Below, piece after piece: positions 1 to 64,000 of a DNA stretch of 64,000 nt. The position numbers and the translations under genes are program-made. The notes beneath the pieces are model-generated. The model was given only the letters and a program-made list of their open reading frames with translations. It did not search any database and was not told the DNA's origin. Numbering within the stretch: position 1 is the first letter of the stretch; every line of letters starts with the position of its first letter. The stretch lies in assembly GCA_021847015.1 (NCBI GenBank), contig JAJZVW010000017.1, positions 1 to 64,000 on the forward strand. Reading direction: 5' to 3'. Source of the DNA: Pseudomonadota bacterium. GTDB taxonomy: Bacteria > Pseudomonadota > Alphaproteobacteria > Rhodospirillales > Magnetospirillaceae.

Positions 1-99
1 CGCTATACTTAATTCGCTGGCGAATTAAGTATAGCGTCCCCGTATCTCAAGTATAGCGTCCCCGTATCTCCCGTCCCCGTATCTCCCCCGTATCCCCGC
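1..99. repeat. Palindromic intergenic repeat, copy A
   Basis: A perfect 16-bp inverted repeat (1-16 and 21-36, loop ctgg) is followed by repeated units built on tccccgtatctc and aagtatagcg. The window starts inside the element, so its left half is probably cut off. The core (AATTAAGTAT, then a 4-base variant, then TCCCCGTA) is shared with the elements at 27940 and 45545, but this copy has AGCG where they have TGTG. It lies in front of the GT87 gene. It resembles REP-like elements of the kind mobilised by REP-associated tyrosine transposases; that link is inference. Confidence 0.75.
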
Positions 100-143
100 A
101 TTTCCCCTTGTCTTCTCCTTCGGGTCAAGGGAACGTACCCGGC

Positions 144-1394
144 ATGACTCTGGAAAGACTCGGGCATGTGGCCGGGATCGTGCGCAGCGGCGCGTGGCTG
201 GATTCCCGGCGCGTCCGCGCCTACGGCCTGATCCTGTTCGCCGTCGAGGTGGCGGCGATGGTCTTCCTGGCCGCCGGCCAGCATGGGCTGATCGTCCCCT
301 TGGACCACCCCGTCAGCGGCGGCTTCAGCAGCTTCTACGCGGCCGGATCGCTGGCCCACCAGGGCACGCCTGCCCTGGCCTACGATCTCGCCGCCCACCG
401 CCGGGCCGAGGAGATGATCTACGGCGCCCCGGGGGCGAACTACTATTTCTTCTTTTACCCGCCCGTGCTTCTGCTGGCGTGCGCCGCGCTGGCCGCGCTG
501 CCGTATCCGGTCGCCTTCGCCGTGTGGGCGGTGGGCCAGGCGGCACTGTACCTGGGCGGGATCCGGGCCATTGTGGGGCGCGGCGGGGCGCTGGTGCCCT
601 ACGCCGCGTTTCCGGCCGGCGTGATCTCGTTCGCCCTGGGCCAGAACGCGCTGCTGACCGGCGCCCTGTTCGCCGGCGGCACGGTGCTGCTCGACCGCGG
701 GCGGCCGTTCCTGGCCGGATTGGCCCTGGGCTGCCTGTGCTACAAGCCCCATTTCGGCATCCTGATCCCCGTCGCCCTGATCGCCGGCGGCCATTGGCGG
801 GCGGTGGCGGGCGCGGCGGCGGCGGTGGCCGCCCTGGCGGGAGCGACGGTGGCCGCGTTCGGCTGGGACATCTGGCCGGCCTATGTCCATCTGTTCGCCG
901 ACGCCGCCCCACGGACCTTCGAGACCGGGCGGGTTCCCTATTCGGCCATGGTCAGCCCCTTCGGCTCGGTGCTGCTGGTGGGCGGCGCCAAGCCGCTGGC
1001 CTATGCGGTCCAAGCCGTGGCGACCCTGGCGGCGGCAGTAACGGTGGCGGTGATCTGGAGGGCCACGCCGAGGACGGCGCCGCGCTCGGTGGCGCTGATC
1101 GCCGGCACCCTGGTGTCCGTGCCGGTGATCCTGTTCTACGACCTTCTGCCCGCCGCGGTCTGTATCGCCTGGCTGGCGCGCGATGCGCGGGATGGCGGCT
1201 GGCTGCCCTGGGAAAAAGCGTTCATCATCGCCATCGCCATTCTATCCCTGGGCGGGCGCGGGCTGGCGGTCGCGGCCGCCGTGCCTTATGGTCCGGTCGT
1301 CGGCTTCGGCTTGCTGGCGATGGCCTGGCGCCGGGCACGGCATGGGCAGAGCCGGCAGTGGCATCCGGACCTCGCTCCGGTATATAAGAGTTGA
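144..1394 (+). CDS. GT87 (DUF2029) family integral membrane glycosyltransferase-like protein
   Basis: A polytopic membrane protein of about 416 aa with many Ala/Gly/Leu-rich hydrophobic segments. The features fit the DUF2029/GT87 family of polyprenyl-phosphate-mannose-dependent mannosyltransferases: a loop after the first membrane span with GGFSSFYAAG and a YYFFFYPP motif before the next spans, then a tract with CYKPHFGILIPV. Known members transfer mannose on the outer face of the membrane; the substrate here cannot be told. I chose the ATG at 144 because an AGGGAA lies upstream; a TTG at 108 in frame would add 12 residues. It is probably transcribed alone, between a palindromic repeat and a DUF2384 gene. 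Confidence 0.75.
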   Translation: MTLERLGHVAGIVRSGAWLDSRRVRAYGLILFAVEVAAMVFLAAGQHGLIVPLDHPVSGGFSSFYAAGSLAHQGTPALAYDLAAHRRAEEMIYGAPGANYYFFFYPPVLLLACAALAALPYPVAFAVWAVGQAALYLGGIRAIVGRGGALVPYAAFPAGVISFALGQNALLTGALFAGGTVLLDRGRPFLAGLALGCLCYKPHFGILIPVALIAGGHWRAVAGAAAAVAALAGATVAAFGWDIWPAYVHLFADAAPRTFETGRVPYSAMVSPFGSVLLVGGAKPLAYAVQAVATLAAAVTVAVIWRATPRTAPRSVALIAGTLVSVPVILFYDLLPAAVCIAWLARDARDGGWLPWEKAFIIAIAILSLGGRGLAVAAAVPYGPVVGFGLLAMAWRRARHGQSRQWHPDLAPVYKS

Positions 1395-1415
1395 ACGCAT
1401 TATAAGGAGGGCGAC

Positions 1416-2078
1416 ATGGATCGCTTCGCCGTCAACGAAGCCCGCATGCTCTATTTCCACCGCGTCGTGCTCGACCAGGCGCGGCGCACCCCCACACTGA
1501 TCGAGCGGGCGCACCAGGAACTGGACCGGATGCGGTTCCAGCGCCCCAACGTGGAGAACGTGTGGGAGGAATGGGGCGAGCTCCTCGCCGGTTCCCTCGA
1601 CGCCCTGGAGGCGGCGGTCTGCGCCGCGACGCCGCGCGGCGGGCTATTGCGGGCCAATTCGCCGATGGTCGCGATCCTGGCGCCCGAGGAGAGCAAGGCC
1701 CTGTGGCAGCGGGTGGCCCTCCAGCAGTTCGTCGCCTATTTCCTGGCCGCCGCCGAGGATTTGGACCTCGCCGACGACGAGCAGACCGCCATCGCCGGCA
1801 TCACCGCCGACATTCTGGCCGGCTGGCGCGCGGCGCCGCCGCTCAGCATGACCGAGCGCACGCTGGAGCGGCTGAAGATGCTGGTAGGGATGCGCCACGC
1901 CCTGGCCACCCTCTATCCCGAGGCCGAGTTGCGCCGCGCCTGGCTGCGCAGCCCGGTCGACACCCTGGCGGCGCGGCCCATCGACATCCTGGTGCGGGGC
2001 GACGGCTTCGCCTTGCACGAGCACCTGTCGGCCTCCGCCCGCCGTTTCCTCGAACCCGGCGACATGCCCAGCCATTGA
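1416..2078 (+). CDS. DUF2384 (MbcA/ParS/Xre antitoxin-like) domain protein
   Basis: 220 aa, with a strong AAGGAGG ribosome site 5 bases before the ATG. The last 60 residues (about 155-215) look like the MbcA/ParS/Xre antitoxin toxin-binding domain: YPEAELRRAWLRSP, then a P-x-D-I-L motif (ARPIDILVRGDG), then an amphipathic helix. The N-terminal 150 residues are helical and not recognised. Such domains normally neutralise a RES-domain toxin encoded beside them, but no RES gene is adjacent: the downstream gene is convergent hupD. It may be an orphan antitoxin or a regulator. The family call is moderately sure; the function is open. Confidence 0.6.
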   Translation: MDRFAVNEARMLYFHRVVLDQARRTPTLIERAHQELDRMRFQRPNVENVWEEWGELLAGSLDALEAAVCAATPRGGLLRANSPMVAILAPEESKALWQRVALQQFVAYFLAAAEDLDLADDEQTAIAGITADILAGWRAAPPLSMTERTLERLKMLVGMRHALATLYPEAELRRAWLRSPVDTLAARPIDILVRGDGFALHEHLSASARRFLEPGDMPSH

Positions 2079-2106
2079 GGGCGAGGCCGGGGCTGGGGCG
2101 GGAGGG

Positions 2107-2634
2107 TCACGCCTCCGCGCGGCAAAGCGGCAGCTGCGGCGGCGTTTCCTCCCACCGCACGAGGATTTCCTCGGCCCGGTCGAGCGCCGCGTCGAGGGCG
2201 GCGGCGACGGGCGGGGTCAGGCCGGCGCCCCAAGTTTCGGTGTCCAGCGCCTGGATGCCGACCAGCGCGCGCCGATCGGGGGTCCAACCCAGCAATTCGG
2301 CGGCAGCGAGCAGGTCGTGCAGGCTGGTCTGGTGGAGCGACAGCACGCGGGTGCCGAAACCGGTGACGATGGCGTCGCCTTCCAGGACCACCACCTCGCC
2401 GGCCGGCCGGCCCATATCCACCGCGTCCAGCAGCAGCAGGCGGGAGCAGGCGGTGACCATGGGCAACAGATAGAGGCCCTGGGTGCCGCCGTCGATCATC
2501 TCGACCGAAGGCAGGTTCACCCGTTGGCGCAGCGCGTCGACCAGGCGCGGACCGGTTCCCTCGTCGGCCCACAGGATGTTGCCGACGCCGAGAACCAGCG
2601 TCCAGCGGCCATCGTCCGATGACGATGGGATCAC
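2107..2634 (-). CDS. hupD: Hydrogenase maturation endopeptidase HupD
   Basis: About 175 aa of the HupD/HyaD aspartic-type endopeptidase family, which cleaves the C-terminal peptide of the [NiFe] large subunit after nickel insertion. The N-terminal LVLGVGNILWADEGTGPR carries the conserved GxGN and the Glu that senses Ni, and Asp follows in LLLLDAVDMG. The GTG start overlaps the hupC stop in a GTGA, which points to translational coupling as the last gene of hupSLCD. The open frame continues far upstream through hupC and hupL, but that part is only antiframe of those genes. Other hyp maturation genes are not in the window. Confidence 0.9.
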   Translation of the reverse strand: MIPSSSDDGRWTLVLGVGNILWADEGTGPRLVDALRQRVNLPSVEMIDGGTQGLYLLPMVTACSRLLLLDAVDMGRPAGEVVVLEGDAIVTGFGTRVLSLHQTSLHDLLAAAELLGWTPDRRALVGIQALDTETWGAGLTPPVAAALDAALDRAEEILVRWEETPPQLPLCRAEA

Positions 2635-3320
2635 CGCCGGTACACCCTTTCCCCCGACAGCATGGTCGAAACCATGGTCTGCCGCGAGACGATGTCCTCG
2701 CGGACGGCGGTGTAGATGTGCATCATCACGAAGCAGACCAGCACCCACATGCCGAGGCGGTGGATGATGTGCAGGTCGAGGGTGTTGCCGAAGATCGACA
2801 CCATCCAGCCGAAGACCGCGTATTGCCAGGATTCGTGGCCCTTGACCTCGGCCAGCATGGCGAAGCCGGTGAGGATGGTGACCACCGTCGGCACCACGAA
2901 CAGGGCCAGCATGGCCAGATTGGCCAGGGGATTGAGCCCGATGTAGCGGATCGGCCGTTTCAGCAGGAACAGATTCCAGGCGATCAGGGTCAGCAGGCCG
3001 TCGGTCCACTCGCGCCGCCATATTTCCGGCAGGAAAAGCTGCCGGGCGTATTCGTTGCCGGCGAAGAAGCCGTAGACGCGGCCCAGGAACAGCATCGCCA
3101 TGACCTGCCCGCAGGCTAGGTGGGCGAAGCGCAGCCACCCCATGCTGTAGAGCACCGACGTATCCCCGTTGGTCGAGGCCAGGGGCGTGCCGATCAGGTA
3201 GCCGCTGACCATCAGGACCAGCACGCAGAGGGCGTTGGTCCAGTGCCAGAGCCGCATCGCCGGTTCGTAGATCATGGCCGGCGGCAGGGGGCCCTCGTCC
3301 GGGAGTCGGTGAAAAGACAT
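2631..3320 (-). CDS. hupC: Ni/Fe-hydrogenase b-type cytochrome subunit HupC
   Basis: 229 aa diheme cytochrome b that anchors the hydrogenase dimer and passes electrons to quinone. Hydrophobic segments lie near residues 22-42, 60-82, 130-150 and 185-205. Candidate haem-ligand histidines sit in RLWHWTNAL near the start, FAHLACGQ, and DLHIIHRLGMW near the end. EPAMRLWHWTNAL is typical of HupC/HyaC. It lies 12 nt after hupL and overlaps hupD by 4 nt. Length is usual for the family. Confidence 0.93.
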   Translation of the reverse strand: MSFHRLPDEGPLPPAMIYEPAMRLWHWTNALCVLVLMVSGYLIGTPLASTNGDTSVLYSMGWLRFAHLACGQVMAMLFLGRVYGFFAGNEYARQLFLPEIWRREWTDGLLTLIAWNLFLLKRPIRYIGLNPLANLAMLALFVVPTVVTILTGFAMLAEVKGHESWQYAVFGWMVSIFGNTLDLHIIHRLGMWVLVCFVMMHIYTAVREDIVSRQTMVSTMLSGERVYRR

Positions 3321-3332
3321 GATCGGCCTCCC

Positions 3333-5129
3333 TCAGACGACGGCCACCGAGGCGACGGGCGCGCCGTCGGGACCGTAGAGGTGGGTGGCGCAGGCCAGGC
3401 ACGGGTCGAAGCTGTGGATGACCCGCAGCACTTCGAGCGGACGGGCGGGATCGGCCAGGGGAAGGTCGAGCAGCGACGCCTCCAGCGCGCCGATCCGGCC
3501 TTCGCCGTCCCGCGGCGACGCGTTCCAGGTGGTCGGCACCACGCATTGGTAATTGGCGATCTTGCCGTCCTGGATGACCACCCAGTGCCCGAGGGCGCCG
3601 CGCGGCGCCTCGCAGAAGCCGGCTCCCTTGGCGGTCGCCGGCCACGTGCCGGGCTCCCATTTCTCGGTGTTGGCGGTGTTGACGTCGCCGTTGCGGATAT
3701 TGGCGACCAGCCGATCGACCGCCTCCACCAGCCGGTCGGCCGCCCATTGCGTCTCCAGGCCGCGGGCGGCGGTGCGTCCGAGCGTCGAGAACAGCGCCGG
3801 CAGAGGCACGTTCAGCGTCTTCAGGGCGCCGTCGACCAACTCCTTGACCTCGCCCCGTCCGGCCGCATAGGCCACGACCATGCGGGCCAGCGGCCCGACC
3901 TCCATGGCCTGGCCCTTGAACCGGGGGGCCTTGACGTAGGTGTATTTGGCCCCCTCGTCGACGCGGTGCAGCCTGTCCTCGTCGATGACCGCGTGCGGGC
4001 CCTGGCGGAAGTCGATTTCGGTGATGCCGTCCCAGGGGTGCAGGCCCTTGGTCTCGTCGGGATATTTGTACCAGGCGTGGGGAACGAACTCCTGGATGTG
4101 GGACGGGTCCTTGAGATCCACCTCGTGCAGCCGCGCCAGGTCGCCGCCGAGGATGGCGCCGCGGGGCAAGCCCAGGCTGTCGTTGGAGGCGTCGTTGGCG
4201 CGTTGCGGGAACTCGCCGTAGGACATCAGATTGGTCGCCGACAGGCCGCCGCCCCATTTGGCCCAATCCTTGTAGAAGGACGCGATGGCCAGCAGGTCCG
4301 GAATATAGACCTGCGTGACGAACTCGCGGGCCTTGCGGGCGATGTCCGCCACCACGGCGATGCGTTCGATGTTCAGCGCGCCGACCGCTCCCGCGTTGCC
4401 CACGTTGATCGCCGAGGGCACACCGCCCACCAGCCAATGGGGATGCGGGTTCTTGCCGGCCAGCACGGTCTGGATCTTGACGATCTCGCGCTGGAAATCC
4501 AGAGCCTCCAGGTAATGCGCCACCGCCATCAAATTGGCTTCGGCCGGCAGCTTGTAGGCCGGATGGCCCCAGTAGCCGTTGCGGAATGGCCCCAACTGGC
4601 CGGACTGGACGAAACGCGCGAGCTTGGCCTGCGTCTCCTTGAAATAGCCGGGCGAGCTTTTCGGCCAGGGCGAGATGCTCTGGGCGAGTTGGCTGGTGGC
4701 GGCGGCGGCGGCGTTGAGGGCCGAAACCACGTCCACCCAGTCGAGCGCGTGCAGGTGGTAGAAATGGACCAGATGGTCGTGGACGTAGAGGGTGAGGTGA
4801 AGGATGTTGCGGATCAGGTTGGCGTTCTCGGGGATGGGGATGCCGAGCGCGTCCTCCACCGCGCGCACCGAAGCCAGGGCGTGAACCCCGGTGCAGACGC
4901 CGCAGATGCGCTGGCAGAAGGCCCAGGCGTCGCGCGGGTCGCGCCCCCGCAGGATCGTCTCCAGCCCCCGCCACATGGTGCCGACCGAAACGGCGTTGCG
5001 CACGACGTTGGCGTTGTCCACGTTGAGTTCGATGCGCAGATGCCCTTCGATCCGGGTGATCGGGTCGATCACCACCCGGCGGCCGCTGTCGTCGGTCTGG
5101 AAACCGTTGGGACTCTTCGTCACGGTCAT
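3333..5129 (-). CDS. hupL: Uptake [NiFe] hydrogenase large subunit HupL
   Basis: 598 aa, the usual length. The two Ni-binding CxxC motifs are present: RICGVC near residue 80 and DPCLACATH near the C-terminus, followed by a 16-residue tail that HupD would remove after His. [12 protein letters not shown] at the N-terminus is the family signature. With HupS it forms a periplasmic, membrane-attached group 1 uptake hydrogenase that oxidises H2 and feeds the quinone pool through HupC. Four bases separate it from hupS. Nothing is missing that would suggest inactivity. Confidence 0.96.
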
Positions 5130-5133
5130 GTCT

Positions 5134-6273
5134 TCATCCCTTGTCCGGGGCGTCGTCGGGATCGTCCGTCCCGGTGTGATCGTTCTTGCGGACCAGCCGC
5201 TTGGCCGCGGTCAGGCCGGCATGCCCGGCCATCAAGGTGCCCAATCCGGTCGCTGCGGCGAGGCCAACCGTGTCGGCATTGGCCTCAACCCCGAACTGCC
5301 GCATCGACGGCAGGCGTTCGTAGAAGGGGCCGCGATCCCAGAACCCTTCCTCGGAACAGCCGATGCAGCCGTGCCCGGACTTGATCGGGAACGAGACGCC
5401 GTCGTTCCAGCCGATGGTCGAGCAGGCGTTGTAGGTGGTGGGGCCGCGGCAGCCCATCTTGTACAGGCAGTAGCCGAGCCGGGCCCCCTCGTCGTCCCAG
5501 TTCTCGACGAACTGCCCGGCGTCGAAATGGGCGCGGCGGTAGCACTTGTCGTGGATGCGCTGCCCGTAGAACATCTTGGGCCGCAACTGGCGGTCCACCT
5601 CGGGCAGCCGGTCGAAGGTGAGCATGTAGCTGATGACGCCCGTCATCACCTCGGCGATGGGGGGACACCCGGGGACGTTGACCACCGGCACGTCGCGGAT
5701 CAGCTTGGAAACGGGAGTGGCCTTGGTCGGGTTGGGGGCGGCCGCCTGCACGCAGCCGAAGGAAGCGCAGGTTCCCCAGGCCACCACCGCCTTGGCGTGG
5801 CGCGCGGCCTCCTCCAGGCGGCGGTGGAACGGCCGTCCGCCGACGATGCAGTGCCAGCCGCCGTTGGCGAGAGGGGCGTTGCCTTCGACCGCCAGCAGGT
5901 AGCTGCCTTTGTAATCACGCATGATCTCGTCGATGATGGCTTCGGCCTGATCGCCGGCGGCGGCCATGATGGTGTCGTCGTAATCGAGCGAAATCATCGA
6001 CAGCACGACGTCCGACGTCTGTGGATGGCTGGAGCGCAGGAAACTCTCGGAGCAGCAGGTGCATTCCAGGCCGTGCAGCCACAGCACCGGCAGACGGGGC
6101 TTGGTTTCGAGGGCGTGGGCGACCCGGCCCGGCCCATCCGGCCCCAGCCCCATCATCACCGCCATCGACGCGCAGAAGCCGAGGAAGTCGCGCCGCGAGA
6201 CGCCGCGTTCGGCCATCGCCTCGGCCGTCGTCTTGAGCCGGGCGGCCGGGGAAGTGGGGGAGGGCTTCGGCAA
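5134..6273 (-). CDS. hupS: Uptake [NiFe] hydrogenase small subunit HupS, Tat-exported
   Basis: 379 aa. A twin-arginine signal is visible (SRRDFLGF near residue 27, then a hydrophobic stretch to about residue 50). The FeS cluster ligands are present: [10 protein letters not shown] at the start of the mature part, then Cys/His groups in [20 protein letters not shown] and [15 protein letters not shown]-terminal hydrophobic helix ([21 protein letters not shown]) should anchor it to the membrane. The start is a TTG at 6273, chosen because a strong AGGAGA lies 6 nt upstream. That ribosome site overlaps the stop codon of the chemoreceptor gene in front, so the two genes are probably cotranscribed. 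Confidence 0.93.
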
Positions 6274-6282
6274 GGCTTTCTC

Positions 6283-8010
6283 CTAGGTCCTTTGGACTTC
6301 GTTCAGGAACTCGCGCACCGCGGTCTGCATGGCCTTGGATTCCCGGCTCAACTCCTCGATGGTTTCACCCATCGAGGCGGCGTTGGTGCTCACTTCGGCG
6401 GCGTTGGCGGCCAAGTGGTTCATGCTTTCGGTGATGGTGGCGTTGCCGGCCGCCGCCTGCGCGACGTTGCGGGCGATCTCCCGGGTGGCGGCGCTTTGCT
6501 CGTTGATCGCCGAGGCGATCGAGGCGACCACCTCGTCGGCTTTGGCCACGGTGTCGGCCACCCCTCTCAAGGCCCCCATGGTGGTGTTGGTCTTGGTCTG
6601 AATCTGGCCAATCTGTTCGGCGATCTCCTGGGTGGCGCGCGAGGTCTGGGCGGCCAGGGTCTTGACCTCGTTGGCGACCACGGAGAAGCCTTTGCCGGCA
6701 TCGCCCGCGCGCTGGGCCTCGATCGACGCGTTGAGCGCCAACAGATTGGTCTGCGCCGCGATCTCGTCGATCAGGGCGACGATCTGGCCGATCTTCTGGA
6801 TCGACCCGGCCAGTTCCCCCATGCTCGTTTCCAGGGCGGAGAACCCGGACACCGCCGAACGGGTGATTTCGGCCGAACGGGTGACGCCGTTGCCGATCTC
6901 GCCGATGGATGCGCCCATCTGGTCGGCCGCGCTGGCGACCTCCTGGACATTGGCCGCGGCCTGCGCGGCGGTGGCGGCGACTGTGGCCGTCTCGTTTCCG
7001 GTGCGCTCGGCCAGGCGCTGGACGTTGCCGGCGGCCTGGCGCACGCCCGCCACCGAGGAATCGACGATCTCAAGGAGACGGTCTGCCGAGACGCCGAAGG
7101 CATCGGTCAGCGTGGCCCGCCGCTCGGCTTTTCCGATCAGCGCCTGGTCGGCCGCGCGCTTCTCCGCCTCCAACTGGTCGGCCCGGATCATGTTGTCGCG
7201 GAACACCTCGACCGTCCGGGCCATCTCGCCCATCTCGTCGCTCTTGTCGGTGAAGGGCACGCGGACGCGCTTGTCACCGGCGGCAAGCCGCAGCATCGCG
7301 GCGGAGAACGCCTGGATGGGGGCGTTCACCCGGTAGCGGGTGAACCACAGGTAGAACAGCGCCAGCAGGGTCAGCAGCACCGCCGCAAGGGTCATCACGC
7401 CGCCGACCGTCGCGCCCAGCTTCCACATGGCGTCCTCGACGCCGTCGGCGCCGACCCGGCGCTGCTGTTGCAAGATGTCGGTGATGGTGGCCAGCGCCGC
7501 CAGTGCCTTGGCGTCGTCGGCGTTGGCGTCCTTGCGCCCGGCGCCGAGCGCCTGGGCGTAGGCATCCACCGTCCGCATGACGGCGGCCATGGCCTGGCGC
7601 TGTTCGGAGGTGGGATGGGCCGCCAGCCAGGCCGGCTGCAACGCGCGGATGGTCTCGATGTCATGGACCAGCTTCGGCTTGGCCGATTCGTCGCCCGATG
7701 TCCAGGCCGCCCAGTGCTGGATCAGGCCGCCGTATCCCAGAAGGCCGCGCAATTCCGCCATCAGGTCGAGGCGCCGGCCAAGGCCGGTGTCGAAATCGCG
7801 CCAGTCGGCGGCGATGATCGAGACGTCGCGCAGCGTAAGGACGGTCGAGGCCGCGCCGACGATGAAGAGAACCGCAGTGAGCACCGAAATGATGAGGCTG
7901 ACGGTCGACAGTCGGACGTTGTCGAAGGCGCGGAACAGGGATTGCACGGCCCGTCCGAAAGTGTTGAGTTCCTTCGCCGCGTCCGGCGACACCAAGGTGG
8001 TGGAAAGCAT
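6283..8010 (-). CDS. Methyl-accepting chemotaxis protein upstream of hupSLCD
   Basis: About 575 aa. One membrane helix lies near residues 15-40, followed by a periplasmic helical sensor region (about 40-190), a second helix near residue 210, a HAMP segment ([15 protein letters not shown]), and a long signalling domain with the conserved hairpin tip ([34 protein letters not shown], positions about 420-455, in pieces). I chose ATG 8010, which follows a GGGGGG ribosome site; an in-frame ATG at 8109 has none. The stop codon TAG lies 9 nt before hupS and forms part of the hupS ribosome site. The ligand is unknown; the position suggests a signal tied to H2 or respiratory redox state. Confidence 0.88.
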
Positions 8011-8442
8011 GAAGCCCCCCTGTCGTAGCCGGAATCCGACTGCTGACCGCAATCTCCCCAAGGAGAAGCATACTAATGATTTAACAGTGTGGAAAGCGGA
8101 TTCAAACAATTGTAGTTTTTCTTAAAATTGCTTGGAAATACCGTGGGCGGGATGCCCATTGCCCCGACTCCTCGCCTTTTGGCGCCCCGAAACGATGAAG
8201 GCCCCGCTTCCCCACCTGTTTCCAGGCGGGAAGGGGGCCTCCAAGGGGATCCGCGAGAGGGAGGGCTAATCTCCCCCTCCACCATCCCTTTCGGGTATGT
8301 TTCGGGTTCGACCGGCCCTACTCGCGGGTCCTGGGGGGTGATGTGGGGCCGCCGGTTCCGGGGCAAAGGGGATCATCCCGAAGCGCTCCTGCGCGCTCCT
8401 TCGGCGCAGGGGCCCCGACCGTCCGCCGCTGGCGAAAGCGGC
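8011..8442. other. Intergenic stretch without a gene
   Basis: This is divergent spacer between the chemoreceptor/hydrogenase unit and the riboswitch locus. The part next to the chemoreceptor (8040-8145) is AT-richer and should hold its promoter, though no clear boxes stand out. From about 8150 to 8420 the sequence is full of short GC-rich inverted pieces (for example aggcgggaagggggcc, and gcgctcctgcgcgctccttcggcgcagg). Open frames here give low-complexity translations and have no ribosome sites, so I call no gene. Confidence 0.6.
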
Positions 8443-8472
8443 TTGACAGCGCGTGGCGCCCAGCCTTATCCA
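8443..8472 (+). promoter_or_regulatory. Predicted sigma70-type promoter of the riboswitch-cbpAB transcript
   Basis: TTGACA at 8443-8448 and TATCCA at 8467-8472 are separated by 18 bp. The predicted start of transcription, about 8479, falls exactly at the P1 stem of the riboswitch that follows. Confidence 0.55.
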
Positions 8473-8477
8473 ACGCC

Positions 8478-8633
8478 ATCCAGCATCCCGGAACACGGTG
8501 CAATTCCGTGGCGGTCCCGCCGCTGTAATCGGGGACGACGGCTGCACGGCGACGAGCCGGCCACTAGCGGGGAATTCCCCGCCGGGAAGGCGCAGTCCGA
8601 CGGACGATCCGAGAGCCAGAAGACCTGCTGGAT
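8478..8633 (+). promoter_or_regulatory. Cobalamin riboswitch
   Basis: Core elements of the AdoCbl-type riboswitch are readable in order: a P1 strand ATCCAGCA (8478-8485), the conserved box cggtgcaattccgtggcgg, then cccgccgctgtaatcgggga, and the 3' box gagccagaagacctgc followed by TGCTGGAT (8626-8633), which pairs perfectly with the first strand. Downstream, a GC hairpin at 8672-8693 (arms CGGCGGG/CCCGCCG) could serve as part of the expression platform; it has no U-tract. The next gene is cbpA at 8722. Binding of a B12 coenzyme would normally lower expression of the genes behind it. Confidence 0.93.
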
Positions 8634-8721
8634 CGGAATCACGAGGGGCGAAATCCGATGGAAAAGGGTTTCGGCGGGGCCGTGCGCCCGCCGACGCCCT
8701 TCACAGGCATCGGAGAACGCC

Positions 8722-8865
8722 ATGGAACAGACCGCCAACACCAGGAAGCCCAAGGGAAAGCCGGCCCAACCGCGGCCGGACGTCATCGCCATCCGCAAGA
8801 CCTGCGACGCCGAAGGAACCGGCCTGTCCCACTACGTCCTCATGGACAAGGCGGTGACGCGGTGA
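8722..8865 (+). CDS. cbpA: Modified-peptide precursor, CbpA-like
   Basis: A 47-aa peptide with a ggag ribosome site 7 nt before its ATG. The N-terminal half is basic and Pro/Lys-rich (TRKPKGKPAQPRPD), like a leader. The C-terminal half holds the only cysteine, C28, in IRKTCDAEGTGLSHYVLMDK. I recognise this as the small substrate of the radical SAM enzyme behind it; from memory it matches the NCBI families named CbpA/CbpB, which occur near cobalamin riboswitches. Its stop overlaps the cbpB start. The modification and the role of the product are not known to me; a link to cobalt or B12 supply is inferred from the riboswitch. Confidence 0.7.
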   Translation: MEQTANTRKPKGKPAQPRPDVIAIRKTCDAEGTGLSHYVLMDKAVTR

Positions 8866-10259
8866 CGGCGGGGATTGGTCCGGTGCCGGCGGAGGGGCCA
8901 TCCCCCGGCACTCTCGCGCCGCTGGTACCTTTCGACATCGGCCATCCAACCCATGTCGCCCTGATCGAACCCGATTCGGCGTTCTGGGGGCTGGTGCGCA
9001 AGGATCGGCTGGCCGACGCGCAGGCGGGCGGCCAACTGCTCGACGCCTTCCACGCCAAGGCCGGGACATTCGCCGGCGAGATGGACATGCTGCGGTTCCG
9101 CGTCCGGCCGTCGGCGGTCTATTTCAATCCCACCGAGCGCTGCAACCTCAATTGCTCCTATTGCTATATTCCCGGGGGGATGAGGCGCGGCGGCGTTCAG
9201 ATGGACACCGCCGCGGTACTCGCCGCCCTCGACCGCCTGCATCGCTATTTCCGCGCCCACATGCCGGCGGAGCGGTTGCCTCAGGTCATCTTCCACGGAG
9301 CCGAACCCTTGCTGGCGCGGGAGGCGATCTTCGCCGGCATCGAAGCCTATGGCGACCGCTTCCGCTTCGGCGTGCAGACCAACGCCACCCTGCTCGACGA
9401 GGCGGCGGCGGCGTTCCTGACCGCGCGCGGCGTCGGCATCGGCCTGTCGCTCGACGGGCCGACCGCCGCCGTCGCCGACCGCACGCGGCGGCGCTGGAGT
9501 GGGGATGGCGTGTTCGACCGGGTGGTTCGCGCCATCGAACGGCTGGATGGCTATCCAGGGTTCAACGTCATCTGCACGATGACCTCGCGGAACCTGCCGC
9601 ACCTCACCGCGATGGTGGAATTCTTCCACGGCCGCCGGGTCCCGGCCTGCATGCTCAACATCACCCGCTGCACCCTGCCCGGGGCCCGCGCCGTGCGCGG
9701 CGGCGACGACGAGGTGTGGCGGGCGTACCTCGCCGCGCTCGAACGGACTCACGAGCTTTATCGCGAAAGCGGGCGCAAACTGGTGGTGGCCAACTTCGCC
9801 AACATCCTGATCGCGATCCTGGCGCCGACGGCGCGGCGGCTGATGTGCGACATTTCGCCCTGCGGCGGCGGACGCGGCTTCTTCGCCCTGGCTCCCAACG
9901 GCGACCTCTTCCCATGCAGCGAATTCATCGGGCTGCCCGCGTTCGCCGGCGGCAACCTGTTCCGGCAGCCGGTCGAGGAGATCCTCGACAGCCCGCCCTT
10001 CCGCCTGGTCACCGGCCGCAAGGTCGAGGACGTGGCCGGCTGCGACATCTGTCCGGTCCGCCATTTCTGCGGATCGCCCTGTCCGGCCGAGGCGCACGAG
10101 ATGAACGGCGGGATGGGACGGAAAGGGGCGTTCTGCCGGTTCTACGAGGAGCAGGCGCGCTACGCCTTCCGGTTGATCGCCGACGGAAGGCACGAAGACT
10201 TCCTGTGGGATGGATGGGACGAGGGCACCGAGGCGATCTGCTCGATCGGCACGGCCTAA
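8862..10259 (+). CDS. cbpB: Peptide-modifying radical SAM/SPASM enzyme, CbpB-like
   Basis: 465 aa with a GTG start overlapping the cbpA stop (GTGA). The radical SAM CxxxCxxC motif is C94-x3-C98-x2-C101 (RCNLNCSYCY). The C-terminal third is a SPASM domain with many cysteines: MCDISPCGGG, LFPCSEFIG, GCDICPVRHFCGSPCPAEAHE and FCRFYEEQ, enough for auxiliary FeS clusters. Such enzymes install thioether or C-C links in short peptides; CbpA beside it is the obvious substrate. The N-terminal 90 residues before the motif could bind the leader. The gene ends 37 nt before convergent cysC, so the operon seems to have only these two genes. Confidence 0.82.
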   Translation: MTAGIGPVPAEGPSPGTLAPLVPFDIGHPTHVALIEPDSAFWGLVRKDRLADAQAGGQLLDAFHAKAGTFAGEMDMLRFRVRPSAVYFNPTERCNLNCSYCYIPGGMRRGGVQMDTAAVLAALDRLHRYFRAHMPAERLPQVIFHGAEPLLAREAIFAGIEAYGDRFRFGVQTNATLLDEAAAAFLTARGVGIGLSLDGPTAAVADRTRRRWSGDGVFDRVVRAIERLDGYPGFNVICTMTSRNLPHLTAMVEFFHGRRVPACMLNITRCTLPGARAVRGGDDEVWRAYLAALERTHELYRESGRKLVVANFANILIAILAPTARRLMCDISPCGGGRGFFALAPNGDLFPCSEFIGLPAFAGGNLFRQPVEEILDSPPFRLVTGRKVEDVAGCDICPVRHFCGSPCPAEAHEMNGGMGRKGAFCRFYEEQARYAFRLIADGRHEDFLWDGWDEGTEAICSIGTA

Positions 10260-10296
10260 CCCGGATTTCTCTGCGCGCGCCCTCGTCGCACGGACC

Positions 10297-10905
10297 CTAC
10301 GCTCCGCCGTCGATGGCGAAGGCCGTGCCGGCGTAGCGGACCAAGGCCTCCAGGCAATCGGCGACCGGCGAGTGTCCCGTCTCCACCACCAGTTCGGGCG
10401 CAAGCGGCGGCTCGTAGGGCGCGGAGATGCCGGTGAACTCGGCGATCCCCCCGGCACGGGCCCGGGCGTAGAGGCCCTTGGGGTCGCGCCGCTCGCAGAC
10501 GGCGAGGTCGGCGGCCAGGTGAATCTCGTGGAACATGCCCCCCGCCTGGGCGCGTATGCGGTCGCGGTCGGCCCGGTAGGGCGAGATGAAGGCGGCGACC
10601 ACCAGCGTCCCGCCCTTGGCCATCAGCAGCGCCGCCTCGCCGACGCGGCGGATGTTCTCGGCGCGGTCGCCCGGGCTGAAGCCGAGATCGGCGCACAGGC
10701 CGTGGCGCACGTCGTCGCCGTCCAGCATCAGCACCTGCCAGCGGGCGTCGAACAGCCGCCGCTCCAGGCCCGCCGCCAGCGTCGATTTGCCCGATGCCGA
10801 CAGCCCGGTCAGCCACAGGATGCCGCCGCGATGGCCGTTGCGCCGCTCGCGTTCGGGCAAGGCAAGGTGGCGGTCGGGGCGGGTGATGTGTGGGGAGGGC
10901 GTCAC
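10297..10905 (-). CDS. cysC: Adenylyl-sulfate kinase CysC
   Basis: About 202 aa. The P-loop GLSASGKST is near the N-terminus, followed by LDGDDVRHGL, FISPYRADRD and DPKGLYARARAG..FTGISAPYEPP, all typical of APS kinase, which phosphorylates adenylyl sulfate to PAPS in the cytoplasm. The GTG at 10905 gives VTPSPHITRPDRH, which resembles other family starts; a TTG at 10920 would add five residues. No cysND or cysH genes are near, so it stands alone here, convergent to cbpB. Confidence 0.9.
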   Translation of the reverse strand: MTPSPHITRPDRHLALPERERRNGHRGGILWLTGLSASGKSTLAAGLERRLFDARWQVLMLDGDDVRHGLCADLGFSPGDRAENIRRVGEAALLMAKGGTLVVAAFISPYRADRDRIRAQAGGMFHEIHLAADLAVCERRDPKGLYARARAGGIAEFTGISAPYEPPLAPELVVETGHSPVADCLEALVRYAGTAFAIDGGA

Positions 10906-11311
10906 TGGGAGCGGGTCCAAACCGATGAATTACCGCTCCACGATATCGGTCCGCGCCCCAGTTTCAAGTTTCGAAGCGGTGCGACGGTATCTTCTTTGGG
11001 CGTGGGGGCGGGCCTCATCATGCGCCTGACGAAGCCAGCCGGGATGGAAAACGCGACGGGATTACCGGCGATGTCCGTTGGTTCGCGCGAGGAAAACCGC
11101 GTTGCACGAGTGGCCAATTGGCGGAGAGCCGGCCACCCGGCTTGAACATTCTTCCTGATCGGGCCCGATCCGCGACGCCCTGGAGGAGCGAGCCTACCCG
11201 CACGATCCTGCCGACAAACCTCGGCGGATGGGTTGGCTGCCGAGCCCTGGCGAAACCATGCCGGGCATGCTATGTATTACCCGTCGTTATTCAGGTATTA
11301 CCGAGGCGGAA
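10906..11311. promoter_or_regulatory. cysC-vapB intergenic region with a possible vapBC operator
   Basis: No gene is seen in these 400 bases. Just before vapB, GTATTACC occurs twice in direct orientation (11274-11281 and 11295-11302), 21 bp or two helical turns apart, in an AT-richer pocket. Direct or inverted repeats in front of vapB are where VapBC complexes usually bind to repress themselves, so this pair is a candidate operator. Confidence 0.35.
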
Positions 11312-11545
11312 ATGGCCACAACGGTTACCCGCAAGGGTCAGGTTACCATCCCAAAGCCGGTCCGCGACCGGCTCGGGATCAAGGCTGGCAGCGCGGTCGT
11401 GTTCGAACTGGCGCCGGATGGTCGTGTCGTTCTGATCAAGGTGGAGGCTGGCCGCCCGGTGAGCCGGTTCGAGGCTCTGCGGGGCCGTGCTGGAAAAGGG
11501 CTCAGCACCGACGAGATCATGGCACTGACGCGCGGTGAGAACTGA
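11312..11545 (+). CDS. vapB: VapB-type AbrB/MazE-fold antitoxin
   Basis: 77 aa. The N-terminal swapped-hairpin DNA-binding fold is plain in TTVTRKGQVTIPKPVRDRLGI and GSAVVFELAPDGRVVLIK. The C-terminal tail (RGRAGKGLSTDEIMALTRGEN) is the flexible part that would block the toxin. The ATG at 11312 has a gaggcgga ribosome site; frames extending upstream to 11228 lack one. It is followed at once by a PIN toxin, as in vapBC operons. Confidence 0.88.
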   Translation: MATTVTRKGQVTIPKPVRDRLGIKAGSAVVFELAPDGRVVLIKVEAGRPVSRFEALRGRAGKGLSTDEIMALTRGEN

Positions 11546-11546
11546 G

Positions 11547-11951
11547 GTGACTCTGGTCGATACCAACGTCCTGTTGGACCTCGTCACCGACGATCCCGTT
11601 TGGGCGGACTGGTCGATCCGGCAACTGGACATCGCCGCGATCAAGGGGCCGCTCGCCATCAACGGCGTGGTCTACGCCGAGTTGTCGGTGCGCTTCGAGC
11701 GGATCGAGGCACTTGAAAAGGTGTTGGCGGAATCCGGGATCGCTCTGGAGGAGATTCCGCGTGCCGCCCTGTTCCTGGCGGGCAAAGCTTTCCAGCGTTA
11801 TCGCTCTGCCGGTGGCATCCGCAACGGCGTCCTGCCGGACTTCTTCATCGGGGCGCATGCCGCCGTTGCCGGTCTGCCCCTCTTAACCCGCGACGTCCAG
11901 CGTTATCGGACCCATTTCCCGTCCATCAACCTGATCGCACCCCAGACGTAG
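11547..11951 (+). CDS. vapC: VapC-type PIN-domain ribonuclease toxin
   Basis: 134 aa. The acidic residues that bind the metal in PIN nucleases can be placed: LVDTNVLLDL (Asp near residue 4), VVYAELSVRFE (Glu near 43), LPDFFIGAHA (Asp near 97) and LLTRDVQRYRTHFP (Asp near 113). I use the GTG at 11547, which gives VTLVDTN, a common VapC start, one nt after the vapB stop; GTG 11535 would overlap vapB by 11 nt. The toxin should cleave RNA, often initiator tRNA, when VapB is lost. Confidence 0.87.
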   Translation: MTLVDTNVLLDLVTDDPVWADWSIRQLDIAAIKGPLAINGVVYAELSVRFERIEALEKVLAESGIALEEIPRAALFLAGKAFQRYRSAGGIRNGVLPDFFIGAHAAVAGLPLLTRDVQRYRTHFPSINLIAPQT

Positions 11952-12459
11952 CCTGCGGCATAATATATTGGGGTAAATAAGTAATAAAACCGTGACCTTC
12001 CGTCGCATCGCCCCGGGAAAACCGGGCCGCAAGACAGCCCTCCCCGATCGCTGCCGCAACACCGGGCGGGGCGCCACAGCCGCAACAGGGACGACGCATT
12101 TCCGACGAGTCCTGCGGAGCCTTTGGTGGTATAAGGGCAGCCACGCAACCAGCCGCGGATTGAGCTTGCCAACCGTCCATGAACCCGGCGCCCACGCGGG
12201 ACTGGGGGGCTGGTCCAAAGCCGCCTGGCTGGCAAGGCAGTACGACCAATCGTCACTCGTCCGGGGCGCTTGGCGGGCACCCGCCACGCGCTCCCGGCGG
12301 TCGCCATACCGTCCCCGCCAAGGGCGCACGACTGACATGGCCGCATCAATCGCCATCCATCCCAAGATAGAGCCGGCCGGCTACGGGCTGGAAACGGCGC
12401 GGAACCTGAGAGGTTCGTGCATCCGCCCCAAGGCGGAGAATGAATTGCCTGGAAGTTAA
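11952..12459. other. Intergenic stretch without a recognisable gene
   Basis: About 500 bases between vapC and tRNA-Ser. It contains small hairpins (cccgggaaaaccggg, gaacctgagaggttc, and gccttggggcg on the minus strand) but no tRNA, SRP, tmRNA or RNase P signature that I can recognise. Open frames on both strands are unsupported by ribosome sites or protein-like composition. It may be decayed sequence. Confidence 0.5.
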
Positions 12460-12549
12460 TGGCGGAAGGGGTGGGATTCGAACCCACGGTTGGCTTGCAC
12501 CAACGGCGGTTTTCAAGACCGCTGCCTTAAACCACTCGGCCACCCTTCC
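12460..12549 (-). tRNA. tRNA-Ser (UGA anticodon)
   Basis: On the minus strand the acceptor 5' strand GGAAGGG pairs with CCCTTCC, followed by the discriminator G and an encoded CCA (12460-12462). The anticodon stem-loop is GCGGTCTTGAAAACCGC, with anticodon TGA. A long variable arm and the T-loop GGGTTCGAATCCC are present, as expected for class II tRNA-Ser. Confidence 0.97.
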
Positions 12550-12615
12550 ACGGCGCCGGTTTCTCCGGCAACCCCGGCGGTTTTAGCCCTTGGGTGGGAG
12601 CGGGGCAAGGGCCGC

Positions 12616-13242
12616 TCACACCCTCTGGAACGCGTTGGTTCCCGGATCGAGGCGGAACAACGCCCCGTCCTCCAGGTCGAAATAGAGGCCGTGGACGGCC
12701 AGGCGGCCGTCCTGGACCCGTTCGCGCACCCAGGGAAAGGTCATCAGGTTGGCCATGGAGATGGCCACTGTCTCGTGCTCGCACATGCGCCGCGCCGATT
12801 CGATCGGCTGGCCGGCGGACAGGGTCAGGGCGAGCGCGCGGTCGCGGGCGGTGCGGGCGATCTCCATCCAGCCGCTGATGAAATCGCTGCCCTCGGACGC
12901 CTGCTGGTCCAGCAGCGCCTTGACCCCGCCGCAGCCGGCATGGCCGAGGACGACGATGTGCTTCACCTCCAGGTTGCGGACCGCGAACTCCACCGCGGCG
13001 CTGGTGCCGTGGTGGCCGGAATCCGGGGCGTAGGGCGGCACCAGATTGGCGACGTTGCGCAGCACGAACAGATCGCCCGGCTGCGAACAGAAGATGGTGG
13101 TGGGATCGACACGCGAATCGCAGCAGCCGATCAGCAGAACCTTGGGCGCCTGTCCCCCGGTCGCAAGGGCCGAGAAAAGCTCGCGCTTCTCCTCGAAATA
13201 ATTTTCGCGGAAGCGCCGGAAGCCATCGATCAGGCCCTGCAT
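12616..13242 (-). CDS. can: Beta-class carbonic anhydrase
   Basis: 208 aa. The zinc and active-site motifs are CCDSRVDP (Cys plus the Asp-Arg dyad) and HAGCGGVKAL (His and Cys), the beta-carbonic anhydrase pattern. It interconverts CO2 and bicarbonate in the cytoplasm. ATG 13242 is preceded by GCAGGAGGACGG, a strong ribosome site. The frame extends far upstream only as a shadow of the genes on the other strand. It is divergent from the transglycosylase gene next to it. Confidence 0.94.
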   Translation of the reverse strand: MQGLIDGFRRFRENYFEEKRELFSALATGGQAPKVLLIGCCDSRVDPTTIFCSQPGDLFVLRNVANLVPPYAPDSGHHGTSAAVEFAVRNLEVKHIVVLGHAGCGGVKALLDQQASEGSDFISGWMEIARTARDRALALTLSAGQPIESARRMCEHETVAISMANLMTFPWVRERVQDGRLAVHGLYFDLEDGALFRLDPGTNAFQRV

Positions 13243-13422
13243 GTCCGTCCTCCTGCGTCTGTTCCCAACGGGCGCACCGTTTAGCACGGTTGATCCATGG
13301 GCGGGAAGGGGGGCTTGGGCACGGCCGTCGTGCTGTGACATTCGTTCGACCCGGTTGCGGCGCCGGTTGGGGCTGTGGCAGAAGGGGCCTGTTCCCCAAC
13401 GATGAGACGAGGAATACGGGCG

Positions 13423-14421
13423 ATGCGGGAGGGCTGGATTTTGCGGGGCATGCTGGCGGCCGGCGCGATGGCCGTGGCGCTGGGGCTGGCCCAGCCGCTC
13501 GCGGCCGACGAGGCTCCGCCGCCGCCCAAGGATTTCGGCGCCTTCCTCGCCGACGTCGAGGCCGAGGCCGCCGCCAAGGGCATCCGCCCCGAGACGCTGG
13601 CGGCCCTGCACGGGGTGCGACCCATCGACCGCATCATCGAACTCGACCGCAAGCAGCCGGAGTTCACCGTCACCTTCGCCCAATATCTCGGCCGCGTGGT
13701 CAGCCCGCAAAAGGTCGCCCAGGGCCGCAGGATGCTGGCGGAAAACCGCGCGCTGCTGGCCCAAATCGAAAAACGCTACGGGGTGCAGCCGCGCTTCGTT
13801 GTGGCGCTGTGGGGCATCGAGAGCGATTACGGCCGGCTTACGGGCAATTACCCGGTGATCACCGCGCTCGCCACCCTCGCCTGGGACGGGCGGCGCTCGG
13901 CCTATTTCCGGGGCGAACTGATGAACGCCCTGGAGATCGTCGACAAGGGCAATATCGGCGCCGATGCCATGATCGGCTCCTGGGCCGGGGCCATGGGACA
14001 ATGCCAGTTCATGCCCTCGACCTTCCTCAAATACGCCCAGGATTTCGACGGCGACGGACGCCGCGACATCTGGTCCGACCGCGGCGACGTCCTGGCCTCG
14101 GCCGCCAATTACCTGGCGGGCCTGGGGTGGAAAGACGACGAGACCTGGGGCCGCGCGGTGACGCTGCCGCGTCATTTCGACAAGGCGCTCGCCAACCTCA
14201 AGGTCAAGAAGACCCTGGCCGAGTGGTCGCGCCTGGGTGTGCGCTCGGCCGACGGCAAGCCGCTGCCCCGCCGCGCCCTGGAGGCGTCCATCGTCTTCGC
14301 CGAGGACGGCGGTCCCGCCTTCCTCGTCTACGATGATTTCCGTGCCGTAATGAAGTGGAACCACTCCACCTTCTTCGCCCTCGCCGCCGGACATCTTGCG
14401 GATAGGATCGCCCGTCGCTAG
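13423..14421 (+). CDS. MltB-family lytic murein transglycosylase
   Basis: About 332 aa with a signal peptide (RGMLAAGAMAVALGLAQPLAADE). The catalytic region reads VALWGIESDYGR, with the catalytic Glu, then AMGQCQFMPSTFLKYAQDFDGDGRRDIW, then ASAANYLAGLGW, as in the SLT_2/MltB family that cleaves glycan strands to anhydromuropeptides in the periplasm. There is no lipobox, so it is probably soluble. The start is uncertain: ATG 13402 and GTG 13375 are in frame, but 13423 places the signal peptide best. It heads a cell-wall block with rlpA and a DD-carboxypeptidase. Confidence 0.9.
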   Translation: MREGWILRGMLAAGAMAVALGLAQPLAADEAPPPPKDFGAFLADVEAEAAAKGIRPETLAALHGVRPIDRIIELDRKQPEFTVTFAQYLGRVVSPQKVAQGRRMLAENRALLAQIEKRYGVQPRFVVALWGIESDYGRLTGNYPVITALATLAWDGRRSAYFRGELMNALEIVDKGNIGADAMIGSWAGAMGQCQFMPSTFLKYAQDFDGDGRRDIWSDRGDVLASAANYLAGLGWKDDETWGRAVTLPRHFDKALANLKVKKTLAEWSRLGVRSADGKPLPRRALEASIVFAEDGGPAFLVYDDFRAVMKWNHSTFFALAAGHLADRIARR

Positions 14422-14457
14422 ACTATATCTGCGATAAGGTGGTGAGGGGCACACCAG

Positions 14458-15441
14458 ATGGTGGGGAAGACGACGCGGTTGAGGCGCATGGCCGCGCTGA
14501 TGATATCGACCGCGATCGTTTCGGGCTGCGCCGAAACCAATCTCGCCAGCCACCTGGTCAAGTCGGCCGAGGGGGGGCCGGCGCCGCCGGCCAGCGCGAC
14601 CACCTCGCCCGTCTACAAGATCGGCAAGCCCTATCAGGTGGCCGGAATCTGGTATTATCCGGGCGAGGATTACGATTACGACCACACCGGCATCGCCTCG
14701 TGGTACGGGCCCGACTTCCACGGCAAGCTCACCGCCAACGGCGAGGTCTTCGACCAGAACGCGGTCAGCGCGGCGCACAAGACCCTGCCGCTGCCGTCGC
14801 TGGTGCGGGTGACCAACCTGGAAAACGGGCGCTCGCTGGTGGTGCGGGTGAACGACCGCGGCCCCTTCGTCAACGGCCGGATCATCGACCTGTCGCGGCG
14901 CGCCGCCCAGTTGCTCGGCATGGAGGCGCGCGGCACCGCCAAGGTCCGGGTGCAGATCCTGGCCGACGAAAGCCGCTCCCTGGCCGCCAGCCTCAAGCGC
15001 GAGGACGGCGGCGGCGCCACGGTCGCCGCCGCGCCGCGCGCCGAGGTCGTCGCCGAGGCGCCGCCCCAACCCTCCGGCCGGGGCTCGACCTCCCGTCCGG
15101 TCCAGGCCAGTCTGGCGGGCGGCGCCCCGGCATCCCCCATGGCGCACATGGACGCCGCCACCCAGGCGGCCGAACGGACGATCGGCCAGGTCGATCAGGT
15201 GGCGGTGCATCCCACCAACATCTATGTCCAGGTCGGCTCGTTTTCGCGCTACGATAACGCCCAGCGCCTGTCCGACCGGCTGGCCGCCATCGGCAAGGCG
15301 CAGATCCAGCCGGCGGTCATCAACGGCCAGAAGGTCTACCGCGTCCGCTTCGGCCCGGCCGCCAGCGTCGACGAGGCGGATCGGATCCTGGACAAGGCGG
15401 TTTCCGCCGGCCAGTCCGATGCGCGGATGGTGGTGGATTGA
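14458..15441 (+). CDS. rlpA: RlpA-like septal ring lytic transglycosylase lipoprotein
   Basis: 327 aa. A lipoprotein signal ends in IVSGCAE, with the lipidated Cys near residue 23. The double-psi beta-barrel follows (GIASWYGPDFHGKLTANGEVFD, in pieces; VRVNDRGPFVNGRIIDLSRRAA), with catalytic-type Asp and His present. The C-terminus is a SPOR domain (IYVQVGSFSRYDNAQRLSDRL, in pieces) that binds denuded septal glycan. The start ATG has gtgaggggc in front. It probably works with the neighbouring transglycosylase and carboxypeptidase at the division site. Confidence 0.92.
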   Translation: MVGKTTRLRRMAALMISTAIVSGCAETNLASHLVKSAEGGPAPPASATTSPVYKIGKPYQVAGIWYYPGEDYDYDHTGIASWYGPDFHGKLTANGEVFDQNAVSAAHKTLPLPSLVRVTNLENGRSLVVRVNDRGPFVNGRIIDLSRRAAQLLGMEARGTAKVRVQILADESRSLAASLKREDGGGATVAAAPRAEVVAEAPPQPSGRGSTSRPVQASLAGGAPASPMAHMDAATQAAERTIGQVDQVAVHPTNIYVQVGSFSRYDNAQRLSDRLAAIGKAQIQPAVINGQKVYRVRFGPAASVDEADRILDKAVSAGQSDARMVVD

Positions 15442-15569
15442 CGTCCCGTCCGCCGGCTCCAGACCGCAAGCGCCCTAGTTCCGACGCATTCGCCGGCTAG
15501 GAAATTCCATTCGTCCGCCGCGGGCCGGCTGCGACCCGCAGGCATCATCTTCGAGGGTTTAGGATACCG

Positions 15570-16748
15570 ATGACGCCGCTCCCCATCCGCCGGTCGCTGA
15601 TCGCGGCCTTCGTGATCGTCCCCATGACGCTGGCCGCCGCCGGGGCCCTTGCGGCTTCGGGCGAGACGCTCGATACGCCCGCGAAACAGGCGCTGATCCT
15701 GGACTACAACACCAATACCGTCCTGTTCGAGAAGAACGCGGACGAGCTCATGGTGCCGTCTTCGATGAGCAAGCTGATGACCATCTACATGGTCTTCAAG
15801 AAGCTCAAGGAAGGCAGCTGGACGATGACGGATCAGTTGCCGGTCACCGAAACGGCGTGGAAAAAGCATTACAAATCCGGCGGTTCGCTGATGTTCCTGC
15901 CGGTGCACTCGATGGCCACGGTCGGAGACCTGCTGCGGGGCGTGATCATCGATTCCGGCAACGACGCGTGCAGCGTCCTGGCCGAAGGCTATGCCGGCAG
16001 CGAGGACGCCTTCGCCGAGGAGGAGACCCGCACCGCCCGCAACGACCTGGGCATGACCAACTCGACGTTCCGCAACGCCTCGGGCTGGCCCGACCCGGAC
16101 CATCGGACCACCGCCCGCGACCTCGCCATCCTGACGCGCCACCTCATCAACGATTTCCCCGAATACTATCCGATCTTCGCGGAGAGGTCGTTCGTCTACA
16201 ACAACATCAAGCAGGACAACCGCAACCCGCTGGTGTGGACGACCCAGGGCGCCGACGGCCTCAAGACCGGCCACACGGAAGAGGGCGGCTACGGCCTGGT
16301 CGGTTCGGTCAAGCGCGGCGACCGCCGCATCATCATGGTCATCAACGGCCTGGACAAGCAGAAGCAGCGCTGGGACGAATCCCAGCGGCTGATCGAATGG
16401 GCCTTCCGCGAGTTCGACGACTACACCCTGTTCAAGCCCGGCGACGCCGTCACCGACGCCGACGTGTGGCTGGGCGACGCGGCCACGGTTCCCCTGGTGG
16501 CCGGCCAGAAGCTGGAAGTGACCATGCCCCGCCGCGCGCGCCGCGACATGAAGGTGACGGCGGTCTACGACGGCCCCATCGCCGCCCCCATCCGCAAGGG
16601 CGACGTGGTCGGCAAGCTGGTTGTGACCGCTCCGGGCGTGCCGACCGCCGAACTGCCGCTGGCGGCCGGCGCCGACGTGGCCAAGCTGGGCTTCGCCGGC
16701 CGCATCTCGGCGGCCGTCAAATACCTTCTGTGGGGACCGAAAGGCTGA
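15570..16748 (+). CDS. D-alanyl-D-alanine carboxypeptidase (PBP5/6 class, DacF/DacC-like)
   Basis: 392 aa with a signal peptide to about residue 29. The three penicillin-binding motifs are SMSK (catalytic Ser in VPSSMSKLMTIY), SGN in IIDSGNDAC, and KTG in LKTGHTEEGG. A C-terminal beta domain (PBP5_C) follows. It trims the terminal D-Ala of stem peptides in the periplasm. It is 7 nt before tmk, so wall synthesis and nucleotide genes may share a transcript. Confidence 0.94.
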   Translation: MTPLPIRRSLIAAFVIVPMTLAAAGALAASGETLDTPAKQALILDYNTNTVLFEKNADELMVPSSMSKLMTIYMVFKKLKEGSWTMTDQLPVTETAWKKHYKSGGSLMFLPVHSMATVGDLLRGVIIDSGNDACSVLAEGYAGSEDAFAEEETRTARNDLGMTNSTFRNASGWPDPDHRTTARDLAILTRHLINDFPEYYPIFAERSFVYNNIKQDNRNPLVWTTQGADGLKTGHTEEGGYGLVGSVKRGDRRIIMVINGLDKQKQRWDESQRLIEWAFREFDDYTLFKPGDAVTDADVWLGDAATVPLVAGQKLEVTMPRRARRDMKVTAVYDGPIAAPIRKGDVVGKLVVTAPGVPTAELPLAAGADVAKLGFAGRISAAVKYLLWGPKG

Positions 16749-16755
16749 CGGGCGC

Positions 16756-17400
16756 ATGAGGGCGGACGGACGAGGGCGGTTCATCACCTTCGAAGGCGGC
16801 GAGGGCGCCGGCAAGTCGACCCAGTTGGCGCGTCTTGCCGAATCCCTGCGCGCCGGCGGCCTGGACGTGGTCACCACCCGCGAGCCGGGCGGCTCCAAGG
16901 GCGCGGAGGATATCCGCGCCCTGCTCGTGCAAGGCGACGTCGAGCGTTGGGACGCCACCACCGAAGCGCTGCTCCACACCGCGGCGCGCCGCGACCATCT
17001 GGTCAAGACCGTCTGGCCCGCGCTGGACCGGGGCGCCTGGGTGCTGTGCGACCGCTTCGCCGATTCGACCCTGGCCTACCAGGGGTACGGGCACGGCCTC
17101 GCCATCGAAACGATCGAGGCGCTGACCCGGCTGGCGGTGGGCGCGTTCACGCCCGACCTCACGCTCGTCCTCGACCTGCCGGTGGACCAGGGGCTTCGCC
17201 GGGCCGGCGGGCGCGGCGGGGCCGAAGACCGCTACGAGCGCATGGACTCCGCCTTCCACGACCGGCTGCGCCAGGGATTCCTGGTTATCGCCCGCGCCCA
17301 TCCGGAACGCTGCGCGGTGATCGACGCCGCCGGGGACCCCGATTCCGTGCATGCGGCCATCCGGGCTTCCGTGGCCGGCCGCCTGGGAATCCCGCGGTGA
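16756..17400 (+). CDS. tmk: Thymidylate kinase
   Basis: 214 aa. P-loop FEGGEGAGKSTQ, then TTREPGGS, the DRY-like CDRFADSTLAYQGYG, and a LID with RRAGGRGGAEDRYE, as in bacterial Tmk. It phosphorylates dTMP to dTDP. The stop overlaps the holB start by 4 nt, a pairing that is common in alphaproteobacteria. Confidence 0.96.
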   Translation: MRADGRGRFITFEGGEGAGKSTQLARLAESLRAGGLDVVTTREPGGSKGAEDIRALLVQGDVERWDATTEALLHTAARRDHLVKTVWPALDRGAWVLCDRFADSTLAYQGYGHGLAIETIEALTRLAVGAFTPDLTLVLDLPVDQGLRRAGGRGGAEDRYERMDSAFHDRLRQGFLVIARAHPERCAVIDAAGDPDSVHAAIRASVAGRLGIPR

Positions 17401-18479
17401 CCGAACCTCCGGCGCCGCGCGCCAATCCCGACCTGTTCGGCCACGAAGCGGCCGAACGCGATTTCCTCGACGCCTGGAACTCCAAGCGTCTGGCCCACGC
17501 CTGGCTGATCTCGGGCCCCAAGGGCATCGGCAAGGCCACGCTGGCCTTCCGTATCGCCCGCTTCGTCCTGGCCGGCGGCGGGGAGGGCGGCGGCCTGTTC
17601 GGCGGCGGGCCCGAGACGCTGGCGCTGCCCCCCGACCATCCGGTGTTCCGGCGCGTCGCCTCGGGCGGCCATGCCGACCTCGCCGTGGTCGAACGGGGCT
17701 GGGCCGACGACAAGAAGTCACGCCTGCGAAACGACATCGTCATCGACGACGTGCGCGGTGTCGGCGCCTTCCTGTCGCTGACCCCGGCCGAAGGCGGATG
17801 GCGGGTGGTGGTGATCGACGCCGCCGACGACATGAACCGCAACGCCGCCAACGCGGTTCTGAAAGTGCTTGAGGAACCTCCGCGCAACGCCTTGATGTTG
17901 CTGGTATCGCACAGTCCGGGGCGGCTGCTGCCGACGATCCGTTCGCGCTGTCGGCGCCTCAACCTGAAGCCGCTTGGCGAGGCCGTCGTGGCCCGATTGC
18001 TGGAACGTTACCGCCCCGATCTGGCCGGGGACGACATTGCCGCCCTGGCCCGGCTGGGCGAGGGCAGCATCGGCAAGGCGGCCGCCCTGGCCGCCGAGGG
18101 CGGCCTCGACCTCTACCGGGAGGTGATCGCGCTTCTGGCGGATTTGCCGAGGCTCGACGTGCCGGCGCTGCACGCCTTCGCCGACCGCGCCGCCCGCGCC
18201 GATGCCGATTCCGCCTGGCGCACGGTCACCGAGCTGCTGGGGTGGTGGCTGGCGCGGCTGGTCCGCGCCGGGGGACGGGGCGGCGAGGGGATGGCGGAGG
18301 TGGTGCCCGGCGAGACGGCGGTGATGGAGCGGCTTCTGTCCGTCGCCGGGCTTGAACGCGGGCTCGAGGTGTGGGAAAAGGTCACCGCCTTGTTCGCCCG
18401 CGTCGATGCGGTCAACCTGGATCGCAAGCAGGCGCTGCTGACCGCCTTCCTGGCGGTGGAGCGGCTTGCACGGGGTTGA
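17397..18479 (+). CDS. holB: DNA polymerase III subunit delta'
   Basis: 360 aa. The clamp-loader AAA+ fold is recognisable: HAWLISGPKGIGKATLAFR (a P-loop), VVVIDAADDMNRNAANAVLKVLEEPP, and SHSPGRLLPTIRSRCRRL (sensor 1 and SRC motif). The GTG start lies inside the tmk stop (GTGA). The partner is the tau/gamma complex that loads the sliding clamp. Two cysteine positions typical of the zinc module are not evident; an acidic/glycine insert sits there. Confidence 0.93.
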   Translation: MTEPPAPRANPDLFGHEAAERDFLDAWNSKRLAHAWLISGPKGIGKATLAFRIARFVLAGGGEGGGLFGGGPETLALPPDHPVFRRVASGGHADLAVVERGWADDKKSRLRNDIVIDDVRGVGAFLSLTPAEGGWRVVVIDAADDMNRNAANAVLKVLEEPPRNALMLLVSHSPGRLLPTIRSRCRRLNLKPLGEAVVARLLERYRPDLAGDDIAALARLGEGSIGKAAALAAEGGLDLYREVIALLADLPRLDVPALHAFADRAARADADSAWRTVTELLGWWLARLVRAGGRGGEGMAEVVPGETAVMERLLSVAGLERGLEVWEKVTALFARVDAVNLDRKQALLTAFLAVERLARG

Positions 18480-18576
18480 CCCGGCATTTCGCGGCCAATA
18501 GGTCTGTCACCGGGTATCCTCGTCCGTGGGCGGCCATCGGCCCCGCGCCGGAACGACAACCGCATGGAGAGCCCCG

Positions 18577-20133
18577 ATGAGCGCGGCCCGGACCTTCTAC
18601 GTCACCACGCCGATCTATTACGTCAACGACAAGCCGCATATCGGCCACGCCTATACCACGCTGGCCTGCGACGTGCTGGCCCGGTTCAAGCGGCTGGACG
18701 GGTTCGACGTCAAGTTCCTCACCGGCACCGACGAGCACGGCCAGAAGGTGGAGAAATCCGCCGAACTGGCGGGAGTCACACCGCAGCGTCTGGCGGACGT
18801 GAATTCGGCCAATTTCCGCGGGCTGGCGGAAACGTTGGGGTGCAGCAACGACGACTTCATCCGCACCACCGAGCCCCGCCATGCCGCCGCCTGCCAGGCG
18901 CTGTGGACGCGGCTGGTCGAGAACGGCCAGATCTATCTCGGCCATTACGAGGGCTGGTACTCGGTGCGGGACGAAGCCTTCTACGGCGAGGACGAACTGG
19001 GCCAGGGGCCGGACGGTGGCAAGCTGGCCCCCACCGGCGCTCCGGTCGAGTGGGTGAAGGAGCCGTCGTACTTCTTCCGCCTGTCGGCCTGGCAGGAAAG
19101 GCTGCTGGCCTTCTACGAAGCCAATCCCGAGTGCATCGCGCCGCACAGCCGCCGCAACGAGGTGATCGCCTTCGTGAAAGGCGGCCTTCAGGACCTGTCG
19201 GTGTCCCGCACCTCCTTCACCTGGGGCATTCCGGTGCCGGGCGATCCCGCCCACGTCATGTACGTGTGGCTGGACGCACTCGCCAACTACCTCACCGCGC
19301 TGGGCTATCCAGAGACCGGCGGCGAATACGCCCGCTACTGGCCGGCGGACCTGCACATGGTCGGCAAGGACATCGTGCGCTTCCATGCGGTCTATTGGCC
19401 GGCCTTCCTGATGGCGGCGGGTCTGGAGCCGCCGAAGAGGGTGTTCGCCCACGGCTGGTGGACCAACGAGGGCCAGAAGATATCCAAATCCCTGGGCAAC
19501 GTCATCGACCCCCTGGGCCTGATCGAGACCTACGGCCTCGACCCGGTGCGGTTCTTCCTGCTGCGCGAGGTGCCGTTCGGCAACGACGGCGATTTCAGCC
19601 GCCGCGCCATGGTGGGCCGCATGAACGGCGAACTCGCCAACGATTACGGCAACCTGGCGCAGCGCGTCCTGTCGATGATCGCCAAGAATTGCGGCGGCCG
19701 GGTGCCCGAGCACGGCGCGCTGTCGCCCGACGACCACGAGATGCTGGACGCCGCCCACGGCCTGCTGCCCAGGGTGCGGGAAGCGCTCGACCGCCAGCTT
19801 TTCCACGAGGCGCTGGAGGGCCTGTGGGTGGTCGTGCGCGCCGCCAACGGCTATGTGGACCGCCAGGCGCCGTGGGCGCTGCGCAAGACCGATCCCGCCC
19901 GCATGGGCACGGTGCTGTGGGTGCTGGCCGAGACCATCCGCTCCCTGGCGCTGCTCACCCAGCCGTTCATGCCGGGATCGTCGGCGCGGCTGCTGGACCA
20001 GTTGAGCGTGCCCGAGGACAGGCGCGGCTTCGCCTGCTTCGGCTCTCACCACGCGCTCAAGCCGGGCACGCCGCTGCCGCCGCCGTCGGGCGTGTTCCCC
20101 CGGTACGTGGCGGAGGAGGAGGAGGGCGGTTGA
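18577..20133 (+). CDS. metG: Methionyl-tRNA synthetase
   Basis: 518 aa. Class I signatures are HIGH (PHIGHAYT) near the N-terminus and KMSKS-like KISKSLGNV at about residue 305. The long frame begins 51 nt earlier, but ATG 18577 gives the standard start MSAARTFYVTTPIYYVND. There is no zinc-finger knuckle set of the E. coli type; this is the shorter form common in alphaproteobacteria. One base separates it from tatD. Confidence 0.96.
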   Translation: MSAARTFYVTTPIYYVNDKPHIGHAYTTLACDVLARFKRLDGFDVKFLTGTDEHGQKVEKSAELAGVTPQRLADVNSANFRGLAETLGCSNDDFIRTTEPRHAAACQALWTRLVENGQIYLGHYEGWYSVRDEAFYGEDELGQGPDGGKLAPTGAPVEWVKEPSYFFRLSAWQERLLAFYEANPECIAPHSRRNEVIAFVKGGLQDLSVSRTSFTWGIPVPGDPAHVMYVWLDALANYLTALGYPETGGEYARYWPADLHMVGKDIVRFHAVYWPAFLMAAGLEPPKRVFAHGWWTNEGQKISKSLGNVIDPLGLIETYGLDPVRFFLLREVPFGNDGDFSRRAMVGRMNGELANDYGNLAQRVLSMIAKNCGGRVPEHGALSPDDHEMLDAAHGLLPRVREALDRQLFHEALEGLWVVVRAANGYVDRQAPWALRKTDPARMGTVLWVLAETIRSLALLTQPFMPGSSARLLDQLSVPEDRRGFACFGSHHALKPGTPLPPPSGVFPRYVAEEEEGG

Positions 20134-20134
20134 C

Positions 20135-20911
20135 ATGCTGGTGGACAGCCACTGCCACCTGGATTTCCCGGATTTCGCCGGCGACGTGGATGCGGTGATG
20201 GCCCGCGCCGCCGCGGCGGGCGTTGGACTGATGCTGACCATCAACACCCATGTGACCCGGTTCGAGCGGGTCCTGGCGGTGGCCGAACGCTATCCCAACG
20301 TCTATTGCACGGTTGGCATCCATCCCCACGAGGCCGGCACCGAGCCCGCCGCCGAAGCCGGCCGGCTGGCGGAGCTGGCCGCCCATCCCAAGGTGGTGGG
20401 GTTCGGGGAGACTGGGCTCGATTACTACTACGACAAGAGCCCGCGCGACCGCCAGCAGGCCAGCTTCCGCGCCCATATCGAGGCGGCGCGGCGCACCGGC
20501 CTGCCGGTGGTGGTGCACACCCGCGACGCCGACGCCGACACCGCCGCGATCCTGGCCGGGGAGATGGCGAAGGGGCCGTTCACCGGGTTGATCCATTGCT
20601 TCAGCTCAGGCGCCGATCTCGCGGAAAAGGCTCTGGAACTTGGGCTTTACCTGTCCATCTCGGGGATCGTCACCTTCAAGAACTCGGAGGGCTTGCGCGC
20701 CATCGTCGCCGGCCTGCCGCTCGACCGGCTGCTGGTGGAGACCGATTGCCCCTATCTGGCGCCGGTGCCCTATCGCGGCAAGCGCAACGAGCCCGCCTAT
20801 GTGGCCCACACTGCGGCGCGCATCGCCGAGGTCAAGGGGCTGACGGCAGACGAGGTGGGCCGCGCCACCACCGACAACTTCCTGCGGCTGTTCGCCAAGG
20901 TGCCGCGATGA
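20135..20911 (+). CDS. tatD: TatD-family metal-dependent DNase
   Basis: 258 aa TIM-barrel hydrolase. Metal ligands: DSHCHLDF at the N-terminus, GETGLDYYY (Glu), VVHTRDAD (His), LIHCFSS (His) and LVETDCPYLAP (Asp). It fits the TatD/YcfH family, 3'-5' DNase or D-aminoacyl-tRNA deacylase-like enzymes. It is coupled to the next gene by an ATGA overlap, a linkage (metG-tatD-MBL) that is common in alphaproteobacteria. Confidence 0.93.
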   Translation: MLVDSHCHLDFPDFAGDVDAVMARAAAAGVGLMLTINTHVTRFERVLAVAERYPNVYCTVGIHPHEAGTEPAAEAGRLAELAAHPKVVGFGETGLDYYYDKSPRDRQQASFRAHIEAARRTGLPVVVHTRDADADTAAILAGEMAKGPFTGLIHCFSSGADLAEKALELGLYLSISGIVTFKNSEGLRAIVAGLPLDRLLVETDCPYLAPVPYRGKRNEPAYVAHTAARIAEVKGLTADEVGRATTDNFLRLFAKVPR

Positions 20912-21675
20912 AGGTCACCATCCTCGGCTGCGGCGGGGCCAGCGGCGTGCCGGCCATCAGCGCCGGATGGGGCGCCTGCGATCCCGCCAACCCGAGGAAC
21001 CGCCGCCGCCGGCCGTCGATTCTGGTCGAGGATTGCGGCAGCCGCATCCTGGTCGATACCTCGCCCGATCTGCGCGCGCAATTGCTGGGGGCGGGCGTGA
21101 ACCGGCTGGACGCGGTGATCTACACCCACGACCACGCCGACCATCTGCATGGGATCGACGACCTGCGGGAAGTCAACCGCGCCATGAAGGGGCCGCTGCC
21201 GATCTGGGCGAGCGAGACGACCCTGGCGACCATCGGCGAGCGCTTCGGTTATGTGCTTGAGCCTCTTTCGCCGGGTGCGACAAGCATTTACAAGCCGTTG
21301 CTGGTACCGAACATCATCCGCGCGCCCTTTGCCGCCGGTACCATCCGGGTGGTGCCGTTCGATCAGGACCACGGCTATGGGCGCACCGTCGGGCTGCGAT
21401 TCGGCCCCATCGCATACTCGACCGACGTGGTCGCCATGCCGGACGAATCCTTCGCCGCCCTGGCCGGCATCGACACCTGGATCGTCGGCTGCCTGGTGGA
21501 TTATCCCCACATGACCCACGCCCACGTGGACAAGGTGCTGGAGTGGGCCGAGCGCGTGAAGCCGCGCCGGACGGTGCTGACCCACATGGGCCCGCGGCTC
21601 GACTACGACGCCCTGAAGGCACGTTTGCCGGCCCATGTGGAACCCGGTTACGACGGGATGGTGCTGGAAGCGTAG
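20908..21675 (+). CDS. MBL-fold metallohydrolase (PhnP-like)
   Basis: 255 aa. The beta-lactamase-fold motif THDHADHLHGIDD supplies the main zinc ligands; later ligands are in QDHGYGRTVGLRF and VLTHMG. The N-terminal LGCGGASGVPAISAGWG and CDPANPRNRRRRPS are typical of the PhnP/RNase Z-related phosphodiesterases that follow tatD. The substrate is probably a cyclic nucleotide or phosphodiester, inferred from the family. An IS1595 element begins 24 nt after its stop. Confidence 0.88.
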   Translation: MKVTILGCGGASGVPAISAGWGACDPANPRNRRRRPSILVEDCGSRILVDTSPDLRAQLLGAGVNRLDAVIYTHDHADHLHGIDDLREVNRAMKGPLPIWASETTLATIGERFGYVLEPLSPGATSIYKPLLVPNIIRAPFAAGTIRVVPFDQDHGYGRTVGLRFGPIAYSTDVVAMPDESFAALAGIDTWIVGCLVDYPHMTHAHVDKVLEWAERVKPRRTVLTHMGPRLDYDALKARLPAHVEPGYDGMVLEA

Positions 21676-21698
21676 CCCGCCGGCTTCCGTGCTGTCGT

Positions 21699-21723
21699 GG
21701 CGACGTTTCACTTTACGTACCCA
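21699..21723 (+). repeat. Left terminal inverted repeat of the IS1595 element
   Basis: It reads GGCGACGTTTCACTT, then TACGTACCCA. It matches the reverse complement of 24536-24560 at 20 of 25 positions and is preceded directly by the 8-bp duplication GCTGTCGT. Confidence 0.9.
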
Positions 21724-21763
21724 TACCCCAGCGGTAGTGTTGGTGCATCAAGGAGATGCAGCC

Positions 21764-22684
21764 ATGTCTTCCGTTCTTTCCTCCGCCCATTTCCACAATG
21801 AAGAAGCCGCCTATGCCTATGTCGAGGCGCGGCTTTGGCCGAACGGCCCCGTTTGCCCGCACTGCGGCGCGACTGCGGAAAAGATCGGCAGGCTCCAGGG
21901 CAAGACCACCCGGCCGGGTCTGCGCAAGTGCTACTCCTGCCGCAAGCCCTTCACCGTGAAGATCGGCACCATCTTCGAGGACAGCCACGCGCCCTTGCGC
22001 CTGTGGCTTCAGGCGATCTACCTGATGTGCGCCTCCAAGAAAGGCATTTCCACCCGCCAGCTTCAGCGGACCCTCGGCGTGGGCATGAAGACCGCCTGGT
22101 TTATGGGGCACCGCATCCGCCTCGCGATGGCCCCCGATCCCTCTTCTTCGGGGCCGATGGGCGGCAAAGGCAAGACCGTCGAGGCGGACGAAACCTATCT
22201 CAGCCGCTCGCCCAAGACCCGCAAGCCCGTCGGGCACAAGCCCTGCGAGCGCCACGCCCCCATGGTTTTCAGCCTTGTGGAGCGCGGCGGCAATATCCGC
22301 TCCAAGTTCCTCGACCATAAAACCGTGCGCCGCGCCCTGTGGGAGAACCTGGATATCAACAGCCGGCTCGTCACCGACAAGTCCCAGTCCTACAAGCACT
22401 TCGTTCTCAAGGGAAACCATGAGAGCGTCGACCATTCCAAACGCGAATGGGTGCGCGGTGACGTTCACACCAACACCCTTGAAGGGTTCTTTTCGATCCT
22501 GAAACGGGGCCTTATCGGCGTTTATCAGCACGTCGATGAGCGGCACCTTGACCGCTATCTGGCCGAATTCGACTTCCGCCAGAACACCCGCGCCAAGCTG
22601 GGTATCTCCGATGTGCTGCGCGCCGATATCGCGCTCTTGGGCTTCAAGGGCAAGCGGCTCACATATGAAACGACTGGTGCGTAG
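21764..22684 (+). CDS. IS1595-family transposase
   Basis: 306 aa. An N-terminal zinc ribbon (CPHCGA..CYSCRKPF, residues about 28-60) is followed by a small helical DNA-binding part (STRQLQRTLGVGMKTAWFMGHRIR, in pieces), then the ISXO2-like catalytic domain: VEADETYLS (first Asp), LVTDKSQSY (second Asp), HTNTLEGFFSILKRG (Asn and later acidic residue/Lys). AAGGAGATG precedes the ATG. Length and domains are complete, so the enzyme is probably active. Confidence 0.94.
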   Translation: MSSVLSSAHFHNEEAAYAYVEARLWPNGPVCPHCGATAEKIGRLQGKTTRPGLRKCYSCRKPFTVKIGTIFEDSHAPLRLWLQAIYLMCASKKGISTRQLQRTLGVGMKTAWFMGHRIRLAMAPDPSSSGPMGGKGKTVEADETYLSRSPKTRKPVGHKPCERHAPMVFSLVERGGNIRSKFLDHKTVRRALWENLDINSRLVTDKSQSYKHFVLKGNHESVDHSKREWVRGDVHTNTLEGFFSILKRGLIGVYQHVDERHLDRYLAEFDFRQNTRAKLGISDVLRADIALLGFKGKRLTYETTGA

Positions 22685-22752
22685 GAAGGAACGCTTGCCC
22701 CGGCTTCCTCGTTGGGCGAGACTCATCCTCGACCTATAAGGAGGCCGCGCGC

Positions 22753-22917
22753 GTGCCCAAGAAACCCGAATACAAGCCAGACGATCCTGAGCAATTCAAA
22801 CGGTTCGTTGAGACTGCGCGGGAGGTTGAAGCGGACGAAAAGCCGGAAACGTTTGAACGGGCTTTTGTAAAGATAGTTAAGACACCCCTTCCTAAGCAAG
22901 AGCAAGAGAAGGATTAG
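22753..22917 (+). CDS. 54-aa companion protein of the IS1595 transposase
   Basis: A highly charged short protein (PKKPEYKPDDPEQFKRFVET, then KPETFERAFVKIVK) with a strong AAGGAGG ribosome site and a GTG start. It follows the transposase by 68 nt in the same direction. To my knowledge similar short frames often follow this kind of transposase, but the function is unknown. Its last 26 nt overlap the end of the convergent passenger gene. Confidence 0.7.
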   Translation: MPKKPEYKPDDPEQFKRFVETAREVEADEKPETFERAFVKIVKTPLPKQEQEKD

Positions 22918-24517
22918 CGGGTTTCGTTTGCTTATAAGTCGAGTTGCAATAGGGGTGTGTCAGTTGGGCATTGCCAGAATGGGCACCCCCACCATCCGCC
23001 TTGCTGATGATGTGGTCGGTGTGTATCGAGTTTCTATGCAACAGGGCGTTGCAGATGGCGCAGCGGACGCCGCTTTGCTCCAAGTTGGCAACAAAAGCCG
23101 CGGACTTTGTGCTGCTACTAAATCCCCGGTCATCGTTGGTGGATTCACGGACTGGCGCTGGCATAGCGAAGAAACTAAATCTCCTATCGGTAGACATATT
23201 TACGATAATCTCTGGATCAGTTTTTCCGGCCCATAATCCGTTAAGAGCCAATTCAAGGAAAGCTTCTAGAGCCGGGCGACTGCGCGAACCCGATCCTTGG
23301 CGTTTCACAACTAATGTAAAAGCTTCTTTGTGGGACATCAGGAATGATTCAAATTCCCGCCGAACTTCAGTGAAGCGATTCAGCATACCTTTCTCTGCTA
23401 ATCGTCCCACTACCTGCATTACTGCCAAAAACGCAACTGGCTGAAAAGACCCACCCCTAGTATAGAAATATACAAGAGGATGAAGGCCGAGCGAGCCTGG
23501 GTGGGTGGTCGAAATACGCTCAATTCTGCTCTTAACTGCGGACAGATATTTCAATGTCGTTGAGCCGTCGGCATCCTCGGTATCCACATCCTTCGGGCCG
23601 ATCTCGTTCACGAGGTTAACCAGATCAAACACAAACGGGAGAGAGCTGTACCCCCGCCCGCCGACCGGAACGTCAGACGTTTTGATAGGCGAATCTCCGA
23701 GCGGCGGTTTATACAATGCTTCATATATTTCTGCGCCAAGGGTCTCAATAGTAGCCTGGGCATCTTTTTCAAAATGACCCCAATATTTATGGCCAACGCC
23801 GCCGCGATTAATTGCCCTGGTAGCTATAGCGCTTGCCGAACCGCGAGATTTGAGAATCCGCTTTTCGACCGGATCAACGAGGGTAGGGGCCTGATTGATT
23901 TTGAAGAAGGAATTTTCGGCCCCCTTAGCGTCGACTGCTGGAACCCACTGAGCTATAAATGAGTTGGCCGCGAGGCCACCAAGGCGAGCGCGTATGGTAT
24001 CGCCAGCAAAGTTTAGGCTCTTTAGGGCATCGCGATAAACATTGTAAGGCCCAATTGTGGAATTCACTAGCTTTCGCGTTTGGGCTGCTAGCTTAAGCTG
24101 CTCATCGGGTACTTGGTTCTGATAAAAATTGATGGAGCGGGATTTATCGCCGTAGTCATCCCACATCCAGGCGAGCATGGCACTCAGACGATGGGCGCCA
24201 TCAATGACAAACACATATTGACCTGAACGCCAGAGAATGATGGCAGGTATGAGGTCACCATCAAGGAACGCGGCAACCAGATCGACGATCTTCTGTGGGG
24301 TCCAGTTTGCCGTTTCGCGTTGAAAATCGGGCTTGCGCAGGCTTTGGACAAAAAAATCATCGGAAAGCGATCCAACGCTGATGGTACCAATAGGATTGCC
24401 TCGTGGCGGCCCGCTATCAGCGGCAAAATCTTCGCGTGGAATCAGCGCATCTAGATTGACGCCGGTAGCGCTCATGCCTTCAGCCCCCAAAACCTCAAAT
24501 GCTGTGGAGCGCATCAT
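22892..24517 (-). CDS. DUF262 + HNH endonuclease-like protein carried by the IS
   Basis: 541 aa. The N-terminal DUF262 (GmrS/ParB-like) part has the conserved QR (residues 66-67 in KPDFQRETANW), a following LIPAIILW strand and the DGAHR motif (106-110, usually DGQHR). The C-terminus is an HNH module: CxxC at 486/489, HTDH at 499-502, Asn516, and His521/Cys524. DUF262 proteins include the GmrSD restriction enzymes and other phage-defence proteins; here the DUF1524 partner is replaced by HNH in one chain. AGGAG precedes the ATG. It lies inside the IS ends, so it moves with the transposon. Its target is unknown; defence is an inference. Confidence 0.85.
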   Translation of the reverse strand: MMRSTAFEVLGAEGMSATGVNLDALIPREDFAADSGPPRGNPIGTISVGSLSDDFFVQSLRKPDFQRETANWTPQKIVDLVAAFLDGDLIPAIILWRSGQYVFVIDGAHRLSAMLAWMWDDYGDKSRSINFYQNQVPDEQLKLAAQTRKLVNSTIGPYNVYRDALKSLNFAGDTIRARLGGLAANSFIAQWVPAVDAKGAENSFFKINQAPTLVDPVEKRILKSRGSASAIATRAINRGGVGHKYWGHFEKDAQATIETLGAEIYEALYKPPLGDSPIKTSDVPVGGRGYSSLPFVFDLVNLVNEIGPKDVDTEDADGSTTLKYLSAVKSRIERISTTHPGSLGLHPLVYFYTRGGSFQPVAFLAVMQVVGRLAEKGMLNRFTEVRREFESFLMSHKEAFTLVVKRQGSGSRSRPALEAFLELALNGLWAGKTDPEIIVNMSTDRRFSFFAMPAPVRESTNDDRGFSSSTKSAAFVANLEQSGVRCAICNALLHRNSIHTDHIISKADGGGAHSGNAQLTHPYCNSTYKQTKPANPSLALA

Positions 24518-24535
24518 AGCTCAACTCCTGGCATT

Positions 24536-24560
24536 TGGGTATGCGAAGTGAAACTTTGCC
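24536..24560 (-). repeat. Right terminal inverted repeat of the IS1595 element
   Basis: Reverse complement reads GGCAAAGTTTCACTT, then CGCATACCCA. It is followed by the second copy of the duplication GCTGTCGT (24561-24568). The start of the passenger gene lies only 19 bases inside this end, so its promoter must overlap the inverted repeat or lie in flanking DNA. Confidence 0.9.
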
Positions 24561-24644
24561 GCTGTCGTCGCCATAATATCGATTATGCGACAACAAGTGA
24601 CGGCGCATGTCCCGGTCGTCGGCCCGCCAGCCGGCGCAGCCCTG

Positions 24645-25049
24645 CTACGCGGCCATTCCGGACGTTTCCCGCAGCCCGCCCATATACCGCGCGACCTCGA
24701 CGTCGTCCCGAAGCAGGCCGTCGAAGAAGCCGGTCTTGAGTTCGCGGATCATGTTTTCGGCCGCCGCCGTCCACGCCTCGCTTTCCATGGCGTCCACGAA
24801 CGCGAAAACGCTCGTCAGGGCCGCGTTGTGGTTTTCGATGTGCGTGCCGGCGCGCGGATAGAAGAAGGACATCATCAATTCCTCTTCGTCCTGGAAGTGC
24901 GCATAAAGGCACCGGGCGAGCAACAGCGCCTTGCGGCGGGCTTCGTCCCGGTCGGACACGGCAATGTCGCGGGAAATCTCCTCAAGAACCCGCAGCACCA
25001 TCATGTGCCCGTCGTCCATGCTCTTAAGCCCTGTGCGGAACATCTTCAT
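24645..25049 (-). CDS. Bacteriohemerythrin-like protein with an incomplete ligand set
   Basis: 134 aa. The di-iron four-helix pattern is clear at SMDDGHMMVLRVLEE (His), YAHFQDEEELM (His and Glu) and GTHIENHNAAL (two His). The C-terminal helix, where the family has HxxxxD, reads GFFDGLLRDDVEVARYM, without that His and without a clear Asp in register. Five of seven ligands are thus visible. Canonical members bind O2 in the cytoplasm or as chemoreceptor domains. GGAGGG lies before ATG 25049. It may be a variant site or a decayed copy. Confidence 0.75.
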   Translation of the reverse strand: MKMFRTGLKSMDDGHMMVLRVLEEISRDIAVSDRDEARRKALLLARCLYAHFQDEEELMMSFFYPRAGTHIENHNAALTSVFAFVDAMESEAWTAAAENMIRELKTGFFDGLLRDDVEVARYMGGLRETSGMAA

Positions 25050-25237
25050 CGCGAGGCCCTCCACCGATATTGCCGCCGCGAACGACAATACCATGACAGC
25101 GGCCGTTTGCGCACAATGGATATACACCGCCGCGCGGCCGAAATCGGTCACCGGCCGATCATCCCCGGGGAAACCGGGCGCACCGCGCGAAATGCCCCCG
25201 CACTTGACCGCGCGCGCGCAGCGTCCACGTGGATGCC

Positions 25238-27939
<2,702 letters not shown>

Positions 27940-27940
<1 letters not shown>

Positions 27941-28062
27941 GAGTTACGGGGACACAATACTTGGAGTTACGGGGACACAATACTTAATTCATGCGTGAAT
28001 TAAGTATTGTGTCCCCGTAACTCCAAGTATTGTGTCCCCGTAACTCCTGTCCCCGTAACTCC
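27940..28062. repeat. Palindromic repeat, copy B (perfect 52-bp arms)
   Basis: 27940-27991 and 27996-28047 are perfect inverted copies with a TGCG loop. Each arm holds two units: a 23-mer and a 29-mer that both begin ggagttacggggacacaata, so this is a nested palindrome. A further partial unit (tgtccccgtaactcc) follows at 28048-28062. The family core is the same as at 45545 and, with a 4-base variant, at 1. It sits between the ATPase stop and the convergent zinc-ribbon gene. Confidence 0.9.
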
Positions 28063-28076
28063 CCGGCGGCGGGCGC

Positions 28077-28469
28077 CTACACCTCGGTCCAGGCGCCGGG
28101 GTTGTGGGTACCCGTGGCCGTCGGCAAAGGGGCCAGACGGGCGTCCGTCTTCGCGCCGTCGGCCTGGATGAACGCGCTCCAGCCGCACGCCGGACAGACC
28201 TGCATCGCGCCGGCTTCCGCGGCATGGCGCCGCAGCCGGGAACCGCAGGCCGGACACTCGGCCGGCAACGCGCCCACCGCCTCTTCCCGCTGCGTTCCCG
28301 CCGCCCCCGCCTTTTCGTCCGCGCCGGTCCCGTCCCGCGCCTTCAGCGTTTCGACCTCGTCCGCCAGCCGCGCCACCTCGCGCCGCAGCGCGGCCGTTTC
28401 CTCGCGAAGCCGGCTCATCTCGGCCAGTATTTCCCCATCGCCGTCCTCCGCGGCCTTGGCGTTCCCCAT
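28077..28469 (-). CDS. Coiled-coil and zinc-ribbon hypothetical protein
   Basis: 130 aa with GGGAGG before ATG 28469. Residues about 14-45 form a heptad-like coiled coil (AEMSRLREETAALRREVARL), then an Ala/Gly linker, then a zinc ribbon of two CPACG-type knuckles (ECPACGSRLRR and MQVCPACGWSAF). The tail is Pro/Thr-rich. I do not recognise a family. It could be a small adaptor or nucleic-acid binder; its gene is divergent from mazG. Confidence 0.6.
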   Translation of the reverse strand: MGNAKAAEDGDGEILAEMSRLREETAALRREVARLADEVETLKARDGTGADEKAGAAGTQREEAVGALPAECPACGSRLRRHAAEAGAMQVCPACGWSAFIQADGAKTDARLAPLPTATGTHNPGAWTEV

Positions 28470-28650
28470 CGCACCCTCCCGGATCACAAGAAAGCAAAGT
28501 ACCATCGAAGAGAACGCTGTTAAACCATGCTGGACATGGGGGCGCGTGCGGCTGCCGGCTCCACCGGCCGTCCGAGACGTGATATGGTGCGCCCGCTCGC
28601 CATAACCCGGCCGGGCGATCGCCCCATCCATCGATCACGGAGACTTTCCA

Positions 28651-29457
28651 ATGCGTCCTATCGACCGGCTGCTCGGCGTCATGGCGGCCCTGCGCGATCC
28701 CGAGCGCGGCTGCCCATGGGACCGCGAGCAGACGTTCGCCACCATCGTCCCCTACACCATCGAGGAGGCATACGAGGTGGCCGACGCCATCGAGCACGGC
28801 GACAAGGCCGTCCTGCTCGACGAACTGGGGGATCTGCTGTTCCAGGTGGTCTTCTACGCCCAGATGGGGCGCGAGAACGGGGACTTCGATTTCGACGCCA
28901 TCGCCGAGGCGGCGGCGACCAAGATGGTGAGCCGCCATCCCCATGTGTTCGGCGGCGCCCAGGTGGCCGATACCCACGCCCAACTGAAGGCATGGGAGGC
29001 CACCAAGGCGACCGAGCGGGACGCCAAGGCCGACGGCCGGCGGGCCAGCGTCCTCGACGGCGTCGCCCGCACGCTGCCGCCCATGACCCGGGCGGTGAAG
29101 TTGCAGAAACGCGCCGCCCGCGTCGGCTTCGATTGGGACGACCTTGCCGATGTCCTCGCCAAGATCGACGAGGAGATCGGCGAAATCCGCCACGAGATCG
29201 ACACCGGGGCGGAGGTGGACCGGCTGGAGGACGAAATGGGCGACGTTCTGTTCGCTTGCGTCAACCTCGCCCGGAAGCTCAATATCGACCCCGAGGCGGC
29301 GCTCCGGCGGTCCAACGGCAAGTTCGACCGGCGCTTCCGCCACATCGAAACCGCGCTGGCCAAAGACGGCCGCACGCCGGACCAGGCCACGCTGGCCGAG
29401 ATGGAAGAACTGTGGTCCGCGGCCAAGGCGGGCGAGCGTGCGAACAAGGGGGGCTGA
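28651..29457 (+). CDS. mazG: Nucleoside triphosphate pyrophosphohydrolase MazG
   Basis: 268 aa. Two MazG repeats are visible: GCPWDREQTFATIVPYTIEEA with EEAYE..LDELGDLLFQVVFYA, and a second with KIDEEIGEIRHEI..EDEMGDVLFACVNLARKL. The EExxE and ExxD metal motifs are intact. It hydrolyses NTPs, including damaged nucleotides, to NMP and PPi. A lipoprotein gene starts one nt after its stop. Confidence 0.95.
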   Translation: MRPIDRLLGVMAALRDPERGCPWDREQTFATIVPYTIEEAYEVADAIEHGDKAVLLDELGDLLFQVVFYAQMGRENGDFDFDAIAEAAATKMVSRHPHVFGGAQVADTHAQLKAWEATKATERDAKADGRRASVLDGVARTLPPMTRAVKLQKRAARVGFDWDDLADVLAKIDEEIGEIRHEIDTGAEVDRLEDEMGDVLFACVNLARKLNIDPEAALRRSNGKFDRRFRHIETALAKDGRTPDQATLAEMEELWSAAKAGERANKGG

Positions 29458-29458
29458 C

Positions 29459-30112
29459 ATGGCACGCGGGACGACGACGCGGGGGACGACGGCACGGGCC
29501 TTGCGCATCCTGGTGCTTCTTCCCCTCCTGTTCGTTATGTCGTCCTGTTACGTCCCGGACAAGTTCCGGGCGGAATTGCGCCTGTCGAAATACGGCGACT
29601 ACCTGCTCACCTATGAAGGCGATCTGGTTTACCTGCCCATCCTGCACGATTACGCCGAGAACAAGGTGAAGCCCGAGGACGACGCCCGCCGCCAGGAGGA
29701 GATCCGCCAGGACCTGATCCGCGACCGGGCCTTCTCCCAGGTGACCACCCTCGGCCACGGCCGCTTCCATGTGTCCTATGCCCGCGGCGCCCGCCTGGGG
29801 CGCGACCAGTTGGTCGCCATCATCCGCCGCGACGCCCGCATGCTGGCTCTGAAATCCAAGCCGGACAACCGGATCATCATTGCGGCCAACGAGGTGAAGC
29901 CGTCGGACGCCGACGCCCTGCTCCAGTCGGGAATCGGCATGAAGGGCGAATTCCGCATCACCACCGACGCCAACGTGATCGAGAACAACGCGACCGAGGT
30001 GCGGCCGTTCGGTACCGCCAACGTCTATATCTGGAAGATCGACGGTCCGTTGTCGCCGATGCCGCGTATGGTGATCGTCCGCGACATCGACCCCCAGCGG
30101 CCCCTGCCCTGA
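29459..30112 (+). CDS. Putative lipoprotein of unknown function
   Basis: 217 aa. An N-terminal basic region and hydrophobic stretch end in FVMSSCYV, a lipobox with Cys near residue 30. The mature part is a mixed, charged domain (YGDYLLTYEGDLVYLPIL; RFHVSYARGARLGRDQLVAI) ending in VIVRDIDPQRPLP. I do not recognise the family. It sits between mazG and an SDR gene with short gaps, so all three are probably cotranscribed. Confidence 0.75.
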   Translation: MARGTTTRGTTARALRILVLLPLLFVMSSCYVPDKFRAELRLSKYGDYLLTYEGDLVYLPILHDYAENKVKPEDDARRQEEIRQDLIRDRAFSQVTTLGHGRFHVSYARGARLGRDQLVAIIRRDARMLALKSKPDNRIIIAANEVKPSDADALLQSGIGMKGEFRITTDANVIENNATEVRPFGTANVYIWKIDGPLSPMPRMVIVRDIDPQRPLP

Positions 30113-30123
30113 GGAGACCGCTT

Positions 30124-30891
30124 ATGATGGACTGGACCGGCCGCACCGTGTTCATCACCGGCGCCACCGCCGGTTTCGGCGCCGCCATGGCCCGGCGCTA
30201 CGCCGCCGCCGGCGCGCGGCTGATCCTGTGCGGGCGGCGGGCCGAACGGCTCGACGCCCTAGCGCGGGACCTTTCCGTCCCCGTCCACGCCGTCACCCTC
30301 GACGTGCGCGACCGCGGCGCGGTCCAGGCCGCCGCGAATTCCCTGCCGGCGGAGTTCGCCGCCATCGACGTGCTCGTCAACAACGCCGGCCTCGCCCTGG
30401 GGCTTGAACCGGCGCATCGGGCCGACCTCGACGAGTGGGAACGGATGGTGGACACCAACGTCAAGGGCCTGATGTACGTGACCCGCGCCGTCCTGCCGGG
30501 CATGGTGGCGCGCGACCGCGGCCACGTCGTCAACATAGGCTCCGTCGCCGGCGCCTATCCCTATCCCGGCGGCAACGCCTATGGCGCCACCAAGGCCGCC
30601 GTGGCGCAATTCTCGCTCAACCTGATCGCCGATCTGGTGACGACGCGCGTGCGCGTCACCAATATCGAGCCCGGCCTGTGCGGCGGGTCGGAGTTTTCGC
30701 TGGTGCGCTTCCGCGGCGACGCCGAACGGGCGGCCAAGGTTTACCAAAACACCACGCCGCTCACCTCCGAGGACGTCGCCGAGGCGGTGTTCTGGGCGAC
30801 ATCCCTGCCCGCCCACATCAACATCAACCGCATCGAGATGATGCCCGTCAGCCAGGGACCGGCGGGGCTGGCGGTGCACAGGGGCGGGTGA
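30124..30891 (+). CDS. SDR-family NADP-dependent dehydrogenase (YdfG-like)
   Basis: 255 aa. Rossmann motif TGATAGFG, NNAG (VLVNNAGLAL), and catalytic YxxxK (NAYGATKAAVAQ) with Ser upstream in NIGSVAG. The C-terminal HININRIEMMPVSQ is typical of the YdfG/3-hydroxy acid dehydrogenase group. AGGAGACCGCTT precedes the ATG. It probably oxidises hydroxy acids such as L-allo-threonine or 3-hydroxypropionate; the substrate is inferred from family only. Confidence 0.88.
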   Translation: MMDWTGRTVFITGATAGFGAAMARRYAAAGARLILCGRRAERLDALARDLSVPVHAVTLDVRDRGAVQAAANSLPAEFAAIDVLVNNAGLALGLEPAHRADLDEWERMVDTNVKGLMYVTRAVLPGMVARDRGHVVNIGSVAGAYPYPGGNAYGATKAAVAQFSLNLIADLVTTRVRVTNIEPGLCGGSEFSLVRFRGDAERAAKVYQNTTPLTSEDVAEAVFWATSLPAHININRIEMMPVSQGPAGLAVHRGG

Positions 30892-30930
30892 GGCCGGCGG
30901 CTCCGGTTCCTGTCAACCGCAGGTGACTGA

Positions 30931-31045
30931 GCTTTCATGCGCCAGTGCCTGAAAGGCCCCTCGGCTTCGCTCGGGGCGACACCATCTCTTGTCGTTCCGA
31001 ACGAGCGCCAGCGAGGAGGAACCTTTCACGCGGAACTGCATGGCG
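30931..31045. repeat. Dispersed intergenic repeat of the CTTTCA-hairpin type
   Basis: It holds a CTTTCA..TGAAAG hairpin (30932-30955), the GC block ctcggcttcgctcgggg and, further on, acctttcacgcgg. Parts match the repeat at 37260-37310 (CTTTCACGCG; GAAAG followed by CCCTCG and GCTCGGG). It fills the gap between two convergent genes. Confidence 0.5.
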
Positions 31046-31051
31046 GCTCCC

Positions 31052-31837
31052 TCAATACGTCCACTGATAGCCGACGTAATACGAGAACTCGTTGGTCGCC
31101 GCCACGTTCTGAAGGCCGCGGCCGGCCGAGACCAACAGGTGATAATTCTCGGTGAAATCGTAGACGGCGCCGATGTTGAACCCCGTCGCATCCCGGCTGC
31201 CGAGGGGAAACCCCGGGGTTCCAGGGCCGCCGGTCAGGAACGCCGTCTCATGGAACACCTCGCCGCCGAGCGTCAGGCTGTCGGTGACCTTGCGCTGGAG
31301 CGATCCGCCGACGAACCAGTAGTTCTTGTTGCCTGGCCCCGGATTGATCCAATACCCGCCGCCGGCATCCGTTATCCATCCGCCGAAAGTCTTTTGCAGC
31401 CACACCGGCAGATACTCGTGGGTACGGCCGGTTCCCAGCGCCTTGGCCGCGTCGCCGGTTGGCGCGACCACCGTCGGAAAGATGCCGATTTCCGGCCACC
31501 AATCGCCTTCGCCGGGATTGACGAGGCGGTATTTCACGCCGAATTCGGTGTCGCCGTAGCCGAACTGGTTTCCGGTGACGCTCTGACTGTTGTAGGCGAT
31601 CGGAACCATCACGTGCAGCTGCACGTCCGGCAGCGCGCCGTAATTCACCTCCATGGCCGGCAGAATGCCTGCGGAATCGCCGCGAACCACGCTCCCCGTG
31701 GCGAAGCCGTAGACCTCCCAGTGCCCATAATCGACGGGCTCGGGATCGTCGGTCAGATAAGGCGGCCCCGCAAGTGCCGGCCAGGCCGCCCCCAGCACCG
31801 CGACCGCCGGCAAAAGGGCCAATGCAGACTTGGTCAC
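31052..31837 (-). CDS. Secreted or outer-membrane beta-barrel-like protein (phenol_MetA_deg type)
   Basis: About 261 aa with a signal peptide (TKSALALLPAVAVLGAAWPALAG). The mature part has alternating hydrophobic strands rich in Gly, Trp and Tyr and ends in an aromatic residue (FSYYVGYQWTY), as outer-membrane barrels do. Features such as YLTDDPEPVDYGHWE and GDTEFGVKYRLV fit the MetA-pathway phenol-degradation/transporter-like family. The GTG at 31837 is chosen because AGGGGA lies 6 nt upstream. Its role is unknown. Confidence 0.7.
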   Translation of the reverse strand: MTKSALALLPAVAVLGAAWPALAGPPYLTDDPEPVDYGHWEVYGFATGSVVRGDSAGILPAMEVNYGALPDVQLHVMVPIAYNSQSVTGNQFGYGDTEFGVKYRLVNPGEGDWWPEIGIFPTVVAPTGDAAKALGTGRTHEYLPVWLQKTFGGWITDAGGGYWINPGPGNKNYWFVGGSLQRKVTDSLTLGGEVFHETAFLTGGPGTPGFPLGSRDATGFNIGAVYDFTENYHLLVSAGRGLQNVAATNEFSYYVGYQWTY

Positions 31838-31862
31838 CGCCACTCCCCTGTCCCCTTCGGGG

Positions 31863-32633
31863 TCAGCCGATCAGCGCGTTCAGTTCGTCCCAGCTCCGCC
31901 GCCCCGGCGCCAGCAACAGCGCCGATCCCGGAAGGGCCACGGGCCGGTAGGGCGAGCCATCGGTGAGCGCGCCGTGGCCGCCGGCCTCGGCATGGACCAG
32001 CACGCCGGCGGCATGATCCCACGGCATCAGCCGGCGGAAATGGGCGAAATGCAGCTGTCCCGTCACCAGATCGAGGTAATCGTGGGCGGCGCTTCCCCGG
32101 CGGCCGACCGCGGCGACCCGCGCCGCCAGCGCGGGATGGCGCCGGACGGAACCGGCCATCTCGGCCAGCGGCACCTCGGGAAGGACCGTCAGCCGCTCGC
32201 CGCCCAGCCACGCCCCCTGCCCCTGTTCGGCGATGACGGTGCGGTTGGCGACGGGGTCGTGAAGCCACCCCATCACCGTGGTTCCCGCCACCACCAGCGC
32301 GACGATGACGGCGAAGCGGGGATCGCCCGCGACGAAATTGCCGGTGCCGTCCACCGGATCGACGACCCAGACCGGGCCGTCCGTCTCCAAGGCCGCCAAC
32401 AGGCCGGGATCGGCGGCGACCGCCTCCTCGCCCACCGCCGCTGCCGGAACCAGGCCGGCAAGACGGCGGACCAGCAGGGCTTCCGCCGCCGTGTCGGCAT
32501 CGGTGACGATCTGCCCCGGCGCCTTCTCGCGGATTTGCTCCGGGCGCAAGTGCCGGAAACGCGGCAGGATTTCGGCTTGGGCCACCTCGCGGATCACCTC
32601 CGCCACCGCGAGGGGATCGGGAAACCCGTTCAC
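31863..32633 (-). CDS. Inositol-monophosphatase-family phosphatase
   Basis: 256 aa. Metal-site motifs are VGEEAV (Glu), WVVDPVDGTGNFV (DPxDGT) and MPWDHAAGVLVHAEAGG (WDHAAG). Family members hydrolyse inositol-1-phosphate, histidinol-phosphate or PAP; the specificity is not clear here. The GTG start overlaps the hflX stop, with AGGAGA upstream inside hflX, so it is the last gene of hfq-hflX-IMPase. Confidence 0.87.
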   Translation of the reverse strand: MNGFPDPLAVAEVIREVAQAEILPRFRHLRPEQIREKAPGQIVTDADTAAEALLVRRLAGLVPAAAVGEEAVAADPGLLAALETDGPVWVVDPVDGTGNFVAGDPRFAVIVALVVAGTTVMGWLHDPVANRTVIAEQGQGAWLGGERLTVLPEVPLAEMAGSVRRHPALAARVAAVGRRGSAAHDYLDLVTGQLHFAHFRRLMPWDHAAGVLVHAEAGGHGALTDGSPYRPVALPGSALLLAPGRRSWDELNALIG

Positions 32634-33946
32634 AGCCGTCTCCTGTCGCCCTGACGCTGGTAGTAACGCTGGGCGTCGGCCGGGTCGAGACGCACCCGCA
32701 TGTACGCCGTCGCCTCGTCGTCGCGCCGCGCCACCACCTCGCCGTGACGGTAGAGCCAGGCGATGGACGCCCCGTCGGACAGGGGCAGCGCCACGTCGAG
32801 CGTCTGCCGTCCTTCGGACAGCCGCCGGTCGAGGCAGCGGACCAGATCCTCGACGCCGTCCCCGGTCGCGGCGGAGACCGGGATCGCGCGCGGGCGGCGC
32901 CGCGCCTGATTGACCACCTCCACCCGCCCGGCATCGGGCAGAAGGTCGATCTTGTTGAGCGCCTCCACCAGCCCGCGATCCACCATCTCAGCCAGCCCCA
33001 AATCCTTCAGCACCGTCTCGACGTCGGCGGCCTGGGCCTCGCTATCGGGATGGGAGACGTCGCGCACATGGACGACCACGTCGGCCTCCAGCACCTCTTC
33101 GAGGGTGGCGCGGAAGGCGGCGACCAGTTCGTGCGGGAGATCGGAGACGAAGCCCACGGTGTCCGACAGGATCACGGTGCGCCCCGACGGCAGCCGCACG
33201 GCGCGCATGGTCGGGTCCAGCGTGGCGAACAGCATGTCCTGCGCCAGCACCTCGGCCCGGGTCAGGCGGTTGAACAGGGTGGATTTGCCGGCGTTGGTGT
33301 AGCCCACCAGGGCGACGATGGGATAGGGCACGCGGCGGCGGGCCTTGCGGTGCAGGTCGCGGGTCCGCTTGACCTCGTCGAGCTCGCGCTTGAGCTTGAC
33401 GATCCGTTCGCCGATCATCCGGCGGTCGGCCTCGATCTGGGTTTCGCCGGGGCCACCCAGGAACCCGAAGCCGCCGCGCTGGCGCTCCAGGTGGGTCCAG
33501 GAGCGCACCAGCCGCGAGCGCTGATAGGTGAGCGCGGCCAGTTCCACCTGCAAGGCGCCCTCGCGGGTGCGCGCCCGTTCGCCGAAGATTTCCAGGATCA
33601 GGCCGGTGCGGTCGATGACCTTGCAGCCCCACGCCCTTTCCAGGTTGCGCTGCTGCACCGGCGACAGGTGGCCGTCGACGACCGCCAGACCGATCGCGTT
33701 TTCGCGCACCTCGTCCGCCAGCCGTTCGACCGCTCCCTTGCCCAGCAGCGTCGCCGGCCGCAGCTTGGGCACCGGCACCACCTCGGCCGCCACCACGTCC
33801 AGCGCGATCGCCCGGGCCAGGCCCACCGCCTCGTCAAGCCGCGCCTTCGGCAGCCGGATGCCGCCTTCCCCCGCCTTGAGGGCGGGATGGATCACCGTCG
33901 CGCGCTGGGGCGCGGAAGACTCACCTCCCACCGGGCCGTTCGCCAC
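32630..33946 (-). CDS. hflX: GTPase HflX
   Basis: 438 aa. The N-terminal HflX domain carries the glycine-rich GGFGFLGGPGETQIE; the G domain has GYTNAGKSTLFN (G1), DTVGFV (G3) and NKID (G4). It binds 50S ribosomal subunits and rescues stalled ribosomes. The GTG start directly follows the hfq TAA. The hfq-hflX pair is conserved widely. Confidence 0.95.
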   Translation of the reverse strand: MANGPVGGESSAPQRATVIHPALKAGEGGIRLPKARLDEAVGLARAIALDVVAAEVVPVPKLRPATLLGKGAVERLADEVRENAIGLAVVDGHLSPVQQRNLERAWGCKVIDRTGLILEIFGERARTREGALQVELAALTYQRSRLVRSWTHLERQRGGFGFLGGPGETQIEADRRMIGERIVKLKRELDEVKRTRDLHRKARRRVPYPIVALVGYTNAGKSTLFNRLTRAEVLAQDMLFATLDPTMRAVRLPSGRTVILSDTVGFVSDLPHELVAAFRATLEEVLEADVVVHVRDVSHPDSEAQAADVETVLKDLGLAEMVDRGLVEALNKIDLLPDAGRVEVVNQARRRPRAIPVSAATGDGVEDLVRCLDRRLSEGRQTLDVALPLSDGASIAWLYRHGEVVARRDDEATAYMRVRLDPADAQRYYQRQGDRRRL

Positions 33947-34198
33947 TTATTCTTCACCACCTTCCTTGGCTGGCTCGAACAGTTGGATCGGAGCCGAAGG
34001 CATCACCGTCGAGATGGCGTGCTTGTAGACCAACTGGGTATGCCCATCGCGGCGCAACAGGACCGAGAAATTATCGAACCACGTCACGATCCCCTGGAGC
34101 TTCACCCCATTGACCAGGAAAATCGTCACCGGCGTCTTGTTCTTCCGGATGTGGTTGAGGAAAACATCCTGCACGTTTTGTGATTTTTCTGCGGACAT
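33947..34198 (-). CDS. hfq: RNA chaperone Hfq
   Basis: 83 aa. Sm1 ([20 protein letters not shown], in pieces) and Sm2 ([13 protein letters not shown], with the YKHA motif) are complete. The hexamer pairs small RNAs with mRNAs. AGGGA lies before the ATG. Upstream genes of the ntr block run in the same direction, but 84 nt before hfq allow an own promoter. Confidence 0.97.
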
Positions 34199-34282
34199 GT
34201 CCCTGGATCCGTTCTTATTTGTCCAGTATTCGTTTGGTTGACCTTTGCAACCGGCCCCCCTTTTGAACCTATCTCGTTATCA

Positions 34283-34966
34283 TCAAATCGGGGATATGGG
34301 AACCGCTAGTTCACGGACAAGGGTGGCCAGCCCGTCGCAACCGCGAAGGTGGTGGACGGGCGGCCAATGGTCGAATTCCCCCGGCCGCGGCGCTTCCGGC
34401 CGCAACAGGATCGGCGTGCAGCCGGAATTGACCGCGCATTGCACGTCGATGGCGCTGTCGCCCACGAACCAGACATCCTCGCCGGGGTCAAGGCCCGCGG
34501 CCTCCAGCGCCAGGCGCACCGGGGCCGGATGGGGCTTGTCGGCCTCGGCGTCGTTGGCCCCCACCAGCCGGCCGAACAGGGGCGTCCACCCCAGGGCGTC
34601 CGCCTCGGTGCGCAGATAGGAGCCGACCTTGTTGCTGACCACCGCCAGGTAAAGTCCCGCTTCGGCCAGCCCGCCGAGCATGCCCGCCGCTCCCGGCAGC
34701 GGGCGCAGGTGGGACAGGTGGATCTCCTCGAAGCTGCGGTAGAAGACCTCCCTCGCCTCCTCCCACCGTTCCCCGAACATCGACGGGAACGAATCGCGCA
34801 GGCTGCGGGCGACGTTGGCGCGGGTCTCGTCCATATCCCACTGGGGCATGCCGAAATGGCGGAAGGTGCGGTTGTAGCTTTCCTGGATGCACAGCCAGGA
34901 ATCCACCAGCGTATTGTCCCAGTCGAACACGACCGCGCGGGGTGGCGGCGGAAGGGATCGACTCAT
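34283..34966 (-). CDS. HAD-superfamily phosphatase (Gph-like)
   Basis: 227 aa. Motif I FDWDNTLVDS (nucleophile Asp), motif II VVSNK, motif III Lys in ADKPHPAP, motif IV FVGDSAIDVQCA. The helical cap after motif I fits subclass IA, phosphoglycolate phosphatase-like. The substrate is not determined. The start overlaps the stop of the aminotransferase gene (ATGA). Confidence 0.85.
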   Translation of the reverse strand: MSRSLPPPPRAVVFDWDNTLVDSWLCIQESYNRTFRHFGMPQWDMDETRANVARSLRDSFPSMFGERWEEAREVFYRSFEEIHLSHLRPLPGAAGMLGGLAEAGLYLAVVSNKVGSYLRTEADALGWTPLFGRLVGANDAEADKPHPAPVRLALEAAGLDPGEDVWFVGDSAIDVQCAVNSGCTPILLRPEAPRPGEFDHWPPVHHLRGCDGLATLVRELAVPISPI

Positions 34967-35811
34967 CGGCGGCGCAGCTCCTCGTAGAATTCGCGCAGGC
35001 GGAGCGTCGCCGCTCCCGGACGCCCGTCCCCGACCGGCTCGCCGTCGATGGACACGACCGGCAGCACCATCACGGTGGTTCCCGACACGAAGGCCTCCCG
35101 CGCCGCCTTGGCCTCGGCGACGGTGAACGGCGTTTCCGCCACCGCCAACCCCATCTCGCGCGCCAAGTCCAGCACGTTGGAACGGGTCACCCCGCCCAGG
35201 ATGGCGCCGTCGGCCGGATGGGTGCGCAAGGTGCCCTCCCGGTCGATGATGTAGGCGTTGGTGGCCGAGCCTTCGGTCACCCGCCCTGCCGCGTCGGTCA
35301 GCCAGGCCTCGTAGGCCCCCTCCTCCTTGGCGGATTGCCGGGCCAGGACATTGGCCAACAGCCCGACGGTCTTAATATCCGGGCGCTTCCAGCGCAGGTC
35401 GGGACGGGTTACCACGGCAATCCCCTGGGCGACGGTCGCGGCCGACGGTCCCGTCTGCCGCCAGGCGCTGACCACCAGGCTGGGGACGGCGTCTGGGGGA
35501 AACAGATGGTTCCTGCGGGCGACGCCGCGAGTAGCCTGAAGGTAAACCACGCCTTCCGTCACCCGGTTGCGGCGCACCACCTCGGCCAGGATCACCGGCA
35601 GCGACCGGCGCGCGACCGGCCAGTCCATGGCGAGCGCGGCCAGCGACCGGCCCAGCCGGTCCAGGTGGCGGTCGAGGTGGCGGACGCGCCCGCCGGCCAC
35701 CGGCAGCACCTCGTAGACGGCGTCGGCGAACTGGTAGCCGCGGTCCTCGACGGAAACCACCGCCTCGTCATGGGGGACGTAACGGCCATTGACGTAGCTG
35801 ACGCGGGGCAT
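34963..35811 (-). CDS. dat: D-amino-acid aminotransferase (class IV)
   Basis: 282 aa PLP enzyme of fold type IV. Typical features: YVNGRYVPHDEAVVSVEDRGYQFADAVYEV at the N-terminus (in pieces), KTVGLLANVLARQ with the PLP Lys, EGSATNAYIID and a threonine loop in GGVTRSNVLDLA. The family makes D-Glu or D-Ala for peptidoglycan from 2-oxo acids; branched-chain or aminodeoxychorismate activity cannot be excluded. It is tightly spaced after trkA (3 nt). Confidence 0.87.
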   Translation of the reverse strand: MPRVSYVNGRYVPHDEAVVSVEDRGYQFADAVYEVLPVAGGRVRHLDRHLDRLGRSLAALAMDWPVARRSLPVILAEVVRRNRVTEGVVYLQATRGVARRNHLFPPDAVPSLVVSAWRQTGPSAATVAQGIAVVTRPDLRWKRPDIKTVGLLANVLARQSAKEEGAYEAWLTDAAGRVTEGSATNAYIIDREGTLRTHPADGAILGGVTRSNVLDLAREMGLAVAETPFTVAEAKAAREAFVSGTTVMVLPVVSIDGEPVGDGRPGAATLRLREFYEELRRR

Positions 35812-35814
35812 GGC

Positions 35815-37191
35815 TCAGAAATACTCCAGCCGGACCGCGAACATCTTCTCGACCTTCTTGACCGCATCGGCGGCCGCGAACAGGACGACCCGGTCGCCGG
35901 CCTGGACCACCGTGCTGCCGCGCGGGCTGATGACCTCGGTGCCGCGCACCACCGCGCCCAGCAGCACCCCACCCGGCAGCTTGACCTCGCGCAGCGGCTT
36001 GCCCACCAGGCTCGAGGTTTCGAGCGCGTCGGCCTCGATCAGTTCGCCGAACCCTTCGTGCAGCGAATGCACGGCATGGATGCGTCCGCGGCGGACGTGC
36101 TGGAGGATGGTGGACACGGTGATGGCGCGGGGGCTGATGACCACGTCGATGCCCAGCGGCGCCATCAGCGCGCTGTAGGTGGTCTTGTTGACCAGCGTCA
36201 TCGCCCGCCGCGCGCCGTAGCGCTTGGCCAGCAGCGAGGACAGGATGTTGGTCTCGTCGTCGTTGGTCACCGAGACCACCGTTTCCGCCGCGCCGACGCT
36301 GGCCTCGTCGAGGATTTCGGGATCGAGCACGTCGCCGTTCAGCACCACGGTGCGCTGCAAGGTCTTGGCCACGAATTCGGCCCGCTCCTTGTTCGCTTCG
36401 ATGATCTTGACCGCCGCGCCCGGATGATCCTTTTCCCATTGCTGGGCCAGGAACAGACCGATATTGCCGCCGCCGAACACGACGATGCGCCGCGCCTCCT
36501 GGTCCTCGCGGCCGAAAGCGGTGAGCGCGCGGGCCACGTGCCTCGTATCGACCACGAAATAGACCTCGTCGCCGTCCACCATCTGGTCGTCGGCGGTGGG
36601 AACCACCGCCTGGCCGTCACGCACGATGCCGATGATGACGATGTTGAGGTCGGGGAACAGCACGGTGAGCTGGCGCAACGGCGTGTTGATGAGCGGGCAC
36701 TGGTCGCCGCAACGGACGCCGATCAGGCGCACCCGGTCGCCCGCCAGCGGGATGACGTCGATGGCGCCGGGGACCTGGAGCCGCCGGGTGATGGCGCGGG
36801 CGACCTCGATCTCGGGCGAGATGATCACGTCGATGGGCATGTGCTCGCGCGAGAACAGCGTCGCCCACATGGGCTGAAGGTAGCTCTGGCTGCGCACGCG
36901 GGCGATCTTGGTGGGCACGTTGAACAGGGAATGCGCCACCTGGCAGGCGACCATGTTGACCTCGTCGGCGGCGGTGACCGCGATGATCATGTCCGCGTCG
37001 CCCGCCCCCGCCTGCTCAAGCACCGGCGGGTGGGAGGCGTAGCCCAGCACCGCCTGCACGTCGAGGGTGTCGGTGATCTTGCGGATCAGCTCGGGACGCT
37101 GGTCGATCACCGTCACGTCGTTGTTCTCGACGGCCAGGTAATGGGCGATGTTGAAGCCCACCTGGCCCGCGCCGCACACGATCACTTTCAT
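35815..37191 (-). CDS. trkA: Trk system potassium uptake protein TrkA
   Basis: 458 aa with two RCK repeats. Each begins with an NAD-binding Rossmann site: VIVCGAGQVGFNIAHYLA and IVVFGGGNIGLFLAQQ. It is the cytoplasmic regulator of TrkH/TrkG K+ channels; the channel gene is not in the window. I trimmed the frame to ATG 37191 because GAGGGGGCGGGG precedes it. It follows ntrX in the usual alphaproteobacterial order. Confidence 0.93.
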   Translation of the reverse strand: MKVIVCGAGQVGFNIAHYLAVENNDVTVIDQRPELIRKITDTLDVQAVLGYASHPPVLEQAGAGDADMIIAVTAADEVNMVACQVAHSLFNVPTKIARVRSQSYLQPMWATLFSREHMPIDVIISPEIEVARAITRRLQVPGAIDVIPLAGDRVRLIGVRCGDQCPLINTPLRQLTVLFPDLNIVIIGIVRDGQAVVPTADDQMVDGDEVYFVVDTRHVARALTAFGREDQEARRIVVFGGGNIGLFLAQQWEKDHPGAAVKIIEANKERAEFVAKTLQRTVVLNGDVLDPEILDEASVGAAETVVSVTNDDETNILSSLLAKRYGARRAMTLVNKTTYSALMAPLGIDVVISPRAITVSTILQHVRRGRIHAVHSLHEGFGELIEADALETSSLVGKPLREVKLPGGVLLGAVVRGTEVISPRGSTVVQAGDRVVLFAAADAVKKVEKMFAVRLEYF

Positions 37192-37259
37192 CCCCGCCCC
37201 CTCGGCCGACAGGCCGCCGGCTCGCATTTTTCGGTGTCGTCCCGAGCCGGCGGCGGGGG

Positions 37260-37310
37260 ATCTTTCACGCGCATTGCCGGAAAGATCCCTCGCTCACGCT
37301 CGGGATGACA
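37260..37310. repeat. Dispersed intergenic repeat, second copy
   Basis: A GATCTTTC..GAAAGATC hairpin (37260-37267 and 37280-37287) with the inner sequence acgcgcattgcc, then ccctcgctcacgctcgggatgaca. It resembles the piece at 30931-31045. It lies between ntrX and trkA and could act as an attenuator or RNA-processing site. Confidence 0.5.
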
Positions 37311-37336
37311 GTGAGACAGCGCACGGCAACCGCCGG

Positions 37337-38731
37337 TCACCGCACCTTCTCATCGGTGTTGACGCCCAGCAGCTTGAGCTTGCGGTGCAGGGCCGAGCGT
37401 TCCATCCCCACGAAGGTGGCGGTGCGCGAGATGTTGCCCGCGAAGCGGTTGATCTGGGCCAGCAGGTACTCGCGCTCGAACAATTCCCGCGCCTCGCGCA
37501 GCGGCAGCGTCATGATCTCGCTGGATTTCTCCCACCGCAGCACGGCCGGGGTGATGGCGCCGATCTCGGTCGGCAGCATGTCCGCGCGGATGGGGTCCCG
37601 CGCGTCGCCCGGCGCCATGATCAGCAGCCAGTCGGCGACATTGCGCAGCTGGCGCACGTTGCCCGGCCAGTCGTAGGCTTGCAGGGCCGCCAGGGCGTCC
37701 TCGGCCAGCACCCGCGGCTGCACTCCCGCCGCCTGGGCGGCCAGCCGCATGAAATGGCGGGTCAGGGCGGGGATGTCCTCGCGCCGCTCCCGCAGCGACG
37801 GCACCCGGACGGGCACCACGTTGAGGCGGTAATACAGGTCCTCGCGGAACCGGCCGGCGGCGATCTCCGCCTGAAGGTCGCGATTGGTGGTGGCGATGAC
37901 GCGGACGTCCACCTCCACGCGCTTGCCGCCGCCCACCCGCTCGAAAGTCTGCTCCTGCAGCACGCGGACGATCTTGCCCTGGGTTTCCAGCGGCATGTCG
38001 GCCACCTCGTCGAGCAGCATCGTCCCCCCATGGGCTTGCTCGAAGGTACCGATCTTGCGCGGCGAGGCGGGGCCGTCGGCGCCGTTCTCGATGCCGAACA
38101 TTTCGATCTCGACACGATCCGGCCTGAGCGCCGCGCAATTCAGCACGACGAACGGCCCTTCGGTGCGGCGCGAGCGCGCGTGGATCAGCCGCGCAGCCAC
38201 TTCCTTGCCGGACCCGGCCGGGCCGGTGATCAGCACCCGGGAATTGGATGGCGCCGCCTTTTCGATGACTTGCCGAATCTGGGTGACGATCGGCGATCCG
38301 CCGACCAGATCGCCGATCGCGCCGCTGCGCAGGCGCAGTTCCTGGTTTTCCCGGCGCAGCCGCGCGGCCTCGATGGCCCGCTCGACGACCAGCAGCAAAC
38401 GGTCCGCCTTGAACGGCTTCTCGATGAAGTCGTAGGCGCCCTGCTTGATCGCCTGGACCGCGGTTTCGATGGTCCCATGCCCGGAAATCATGACCACCGG
38501 GACTTCCGGATGGTCATGCTTGAACGCTTCCAGGACGCCCAGGCCGTCGAGGGACGATCCTTGCAGCCAGATGTCGAGGATGACGAGACTGGGGCGCCGG
38601 CCGCGCATCGCCTCGATGGCGGCGTCCGAGCTTCCCGCCTCGCGCGTGGTGTAGCCTTCGTCCTCGAGAATACCGGCGATGAGGGCGCGGATGTCGACCT
38701 CGTCATCGACGATCAGGATGTCATGCGGCAT
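37337..38731 (-). CDS. ntrX: Response regulator NtrX
   Basis: 464 aa. Receiver with Asp in LVILDIWLQGSSLDG and Lys in FIEKPFK; AAA+ domain with Walker A GPAGSGKE and Walker B LLDEVADMP; C-terminal Fis-like HTH (SRTATFVGMERSALHRKLKLLG, in pieces). The sigma54-contact loop, normally GAFTGA, reads ENGADGPASPRKIG, as in other NtrX proteins that do not drive sigma54 the classical way. It overlaps ntrY by 11 nt. It governs nitrogen, respiratory and envelope genes in related bacteria. Confidence 0.95.
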   Translation of the reverse strand: MPHDILIVDDEVDIRALIAGILEDEGYTTREAGSSDAAIEAMRGRRPSLVILDIWLQGSSLDGLGVLEAFKHDHPEVPVVMISGHGTIETAVQAIKQGAYDFIEKPFKADRLLLVVERAIEAARLRRENQELRLRSGAIGDLVGGSPIVTQIRQVIEKAAPSNSRVLITGPAGSGKEVAARLIHARSRRTEGPFVVLNCAALRPDRVEIEMFGIENGADGPASPRKIGTFEQAHGGTMLLDEVADMPLETQGKIVRVLQEQTFERVGGGKRVEVDVRVIATTNRDLQAEIAAGRFREDLYYRLNVVPVRVPSLRERREDIPALTRHFMRLAAQAAGVQPRVLAEDALAALQAYDWPGNVRQLRNVADWLLIMAPGDARDPIRADMLPTEIGAITPAVLRWEKSSEIMTLPLREARELFEREYLLAQINRFAGNISRTATFVGMERSALHRKLKLLGVNTDEKVR

Positions 38732-40964
38732 TCGTTTCCGTCTGGTCGCCGGAGCCGGACGCGGGAACGGGCTGGGCGTCGTGGAAGATCAGGCCGACGC
38801 GGGCGCCCCCTCCCGGTGCGTCCTCGAGAATGAGGTCGCCGCCATGGTCTTCCATGATTTTCTTGACGATGGCAAGCCCTAATCCGGTGCCTTTGGTCCG
38901 GGTCGTGACGTAGGGTTCGGTCAGGCGGTCGCGGTTCTCCGCCGGCAGGCCGCGGCCGTTGTCCTCGATCTCCACGACGAGGGAACCGGGGCGGCGCAGC
39001 AGCCGCAGGGTCACCCGGCCCGGGACGTCCCGGCCATGCTCGCGGCCGTGGATGGATTCCACGGCGTTCTTCAAGAGGTTGGTCAGGGCTTGACCGATCA
39101 GGCGCGAATCGCACACCCGTTCGACCGGTTCGTCGGGCACTTCGGCGGCGAAGACCACGTCCGGATAGCCGGTTCTCTGGAGGAAAACCGCCTGACGGCA
39201 GATGTCGGCAAGATCCTCGCGCTTCATCTGCGGCGCCGGCATGCGGGCGAAGGACGAGAACTCGTCCACCATCCGCCCGATGTCGCCCACCTGGCGGACG
39301 ATGGTTTCGATCAGCGCGATGTAGGTTTCCTTGTCGCTGTGGATTTCCTTGAGGTACTTGCGCTTGAGGCGCTCCGCCGACAACTGGATGGGCGTCAGCG
39401 GGTTCTTGATCTCGTGGGCGATGCGCCGCGCCACGTCCGCCCAGGCGGCCTTGCGCTGCGCAAAGACCAGTTCGGAAATGTCGTCGAACGTCACCACGAA
39501 TCCCAGGCTATCCGCCTCCTCCCCCTCCTGCTCGGCGGCGACGCGCACCAGCAGGGTGCGGGTATGGGTGCGGCCGCGGCTCTTGCGCACCAGCTTCACT
39601 TCGCGCTGGACCGGTTTTTCCGGCCGGCGGCGGATTTCGGCGATGACCTCGGCCAGTTCCGGGACGATCCCGTCCAGCGGACGGCCCACCATCTCCTCGG
39701 CGGACAGGCCCAGAAGGTCGCAGGCCGATGGATTGGGAAGGTTGACCATGGCCTCGCGGCCGATGCCCACCACCCCGGCCGAAACGCCGGCCAGCACCGT
39801 CTCGGTGAACCGCCGGCGTTCGTCGAGCTGGCGGTTGGCCTCGACCAGGTCGCGGCGCTGCTCGTCGAGCTGGCTGGTCATACGGTTGAAGGCCTTGGAC
39901 AGCGAGCCGATCTCGTCGGCGGCGTCCTCGTCCACCCGGGCGGCGAGGTCGCCCGAGCGCACCCGTTCGGCCGCGTCGATCAGGCGGGCGATCGGCGTGG
40001 CCAGCTTGTTGGCCATCACCAGGCCGACCCAGATGGCGGCGAACAGCAGCAGCAGGCTGATCAGGGCGAACACCAGCGAAAACGCCAGTTCCAAGCCCGA
40101 GCGCTTGCCCTCCAGGCGTTCGTATTCGGCCACCGCCGCCGAGGTCTGCTCCATATGGGCCAGCACCTTGGGATCGACGAAGCGGCCCACGAACAGATAG
40201 GTCTCGCCGAAGAATCCTTGCAGCATCACCAGGGCGCGCACGCGCTGGTCGTCCTCCGAGGTCAGCACCGCCACCTCGCCGGCCCGGGCCTTGTCGTAGG
40301 CCCAGAACGGAATCTGGTCGAGCCCCAGTTCGATGGAGAAGGCCAGGCCCGACCGCGCCAGCACGCGGCCCTGGCCGTCGAAGACGACGGCCTCGGACAG
40401 CCCGCGGACGGCGGCCTGGGTGGCGATGAAGGCATTGAAATCCTGCGGCGAGCGCAACAGCGCCGGCCCCTCGCGGTTGATGTCGTTGGCCATGGCCAGC
40501 ACATCGCCGCCGATCACCTGCTGGTGTTCCTCCAAATACGCGCGCGCCACATGGAGCGACGCCTGCAACGCCGTGCGGACGCGGTCCGAGAACCAGCTTT
40601 CGACGCCGTACTGGAAGAACAGCGCCGAGCCTACCGACATCAGCACCGACGGCGTCACCGCCACCAGGGCGAACAGCCAGATGAAGCGCAGATGCAGGCG
40701 AGAGCCCGACGACCCCATGCGCCGCGCCCGCCAGACCTCGACGATGCGCACCGCGACCACCGCACCCAGCGCCACCAGCAACGCCGCGTCCAGCGAGATC
40801 AGCGACAGCACGGTCCTGGGGTTCGGCCCGGCCGGCCCCGACATGGTCATGGCCAGGAACGTTCCGGCGACGGAAAGCACCGCCGCCAGGCTGAGGATCA
40901 GCGCGATGCGGCGCGCCAGGCCGCCCTGGCGCAGCGAAAAGACCCAGCGCGCGGCGCTCTTCAT
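38721..40964 (-). CDS. ntrY: Sensor histidine kinase NtrY
   Basis: 747 aa. Membrane segments lie near residues 18-40, 50-75, 88-115 and 290-315, with a periplasmic loop between the last two; then HAMP (DAAERVRSGDLAARVDEDA, in pieces), PAS, HisKA with IAHEIKNPLTPIQLSAERL, and HATPase_c with NLLKNAVES, DNGRGLP and GTGLGLAIVKKIMEDHGG (in pieces). All catalytic boxes are present. Partner of NtrX. Confidence 0.95.
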   Translation of the reverse strand: MKSAARWVFSLRQGGLARRIALILSLAAVLSVAGTFLAMTMSGPAGPNPRTVLSLISLDAALLVALGAVVAVRIVEVWRARRMGSSGSRLHLRFIWLFALVAVTPSVLMSVGSALFFQYGVESWFSDRVRTALQASLHVARAYLEEHQQVIGGDVLAMANDINREGPALLRSPQDFNAFIATQAAVRGLSEAVVFDGQGRVLARSGLAFSIELGLDQIPFWAYDKARAGEVAVLTSEDDQRVRALVMLQGFFGETYLFVGRFVDPKVLAHMEQTSAAVAEYERLEGKRSGLELAFSLVFALISLLLLFAAIWVGLVMANKLATPIARLIDAAERVRSGDLAARVDEDAADEIGSLSKAFNRMTSQLDEQRRDLVEANRQLDERRRFTETVLAGVSAGVVGIGREAMVNLPNPSACDLLGLSAEEMVGRPLDGIVPELAEVIAEIRRRPEKPVQREVKLVRKSRGRTHTRTLLVRVAAEQEGEEADSLGFVVTFDDISELVFAQRKAAWADVARRIAHEIKNPLTPIQLSAERLKRKYLKEIHSDKETYIALIETIVRQVGDIGRMVDEFSSFARMPAPQMKREDLADICRQAVFLQRTGYPDVVFAAEVPDEPVERVCDSRLIGQALTNLLKNAVESIHGREHGRDVPGRVTLRLLRRPGSLVVEIEDNGRGLPAENRDRLTEPYVTTRTKGTGLGLAIVKKIMEDHGGDLILEDAPGGGARVGLIFHDAQPVPASGSGDQTETNAA

Positions 40965-40991
40965 GCCTCCCTCATGCGGCGGCCACCCAAT

Positions 40992-42440
<1,449 letters not shown>

Positions 42441-42445
42441 GGCGG

Positions 42446-43564
42446 TCAGGACTCGTCCCCCTCTTGAACCATCGGAAGCATGACGCGGAAGACGGTGCGG
42501 CGCGGCTGGCTGTCGAACTCGACGATGCCGCCATGGTCGCCGACGGTCTTGGCCACCAGCGCCAGGCCGAGGCCGGTGCCGGACGGCTTGGTGGTGACGA
42601 AGGCGTCGAACAGGTGGGGCCTGAGATCGTCGGGAATGCCGGGACCGTTGTCCTGGATGCTTACCACCAGCGGCAGGTGGCGGCGCGCCTGGTTGCCCGC
42701 CACCGCCAGGCGCACGCCGTGCTGGTAGGCGGTGGAGAGCGTTACCTCGCCGCCTTCGGCCGGGGCCGCCTCGACCGCGTTCTTGACCAGGTTCAGGAAT
42801 ACCTGCACGAGTTGGTCGCGGTTGCCGTAGACCGGCGGCAGCGACGGATCGTAGATCTCGACGAAGCGGACGTGCTTGCCGAATCCGTTCTCGGCGATGC
42901 GGCGCACGTGTTCGAGGACCTGATGGATGTTCACCGCGCCGCGCGCGATCGGACGCTCGTCCGAGAAAATCTCCATCCGGTCCACCAGCGAGACGATGCG
43001 GTCGGTCTCGTCCACGATAAGCCGGGTCAGCACCCGGTCGTCCTCGCTGGCGCCGACGTCCAGCAACTGCGCCGCGCCGCGGATGCCGGACAGGGGATTC
43101 TTGACCTCGTGGGCCAGCATGGCCGCCATCGCCGTCACCGACCGGGCGGCGTTGCGGCTGGACAGCTGCGCGCCGATCTTGAGCGCGATGGAATGCTCGT
43201 GCAGGGACAGGGCGACATAGCCGGGCAGCTCGTTGACCGGCGCCGCCTGCACCGTCAGCGTCCGGTGGCCCGTGCGGGGCGTGTCCACCGACACCCCGTA
43301 CTCGGAAACGACGATGGAATTGGTGCGGGCCTGGGCCATTACCGACAGGATCGGACTATCGGGGGGCAGAAGGTCGCCCGCCGCCTGGCCGCAGAGGTAA
43401 TGCGCCCCCGACGAGAAAAGCTGCTCGGCGGCGGCGTTGACGTAGCGGATGACGTCGTCCCCGTCCACCACCAGCGCGGCTGAAGCCAGCGCGTTCAGCA
43501 CCAGCGCGGGGTCGATGGCCTCGGACCCGGGCGAGCGGCGCGCCATCGGCAGCTTTTTCGCCAT
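42446..43564 (-). CDS. ntrB: Nitrogen sensor kinase NtrB
   Basis: 372 aa soluble kinase. PAS-like N-terminus ([26 protein letters not shown], in pieces), His[23 protein letters not shown] (in pieces), and HATPase boxes [36 protein letters not shown] 43564 is used; the longer frame upstream is a shadow of dusB. Its first base is the last base of the dusB stop (TGATG), so the genes are translationally coupled. Confidence 0.95.
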
Positions 43565-44568
43565 CAGGCCGCCACCCTGTCGAGGAGGGGGCGATAGAAG
43601 TCGAAGACGGCGCGGCGCACGGCGGCGGCATCGTCCAGCCGGTTGATTTCGGCCCGGAACTCGGCCGAGCCCGGCAGGCCCCGGGAATACCAGGCGACGT
43701 GCTTGCGGGCCATCCGCACGCCCGTCTCGGTGCCGTAATGGCCGAGCATGTCGTCGAAATGCGCGATCAGGATGTCGAGCTGGCGTGCTAGCGGCGGCGC
43801 CTCCGGCCGCTCGCCGTCGGCGAGGAAGCGGGCGATCTGCCCGGGAAGCCAGGGCCGTCCATAGGTGGCGCGGCCGACCATCACCCCGTCGGCGCCCGAT
43901 TGGCCGAGCGCGCGCCGCGCGTCGTCGCCGGTCTCGATGTCGCCGTTGACGATCACCGGCACGGATACCGCCTCCTTGACCCGGCGCACGAACGACCAGT
44001 CGGCGGTGCCCGAATAGAATTGCTGGCGCGTGCGCCCGTGGACGGCGACCATGCGGATGCCGCATTCCTCGGCGATGCGGGCCAGCCGCGGCGCATTCAG
44101 GCTGGTCTGGTCCCAGCCCATGCGCATCTTCAGCGTCACCGGCACGGACACCGCCTTGACCACCGCCTCCATGATGCGGCCGGCCAGGATTTCGTCGCGC
44201 ATCAGCGCCGCCCCCGCCTCGCCCTTGACGGCCACCTTCTTGACCGGACAGCCCATGTTGATGTCGATCAGCGCCGCGCCCCTATCCTCGTTGAGCCGTG
44301 CGGCCTCGGCCATCGCCTCGGGCTCGCAGCCGGCCAACTGCACCGACATGGGGAATTCGTCGGCGCACGAGGTGGCCATCTTCACGGTCTGTCGGTTCTG
44401 GCGGATCATCGCCTGGCTGGCGATCATCTCCGAGACTACCAGGCCGGCGCCCATGCCCTTGACCAGACGCCGGAACGGCATGTCGGTGACCCCCGACATG
44501 GGCGCCAGGATCACGGGATTGTCGAGCGTTACCGGCCCCACCGAAAGAGGCATGCGAGCGATTGTCAT
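43564..44568 (-). CDS. dusB: tRNA-dihydrouridine synthase DusB (NifR3)
   Basis: 334 aa TIM-barrel flavoenzyme. [14 protein letters not shown], the catalytic Cys in [29 protein letters not shown] and VNGDIETG are all typical. It reduces uridine in tRNA D-loops with NADPH. As nifR3 it heads the ntrBC operon in many alphaproteobacteria. Confidence 0.95.
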
Positions 44569-44661
44569 GGATGCGTATTTATTATGCAGTTGCCGCCCAA
44601 ATCAACGGCAAACCACGGAGGCGGGATGAAATAATGGACGGTGGACGGCGGGCGTCGGGGC

Positions 44662-45456
44662 CTAGAGGATGATCTGGGTGACGAACTTGACGCCGGGCGA
44701 GGCCAGCATCACCAGCAGGTAGGCCACCAGCACCACCCGGGCGGCGATGCGCCCGCGCACCCCGCAGACCCGGTGCCCCAGCAGCAGCGAGCCGATCAGC
44801 AGGAAGGCGGCGACCGACAGCAGGGTCTTGTGGTCGAAGCGCAGCAACGCGCCGGTCTCGAAATATTCGATGGCCATGCCGCTGATCAGCCCGACCGCCA
44901 GCACCGCCTCCGACGCCTCCAGCAGGCGGCCCGACAGCCGCTCCGCGTCGGCGACGCTGGGCAGGAGCGCGGTCAGCGCGGTCGGCCGCTTGCGCTTCAA
45001 CGCCCGTTCCTGAAGGAACACGGCCAGGGAGGCCACCGCGCCCAGGGTCAGCAGGGCGAAGATGGACACGGCGACCACGATGTGAAGGTCCACCCACACC
45101 ACCGGCGCCCCGCCAACCATGGGCTTGGGCGAGCCGCGCAGCACCGAGGCGACGAGCCCGAGAACGGCCAGATACGGCATCAGCAGCGGCGCCAGCCGCC
45201 ACGCCTGGCGGGCGAACCCGGCCAGCACCAGGTAGAGCGCCGCGCTGGCGGCGACGATCACCCACAGCACGGTGCCGAACTCGGTGTCCCAGCCGCCATG
45301 CAGCAGCGTGTAGGCCCAGCCGGCCGACAGCACCGCCGCCAGCCCGCTGGCCGCCCAAAGCGTGCCGCCCCTCCCCGCGCCGGACCGGAGCGGCAGGACG
45401 GCGGCGGCGGCGAGAGCCGCCAGGGCGAGGACGTTGAGGATCAGGGAAGATGCCAT
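44662..45456 (-). CDS. CcsA/YpjD-like cytochrome c assembly membrane protein
   Basis: 264 aa, about eight hydrophobic segments. The family pattern is seen in WVDLHIVVAVSIFALL (His), LERL-type cytoplasmic piece (SVADAERLSGRLLEA), and FDHKTLLSVAAFLL (His) near the end. The tryptophan-rich haem-handling motif of true CcsA is weak (YTLLHGGWDTEFGTVLW). It is most like the short YpjD group of unknown role. It is the first gene before the dusB-ntr block, separated by 93 nt. Confidence 0.78.
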   Translation of the reverse strand: MASSLILNVLALAALAAAAVLPLRSGAGRGGTLWAASGLAAVLSAGWAYTLLHGGWDTEFGTVLWVIVAASAALYLVLAGFARQAWRLAPLLMPYLAVLGLVASVLRGSPKPMVGGAPVVWVDLHIVVAVSIFALLTLGAVASLAVFLQERALKRKRPTALTALLPSVADAERLSGRLLEASEAVLAVGLISGMAIEYFETGALLRFDHKTLLSVAAFLLIGSLLLGHRVCGVRGRIAARVVLVAYLLVMLASPGVKFVTQIIL

Positions 45457-45544
45457 GGCCCCGACTATACCATCCTTTGCGCCGGGGAAAAGTCCCGGAG
45501 TTTCGTGTGGTTCCGGTGCGATTTCGCCAGGGAGATGCGGGGAC

Positions 45545-45690
45545 GGAGATGCGGGATGCGGGGACACAGGGGATACGGGGACACAATACTTAATTCACGA
45601 GTGAATTAAGTATTGTGTCCCCGTATCCCCTCACGAGTGAATTAAGTATTGTGTCCCCGTATCCCCTGTGTCCCCGCATCCCGCATCTCC
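45545..45690. repeat. Palindromic repeat, copy C (53-bp arms with a duplicated core)
   Basis: 45545-45597 is the exact reverse complement of 45638-45690. Between them lies a CGAG loop and an extra unit (45602-45637) that repeats the first 29 bases of the right arm plus TCACGAG. Each arm has nested units ending in ggggacacaatacttaattca. The element separates the CcsA-like gene and ispDF, which diverge. Confidence 0.9.
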
Positions 45691-45772
45691 CATATCTCCA
45701 TCGATCCCCGCCGGTGACAGAGTGTGCGATCCGGGCTAGGCTCTCGCCGCCGCAAGGACGGGAGACGGGAAT

Positions 45773-46924
45773 ATGGTCAAGTGCGTGGCGTTGGTGGTGG
45801 CGGCCGGGCGGGGCCGGCGGTTCGGGGGCGACATTCCCAAGCAATATCTCGACCTTGCCGGGCGTGCGGTGCTGCGCCATTCCCTCGCCGCCCTCGCCGC
45901 CAACCCGCAGATCGCCGCCGTGCGCGCGGTCATCCATCCCGACGACCGGCCGCTGTACGACGGGGCCGCCGCCGGCCTCGGTCTTCTCGATCCGGTTCCG
46001 GGCGGCGAGAACCGCCAGGATTCGGTGCGCCTCGGGCTGGAAAGCCTGGCCGGGCAGGCGCCCGACGTCGTCCTCATCCACGACGGCGCGCGGCCCTTCG
46101 CCGATGCCGGCATCGCCGCCCGGGTGATCGCCGCCCTCGACCGCCACGCCGGGGCGATCCCGGCCGTTCCGGTGGCGGACACGTTGAAGCGCGGCGCCGA
46201 CGGGCTGATCGCCGGCACGGTGGACCGGGCTGGGCTGTGGCGGGCCCAGACGCCGCAAGGGTTCCGTTACGCCGACATCCTGGCCGCCCACCGCGCCGTG
46301 GCCGGCGAGGAACTCACCGACGACGCCGCCGTGCTCGAACGGGCCGGCCTCCCGGTGGCGCTGGTGATGGGCACCGAGGAGAACGTCAAGATCACCACCG
46401 CCGCCGACCTCGACCGCGCGCGGGGCGCCTTCGCCGGACCCGGCGAATTCCGCACCGGCAGCGGCTATGACGTCCACAAATTCGCCAAGGGGTCCGGGGT
46501 GTGGCTGTGCGGGGTGGAAATTCCCCACGATGCGGCGCTCGAAGGCCATTCCGACGCCGACGTGGCGTTGCACGCGCTGACCGACGCCGTCCTCGGAGCC
46601 ATCGCGGCCGGCGACATCGGCCACCATTTCCCGCCCAGCGACGCGCGCTGGAAGGGGGCGCCGTCCCACCTGTTCCTGGCTCACGCGGCCGGGTTGGTGG
46701 CCGGATTGGGCGGCCGCATCGTCAGCGTGGACGTCACCATCATCTGCGAGCGCCCCAAGGTCGGCCCCCATCGCGCCGCCATGCAGGCGCGGCTTGCCGA
46801 AATTCTGGGTATTCGCCAGGACCGCGTCAGCGTCAAGGCCACCACCACCGAGGGCCTGGGCTTCACCGGCCGCCGCGAGGGCATCGCCGCCCAGGCCACC
46901 GCCACCGTGTGGCTGCCGGGCTGA
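45773..46924 (+). CDS. ispDF: Bifunctional IspD/IspF isoprenoid enzyme
   Basis: 383 aa. IspD half: [22 protein letters not shown] (in pieces), HDGARPF, ending near residue 215. IspF half: [11 protein letters not shown] with metal Asp/His, [18 protein letters not shown] (in pieces), and [19 protein letters not shown]. The fusion performs two steps of the MEP pathway (CDP-ME and MEcPP formation) and is usual in alphaproteobacteria. The IspE step must be done by another protein. Confidence 0.97.
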
Positions 46925-47023
46925 CGCGCCTCAGGCGCCGGCACGCGCATCCGCGCGCTTGGCTGTCCTCGCTTTCGCTGCGCTGCCTGCGGCATCTCCG
47001 GCCGCTGCGGCGCGCTCAATGCG

Positions 47024-47365
47024 CTAGTCGGCGGCCTCGCCGCCTCCGGGGCGGGTTTCGGCGCCGATCCAATCGAGGAACGCCGGATTGCCGGCCACGA
47101 TCGGCAGGCAGACGACGCAGGGGCAGGCGTAGGTGTGGATTTCGCGCACCTTGTCCACCACCGCCCGGGCCAGGCCGGCGCGGGTCTTGGCCACCAGCAC
47201 CGCCTCGGAATCCTGCCGCACCGCGCCCTCCCACCAATACACCGCGGTGGCGCCGGGAAGGACGTTGGCGCACGCGGCCAGCCGCGCTTCGACCAGCGCG
47301 CGGCCGATCTCCACGGCCTGCTCCGGCGACGCGACGGTGATGTAGACGAACACGTAGTCGCTCAT
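47024..47365 (-). CDS. cutA: Divalent-cation tolerance protein CutA1
   Basis: 113 aa. VFVYITVASPEQAVEIGRALVE, CANVLPGATAVYWWEG and KTRAGLARAVVDKVREIHTYACP (in pieces) are family hallmarks of the small trimeric PII-like protein. ATG 47365 has GAGG in front. The exact function of CutA1 is unsettled. Confidence 0.93.
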   Translation of the reverse strand: MSDYVFVYITVASPEQAVEIGRALVEARLAACANVLPGATAVYWWEGAVRQDSEAVLVAKTRAGLARAVVDKVREIHTYACPCVVCLPIVAGNPAFLDWIGAETRPGGGEAAD

Positions 47366-47593
47366 GATCCGCACCTCTTCCCGCGTAACGATGGCCGCCG
47401 GACCGGGTACGGTCAAGAAGGAGGGGCGGATCGCGCGACCCGCCCCCCAGGGAACGCAGGCTCACCTCTGGAGAGGAGACGGAGCAGAGGCCGCCATGGG
47501 CGGTTGGTTTCCGCGACGCGGAAGACCGCCGGGCATCACGTGGGGCGCCGTCGCCCCGATTTCGATGCCCGGGCGTCACGATCCCGGCCCGGC

Positions 47594-48691
47594 TCAACTG
47601 CCTAGGCAGTTTGCCCTACCGCCATCCAGAAACCCTTCCAGGATATCCGTCGCTTCGGCGATGCCGGCGGCTTGCGCCACGGCTGGGCGCGGGCAGGACA
47701 GAAGCTCGTCGAGTATCCCGGCCAGCCCCGGGGACAGCAAGTCCTCGGCCGCCACCGCCCGGCAGGGAGCATGGCGCTCCAGCCACCGGTCCAGGTGCGG
47801 GCATTCCGGCCAGTCCGGGCGGGAGAGGTAAAGCATGGGCGTGCCGGACAGCCCGGCCTCGGTGAACGTGCCGTAACCCGGCTTGGAGACGGCCACGTCC
47901 ACCGAACTCAGCAGGTCGGTGAAGGACAGGCCGGACGCCTCCCAGGGAACCAGATCCTCGCGCCCGGGCGCCGCCGACGGCACCAGCCAGCGCCAGCCGG
48001 GTATGCGGGGCCATAACTCCATACGCAGGCGGTGGTCGATGCCGCCGAAGGCGACGACGCCGACGCGGGTCTCGTCGCCCACCCCCAACGCCGTCCGCAG
48101 TTCCCGGCGCCGGTCCGCTCCCCGCCGCGCGACGGTGCCGATGTCGAGGAGGTTGGGCAGGTCCATGTCCATGGCGGGCAGACAGCGCAGGAACACCGCC
48201 GCCTGGGCGTAGGCCGCCCGCATCTGGCCGGCGATCCGTCCGGCTTCCGGCCTGTCCCCGAAGTAGTGGGCGTAGATGCCGGCCCAGTTGAGCGAGGACA
48301 GCGCCACCACCGGCACCCCGACCCGCGCGGCGGCGGCGATGGTGACGTAGGGGATGTTGGCCAGCACCAGATCCGGCCGCGCCGCCGCCAGACGCCCGGC
48401 CTCGCGCTCCACCGCCCCGGGCCAGTCCGCGTGCAGCGCCCGGTAGGCCGCCGCGCTGGCCTCGAATTCGATGCCGACCGACGACGTCATGTGGAGGCCG
48501 AAATCCGGAATATCGGGCACGTGCTCGAACCCGTCCCCGAAACGGTCGGCCAGGAAGCCCGCCGGCAGCGCGGTCTGGATGGTCACCCGCAGGCCGGGCC
48601 GGCGGCGGCGCAGTTCCTGGACCACCGGAGCGGTCATGGCGCCGTGGCCGTAGCCATGGGGCGACAGCGCTACCCAGAGATGCTTGGACAT
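47594..48691 (-). CDS. GT-B glycosyltransferase (MurG/UGT-like)
   Basis: 365 aa. N-terminal SPHGYGHGAMTAPVVQEL and LVLANIPYVTIAAA, C-terminal VGVVAFGGIDHRL, DVAVSKPGYGTFTEAGLSGTPML and PEC form a GT1/GT28-like two-domain fold; the KPGYGTFTEA loop is the donor-binding signature. Acceptor and sugar are unknown. It is the last host gene before the prophage. Confidence 0.82.
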   Translation of the reverse strand: MSKHLWVALSPHGYGHGAMTAPVVQELRRRRPGLRVTIQTALPAGFLADRFGDGFEHVPDIPDFGLHMTSSVGIEFEASAAAYRALHADWPGAVEREAGRLAAARPDLVLANIPYVTIAAAARVGVPVVALSSLNWAGIYAHYFGDRPEAGRIAGQMRAAYAQAAVFLRCLPAMDMDLPNLLDIGTVARRGADRRRELRTALGVGDETRVGVVAFGGIDHRLRMELWPRIPGWRWLVPSAAPGREDLVPWEASGLSFTDLLSSVDVAVSKPGYGTFTEAGLSGTPMLYLSRPDWPECPHLDRWLERHAPCRAVAAEDLLSPGLAGILDELLSCPRPAVAQAAGIAEATDILEGFLDGGRANCLGS

Positions 48692-48785
48692 GGCGGATCG
48701 TCACGCGATGCGGCGGAAATCGGCTTTCGATACCACGAAGACGCCCTTCGGGACCATATGGCCGTGGGACATCCCGGACACGGCA

Positions 48786-48806
48786 AAGGCCGGACGAGCC
48801 GGCCTT
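48786..48806 (-). terminator. Predicted terminator of tRNA-Pro
   Basis: Perfect 8-bp stem AAGGCCGG/CCGGCCTT with a 5-nt loop, ending in TTT on the minus strand, 18 nt after the encoded CCA end of the tRNA remnant. Confidence 0.55.
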
Positions 48807-48824
48807 CGCGGAGCGGAAAGAGAT

Positions 48825-48870
48825 TGGTCGGAGCGGCGGGATTCGAACCCACGACCCCCAGTCCCCCAGA
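48825..48870 (-). other. Phage attachment site: 3' part of tRNA-Pro(GGG)
   Basis: On the minus strand the sequence from the anticodon loop (TCTGGGGGACTGG) through the T-arm (GTGGGTTCGAATCCC) and acceptor (GCCGCTCCGACCA) of tRNA-Pro is intact for 46 nt, then breaks off into unrelated sequence (ctttt on that strand). The 5' half is missing. A truncated tRNA 3' end beside phage genes is the usual mark of tRNA-targeted integration; the whole tRNA gene should lie at the far end of the prophage. Confidence 0.82.
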
Positions 48871-48989
48871 AAAGGGCGTGTCAAGTAACGTATTGAAACT
48901 AAACGCCTTTAAGAAACCGAAACGGTCTGGAATCGGCGAAAAATAGGCCCCGACTCACAGACAGAGTCACAGACACCCCACAAACGCGA

Positions 48990-49027
48990 AAAAGCCCCCA
49001 CCTGGCACTGGCCAGGTGGGGGCTTTT
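48990..49027. terminator. Bidirectional rho-independent terminator
   Basis: Perfect 17-bp arms AAAAGCCCCCACCTGGC / GCCAGGTGGGGGCTTTT around the loop ACTG, with A-tract on one side and T-tract on the other. It closes the prophage late transcript from one side and shields the phage from host readthrough. Confidence 0.88.
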
Positions 49028-49032
49028 GTTGG

Positions 49033-49159
49033 GCGCCCAGCATGGGCGCATTCTTGCGGGTGCGAGTCCCGCCGTAAGCTGGTCACAGCGAGCGAAGTGA
49101 GCGGACCCGCATGCCGGGTGGTGTGGCAGGGGAGCGGCCTTACGGCCACCCCCTATGCC
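49033..49159 (+). ncRNA. Structured RNA candidate resembling a group II intron remnant
   Basis: Three hairpins follow each other: GCGCCCA-GCA-TGGGCGC (49033-49049), GCGGG-tgcgagt-CCCGC (49056-49072) and a nested one, GGCAGGGG..CCCC-ta-TGCC around GGCC-ttac-GGCC (49125-49159). The series gcgcccagcatgggcgc, then gggtgcgagtccc, and later ggtggtgtggcagggg resembles 5' domain I and domain IV-VI ends of bacterial group II introns with the middle lost. No reverse transcriptase is near. The assignment rests on memory of such sequences and is weak. Confidence 0.35.
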
Positions 49160-49166
49160 GATTGGA

Positions 49167-49451
49167 TTAGCCGACCGCCGAGACGACGGTCGGCTGGGGG
49201 GCGGGCTCCGAAGGCGGAGCGGGGTCCGCCGGCGCCGGCGCGGCAGCGCGGGCGGCCGTCACGATGGACGGTCCCAGCAGCGTGGCGCGGATTTCCGTTT
49301 CCTTGGCCGCGAGCGTGTCCCAGTCGGCGTCGGCCGGCCCCGTCGGCGAGTTGTAGACCTTGATGGCCCATTCGACGAAGGCGGCGATATCCTCTCCGGC
49401 CTGGACAACCAGCGGCGTGAGCTGCAGCGCGGCGAGCAGGAAGGGTCCCAT
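49167..49451 (-). CDS. Small phage protein of unknown function
   Basis: 94 aa. The first 25 residues are hydrophobic (PFLLAALQLTPLVVQAGEDI), the middle is helical and charged, the end is Ala/Pro-rich. It lies 12 nt after the next phage gene in the same direction and is the last late gene before the att side. No family recognised. Confidence 0.65.
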   Translation of the reverse strand: MGPFLLAALQLTPLVVQAGEDIAAFVEWAIKVYNSPTGPADADWDTLAAKETEIRATLLGPSIVTAARAAAPAPADPAPPSEPAPQPTVVSAVG

Positions 49452-49463
49452 GGCGGGCTCTCC

Positions 49464-50141
49464 TCAGTTGATGTTGTAGGTGGCGAGGATGGTCCGCGCC
49501 GCGGCGACGGCGTTCTCGGCGCCCGCGATGGCCGCCGAGGCGTCCATGGTGGGATGCTGCCGCACCGTGTCCTCAGCGGCATCCAGCGCCGCCTTGGCAG
49601 CCGCGTCGGCCTTGCGAAGATCCTCCAGCACCGACGGATCGAAACAGACCGGGGGGGCCGCCTGGGCCGAAGCCGGCGCGGCCCCAGCCGGGCACGCAGG
49701 CAGCTTAGCATAAGCCGCCATCGGAGCGAGTACCGCGGCGTCGTAGCCGGCGCGGAGCTCGAAGACCTGGGTGGCCGGCGGCTTGGAGGCGCAGCCCGAC
49801 AGCATCCCCGCACCCATCATCGCCAGGAGAATCAGGGGAACGACGGTTCCGGCGGTCGCGGGGGGGGCAGGCTGCGGCGACGGTTCACTCGCCGGCCGGG
49901 GCATCGCGCCCTGGGCCTGAAGCACGGGCGCGGCGATCCGCACGATCCAGGTGACGAAATCCGGCTGCTGGCCGTTCGAGGCATGGCCGACGTTGACGGC
50001 GAGGAAGCTGATGACCTTGCGGATGATCAGCCAGTGGGAACCCGGCGCCGGCTGCGGCATGGCGGCGTCGAGAGCGGAAGCGATGGCGACGATGGCCGTT
50101 ATGACCGGCCACGCCGCGTGCCAGATGGCGGCGTAATCCAT
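49464..50141 (-). CDS. Phage membrane protein with internal lipobox-like segment (possible spanin or lysis factor)
   Basis: 225 aa, started at ATG 50141 after AAAGGAAAATCC. The N-terminus is weakly hydrophobic (AIWHAAWPVITAIVAIASAL). Around residues 97-118 there is a second hydrophobic stretch ending in MLSGCASK, a perfect lipobox sequence but far from the start. This could mean an internal start for a separate lipoprotein (o-spanin) or a fused gene. The rest is Ala-rich and helical. Placement after the lysis cassette fits a spanin role, unproven. Confidence 0.6.
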   Translation of the reverse strand: MDYAAIWHAAWPVITAIVAIASALDAAMPQPAPGSHWLIIRKVISFLAVNVGHASNGQQPDFVTWIVRIAAPVLQAQGAMPRPASEPSPQPAPPATAGTVVPLILLAMMGAGMLSGCASKPPATQVFELRAGYDAAVLAPMAAYAKLPACPAGAAPASAQAAPPVCFDPSVLEDLRKADAAAKAALDAAEDTVRQHPTMDASAAIAGAENAVAAARTILATYNIN

Positions 50142-50179
50142 GGATTTTCCTTTCGCGAAAGGCCCGGTGCTCGGGCACG

Positions 50180-50209
50180 AAAAAAGCCGCCGGGTGCGAC
50201 CCGGGCGGC
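50180..50209 (-). terminator. Rho-independent terminator on the minus strand
   Basis: GCCGCC-CGGGT stem with a one-base bulge and a CGC loop, followed on the minus strand by TTTTTT. It would end the lysis-cassette transcript after it has crossed the opposite-strand operon and before the 225-aa gene. Confidence 0.75.
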
Positions 50210-50217
50210 GGGACGGT

Positions 50218-50232
50218 GCGAACGACGTTCGC
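50218..50232. repeat. Phage palindrome GCGAACGACGTTCGC, copy 1
   Basis: A 15-bp palindrome with 6-bp arms. It differs by one base in the centre from the copies at 55426 and 58721. It lies 77 bp upstream of the minus-strand gene starting at 50141 and just in front of the plus-strand promoter of the 89-aa gene. Confidence 0.7.
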
Positions 50233-50251
50233 GCCGATGCACATTTTTCTG

Positions 50252-50279
50252 TTGACCAGATACACCGACGGTGTATCAT
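50252..50279 (+). promoter_or_regulatory. Promoter with palindromic operator of the acr/aca-like operon
   Basis: TTGACC at 50252-50257 and TATCAT at 50274-50279 are 16 bp apart. The spacer holds the perfect palindrome GATACACCGACGGTGTATC (50259-50277) that also covers part of the -10 box. A dimeric repressor bound there would block RNA polymerase; the HTH protein encoded second in the operon is the obvious candidate. Confidence 0.75.
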
Positions 50280-50330
50280 CACCTCATCAACGCGGCGGGA
50301 TGGCCCGCCGCACGAGGTAGGAGACCTGAG

Positions 50331-50600
50331 ATGACCACCACGCGCTACGCCGCCCTCGCCGCCGCCATCGATACCGATATCGCCGTCGCCCGCGTCATCG
50401 CCGCCGAGGTGGTGGACGGATTCGCGCTCGCCAACGACAGCGGCGCGGGGCGCCTTCACCTGGTGCGCGGACAGCGCGATGACCTGTTCGTCCGCCCTTC
50501 CCCCAGCGGCTTCACCGTCGAGTATTTCGGGTCCGAGGACACTTATTTCGCAGGCATCCTGGTGGCTCGCGCCATCGCCGCCCTCAACGCGCCGCGCTGA
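50331..50600 (+). CDS. 89-aa unknown phage protein; anti-CRISPR candidate by context
   Basis: Small protein with tagGAGacctgag before its ATG. The N-terminus is Ala-rich helical (TRYAALAAAIDTDIAVARVI), the C-terminal half is strand-like (GAGRLHLVRGQRDDLFVRPS, then FTVEYFGSEDTYFAGI). No family recognised. It is the first gene of a two-gene unit on the strand opposite to all late genes around it, behind a palindrome-controlled promoter and before an HTH protein. This is how anti-CRISPR genes with their Aca repressors are often arranged; the activity itself is only a hypothesis. Confidence 0.7.
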   Translation: MTTTRYAALAAAIDTDIAVARVIAAEVVDGFALANDSGAGRLHLVRGQRDDLFVRPSPSGFTVEYFGSEDTYFAGILVARAIAALNAPR

Positions 50601-50607
50601 TCGCCGT

Positions 50608-51051
50608 ATGACGAGCACTCCGTACGCACTTCTGGTTCATCTCTGCGGACTTTCTCTGCGGGAGGCCGCTGATTTTCACGGCGTGCGCCTGGACACGGTC
50701 AAATCATGGTCGGCCGGACGGCACCCGGTTCCGGCTGGGGCTATCGTCGAACTGCGCGGTCTTGTCCGCGCCATCGACCGGGCCGCCGCCGAGACGCTGG
50801 CCCTGGTCGCCGAACAGCGGGAAAGGGGCGACGCGGACAAACCCGGCTCCGAGCCGCCCGTCGTCTATCTCGGTCTAGCGTCCGATGATGCCGAGGCGCA
50901 GTCCCTCGGCTGGCCCTGCGCGGGCGCCCGCGCCGCCGTGCTCGCGCGCGTCGTCGCCGGACTTCCTGGCGATACGGCCGTCCGCATCGTGCCACGCGGG
51001 TCCTTCGCCGCGACAGCGGCAGCGCTCGACGCCACGCTCAAGAACCGGTGA
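50608..51051 (+). CDS. HTH regulator, Aca2-like in its N-terminus
   Basis: 147 aa. Residues about 8-50 form an Xre-type helix-turn-helix: LCGLSLREAADFHGVRLDTV, then KSWSAGRHPVP, with the W..GR..VP ending I associate with DUF1870/Aca2-type regulators. Aca proteins repress their own operon through inverted repeats at the promoter, which is present upstream. The C-terminal 80 residues are an extra domain not seen in short Aca proteins. It starts 7 nt after the first gene and its last 14 nt overlap the convergent lipase-like gene. Confidence 0.65.
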   Translation: MTSTPYALLVHLCGLSLREAADFHGVRLDTVKSWSAGRHPVPAGAIVELRGLVRAIDRAAAETLALVAEQRERGDADKPGSEPPVVYLGLASDDAEAQSLGWPCAGARAAVLARVVAGLPGDTAVRIVPRGSFAATAAALDATLKNR

Positions 51052-51649
51052 CGGGCGCCCCCAGCGCCGCGCAGTAGCGGGCGATGGCGTGATCCTCGAC
51101 CGGATCGTCCGGCACTCCGACCTGGATGAGCGGCGCGGGATGCCGCCAGTCCTCCCACAGCGGGACGGCGGGAGGCAGGTCGGGCACCACGTCGGCGCCA
51201 TGGCGATAGAGACGGCAGTGGACGTCGGTGGCATCCAGAACGGCGCCGCAGCCGGGCCCGATGCCGATCCTGGGCGCCCCGAAGGTAACGACGGCGCCGG
51301 GCGGCTTGCCCAGCCGCGTCCGGTGGACGGCCAGGGCAATCGCCAGCGCGCCGCCCAGGGAATGGCCGATGATTATCAGCGGGCGCCCGGCCGCCGCCAC
51401 GTCCGCGCGGACGGCGATGCCAAGCATGGCCTCCCAAATGCCGCGATGAACGGCGCCGATGACGGGGATACGAAGCGGCCCCACGTCCAGATCGGCGACG
51501 ACCTGATGGGCGTCATGCGTTCCCTGGAAGGCGATGACGCGGTGATCGCCCACATCTCGGACGATGGCGCGGGCCGCCCCCGCCGCGATATCGGGCGGCA
51601 GCGCGTAGGCATCCCGGCATAGGCCAGCGCATACGGCGGCGTCGATCAT
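51038..51649 (-). CDS. Class 3 lipase-like alpha/beta hydrolase of the phage
   Basis: 203 aa. The nucleophile elbow is IIGHSLGGALAIALA; an oxyanion-type VIAFQGTHD and a late VEDHAIARY (His) with Asp candidates complete a Lipase_3 pattern. It starts inside the stop of the small membrane protein gene (ATGA), so it belongs to the lysis cassette. It may help to break the envelope or alter the host surface; the substrate is unknown. Confidence 0.7.
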   Translation of the reverse strand: MIDAAVCAGLCRDAYALPPDIAAGAARAIVRDVGDHRVIAFQGTHDAHQVVADLDVGPLRIPVIGAVHRGIWEAMLGIAVRADVAAAGRPLIIIGHSLGGALAIALAVHRTRLGKPPGAVVTFGAPRIGIGPGCGAVLDATDVHCRLYRHGADVVPDLPPAVPLWEDWRHPAPLIQVGVPDDPVEDHAIARYCAALGAPVTGS

Positions 51650-51846
51650 CGGGACGCCATCTCCACCAGCCGCGCGAACAGGTCGGCCGCCACCAGGAAT
51701 GCGGTGACGATCCACATGCCGATTTCAGCCGCCATCAACGACGTTCCGATGGCGTCCCGCAAGCGCGTGTGGTTCGGAAGGATGGCGCCAGTCATCATCA
51801 TGAGGAAGCCGGCGACGATGCCGAGAAGGGCCGACACGCCGGTCAT
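51646..51846 (-). CDS. Holin-like small membrane protein
   Basis: 66 aa with two hydrophobic helices (SALLGIVAGFLMMMTGAIL; SLMAAEIGMWIVTAFLVAADL) separated by a short charged loop with NHTRLRD. Size, topology and position between endolysin and lipase with ATGA overlaps on both sides suggest a holin. No specific family recognised. Confidence 0.65.
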   Translation of the reverse strand: MTGVSALLGIVAGFLMMMTGAILPNHTRLRDAIGTSLMAAEIGMWIVTAFLVAADLFARLVEMASR

Positions 51847-52379
51847 GCCGCGAACTCCTGGCATCGCGCCAGCCATCCGGCCAGGAACCGCTCTTGGGAG
51901 GGATCCTCCACGGCGATGCGGCGGTAGAACTGCTCGCGGTGCGCCAATACGAACGCCGCCAGGCGTCCCGCATCGAGGCGGTTGGCGGCGGCGACGGTGA
52001 CGGGACCCAGCACGCCGTCCTCATCGGTCCCGGCCGCCCGCTGCAACGCCAGGACGGCGACAGACGGGCCGCTGGTGACGCCCCAATCCACCAGGAGGGC
52101 GCGGAGACCCATGCCGGCGATTTGGTCGAACCCTGGGCGCCCCCGCGGACTGATGATGGTGCCGCCGAAGCGGATGAACCGCCCGGCATAGATCGCCCGC
52201 GCCTCGCCCCGGCTCAGGGCCGCCACGTCCGCTGCCAAGCACGGATGGGTGCGCCACGTCGAGAGTGTCGCCAGGGTAATGCCGTAGCGCGTGGCCCCCC
52301 CCGCGTCGTCGGGATCGCAGGTGTAGGCGTCGCCGCCCTCGCGCCGGATCACGGCGGAGATGATGTCGTCGTCGGTCAT
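51843..52379 (-). CDS. Phage endolysin, GH108 family
   Basis: 178 aa. The N-terminus has the catalytic Glu in VIRREGGDAYTCDPDDAGGATRYGIT (in pieces), the EGG..D..D.GG.T.yGI pattern of glycoside hydrolase 108 (N-acetylmuramidase). The second half includes the PG_binding_3-like part (ALQRAAGTDEDGVLGPVT; FVLAHREQFYRRIA). It has no signal peptide, so release would need a holin. Confidence 0.88.
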   Translation of the reverse strand: MTDDDIISAVIRREGGDAYTCDPDDAGGATRYGITLATLSTWRTHPCLAADVAALSRGEARAIYAGRFIRFGGTIISPRGRPGFDQIAGMGLRALLVDWGVTSGPSVAVLALQRAAGTDEDGVLGPVTVAAANRLDAGRLAAFVLAHREQFYRRIAVEDPSQERFLAGWLARCQEFAA

Positions 52380-52573
52380 GGCTGCCGCGATCCCGTATCG
52401 GCCGGCTGCCCGTCACGCCACGCGCGCCAGCGCAGCGCCACCCCCAGCGCCAGGAACAGCACGGTCAGCACCAGCACGGCGGCCTGAAGGATGGGTGAGA
52501 CGTCGTTCGTCCACAGGACGGCGAGGGCCGCGCCGAGGCCGGCGAGGATGTCGGGAAACACCTTGTGGGGCAT
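52376..52573 (-). CDS. Small phage membrane protein, possible second holin
   Basis: 65 aa with two membrane stretches (DILAGLGAALAVLW and ILQAAVLVLTVLFLALGVALRW, in pieces) and a polar tail. It overlaps the endolysin start by 4 nt. Either this or the 66-aa protein is the holin, and the other may be an antiholin. Confidence 0.6.
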   Translation of the reverse strand: MPHKVFPDILAGLGAALAVLWTNDVSPILQAAVLVLTVLFLALGVALRWRAWRDGQPADTGSRQP

Positions 52574-52597
52574 GCTGGAAATCCTTTCGTGGGCATG

Positions 52598-52618
52598 AAA
52601 AAGCCGCCTCGCGGCGGC
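52598..52618 (-). terminator. Rho-independent terminator between fibre assembly and lysis genes
   Basis: On the minus strand the stem GCCGCC-gcga-GGCGGC is followed by TTTTT. It separates the tail transcript from the lysis cassette. Confidence 0.75.
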
Positions 52619-52710
52619 CGGTGTCGGTCATGCGGGCCTCCGTCCCGCGGCTCGGGGTGTTCCACCACCCCGGCCCCCGCCGGCCGAGACCGGTGGGGAA
52701 GGTCACATCC

Positions 52711-53235
52711 TCACCACGTCACCGCCTGCACCGCCGCCACGGTGGTCGCCGCGGTGACGGCCGCTTTCCGGGTTTGGAGATGCTGAAACGCCGCCGCGCC
52801 CTGGGCGAACATCGCCGCTGCCAGCCCTTGGAGATCGGCGTAGGCGAACGGCACCTGCGTGTTGTCCTCCGCGACCCAATAGAACCCCGACGGCGTGGCT
52901 TGGGCGGCGACGCAGCCCGCGAGCGCGGCCTGGAGGTTGGCGACCGACGCCGGATCGGCTTGAAAGGTCTTAGCGACGCCGCCCTTGGTGGTGTAGCTCA
53001 CCGGCTGCTCAGAGGCAGCGGCATAGGCCGCTTGCAGAGCGCCGACCTGCTGCGCCTGGGCCTCGGCCAGCGTCGGTGGCGGGTTCAGAATCGCCTGCGC
53101 CTGCGCCGCCGCGATGACCGTCCATGACGGCGCCGGCAGCGGCAGTCCCCGCGCGGCGGCATTCGCCTGATCCTGGGCGGACAGGAAATGCACTCCGCCG
53201 TCGGCGTCTTCGTAGTATTGATCGACGTAAGTCAT
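52711..53235 (-). CDS. Tail fibre assembly-type protein (DUF4376-like)
   Basis: 174 aa, GAGGAGTGCG before ATG 53235. The N-terminal part (TYVDQYYEDADGGVHFLSAQDQANA, in pieces) and the C-terminal helical part (FYWVAEDNTQVPFAYADLQG) fit phage fibre-chaperone-like proteins with a DUF4376-type end. It follows the fibre gene by 10 nt. Confidence 0.65.
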   Translation of the reverse strand: MTYVDQYYEDADGGVHFLSAQDQANAAARGLPLPAPSWTVIAAAQAQAILNPPPTLAEAQAQQVGALQAAYAAASEQPVSYTTKGGVAKTFQADPASVANLQAALAGCVAAQATPSGFYWVAEDNTQVPFAYADLQGLAAAMFAQGAAAFQHLQTRKAAVTAATTVAAVQAVTW

Positions 53236-53245
53236 GACGCACTCC

Positions 53246-54730
53246 TCACCGAAGTTCATCCCAGTACGCGATGGAGATATCCCCGGTCACGACATAGCTG
53301 GCGCCGGGAGGCACAATAAAATCGGCCCATCCATACGTTCCGTTATCCCCGTAAAAGCCGTAGGTGAGCGTAACGCCATCGATGGTGGGGCTGATCGAGA
53401 ACCCGCCGACCGTCCCCTGATTCCCGACAATGTGGACGGCGATGGGGCGAGCGGTCGTGTTGTAGTATGTCGCCCCCAGCGCGCGACTGGCCGTGACGGC
53501 CTGCCATGTCTGGCCTACCCCCAGCGACTGCATTGCCGCGATAGCCTGACCACCTGCGCCCTGAACCAGCGTTGGGCCAGTCGCCCATGTCCCGGCCGCC
53601 GCCTCGGCGATCGCGATATAGCCCACCACGCGGAACGGCACGCTGGACAGGGCGGCGTCGGAGTAAATGACGTTAGCGGCAGTCGCCGCCGCGCCGATCG
53701 CCGTGGTGCTGACCAGTGTGGTTTCGTCCAAATTGACTCCACCACCCATGTTGACGATGCCGAGTTCCACGGTCCCAGCATTGTTCAGGGCGAGGATCGT
53801 CAAGTTGGCCTGCACACCATTCACGGTGCCCAGAGTGGCGCCAGAGGGAACGGTGAGGGACAGCGCCGAGGGGATTGTGACGCTGGAGATCGTTCCGTCC
53901 GTCAGAGTCGCGGAGCGGAATGCCAGGGTGGTCGGGTCCAGGCCGACTGTCAGGGCATTCGCGGCGACCGAAGCAGTGACGGATTGAATCTGCGGGATCG
54001 CCGCAGGATTGACCGCCAGCCCCGCCGCCGTCAGCGTCAGCGTGCCGTCCGCGAGCTTGAGCGTCAAATTCCCATTGGCGTCCAGCGCGAAGCCGGCGCC
54101 GGGGTCCAGGAACGCCAGCGTCTTCAGCCCCAGCGGGGGCAGGTCGCGTTCGTCGGTGATCATCGCCGCGGCGATCGCCGCGCTTGTGGGCTGCAACGCC
54201 ACCTGGGCGACGGGCAGCTTGCCGGCCGGCATCGCCGGGGGAACCGGCTGGACGGCCTCGGCGCCGGCGATCACCGACAGCGCGGCGGTGGCCTCGTCGA
54301 TGACAATGCGGTCGATGCGGGGGTTGGCGGCCGGCGCCACGAAGGCCGGCGTGGTCTGCGCCGCGATCTGAGTGACCGTCCCGCCCAGGCCCGGCAGCCA
54401 GCCGGCGCCGACCACCACGGTCATGCCGGCGGGGTTGGTGGCGACCGGGGCGAACATGCCCCGCGCGATGGCGGTGTTGGCGGCGACCGCGGCTTGGATC
54501 AGGTTCTCGATGGCGGTCAGGACCTGGGTGTACGTGGTCTTCGAGGGCGTCAGGCCGCCGCCCTGCACCACGTTCAGCAGCTCCATCATGATCATGTTCA
54601 TGAAATCGGAGCGCAGCGCGGTGGCCGGGGTGGCCGTCACCGGATCGCCGTCGGTGAAATAGCCCGCCGTGCCGGGGGCGGCCGGCGCCGGCAGCGTGCT
54701 CGCCACCGTCGGATCGTCGTACTGATACAT
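53246..54730 (-). CDS. Phage tail fibre protein
   Basis: 494 aa. The N-terminal 200 residues (DFMNMIMMELLNVVQGGGLTP and RIDRIVIDEATAALSV, then ITDERDLPPLGL) are the baseplate-side part found in fibres of Mu-like and related phages. The remainder is repetitive, Ala/Thr/Val-rich beta structure, ending in DISIAYWDELR. The host receptor is unknown. It occupies the place of Mu gene S. Confidence 0.8.
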   Translation of the reverse strand: MYQYDDPTVASTLPAPAAPGTAGYFTDGDPVTATPATALRSDFMNMIMMELLNVVQGGGLTPSKTTYTQVLTAIENLIQAAVAANTAIARGMFAPVATNPAGMTVVVGAGWLPGLGGTVTQIAAQTTPAFVAPAANPRIDRIVIDEATAALSVIAGAEAVQPVPPAMPAGKLPVAQVALQPTSAAIAAAMITDERDLPPLGLKTLAFLDPGAGFALDANGNLTLKLADGTLTLTAAGLAVNPAAIPQIQSVTASVAANALTVGLDPTTLAFRSATLTDGTISSVTIPSALSLTVPSGATLGTVNGVQANLTILALNNAGTVELGIVNMGGGVNLDETTLVSTTAIGAAATAANVIYSDAALSSVPFRVVGYIAIAEAAAGTWATGPTLVQGAGGQAIAAMQSLGVGQTWQAVTASRALGATYYNTTARPIAVHIVGNQGTVGGFSISPTIDGVTLTYGFYGDNGTYGWADFIVPPGASYVVTGDISIAYWDELR

Positions 54731-54739
54731 GCGCGTGCC

Positions 54740-55336
54740 TCAATGGTAGCGGAATTGCAGGACGGTGTGGGGGGGCGCCAGGGCGGCCAGCTCGCATTCG
54801 AGTAACGCGTTGCCCCAGGCTTGCAGCGGATCGCCCATGGATGACTGGCCCATGCGGAAGGGCGTGATCGTATCGAGGGGCGCCTCGATCGCCCAGGTGT
54901 GTGCCCAGTCGGGGGCGCCCAGGGGCGCGCCCATGGCCGTCTGGCCCATGCGGAACTGGGCGAACATGGTGACGGTCACCGTGTAGCCGAGGCTAGCGGC
55001 GACGCCGATATAGTCCGAGGCGCGCTGGCCCGCGAGGCCGACGAACCGCGATACCACGCTCGCGCGCCGCGCTTGCGTGGTGAGCGACGTCCCTGCGCAG
55101 GCGTCGGGCAGCCCCAGCGACGATTCCCATTCCGGCAGCAGCTCGTAGGTCGAGGGCGGGAAGGCCTCGGCCATCACCTGCGCCGCCCGGGTGCCGCTGC
55201 GCTCGTAGACCGGCGCCAGACCGGCCAACGCCAGCGTCATGACGGCGTCCGCCTCGCGCGGCCACACCCGCCCGCGCGGCATCAGCGCCTGGAGCGCCGA
55301 AAGGTAATCGGCGGCAGTGAACGTGGGAATCGGCAT
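54740..55336 (-). CDS. Tail protein, Mu gp48/YmfQ family
   Basis: 198 aa. YLSALQALMPRGRVWPREAD and FPPSTYELLPEWESSLGLPD are hallmarks of DUF2313/YmfQ baseplate proteins. The C-terminal half has FRMGQTAMGAPL and FRMGQSSMGDPL, an internal duplication. It is separated from gp47 by a 109-nt gap that holds a palindrome. Confidence 0.9.
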   Translation of the reverse strand: MPIPTFTAADYLSALQALMPRGRVWPREADAVMTLALAGLAPVYERSGTRAAQVMAEAFPPSTYELLPEWESSLGLPDACAGTSLTTQARRASVVSRFVGLAGQRASDYIGVAASLGYTVTVTMFAQFRMGQTAMGAPLGAPDWAHTWAIEAPLDTITPFRMGQSSMGDPLQAWGNALLECELAALAPPHTVLQFRYH

Positions 55337-55425
55337 TTTGTTTAGTCCCTCAATCGCCGGGCGGCCGGCGGCCGCCGGCCTAGGCTTTCGCGCGAACGAT
55401 CGCGCGGGGCCTCAATGGCCCAGTC

Positions 55426-55440
55426 GCGAACGGCGTTCGC
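55426..55440. repeat. Phage palindrome GCGAACGGCGTTCGC, copy 2
   Basis: Identical to the copy at 58721. It lies in the 109-nt gap between gp47 and gp48 genes, 90 bp before the gp48 start, beside another inverted piece (ttcgcgcgaacgatcgcgcg). Confidence 0.75.
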
Positions 55441-55445
55441 TCCCA

Positions 55446-56570
55446 TCAGACTCCGCCAACGCTGCCCGCAGTCGGCAGCGACCCCGTCGGGCAGACGACG
55501 TTGCCGGCAGGCGCCTGGATCACCCAGGGCGGCAGCCCGGCCACGGCGTTGATGGCGGCCTCGATGTCGCGCAGGTCGATGGCGCCTCCCGGCGACCCAT
55601 TCGTTACGAACAGCGCGGCGATCGCAGCCTCGACCGCGCTCTGCTGCGCGGCGGTGAAGGCGGACCATCCCTGAATGGTGAAATCGACGGGATAGGCCGT
55701 GGGCGCCACCACATAGACCAGGGCGGTGACAGCCTGCTGCCCGTAGATCGCGTTGGCCACCATAAGCTGATCGCCGGTGGCGACCGTTCCGCGCGACGAT
55801 TCGGCGCTGGCGACGCCATTGGTGCCCACGGGAAAGCCGTTGTTCGCGGCCTCGGCCGTGTCCAGCATCACATACACGACGACGGTGCCGACGCCGAAGC
55901 CCTTGGGGACGGCCCACGCGCGCGTCACGCCCGGCACGCCGAGCGCGTATTCCTCGTATTGAGCGCCGGTGCCGATCTCGCCGGGCGCGGCGTAGGCCTG
56001 GAGCATGCGGCTGCGCAGAGAATCGTCGGGTTCCAGGTCGGCGCCCCCGGTGAAGGCGGTCGAGACGCTGCCGGTGGCGGGAATCCCGACGATCGCCTGC
56101 GCCAGCGTCATCGGCGTGCCGGCGGCGGTGTCGCCGAAAGCACCGGCCTGCCCCGTTGGATCGGCGTCGATGGCCGCCGTCACCGTAACGGCGCCCCCGG
56201 ACGACACGGTTCCCCCGACGGTGACCCTGGCCGTAACGGCGTCGGGACGCACCAGGCCGGCGCCGGCGGGGATCTGTGCTCCAGGCGTGGCGTTGGAAAA
56301 GGTGACGGCTCCCGAGGCCGAGGTGGGCGCCTTGCGGACGACCCCCTTGAGCGCGGCCCAGCCCTCCAGGAACTCGCCCTCGGCGGTGAATGGGACAGCC
56401 TGCTTGGCGATGTAGTCGATATAGCCGTAATGCAGGTTGGCGAGGCCGGCCTGGGCGTCGCCCGTCACTTTCATATTGCCGAATCGCAGCAGCAGGCCGT
56501 CCGAGGCGGCGAGGATGTCCTGGGCCACCTGGACGCGGAGCTGGGACAGTGAAGGACGCAGATACGGCAT
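55446..56570 (-). CDS. Baseplate protein J (Mu gp47)
   Basis: 374 aa. YLRPSLSQLRVQVAQDIL at the start, GNMKVTGDAQAGLANLHYGY, and ALGVPGVTRAWAVPKGFGVG, with FTGGADLEPDDSLRSRML in between, are typical of gpJ/gp47 wedge proteins. It shares one base with the gp46 stop region. It is needed to build the contractile-tail baseplate. Confidence 0.93.
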   Translation of the reverse strand: MPYLRPSLSQLRVQVAQDILAASDGLLLRFGNMKVTGDAQAGLANLHYGYIDYIAKQAVPFTAEGEFLEGWAALKGVVRKAPTSASGAVTFSNATPGAQIPAGAGLVRPDAVTARVTVGGTVSSGGAVTVTAAIDADPTGQAGAFGDTAAGTPMTLAQAIVGIPATGSVSTAFTGGADLEPDDSLRSRMLQAYAAPGEIGTGAQYEEYALGVPGVTRAWAVPKGFGVGTVVVYVMLDTAEAANNGFPVGTNGVASAESSRGTVATGDQLMVANAIYGQQAVTALVYVVAPTAYPVDFTIQGWSAFTAAQQSAVEAAIAALFVTNGSPGGAIDLRDIEAAINAVAGLPPWVIQAPAGNVVCPTGSLPTAGSVGGV

Positions 56571-57013
56571 CAGACGGTTCCCCAGGCCCAGGTGAAGTTG
56601 AACGCCTGCCGGCTGCCGTCCTGGAACAGGGCGGCCACCGTCAGGCCAAGGGTGGCGGGCGGAAACACCGTGGCGGCGATATCCCAGCCGGCCACCACGC
56701 CGTCATCGAGCAGCCATTGCAGCGCCTCGCGCGCGTAGTCCTGGGCGAGGAGCGCGGTCCCGGCCGTGAGCGTGCTGCGCTCCAGCAGCCACAGGCGCGA
56801 GCCGACGGGATAGTCGGACCCCAGGTCGCCCCACCAGCCCCGCGCGTCGCCGCTGCCGTCGGTAATGGCGTCGTCGGCCGCGGCGCGGCGGTCGCTGAAC
56901 AGGCTGATCAGCGCGGCGGTGTACAGGTCGGCGCCCGTGGCCAGAAGGCCGCCGGAGGCGCTCCAGTCGCCGCGTCCCTGCCGCGGGCTCCAGACCGTTG
57001 TGGTGTCGCTCAT
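56570..57013 (-). CDS. Baseplate protein, Mu gp46 family
   Basis: 147 aa. ATGADLYTAALISLFSDRRA, RGWWGDLGSDYPVGSRLWLL and the helical LLAQDYAREALQWLLDDGVV match phage GP46 (GpW/gp25-like) baseplate proteins. ATG 57013 was taken; an upstream extension has no ribosome site. Confidence 0.9.
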   Translation of the reverse strand: MSDTTTVWSPRQGRGDWSASGGLLATGADLYTAALISLFSDRRAAADDAITDGSGDARGWWGDLGSDYPVGSRLWLLERSTLTAGTALLAQDYAREALQWLLDDGVVAGWDIAATVFPPATLGLTVAALFQDGSRQAFNFTWAWGTV

Positions 57014-57023
57014 TGACGTCCCG

Positions 57024-57605
57024 CTACATCGTGATGCTGGGGGTGCCGGTATCGCCGCCCTGCGCATCGGGGTGGGGATGCTCGTTGAAGATCGTGCGCA
57101 TGTCCGCCATCGAGCGCGGGGTGGCGGCGTCGCAATTGTCGACGATGTCGCCCGTCACCTTCAGCACCGGGGTATCGAGGATCACCGCGACGCTGGCCGC
57201 GACCGTCACGGTGGTGGCGTTGTTGACCGTCACCGGGGCGCCGTTGGCGTCGATCACGGGGCCCGCCTGGGACAACAGGACCGACCGTCCCAAGGCGTCG
57301 TAGATGGCGGTTTCGCCCGATTGCAGCGACCGCAGCCGGAGCGTCTGATTCCCGGTGGCGATAACGATGCCCGCCGCCCGCTCGCCGCCCAGGAACACCA
57401 TGACGGCGTCGCTGCCCGCCGGGGGATTGGAGGCGAAGCCGTATTCCGACAGCCGGGGGAGATCGTCGATGGTCTCGGCCGAGCTGAGCTGCGCCTGGAC
57501 GAGTTGTGTTCCTCCGGCATCGTTGACGGCCGTCAGGGTTCCGGCGCCGAATGCGTGCAGCACGCGGTGGAACAGGCGTTCGATGGCGGCCAGCGGATCG
57601 GTCAT
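57024..57605 (-). CDS. Baseplate assembly spike protein, Mu gp45/gpV-like
   Basis: 193 aa. LSSAETIDDLPRLSEYGFAS, GSDAVMVFLGGERAAGIVIA and a beta-helical repeat (VNNATTVTVAASVAVILDTP) end in IFNEHPHPD, the end motif seen in gp45-type spikes where histidines can bind iron. It punctures the outer membrane. The start overlaps gp44 by 4 nt. Confidence 0.9.
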   Translation of the reverse strand: MTDPLAAIERLFHRVLHAFGAGTLTAVNDAGGTQLVQAQLSSAETIDDLPRLSEYGFASNPPAGSDAVMVFLGGERAAGIVIATGNQTLRLRSLQSGETAIYDALGRSVLLSQAGPVIDANGAPVTVNNATTVTVAASVAVILDTPVLKVTGDIVDNCDAATPRSMADMRTIFNEHPHPDAQGGDTGTPSITM

Positions 57606-58705
57606 TGGACGTCTCTCCACACCGGGTAGAGGTTGAACGGCTCGGGCTGAAACGCTTGCGGCGGCATCAGCACCAGGTCGGCATGGGTGCCGCTCTCGTC
57701 GCGCCGATAGGTGACCTCGCCGATCAGCCACGACACCCGGTCGATCTTCAGCGCGGGCAGCGACAGGGGCGCCAGGGTGTTGGGCGTCCACAGGCGCCCG
57801 GCGCCGTCGCGCCAGGAATCGACGGTGGCGCGCACCTGGGCCGAGCGGCCCTTGCGGCGGGCGTTTTCCCAATCGGCGCGGCGCTGGGGAAAGCCCGAAT
57901 CCGAGGCGCCCATTTCCGCGATCACCACCCGGCGCCGGTGCCGCGGAACCTGACTGTCGACGGACTTCGCGGCGGGCGGAAAATCTCTGCCCTCAGTCAG
58001 CGGATTCGTGGTGAGGGTGTACGCCAAATACTCGGAAAATCGGTCGTGCATGGACAGCGTGACGACTCCGCGCTCAAGATTCTTGCCCTCGGCGATGCCC
58101 GAGGCCGCCCGGTCCGCGCCGCCGCGCGCCAGGATCAGATTGCCGTCCGGCCCGTCATAGGCGAGCAGCCCGTAATAGCGGCAGAACCGGTCGAGGACGC
58201 TGTACGCCGTTTCGGCGTAGCTGATTTGATATTTCTGGATCGGCCTTCCCCTGTCCGCCACCAGGGATGTCACCGCGATCCCGTAGGGCGCGGCCAGCTT
58301 GCGGGCGACGGCCAGCGTCGAGACGCCGGCCACCTGGCAGTTCGGCCATTCGGCCGCGCAATCCACCAGATCGGCGCATTTGCCCCGACCGCTGATGCGG
58401 ATCGAATGGGCGCGTCCCGACAGCGACGGCTCGTAGATATCCACATAGCCGGTGATGACCAGGTCGTCGCCGATGAACAGGGCGACGCCGTCGCCCGGCT
58501 TGACCGACAGTTCGGCGAACTCCCGTGGATACCGCTCGGTCATTTCAATGTCGAAATCGCGCGGCAGGCGCTCGATCCCGGCGGTGACGCGCACGCTGGT
58601 CCATCCGGTGAGCGCCACCGCGCCCGCACCGGAGGCCGGCATAATCCTCAAGGTGACATCGTCGGGAGCCGGCGTGCCGGCTCCCGACGTCCGAATGCTG
58701 GTCAT
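57602..58705 (-). CDS. Tail hub protein, Mu gp44/late control gpD family
   Basis: 367 aa. WTSVRVTAGIERLPRDFDIE, YVDIYEPSLSGRAHSIRISG and YSVLDRFCRYYGLLAYDGPD are typical of the gp27-like hub. It sits under the tube and connects to gp45. The palindrome copy 58721-58735 lies 16 nt upstream of the start. Confidence 0.9.
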   Translation of the reverse strand: MTSIRTSGAGTPAPDDVTLRIMPASGAGAVALTGWTSVRVTAGIERLPRDFDIEMTERYPREFAELSVKPGDGVALFIGDDLVITGYVDIYEPSLSGRAHSIRISGRGKCADLVDCAAEWPNCQVAGVSTLAVARKLAAPYGIAVTSLVADRGRPIQKYQISYAETAYSVLDRFCRYYGLLAYDGPDGNLILARGGADRAASGIAEGKNLERGVVTLSMHDRFSEYLAYTLTTNPLTEGRDFPPAAKSVDSQVPRHRRRVVIAEMGASDSGFPQRRADWENARRKGRSAQVRATVDSWRDGAGRLWTPNTLAPLSLPALKIDRVSWLIGEVTYRRDESGTHADLVLMPPQAFQPEPFNLYPVWRDVQ

Positions 58706-58720
58706 GGTCGTGTCCTCCGC

Positions 58721-58735
58721 GCGAACGGCGTTCGC
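58721..58735. repeat. Phage palindrome GCGAACGGCGTTCGC, copy 3
   Basis: Same 15 bases as copy 2. It is just before the gp44 start on the minus strand and 83 bp before the plus-strand moron gene, so it could serve either. Confidence 0.75.
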
Positions 58736-58817
58736 AGCGTTTCATTAAAAACAGGCGTTCCATTTTCAACCGTCGATATGTCACCGTAAGAGGGACATGG
58801 TTGAAGGAAGGCGAAAA

Positions 58818-59237
58818 ATGAAGATCTGGAACGCTGTAGCTCTCGTAGCGTTGCTGGCGGCCCCCGAAAGTCGCGCCGTCGCCGACGGCACCGTCATTGA
58901 CGGCGTCGGGCATCTTTATTTTCACACGGCCGACCGCGCCACCTATATGTGCGAAAACGCCGAGACCGCAGTTGTGGTGAATATGATCTCGCACGGAGCA
59001 TCGTTTGGCGATCCAACAGCGGAGTCACAGATGATTGACCGATTGGTCAATACCAAAAAATGTCAGCTTCTTCTCCCGGACCATAATATCTTGGTCAAAA
59101 CTGCAATTACCGCATATGTCGTCAGCATGAACTATCCCTACTGGGCGGCGGAGATTTACTTTCCGAAAGACAAAAGCGATAAGATTAAGGGATATGTTCC
59201 CACCGACTACATCTCGTTCATCGGGCGAGCGCCGTGA
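58818..59237 (+). CDS. Secreted small protein, phage moron
   Basis: 139 aa with GGAAGG before ATG 58818. A signal peptide is likely (KIWNAVALVALLAAPESRAVADG). The mature part has two Cys (TYMCENAET and TKKCQLLL) that may form a disulfide, and ends with GYVPTDYISFIGRAP. It is inserted on the plus strand between minus-strand tail genes and is noticeably AT-richer than they are, both marks of a moron expressed in the lysogen. No family is recognised; an exported role such as surface change or superinfection exclusion is a guess. Confidence 0.72.
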   Translation: MKIWNAVALVALLAAPESRAVADGTVIDGVGHLYFHTADRATYMCENAETAVVVNMISHGASFGDPTAESQMIDRLVNTKKCQLLLPDHNILVKTAITAYVVSMNYPYWAAEIYFPKDKSDKIKGYVPTDYISFIGRAP

Positions 59238-60678
59238 ACTCGCGCGGCATGAAGGCCGGGTGCGGAGGGTTGACCTCGCGGACCAGCTCGTCGGCGCGGC
59301 CGGCGTCGCCGTAGAGGCGCTCGGCCAGGGCCAGGGCCGGCAGCGACGCGCCGAAGCGGAAGACCGCCAGCGGCGCCAGGGCCGCGCCCCGAGCCGTCAG
59401 GTCCGCGACCACCGCCGCCCGCAGCTCGCGCAGCGCCAGATAGGACTGGTCGTCTCCGTTGTCGGCGGCAGTGACCGACTCCGTATCAAGGAGCGCCGCC
59501 ACCCGATCGCGCAGGACGGCCGCCTCGGTGGCCGACGGCGGCGTGTAGGCGGCCATGGCGCGGGCCATGGCGGACAGCGCGGCGCGGCGCATCAGGGCCG
59601 ACGCGCCGTCCCGGACCGTGGCCAGCGCCTGACCGATGGCCGACCCCGGAACCGGATCGGTGTCCGCGAAGGCGGCCATGGGCGCCAGCACCCGGATCGC
59701 GTCGGCCGGATTGGGCGTCGCCGCCACCACCTGGGCGGCCAGCGCCACGGCGGCGTCCGCGAGGGCCGATGGATCGCCCGAGGACGCGGCGGTGGCGACC
59801 GCCGCGGCGACCGACGTCGCGGATGAGCGTGCCGCCGCACCCGATGCGGCCAGGGCCGACACCTGGGCGGCCAGCGCCGTCGGCGTGGTGGCCGGCGTCA
59901 GCGGCGAAAATGACGGGGGCGCCACGAAGAAGCGCCCCAGCTCGCCGGGGAGCGTCTGGTCCAAATTGAACAGCGCGGTGGCGTCGTTGACGGCGCCCTG
60001 CGCCATCTGCGCCCATTTGCTGGCGGTCTGGACGGCTTTCTGAACCGTGGTGTAGCCCTGCTTCAGGGAGGAGAGCATGCCGGACAGCGCGTCGGACTGG
60101 GCCGCGGCGTCGGCGGCGTCGGCCGTCATCCCCGTCTTGGCCTGGGTCGAATCGCCGGAGACGGGAAAGACGCGCCGGCCGGCCTCGACGAAGTCGAATT
60201 CGAGATAGAAGACGCGGCCGTGCTCCTTGCGCTCGCGCACCCGCATGGGCGCGAGCAGGCTCACGGTCAGCTCGCCCAGGCTGGGATGCACCAGGGTACC
60301 CGAGCCGGCCGTCTCGGCGGCGGCGATCATGCGCTCGCGCTGGGCCACGACGTCGTCGCCGACGATGAAGCCCGCGACGCGGATCAGACGGGCGGACCGC
60401 CCCAGATCCTCGACCCAGACGGTGTCGCGGAACGGATAATCGTGGACGGCCTGACGCCGTCCGAACCCCTGCTCACCGCCTTCGACGAAGAACTGGACGC
60501 CGCGCCAGGACGCTGGACGCAGGGTCTGGAACCAGGCGCCGGCCTGCGCCGGAGGATTGCTCCCGCGCAGGCCGGCGATGTCCTGGGCGAGCTGCGAGCC
60601 CTGGTGGCTGATGCGGGCCGAGGCATCGCCGTAGGTCTGGAGCGCCGACAGGGGCGCGAGGCTGGGGACGTTGACCAT
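59218..60678 (-). CDS. Tail/DNA circularisation protein, Mu gp43 (N) family
   Basis: 486 aa. SWRGVQFFVEGGEQGFGRRQ, HDYPFRDTVWVEDLG and GTLVHPSLGELTVSLLAP form the DNA_circ_N domain. The middle is a long Ala-rich helical region, the end (ALRELRAAVVADLTARGAAL and LYGDAGRADELVREV) the C-domain. Its last 20 nt overlap the end of the moron. Confidence 0.9.
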   Translation of the reverse strand: MVNVPSLAPLSALQTYGDASARISHQGSQLAQDIAGLRGSNPPAQAGAWFQTLRPASWRGVQFFVEGGEQGFGRRQAVHDYPFRDTVWVEDLGRSARLIRVAGFIVGDDVVAQRERMIAAAETAGSGTLVHPSLGELTVSLLAPMRVRERKEHGRVFYLEFDFVEAGRRVFPVSGDSTQAKTGMTADAADAAAQSDALSGMLSSLKQGYTTVQKAVQTASKWAQMAQGAVNDATALFNLDQTLPGELGRFFVAPPSFSPLTPATTPTALAAQVSALAASGAAARSSATSVAAAVATAASSGDPSALADAAVALAAQVVAATPNPADAIRVLAPMAAFADTDPVPGSAIGQALATVRDGASALMRRAALSAMARAMAAYTPPSATEAAVLRDRVAALLDTESVTAADNGDDQSYLALRELRAAVVADLTARGAALAPLAVFRFGASLPALALAERLYGDAGRADELVREVNPPHPAFMPREFTALAR

Positions 60679-62550
60679 TTACGGCACCGCGTAGTTGGGC
60701 ATGCTCGATCCGATGCGGGGCGCGCCCGCCCCCGCGCCGTCAACCTTGGCCGTGGCATGCGCGCCGGGGGGCAGCCCGTGAACGGTGACCTCGACCTGGA
60801 GCCGCGACGCCACGGCGCCGGCGATCTGGGCGTCGGTGAACGGCTGCCGACCCTGTTCATGGCGAATCATCGCCGCCATCACGGCCTTGAGCGTGGAGGG
60901 ATCGTGCAGGTTCAGCCGCTCGTTGGGCGCGAATCCCGTCTGCCCGGACATGTCACGGACATAGGCATCCACGTCGTTGCCGTCGGACGCCGGGGCGATG
61001 CGCCGCACCAGCGCGGCCAGCGTGCGCACGCCGTGCCTGTCCTGCTGCGCCAGAAGGTTCCCGGCCATGGCCGAGAGCCCCTCCCCGCTGCTGGGAAATG
61101 CGGCGAAGCCGCCCACCACCGGGGTGGTCCCCCATTGGCGCAGGTTCCCCGGATTGTTGAGGCGCAGCCCCAGCGGCATGCCGCGCGGGCGCCCCAGGAA
61201 TTTCTCCAACGGGGAGGACCCCGGGACGCGCACGATCGGCATCGGCGCCCCCGACCCCGGGGCGAAGGGCGAATCGGGATCGTCGGAGAGCGCGTCCAGA
61301 AAGCCGCGGGCCATGTCGCGGCCGGCGGCGCCGGCGCGGCGGCGCCCGAAGATGCCGGGCGCGATATCCTGGCGGTGGCGCGACAGCCACGGGCCGGCGG
61401 CGCCGAGCATTTCTCCCAGCTTCCAGTTATGGACGTGGCCGTCCGCGTCGGTTCCCAGCCACGCGCGGACCTTGTCGGCCCAGCCGCCGCCCATGGCGGC
61501 ACGGATCGACGCCGCCGACCCGACGCCCCCATGGGCCTTGTCGAAACCCACCGCCGCCTTGAGGGCGGCGAGGGCGCCCGCGATGGCCAGCAGCGGGCCG
61601 GCCTCGGCGGCGAGAGGAAGCGCCTTGACCAGCAGCTTGACGCCGCCGGCGGCCGTAAGCGCGGCGCCCCCGATATCGACGATCGAGGCCACCATGTCCT
61701 TGTTCTTCGCAGTCCAGGCGGCCGCCTTGTCGGCCAGCGGGCGCAAGACAGGCGCCAGATGCGCGCCGATGGCGTTGGACACGCCGATGGCCGATTCGCC
61801 CAGGCCGGCGAACGAGCCTTGGAGGGTCTTGGCGGCGGCCACGTCCCGGTCGCTCATGACGCTGCCCAGCCGCTCGGCCTTGTCCGCGAGGGCGTCCACG
61901 CCCGCACCGCCTTGCCGGAGCAAGGGCAGCAGCGAGCGGTCGATCCCGAATGCGTCCAGGATGGTGGCCTGGGTCTGGGGATTGGTCTGACGGCGCACGG
62001 CGTCCGACACCTGACGCAGCATGTCGGCCGCGTCCATGGCGCCGTCCTTGGTGCGGCGCATGACCAGGCCGAGTTTTCCGAACAGCACCAGGGCGTTCTG
62101 GTTCCGTCCCGCCGACGCGTCCTGCATCGTCCGGCCGAGCGTGGACAGGCTGCCGGTCATGGAATCGGCCGAGAGCCCCGACAGCCGCGCCGCGCCCCCC
62201 AGACGCTGGAGATTGCGGGCCGACACCCCCGTGACCTCGGCCGTGTTGGCGATACGTCGGCCGGCCTCGGCCCAATGGGACGCCAGCGCCACGGTGCCGG
62301 CCAGGGACGCGCCCCCCGTGATCGCCGCCATCGGGGCCGCCACAGCGGCGATGCTTTCCGCCGCCTTCCCCGCCGAGCGGCCGAGATCCAGCAGCGAGCG
62401 CGAGGCGGACGCGAGACGCGCGCCGCCGCCGCCCAGCGTGGCCGACGCGTCGGCCGGCTTCAGGAAGCCGAGCGACCGGCCCACCTTCCGGATCACCGAC
62501 GTGGCTTCGTCCTTGGCGCCGATGCGGATTTGCAGCTTATGGTCGCCCAT
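60679..62550 (-). CDS. Tape measure protein with a C-terminal muralytic domain
   Basis: 623 aa. The first 380 residues are long Ala/Leu helices with hydrophobic tracts, as in Mu gp42-like tape measures. At about 480-590 there is a different domain: LGLRLNNPGNLRQWG, FAAFPSSGEGLSAMAGNLL, LAALVRRIAPASDGNDVDAY, resembling the lysozyme-like PRD1 P5 and structural transglycosylases. It could cut peptidoglycan during DNA entry. Start ATG 62550 (or GTG 62553) after GGAGGAAG; it overlaps the frameshift extension of the chaperone. Confidence 0.85.
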   Translation of the reverse strand: MGDHKLQIRIGAKDEATSVIRKVGRSLGFLKPADASATLGGGGARLASASRSLLDLGRSAGKAAESIAAVAAPMAAITGGASLAGTVALASHWAEAGRRIANTAEVTGVSARNLQRLGGAARLSGLSADSMTGSLSTLGRTMQDASAGRNQNALVLFGKLGLVMRRTKDGAMDAADMLRQVSDAVRRQTNPQTQATILDAFGIDRSLLPLLRQGGAGVDALADKAERLGSVMSDRDVAAAKTLQGSFAGLGESAIGVSNAIGAHLAPVLRPLADKAAAWTAKNKDMVASIVDIGGAALTAAGGVKLLVKALPLAAEAGPLLAIAGALAALKAAVGFDKAHGGVGSAASIRAAMGGGWADKVRAWLGTDADGHVHNWKLGEMLGAAGPWLSRHRQDIAPGIFGRRRAGAAGRDMARGFLDALSDDPDSPFAPGSGAPMPIVRVPGSSPLEKFLGRPRGMPLGLRLNNPGNLRQWGTTPVVGGFAAFPSSGEGLSAMAGNLLAQQDRHGVRTLAALVRRIAPASDGNDVDAYVRDMSGQTGFAPNERLNLHDPSTLKAVMAAMIRHEQGRQPFTDAQIAGAVASRLQVEVTVHGLPPGAHATAKVDGAGAGAPRIGSSMPNYAVP

Positions 62551-62704
62551 CACGGTCTTCCTCCGCCATTTCCGCCGCCCGCGCCGCCCACCAGCCGATC
62601 TCCGACAGGGTCAGAGACCAGGCCTCGCGCGCCCCCCATCCGAAAAACCGCGTCAGGCGCCCGACGAGGCGCCCTCGGTCGCGGTCGCGGCGGCGGTAAA
62701 ACCC
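62537..62704 (-). CDS. Tail assembly chaperone extension reached by -1 frameshift (41')
   Basis: This -1 frame has no good start of its own but continues for 55 codons after the slippery heptamer, as FYRRRDRDRGRLVGRLTRFF, then GWGAREAWSLTLSEIGWWAA. The fused product with the upstream frame would be about 137 aa. The arrangement E plus E' before the tape measure is conserved in long-tailed phages including Mu (41/41'). Confidence 0.75.
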   Translation of the reverse strand, partial: GFYRRRDRDRGRLVGRLTRFFGWGAREAWSLTLSEIGWWAARAAEMAEEDRDGRP

Positions 62705-62949
62705 GCGAGATAGGCCACCGCCTCCTCGTAGTCGCGCTTGCACAAGAGCCGCACGCTGCCGGGCGTGACGCCGGCCACGAAGGCGATCAGCAGGATGTTG
62801 GAGGCCACCGCGGAGGCCGCGCCGTCGGCCTTCTCCATCTCGCCGGCGGTCGGTTCCCTCAGCGTGAGGGACTCGACGGTCTGGCCGGCGAAGGCGACGG
62901 GCTTGCGCAGGGTCAGTACAAGAGGTTCGTTAATCTCGAACATGAGCAT
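62653..62949 (-). CDS. Tail assembly chaperone (Mu gp41-like)
   Basis: 98 aa. INEPLVLTLRKPVAFAGQTV, then LTLREPTAGEMEKADG, and CKRDYEEAVAYLAGFTAAA fit the phage tail assembly chaperone family (TAC_7). Most ribosomes end here; a fraction should slip into the next frame. It is 25 nt after the tube gene. Confidence 0.85.
   Translation of the reverse strand: MLMFEINEPLVLTLRKPVAFAGQTVESLTLREPTAGEMEKADGAASAVASNILLIAFVAGVTPGSVRLLCKRDYEEAVAYLAGFTAAATATEGASSGA
62698..62704 (-). promoter_or_regulatory. -1 ribosomal slippery heptamer G_GGT_TTT
   Basis: In the gp41 frame the codons are GCG GGT TTT ACC. GGGTTTT fits the X_XXY_YYZ rule in the right phase, and slipping back by one base continues as TTT TAC CGC in the 41' frame. 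The region after it is GC-rich and can form stem structures that would favour slipping. Confidence 0.78.
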
Positions 62950-62973
62950 CTCCGACTAGAGAGTTTGAATGGA

Positions 62974-63342
62974 TCAGCTTTCGATCACGCTGGGACCTTC
63001 CCAGTGGACCTCGAAGGTCGCGTCCTCGGTCTCCACCTCCTGGGCTTCCACCGTCCACATGCCGGACCCCACCACCGTCTTGCCGTTGGCCAGCTCGCAG
63101 GTGACGGTGGAATTGGTCATGGCGTTGAAGTTGGCCACCGTGAGGTTCCCGGCATCGCGCAGCTTGGCCTTGATGTATGGCGCCTGCGGCATCTCCTTGT
63201 AGCCGTGGACGCCGTCCTGCCCCGTCAGGGTCTCGCGCTTGGCCTGGGTGGGACAGTAGGTCAGGTCCCCGGCCAGGAGATAGGAAACGCCATCGACCGA
63301 GAACTGCGCGGTCCCGGCCAAGCGGTTGGAATTGTCGGTCAT
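62974..63342 (-). CDS. Tail tube protein, Mu gpM family
   Basis: 122 aa. RLAGTAQFSVDGVSYLLAGD, KRETLTGQDGVHGYKEMPQA and FNAMTNSTVTCELANGKTVV are hallmarks of Mu-like tubes, the inner ring polymer of the contractile tail. Confidence 0.92.
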   Translation of the reverse strand: MTDNSNRLAGTAQFSVDGVSYLLAGDLTYCPTQAKRETLTGQDGVHGYKEMPQAPYIKAKLRDAGNLTVANFNAMTNSTVTCELANGKTVVGSGMWTVEAQEVETEDATFEVHWEGPSVIES

Positions 63343-63419
63343 CTATGGTCTCCCGTTAATCGGCGCCCCTTGAGGGCGCGGCCAAGCGCGCGGACGCGCG
63401 CGCCTGGCGAGGGGCTCAA

Positions 63420-64000
63420 TTACTGGAGGCGGAACTGGGCCAGCACCGCGAAGATGCGGAGCTGATCGACCAGGGTGCCGGGCCACAGCACGTCCACCCG
63501 GTTGGGGTTCTGGGCGTTCTGCTCGACGATCAGCGCCTGCGCGAACGCTGTGGCGTTCTGCACCCATCCCTGATTCAGCTCCATCCGCTTGTACTCGCTG
63601 ATGATCTCGGCGCGGATCATGTTGGGGGTGACGATGCCGGGGCCGCGGGTGCCGTTGGCAGCCAGCTTTGTGCGGGCGTATTTTGTGGTGACGGCGGTTC
63701 TCATTTGCCGCAACACCGCCGCCAGCGTGTACATGGTCTCGACCTCGAGATACGAGTTGTCGGGCGAGCCCCACGCGTTCTTCTGGTAGGTGGTGATGAG
63801 GTTTTCGATCCGGACCGTCCCGGAATCGTCCACCGTGAATGTGGATATCCCGTCGTACAACAACGTGTTGCGGTCGGTGAGCGCGAATCGCGATTCCACC
63901 GGGGGCGCCAGCACGCCGGCCAACGCCAGCGTCTGGAGCGGCAGAGCGGGATCGACCCGGATGCTGGTGGCGGCCGCGCCGGCCAGGGCCGCCGCCCAGA
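63420..64000 (-). CDS. Tail sheath protein, Mu gpL family (partial, 5' end outside)
   Basis: Only the C-terminal 193 codons lie here. VESRFALTDRNTLLYDGIST, VEDDSG-like DDSGTVRIENLITTYQKNAW and YLEVETMYTLAAVLRQMRTA, then ending LRIFAVLAQFRLQ, match the C-terminal sheath domain that contracts around the tube. The gene runs off the window edge; the stop is TAA at 63420. Confidence 0.92.
   Translation of the reverse strand, partial: WAAALAGAAATSIRVDPALPLQTLALAGVLAPPVESRFALTDRNTLLYDGISTFTVDDSGTVRIENLITTYQKNAWGSPDNSYLEVETMYTLAAVLRQMRTAVTTKYARTKLAANGTRGPGIVTPNMIRAEIISEYKRMELNQGWVQNATAFAQALIVEQNAQNPNRVDVLWPGTLVDQLRIFAVLAQFRLQ

Follow-up and report, generated by a model that had tools for sequence, protein, structure and literature searches.

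The cobalamin riboswitch, the precursor gene cbpA and the SPASM maturase gene cbpB were found to form one conserved unit in many phyla. From its sequence, the cbp riboswitch is probably of the activating kind, such that B12 would induce rather than repress the two genes. The whole was read as a corrinoid-switched two-gene peptide-modification module with a product in late corrinoid metabolism, and a probability of about 0.5 was assigned to this reading. The likely sign of cbpAB control is new and testable. The starting point was a stretch of 64,000 nucleotides, referred to below as the window.

All parts of the window locus lie on the plus strand. The Rfam covariance model RF00174 matched positions 8490-8624 with 73.5 bits (gathering score 31.5; E 3.2e-16 for the 64-kb window), which bears out the cobalamin riboswitch proposed in the preliminary description. 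Once P1 (8478-8485 paired with 8626-8633) is included, the aptamer extends over about 8478-8633, and L5 (UCCCG, 8515-8519) and the B12 box AGCCAGAAGACC (8614-8625) were also read directly. The P13-L13 hairpin at 8649-8673 was proposed to be the ligand-bound (ON) element from its pairing in alphaproteobacterial loci and the covariation of the homologous hairpin in 28 distant loci. It consists of the 5' strand CGAAATCC (8649-8656), the loop GATGGAAAA (8657-8665) and the 3' strand GGGTTTCG (8666-8673). The predicted minimum-energy fold and the conservation of pairing point to a competing helix of TCCGATG (8654-8660) with CATCGGA (8708-8714), which would cover the Shine-Dalgarno (SD) sequence GGAG (8712-8715); its 5' strand has TCC in common with P13 and GATG with L13. 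The cbpA gene (8722-8865) encodes a 47-residue precursor, MEQTANTRKPKGKPAQPRPDVIAIRKTCDAEGTGLSHYVLMDKAVTR, with a single Cys at position 28. The GTG start of cbpB (8862-10259), which encodes a 465-residue radical SAM/SPASM peptide-modifying enzyme, overlaps the cbpA stop by 4 nt, and the unit contains no transporter or protease gene; on these points the preliminary description was accurate. Of the promoter that it had placed upstream, what stood was TTGACA at 8443-8448, a weakly supported candidate −35 element, while a sigma-70 consensus scan of 8110-10420 gave no complete match.

By inspection, cbpAB is flanked in the window by two minus-strand genes, one for a chemoreceptor and one for a CysC-like kinase. 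Positions 11228-11951 of the window resemble a toxin-antitoxin gene pair, with an AbrB-type antitoxin and a PIN-domain toxin. Genes for the large and small subunits of an uptake [NiFe] hydrogenase, with a maturation protease downstream, were recognized by inspection on the minus strand at 3333-6273; [NiFe] hydrogenase genes likewise lie downstream of cbpB in another locus (L054).

The names given to the two proteins in the preliminary description were confirmed by profile searches. CbpA matched TIGR04164 with 58.1 bits (cut-off 35) over residues 21-43, its conserved core, and CbpB matched TIGR04163 with 686.1 bits (cut-off 375) over profile positions 2-428 of 428, together with the Pfam Radical_SAM and SPASM domains. 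A radical SAM/SPASM enzyme was defined by the motif CX3CX2C and the SPASM cysteines (CX9-15GX4C, CX2CX5CX3C, and C). The corresponding residues C94, C98, C101, C334 and C352 were invariant in 72 CbpB sequences, as were C394, C397, C403, C407 and C425. The predicted structure of CbpB (pLDDT 88) was nearest to CteB, an anaerobic sulfatase maturase and ChlB in a structure search, and CbpB may plausibly have an N-terminal recognition domain like that of CteB. A search of the open literature found no paper on CbpA or CbpB; the string "CbpB" in PMC12727194 is unrelated to this enzyme.

A scan of a genome collection yielded 374 relatives, and the counts that follow rest on 80 of these. The loci come from Alpha-, Beta-, Gamma- and Deltaproteobacteria, Desulfovibrionaceae, Nitrospirae/Nitrospinota, Planctomycetota, Verrucomicrobia, Lentisphaerae, Kiritimatiellaeota, Chloroflexi and Bacillota, with the proviso that many source genomes are metagenome bins and single taxon assignments may be wrong. 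CbpA was encoded upstream of CbpB in 79 of the 80 loci, the exception (L035) being cut by a contig end. The 79 precursors have a near-invariant core, RKxCxxxG(T/V)GLSH(Y/F), in which R(−3), C(0) and the following G, G, L, S, H and aromatic residue are common to all 79; the core has no hypervariable part across phyla and is followed by a tail of just 8-15 residues. One precursor (L070, about 2227-2461) carries two tandem core copies. Closer to the host, cbpB was present in 15 of 61 genomes of its order and family, and among 385 genomes sampled evenly from its class the host alone had it. A single record, from Methylovirgula sp. HY1, was plasmid borne.

The cobalamin riboswitch is a near-constant, typical feature of the family. 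RF00174 was matched directly upstream of cbpAB in 52 of 63 loci and at the head of a longer operon in three further loci (L055, L082 and L089). It was absent upstream in the remaining eight (L010, L046, L073, L076, L080, L084, L090 and L092), four of which have less than 450 bases of upstream DNA; two of these four still show a B12 box or P13. The genome of L010 (G044) has cbpAB and no RF00174 match genome-wide. In that genome, cobB and cbiD lie 13-17 kb from cbpAB on the same contig. B12 control of such a peptide had earlier been called unexpected, a view that does not hold for a family in which the riboswitch is near-constant and cbpAB often lies among cobalamin biosynthesis genes.

The direction of the switch was deduced mainly from the loci outside the Alphaproteobacteria, in which P1 is followed by a hairpin with the conserved loop AYGGNAA. 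By the experimental rule for corrinoid riboswitches, activation is indicated where the P13 3' strand shares sequence with the 5' side of the terminator (PMC10653944). In 42 of 43 terminator-type cbp loci, the 5' arm of the terminator was formed by the P13 3' strand, a count obtained with a P13 search that relied on the L13 motif and was thus not blind, and in which the "P13" of L057 is a false match. The terminators have energies of about −20 to −43 kcal/mol; for L046 and L051 the values are truncated, the terminator end having been set at an early T-run, and the full terminator of these two was read by eye. Among 28 aligned distant leaders, two-sided changes were found at 11 of 13 terminator pairs, a number reached in none of 500 shuffles, and at 4 of 8 P13 pairs, six leaders with a different P13 register having been left out of the alignment. 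When the rule was applied without the L13 motif, P13 and terminator overlapped in 17 of 20 cbp riboswitches. Other cobalamin riboswitches with a terminator in these genomes showed the overlap in 4 of 14 cases. The three cbp failures were L091 (L176), where the overlap is visible by eye, L087 (L160), with a P13 of 4 bp, and L051 (L180), where the hairpin was wrongly chosen. The L5 sequence CCCG can pair with UGG or CGG (YGG) of L13 in 58 of the 58 loci where both were found. This predicted kissing interaction would comprise 3 pairs only, as many as in the proven case of P. megaterium metE (PMC10653944). Taken together, these sequence features make it likely that the terminator-type cbp leaders activate with corrinoid.

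Of the four overlapping riboswitches outside cbp loci, one (L158; G459:C208:4531-4711) precedes cobT in a Syntrophaceae genome, and a fifth, of cbp type by eye (L203; G445:C71:98661-98865), precedes cobT in a Humidesulfovibrio genome; both are predicted to be activating cobalamin riboswitches on cobT, as in the Alkalihalobacillus halodurans case. Another of the four (L179/L209; G447:C417:4792-4975) has the cbp-type hairpin with the same P13 and terminator and by inspection precedes genes for an alcohol dehydrogenase and a TrpD-like phosphoribosyltransferase. A separate cobalamin riboswitch, at 8746-8992 of L112 (G018:C1:193745-193991, minus strand), lies directly upstream of an OprB-family porin gene.

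The alphaproteobacterial cbp leaders, including that of the window, are without a terminator. All 8 pairs of P13 form in 20 of 20 aligned alphaproteobacterial loci. The competing helix over the SD sequence, which would use the P13 5' strand and L13, had 96.4% of cells paired with one compensatory change (L020), and it appeared in the minimum-energy fold in 15 of 25 loci. When P13 was forced in a nearest-neighbor model, the SD sequence was freed in only 11 of the 25, and in the window leader it was not freed (probability of being unpaired, 0.37). The competition of P13 with the SD helix may represent the same switch logic by another means, on weaker evidence than for the terminator-type leaders, and for the window leader the balance leans towards activation by corrinoid.

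The most serious alternative is an ordinary repressing riboswitch, by which cbpAB would be expressed under B12 shortage and the modified peptide would aid the uptake or delivery of cobalt or cobalamin as a metallophore or metallochaperone. Nearly all corrinoid riboswitches that have been tested repress (PMC9600662, PMC10653944). The window genome has two cobalamin riboswitches, of which the only other one precedes the cobalt importer genes cbiM and then cbiQ, and in L089 cbpAB itself is part of the order cbiM-cbiQ-ABC ATPase-cbpAB-cobH-cbiD, with the importer genes just upstream. Against this, P13 and the terminator share a strand, the reverse of the repressing layout. That layout is present in L067 and L071, where the cob-operon riboswitch next to cbpAB has its terminator separate from P13, and the P13 3' strand is paired by the terminator 5' arm. 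Furthermore, the export and uptake or receptor genes expected of a metallophore were absent from the window unit, and no constant transporter was found beside cbpAB in other loci. Repression by B12 was deemed improbable because the expression platforms match the published activating corrinoid layout, and the loss of expression with B12 implied by the preliminary description is, on this sequence evidence, probably wrong.

The gene neighborhood ties cbpAB to cobalamin genes. Cobalamin or cobalt genes were found within 5 kb in 18 of 52 loci outside the Alphaproteobacteria and in 2 of 39 controls (Fisher p 7e-4). The controls were evenly spaced stretches of two complete genomes, both alphaproteobacterial; the flanks of the loci differ in length, the loci are not independent and the gene labels are weak in a few (L062 and L097). 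No such gene was found within 5 kb in 34 of these 52 loci or in 27 of 28 alphaproteobacterial loci, many flanks being short; the one alphaproteobacterial case was cobQ in L037. Recurrent neighboring ORF clusters were assigned by NCBIfam to cobM, cbiD, cobJ, cobB, cobI, cobT, cobQ, cobD and cobO and by Pfam to a CbiX-type chelatase, and bluB, cobU, cbiB and cbiMQO were also among the neighbors. The arrangements include cobM-cbpAB-cbiX (L055 and L082), cbpAB-bluB (L075 and L096), cbpAB-cobT (L060 and L085) and, in L070, cbpAB ahead of a second riboswitch that is followed by cobB. In L067 and L071, cbpAB and cobU-cobT-cobD-cobQ stand back to back, and each of the two has a riboswitch of its own. 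The constancy of the riboswitch and this neighborhood support the earlier suggestion of a product tied to cobalamin or cobalt. Within the bacterial family, the presence of CbpB did not correlate with that of cbiD, cbiX or bluB, since nearly every genome has these three genes whether or not it carries cbpAB. In L058, two Acido-Lenti-1 RNAs (10571-10616 and 12264-12309) lie near cbpAB.

A peptide-derived redox cofactor or catalytic peptide, comparable to PQQ or mycofactocin, for an enzyme used when B12 is available, with B12 as a cue only, would account for the near-invariance of the core across phyla, which suits a fixed product better than an antimicrobial, and for a unit with no transporter. 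It was judged quite unlikely: no constant partner enzyme lies beside cbpAB, the alphaproteobacterial neighborhoods have no recurrent partner and consist of mutually unrelated genes, the neighbors that do recur elsewhere are cobalamin genes, and protease or further tailoring genes are lacking. A signal or feedback peptide that would target enzymes or transporters of corrinoid or cobalt at high corrinoid supply is very doubtful, as no target was identified among the cbpAB loci analyzed, although corrinoid induction would suit a brake on synthesis and cbpAB in L067, L071 and L072 is back to back with the cobU-cobT-cobQ operon, itself under a repressing-type switch.

For the corrinoid-induced module, the following sequence of events is proposed. 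Upon corrinoid binding, L13 would kiss L5 and P13 would be stabilized, taking up sequence that otherwise forms an intrinsic terminator in most phyla or the SD-sequestering helix in the Alphaproteobacteria, including the window, such that cbpAB would be expressed. CbpB may then bind the variable N-terminal part of CbpA and modify the invariant core RKxCxxxGTGLSHY, for which the single Cys is the most likely site or starting point. By analogy with the CteB and PapB relatives, the modification could be a thioether cross-link. The product probably remains one chemical species and is probably not an antimicrobial, given that the core is fixed across phyla, and it would act inside the cell. The link to corrinoids is one of the genes and their riboswitch rather than of the peptide. 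Our best guess for the role of the product is late corrinoid metabolism, where it might complete, carry or buffer cobamides; the late steps are suggested because cbpAB adjoins bluB, cobT and cobU and because activating switches are predicted on cobT. The full conjunction of a large natural activating family in terminator and translational forms with a modified Cys-His peptide that would itself bind, complete or carry cobamides is distinctly unlikely to be right in every part. If true, a ribosomal peptide would be a working part of B12 metabolism. If the reading holds, it would also provide dozens more activating corrinoid riboswitches, already aligned, that span many phyla and two types of expression platform. 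The near-invariant core and the cobalamin neighborhood make this orphan peptide family testable.

With respect to known systems, the CbpA and CbpB families are already named in NCBIfam, and the window proteins are members of TIGR04164 (modified peptide precursor CbpA, cobo_pep) and TIGR04163 (peptide-modifying radical SAM enzyme CbpB, rSAM_cobopep), respectively; what is added here is the riboswitch sign, the gene neighborhoods and the phylum range. The closest solved fold to CbpB is that of CteB, a thioether-forming SPASM maturase (PDB 5wgg; Foldseek E 5.7e-19, TM 0.67/0.71), which is also its best sequence match in the PDB at 17% identity. Both enzymes combine radical SAM and SPASM domains with an N-terminal extension. 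CteA, the substrate of CteB, is Cys-rich, whereas CbpA has one conserved Cys. The next best NCBIfam models for CbpB were those of the ranthipeptide maturase PapB (NF047865) and DynA (NF041298), with scores of 124.3 and 115 bits, far under the respective cut-offs of 340 and 450. PapB joins Cys to Asp or Glu (PMC9413430). A linkage of this type was rejected for CbpA as no invariant acidic residue follows the Cys, position +3 being E, D, A, K, N or R.

The riboswitch of A. halodurans cobT was the first proven activating corrinoid riboswitch and, as of the 2023 study, the only natural one known (PMC10653944). It and the terminator-type cbp leaders have in common a P13 3' strand that lies within the terminator 5' side, with P13 as the antiterminator, and an L5-L13 kissing loop, both of these roles being predicted for the cbp leaders. 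The cbp leaders differ in preceding a peptide-enzyme pair in many phyla rather than cobT in one species, in an aptamer subtype with the B12 box CAGAAGACC and the loop AYGGNAA, and in a proposed translational form in the Alphaproteobacteria.

Follow-up and report, generated by a model that had tools for sequence, protein, structure and literature searches.

A prophage of an alphaproteobacterial host probably carries an accessory operon of the acr–aca type, in which a divergent Aca2-like regulator would act on DNA as well as on RNA; both this mode of control and the counter-defence role of the cargo are inferred. On sequence evidence, the operon demonstrably consists of a putative operator in the core promoter, covarying hairpins in the leader, a variable small gene and, in last place, a predicted two-domain regulator. 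The window (the whole analysed stretch of 64,000 nucleotides) corresponds to G000:C58:1-64000, that is, to contig C58 of a host genome (G000) of 3.59 Mb in 77 contigs. Within it, an 89-aa open reading frame (P0002; 50331-50600, plus strand), the candidate counter-defence cargo, is followed by a 147-aa frame encoding the Aca2-like HTH regulator (P0001; 50608-51051, plus strand). This is the arrangement claimed in an earlier, sequence-only reading of the window, which had described a short unknown gene and an HTH gene running against the late genes. The two genes oppose minus-strand lysis and tail genes, among them a class 3 lipase of the phage lysis cassette (51038-51715), the 3' end of which lies 14 bases within the HTH gene, and a GH108 endolysin recognized by family search (51843-52379). 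A terminator-like hairpin with a T-run on the late-gene (minus) strand (50181-50209) adjoins the operon promoter. At about 48800-48880 of the window, the remnant of a tRNA 3' half can be seen by eye on the minus strand and is probably the attachment site; ARAGORN did not report a whole tRNA there.

Cargo genes and the Cas9 systems of the host

Besides the host itself, no relative of the 89-aa protein was found in the viral contigs, phages, plasmids and 60 related genomes searched, and a comparison with the PDB returned one chance-level row (E 0.5). Pfam, PHROGs, PADLOC, NCBIfam and the PDB gave no convincing match to a known Acr; Acrs often lack homologues. The single-sequence structure model of the protein was poor (pLDDT 62.3). 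When the upstream regions of relatives are compared, one and the same leader is found in front of differing first genes. The 38 operon proteins collected fall into 27 unrelated clusters (blastp, E 1e-3), or 28 with the AcrIF8 control, in a set that omits near-identical copies (L016, L026, L035, L064, L066 and L067) and some second genes. Pfam recognized the AcrIF8 control in this set and nothing else, PADLOC gave no match, and PHROGs gave three weak matches, none with a function; none of the other cargo matched a known Acr or a defence-related family in these three collections. Ten genomes with the operon were compared for their CRISPR genes, and cas1 was present in only three of them and Cas9 in two. 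The operon class is therefore better termed counter-defence or accessory than anti-CRISPR, and there is no need to assume an anti-CRISPR function for the whole cargo family. An inferred counter-defence function of the cargo is nonetheless considered likely.

The host encodes two type II CRISPR-Cas9 loci with unrelated repeats (G000:C62:131061-136730 and G000:C30:19620-25709). Each contains cas1, Cas9, an array and a tracr anti-repeat beside cas9; cas2 was confirmed at C30 and, by eye, is seemingly present at C62. The two Cas9 proteins score 592.8 and 572.9 bits against TIGR01865, and the 36/30-base arrays have 17 and 23 repeats. The Cas9 of C62 aligned best with the 6kc8 Cas9, and its RuvC and HNH motifs are in place by eye. 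Both arrays contribute spacers matching the prophage contig: four of the 38 host spacers match C58 at 29-30 of 30 positions, while the next best match reaches 22, the same as the shuffled maximum (22), and about 1e-7 matches would be expected by chance under a simple model. Such spacers, which the sequence-only reading had suggested looking for, are thus present in the host. The C62 array has a perfect protospacer (30/30) on the minus strand at 55350-55379, followed by GGGACTA, and another (29/30) on the plus strand at 51698-51727, followed by GCCGCCA; the remaining two protospacers (29/30 each) lie on the minus strand at C58 62870 and C58 66625. Post hoc, a PAM-like N4C(C/T)A was seen after all four C62-array matches on C58 and C40, and a PAM-like N4AC after both C30-array matches. 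Three of the four protospacers on C58 have one mismatch each, which in two cases is located three bases from the PAM side. The spacer matches on contig C40 (26-27/30) fall within an IS1595-type transposase and were therefore not counted as targeting.

Unless its Cas9 is blocked or silent, a cell is not expected to survive a perfect target with a PAM in a prophage that it carries, and self-targeting is a classical sign of an anti-CRISPR in a genome. The perfect target with a plausible PAM in this prophage therefore needs to be accounted for, for instance by an anti-Cas9. Self-targeting is no proof that the 89-aa gene is the anti-CRISPR, and the second operon of this host, on C40 (see below), is another candidate. 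That the 89-aa protein is an anti-Cas9 is an inference that approaches an even chance without reaching it, and inhibition has not been shown. The more general label given to it in the sequence-only reading, "candidate anti-CRISPR or other counter-defence gene", is fair, given the likeness of the regulator to Aca2 and the host spacers against the prophage; here too, inhibition is inferred.

The competing explanation that survives best leaves the regulation unchanged and assigns the 89-aa cargo to another task, either against a different defence (such as restriction or abortive infection) or as a lysogeny accessory, with Cas9 inactive or inhibited by another gene. This remains a serious possibility, if one we rate below even. 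It would account for the seven of ten operon genomes that lack cas1, for the extreme diversity of the cargo and for the absence of Acr homology, but it must contend with spacers against the prophage in both type II systems of the host and with a C62 Cas9 whose aligned RuvC and HNH motifs look intact. The self-targeting could also be apparent only, with arrays and prophage derived from different strains or with Cas9 unexpressed. A mixture of strains is not excluded in an assembly of 77 contigs, and the single mismatches in three of the four protospacers would agree with it. This explanation is nevertheless unlikely, since the assembly has a completeness of 100 and a contamination of 0.59, the perfect protospacer bears the PAM-like CYA common to all four C62-array matches, and cas9, cas1, array and anti-repeat are found together at both loci.

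Operator and hairpins of the leader

The promoter of the operon has a -35 box, TTGACC (50252-50257, plus strand), and a -10 box, TATCAT (50274-50279, plus strand); a TTGAC-like box is found at the equivalent position in most relatives. The putative operator is a 9+1+9 palindrome, GATACACCGACGGTGTATC (50259-50277), which is unique in the window even when three mismatches are allowed (0 expected from 100 shuffles). The sequence-only reading had taken a perfect palindrome of 19 bp to be the promoter spacer. The palindrome is indeed perfect, but the spacer measures 16 bp, and the palindrome fills it and runs over four bases of the -10 box. An inverted repeat in the core promoter is a trait of Aca2-type control (PMC9410906), and this operon has it.

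The half-sites of the operator covary across 31 distinct 19-mers (set A9, to which L008 was added by hand and from which the duplicates L016 and L035 were omitted). ACAC-N5-GTGT is common to all of these operators with the sole exception of L008, and the outer positions co-vary as AT/AT, GT/AC, CT/AG and GA/TC. In the operator dyad, 90.3% of the pairs are paired and the covariation score is 0.167 versus 0.049 (0 of 500 shuffles). The observed value for cells with a double change was likewise reached by none of 500 shuffles; the count of pairs with a double change was equalled by 43 of 500, because only three operator pairs vary. With the pattern used to search for the palindrome, no site was detected for L009, L068, L008 or either of the L070 leaders. 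On inspection by eye, GTACAA-N5-TTGTAC is seen in L068, GTATC-N5-GATAC in one of the L070 leaders, and a palindrome with imperfect bases in L008.

Between the promoter and the start codon lie two RNA hairpins that were absent from the sequence-only reading and that recur in relatives. Hairpin 1 (50292-50311, plus strand) has an 8-bp stem, GCGGCGGG/CCCGCCGC, and the loop AUGG. Three bases separate it from hairpin 2 (50315-50327, plus strand), which has the stem AGGU/ACCU and presents the ribosome-binding site as its loop (AGGAG); the ATG of the 89-aa gene follows at 50331. A covariance model (R1) built from 13 leaders, including that of the window, with the structure specified by hand, recovers the leader in front of the HTH gene in 31 of the 38 sources, 30 of them at E≤4.2e-8 and L022 at 0.0044, and these matches include 13 distinct leaders outside the training set. 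The seven sources without a leader match are L003, L005, L014, L015, L020, L024 and L025, of which L020 and L024 end short upstream and L005 probably does not belong among the true relatives; a minus-strand match in L005 (13 bits) was ignored as weak. Since the window leader was part of R1, a second model (R2) was built without it on 19 further leaders, RNAalifold supplying the structure. R2 detects the leader of the window with 54.0 bits (E 7.3e-17), together with 13 of 18 other sources, and leaves L014, L015, L024, L025 and ZF40 unmatched. A search of Rfam gave a chance match only.

Pair counts were taken from an alignment that had been fitted to the structure with R1. In it, 95.2% of the cells are paired and nine of 12 pairs show double changes; none of 500 shuffles reached any of the measures, and slides gave at most 49.5% paired. 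From a 19-leader set (A10), RNAalifold recovered hairpin 1 with seven pairs, four of them with double changes, and did not predict hairpin 2, which was therefore tested without any alignment. A hairpin with at least four Watson-Crick pairs is present in 32 of the 34 distinct 22-base tails preceding the ATG, as against a mean of 3.7 and a maximum of 9 in shuffled tails. Furthermore, both hairpins are retained in L009 (L009:4242-4302), where they directly follow an upstream reading frame, and the 4.3 kb examined are without a palindrome of this kind; this is the pattern to be expected if the RNA is under selection of its own. For L014 (4470-4560), which R1 does not match, inspection by eye revealed a diverged leader, with a palindrome, CCAC-N5-GTGG, and an AUUGG-loop hairpin without a second hairpin.

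It could be argued that the hairpins are mere by-products of GC-rich sequence and that the DNA operator alone is in control, all the more as hairpin 2 is short (4 bp) and was not predicted by RNAalifold on the independent set. This is very unlikely in view of the compensatory changes in nine of the 12 pairs, the excess of hairpin 2 in the tails over every shuffle and the retention of both hairpins in L009 without a nearby palindrome of this type. An Aca2-like operon under dual control remains very probable, with binding and repression by the regulator being inferred.

The Aca2-like regulator and its distribution

The resemblance to Aca2-type regulators that had been noticed for the HTH N-terminus of the 147-aa protein goes well beyond that terminus, and in the predicted fold it covers both domains. 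The Pfam model PF08965 (Aca2_YdiL, DUF1870) gives P0001 only 11.8 bits (E 0.28) and so does not meet its cut-off of 23.8 bits; the control, ZF40 Aca2, scores 89.9 bits. The same model matches nine of 15 members of the P0001 family at E≤1 (best 2.9e-4), and a PHROG HTH match to P0001 has an E value of 0.0014. The profile comparison with Aca families that the sequence-only reading had proposed for this protein supports a likeness to Aca2: a 15-member profile placed four Aca2 entries at the top of 177,635 distinct PDB sequences (E 0.004-0.099), and hhalign of 31 members against ten Aca2/DUF1870 proteins gave a probability of 95.4% (P 1.6e-8, 79 columns).

An AlphaFold model of P0001, based on 28 window and locus sequences, reached a pLDDT of 90.5 and a pTM of 0.81. 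Foldseek ranks 1-10 for this model are chains of SO3848, Aca2 and YdiL, aligned over 130-146 columns. VIA Z scores were 13.3 for SO3848, 11.4-10.6 for Aca2 and 10.0 for YdiL, and at most 8.0 for matches to the HTH only; these last rows (Aca1, Aca7, Aca10 and antitoxins; Z≤8) were left unused. The Aca2/YdiL fold comprises an N-terminal HTH, a long alpha4 and, at the C-terminus, a dimerisation domain in which alpha5-alpha6 are placed between two strands (PMC8434428), and the P0001 model agrees with this definition in the order of its elements. Judged by the model, P0001 is a structural relative of Aca2 and, by score, not a member of PF08965; it is therefore named "Aca2-like". A toxin-antitoxin system, with the 89-aa protein as toxin and the HTH protein as antitoxin and autorepressor, would suit a small gene pair in a single autoregulated operon and the HTH-only structural likeness to the antitoxins NatR, HigA2 and MqsA, but is very unlikely given an Aca2/YdiL regulator fold across both domains, the association of one regulator family with 27 cargo clusters, unlike a co-evolving pair, and the lack of any toxin-family match in Pfam, PHROGs or PADLOC.

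The leader was found 37 times (34 distinct tails) among phages, prophages and genomes of alphaproteobacteria, in every case with an HTH gene of the P0001 family at most 3 kb downstream. Some of these leaders were selected through the HTH protein; L056, L060, L063, L066 and L068-L071 were selected through the DNA pattern alone. Two DNA patterns yielded 14 and 7 stretches, which overlap, and R1 detects no leader in two of the stretches (L055 and L059). In 23 of the 37 places, the start of the HTH gene lies at most 7 bases from the stop of the first gene or overlaps it (16 overlap), which suggests translational coupling with the preceding gene. Relatives of P0001 are encoded at a second place in the host genome (C40:94693) and in two other genomes of the 61 searched, one of which (G059) has an additional doubtful match. 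Further relatives come from 14 viral contigs plus seven further ones, nine species-genome contigs (one of these, L033, apparently being the contig of G007, with which it agrees in length and position) and one Bradyrhizobium phage. When the whole class was scanned with R1, 12 of 385 genomes gave matches, in 13 places, two of them in G000. The second operon of G000 (G000:C40:94190-95121) has the leader and the HTH gene with a different, 145-aa cargo; its neighbours are a phage integrase, at a distance of about 1.3 kb, and an IS1595 transposase, which follows it. Extras of the R1 scan, L044-L046 (25-29 bits), lacked an HTH gene and were treated as chance (three of the other eleven were inspected), and a second weak match in L063 (16.6 bits), also without an HTH gene, was discarded.

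Two variants of the arrangement were observed in passing. Two leaders about 0.9 kb apart (L070:4539-4596 and 5404-5461, minus strand) precede a single HTH gene, as though both were served by the same regulator. The HTH proteins of L026, L027, L034 and L035 are 247-267 aa long and have a long additional C-terminal region of unknown function; L034 and L035 are Bradyrhizobium contigs.

Proposed control and comparison with known Aca2 systems

In the model inferred here, the unoccupied promoter would be strongly active at phage entry, and the cargo protein would be made. The regulator would build up as a dimer, occupy the palindrome and exclude RNA polymerase; it would also bind the hairpins on existing mRNA and stop ribosomes. 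By acting on both operator and mRNA, it would keep cargo output bounded even at many genome copies. The cargo itself would serve counter-defence, its likeliest target in this host being one of the two type II Cas9 systems or both. A wider proposal can only be made tentatively, as it stands below an even chance: an alphaproteobacterial phage regulon in which a shared palindrome and a two-hairpin leader are read as DNA and as RNA by a separate Aca2-like clade, providing a fingerprint for dozens of unrelated and hitherto undescribed counter-defence genes, with the 89-aa protein as a new anti-Cas9 that enables the prophage to survive in a host targeting it with both of its type II systems.

We know of no sequence common to anti-CRISPRs, which are therefore found through their neighbouring genes. 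The leader is a strong searchable landmark in this respect, constant while the cargo varies, and through it 27 clusters of proteins in alphaproteobacterial phages can be singled out as counter-defence candidates. A further suggestion arising from it is that combined control of DNA and RNA by proteins of the Aca2 type has an older origin and a wider spread than the Aca2 family delimited in Pfam. Matched operators, hairpins and regulators are available for binding tests, and with two self-targeting Cas9 systems the anti-Cas9 idea is directly testable in this host.

Aca2 reportedly exerts dual control on DNA and RNA, the RNA having stem-loops at the first gene's ribosome-binding site, a finding attributed to Birkholz et al. 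2024 (Nature 631:670). The leader in the window has stem-loops at this site. The dual-control model is taken over from that work, and the regulator clade, leader sequence and cargo differ. No description of this leader was found in the literature by title and abstract, with most subscription journals outside coverage. In its full-length fold, the regulator also resembles YdiL (1s4k) and SO3848 (2ox6), which are described as regulators without known function (PMC8434428).

The acrIF8-aca2 operon of Pectobacterium phage ZF40 (JQ177065) shares with the operon in the window an inverted repeat in the promoter spacer, an AUGG-loop hairpin, another hairpin where the ribosome-binding site lies, and a small gene followed by a two-domain HTH regulator; both operons adjoin and oppose lysis genes. 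The order in ZF40 is GTTCGCGATTGCGAAC in the spacer, TATAAT, UUCAUC, the AUGG-loop hairpin, the second hairpin with the ribosome-binding site, acrIF8 and aca2. In ZF40, however, the ribosome-binding site lies in the stem of hairpin 2, whereas here it lies in the loop; the operator sequence differs, the cargo is unrelated, and the distance between P0001 and Aca2 is too large for the Pfam model. Neither R1 nor R2 matches the ZF40 leader, and R1 gave no match on 12 other Aca2-type loci. The loci of the Aca2 homologues in Pasteurella phages CFP3, Pmp12 and Pm86 also have, in all three cases, a spacer inverted repeat and, in the leader, a hairpin whose loop contains GG. Pmp12 and Pm86 further resemble the window in a hairpin 1, here with mismatches, and in a second hairpin at the ribosome-binding site; their leader reads GAGC-AA-GGC-AAGGG-GCC-A-GCUC followed by a hairpin containing the ribosome-binding site. 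These Pasteurella phage loci differ from the window in operator and stem sequences, and their hosts are gammaproteobacterial. The loops AUCAG (L074) and AUUAG (L081) of Aca2-type leaders recur as identical strings within the P0001 family (L012 and L031). Known Aca2 loci were compared by visual inspection, and the AUUAG hairpin of L081 is absent from its minimum-energy fold. On this basis, known Aca2 leaders and the leader of the window type have anatomy and loop in common, and for the most part not primary sequence.
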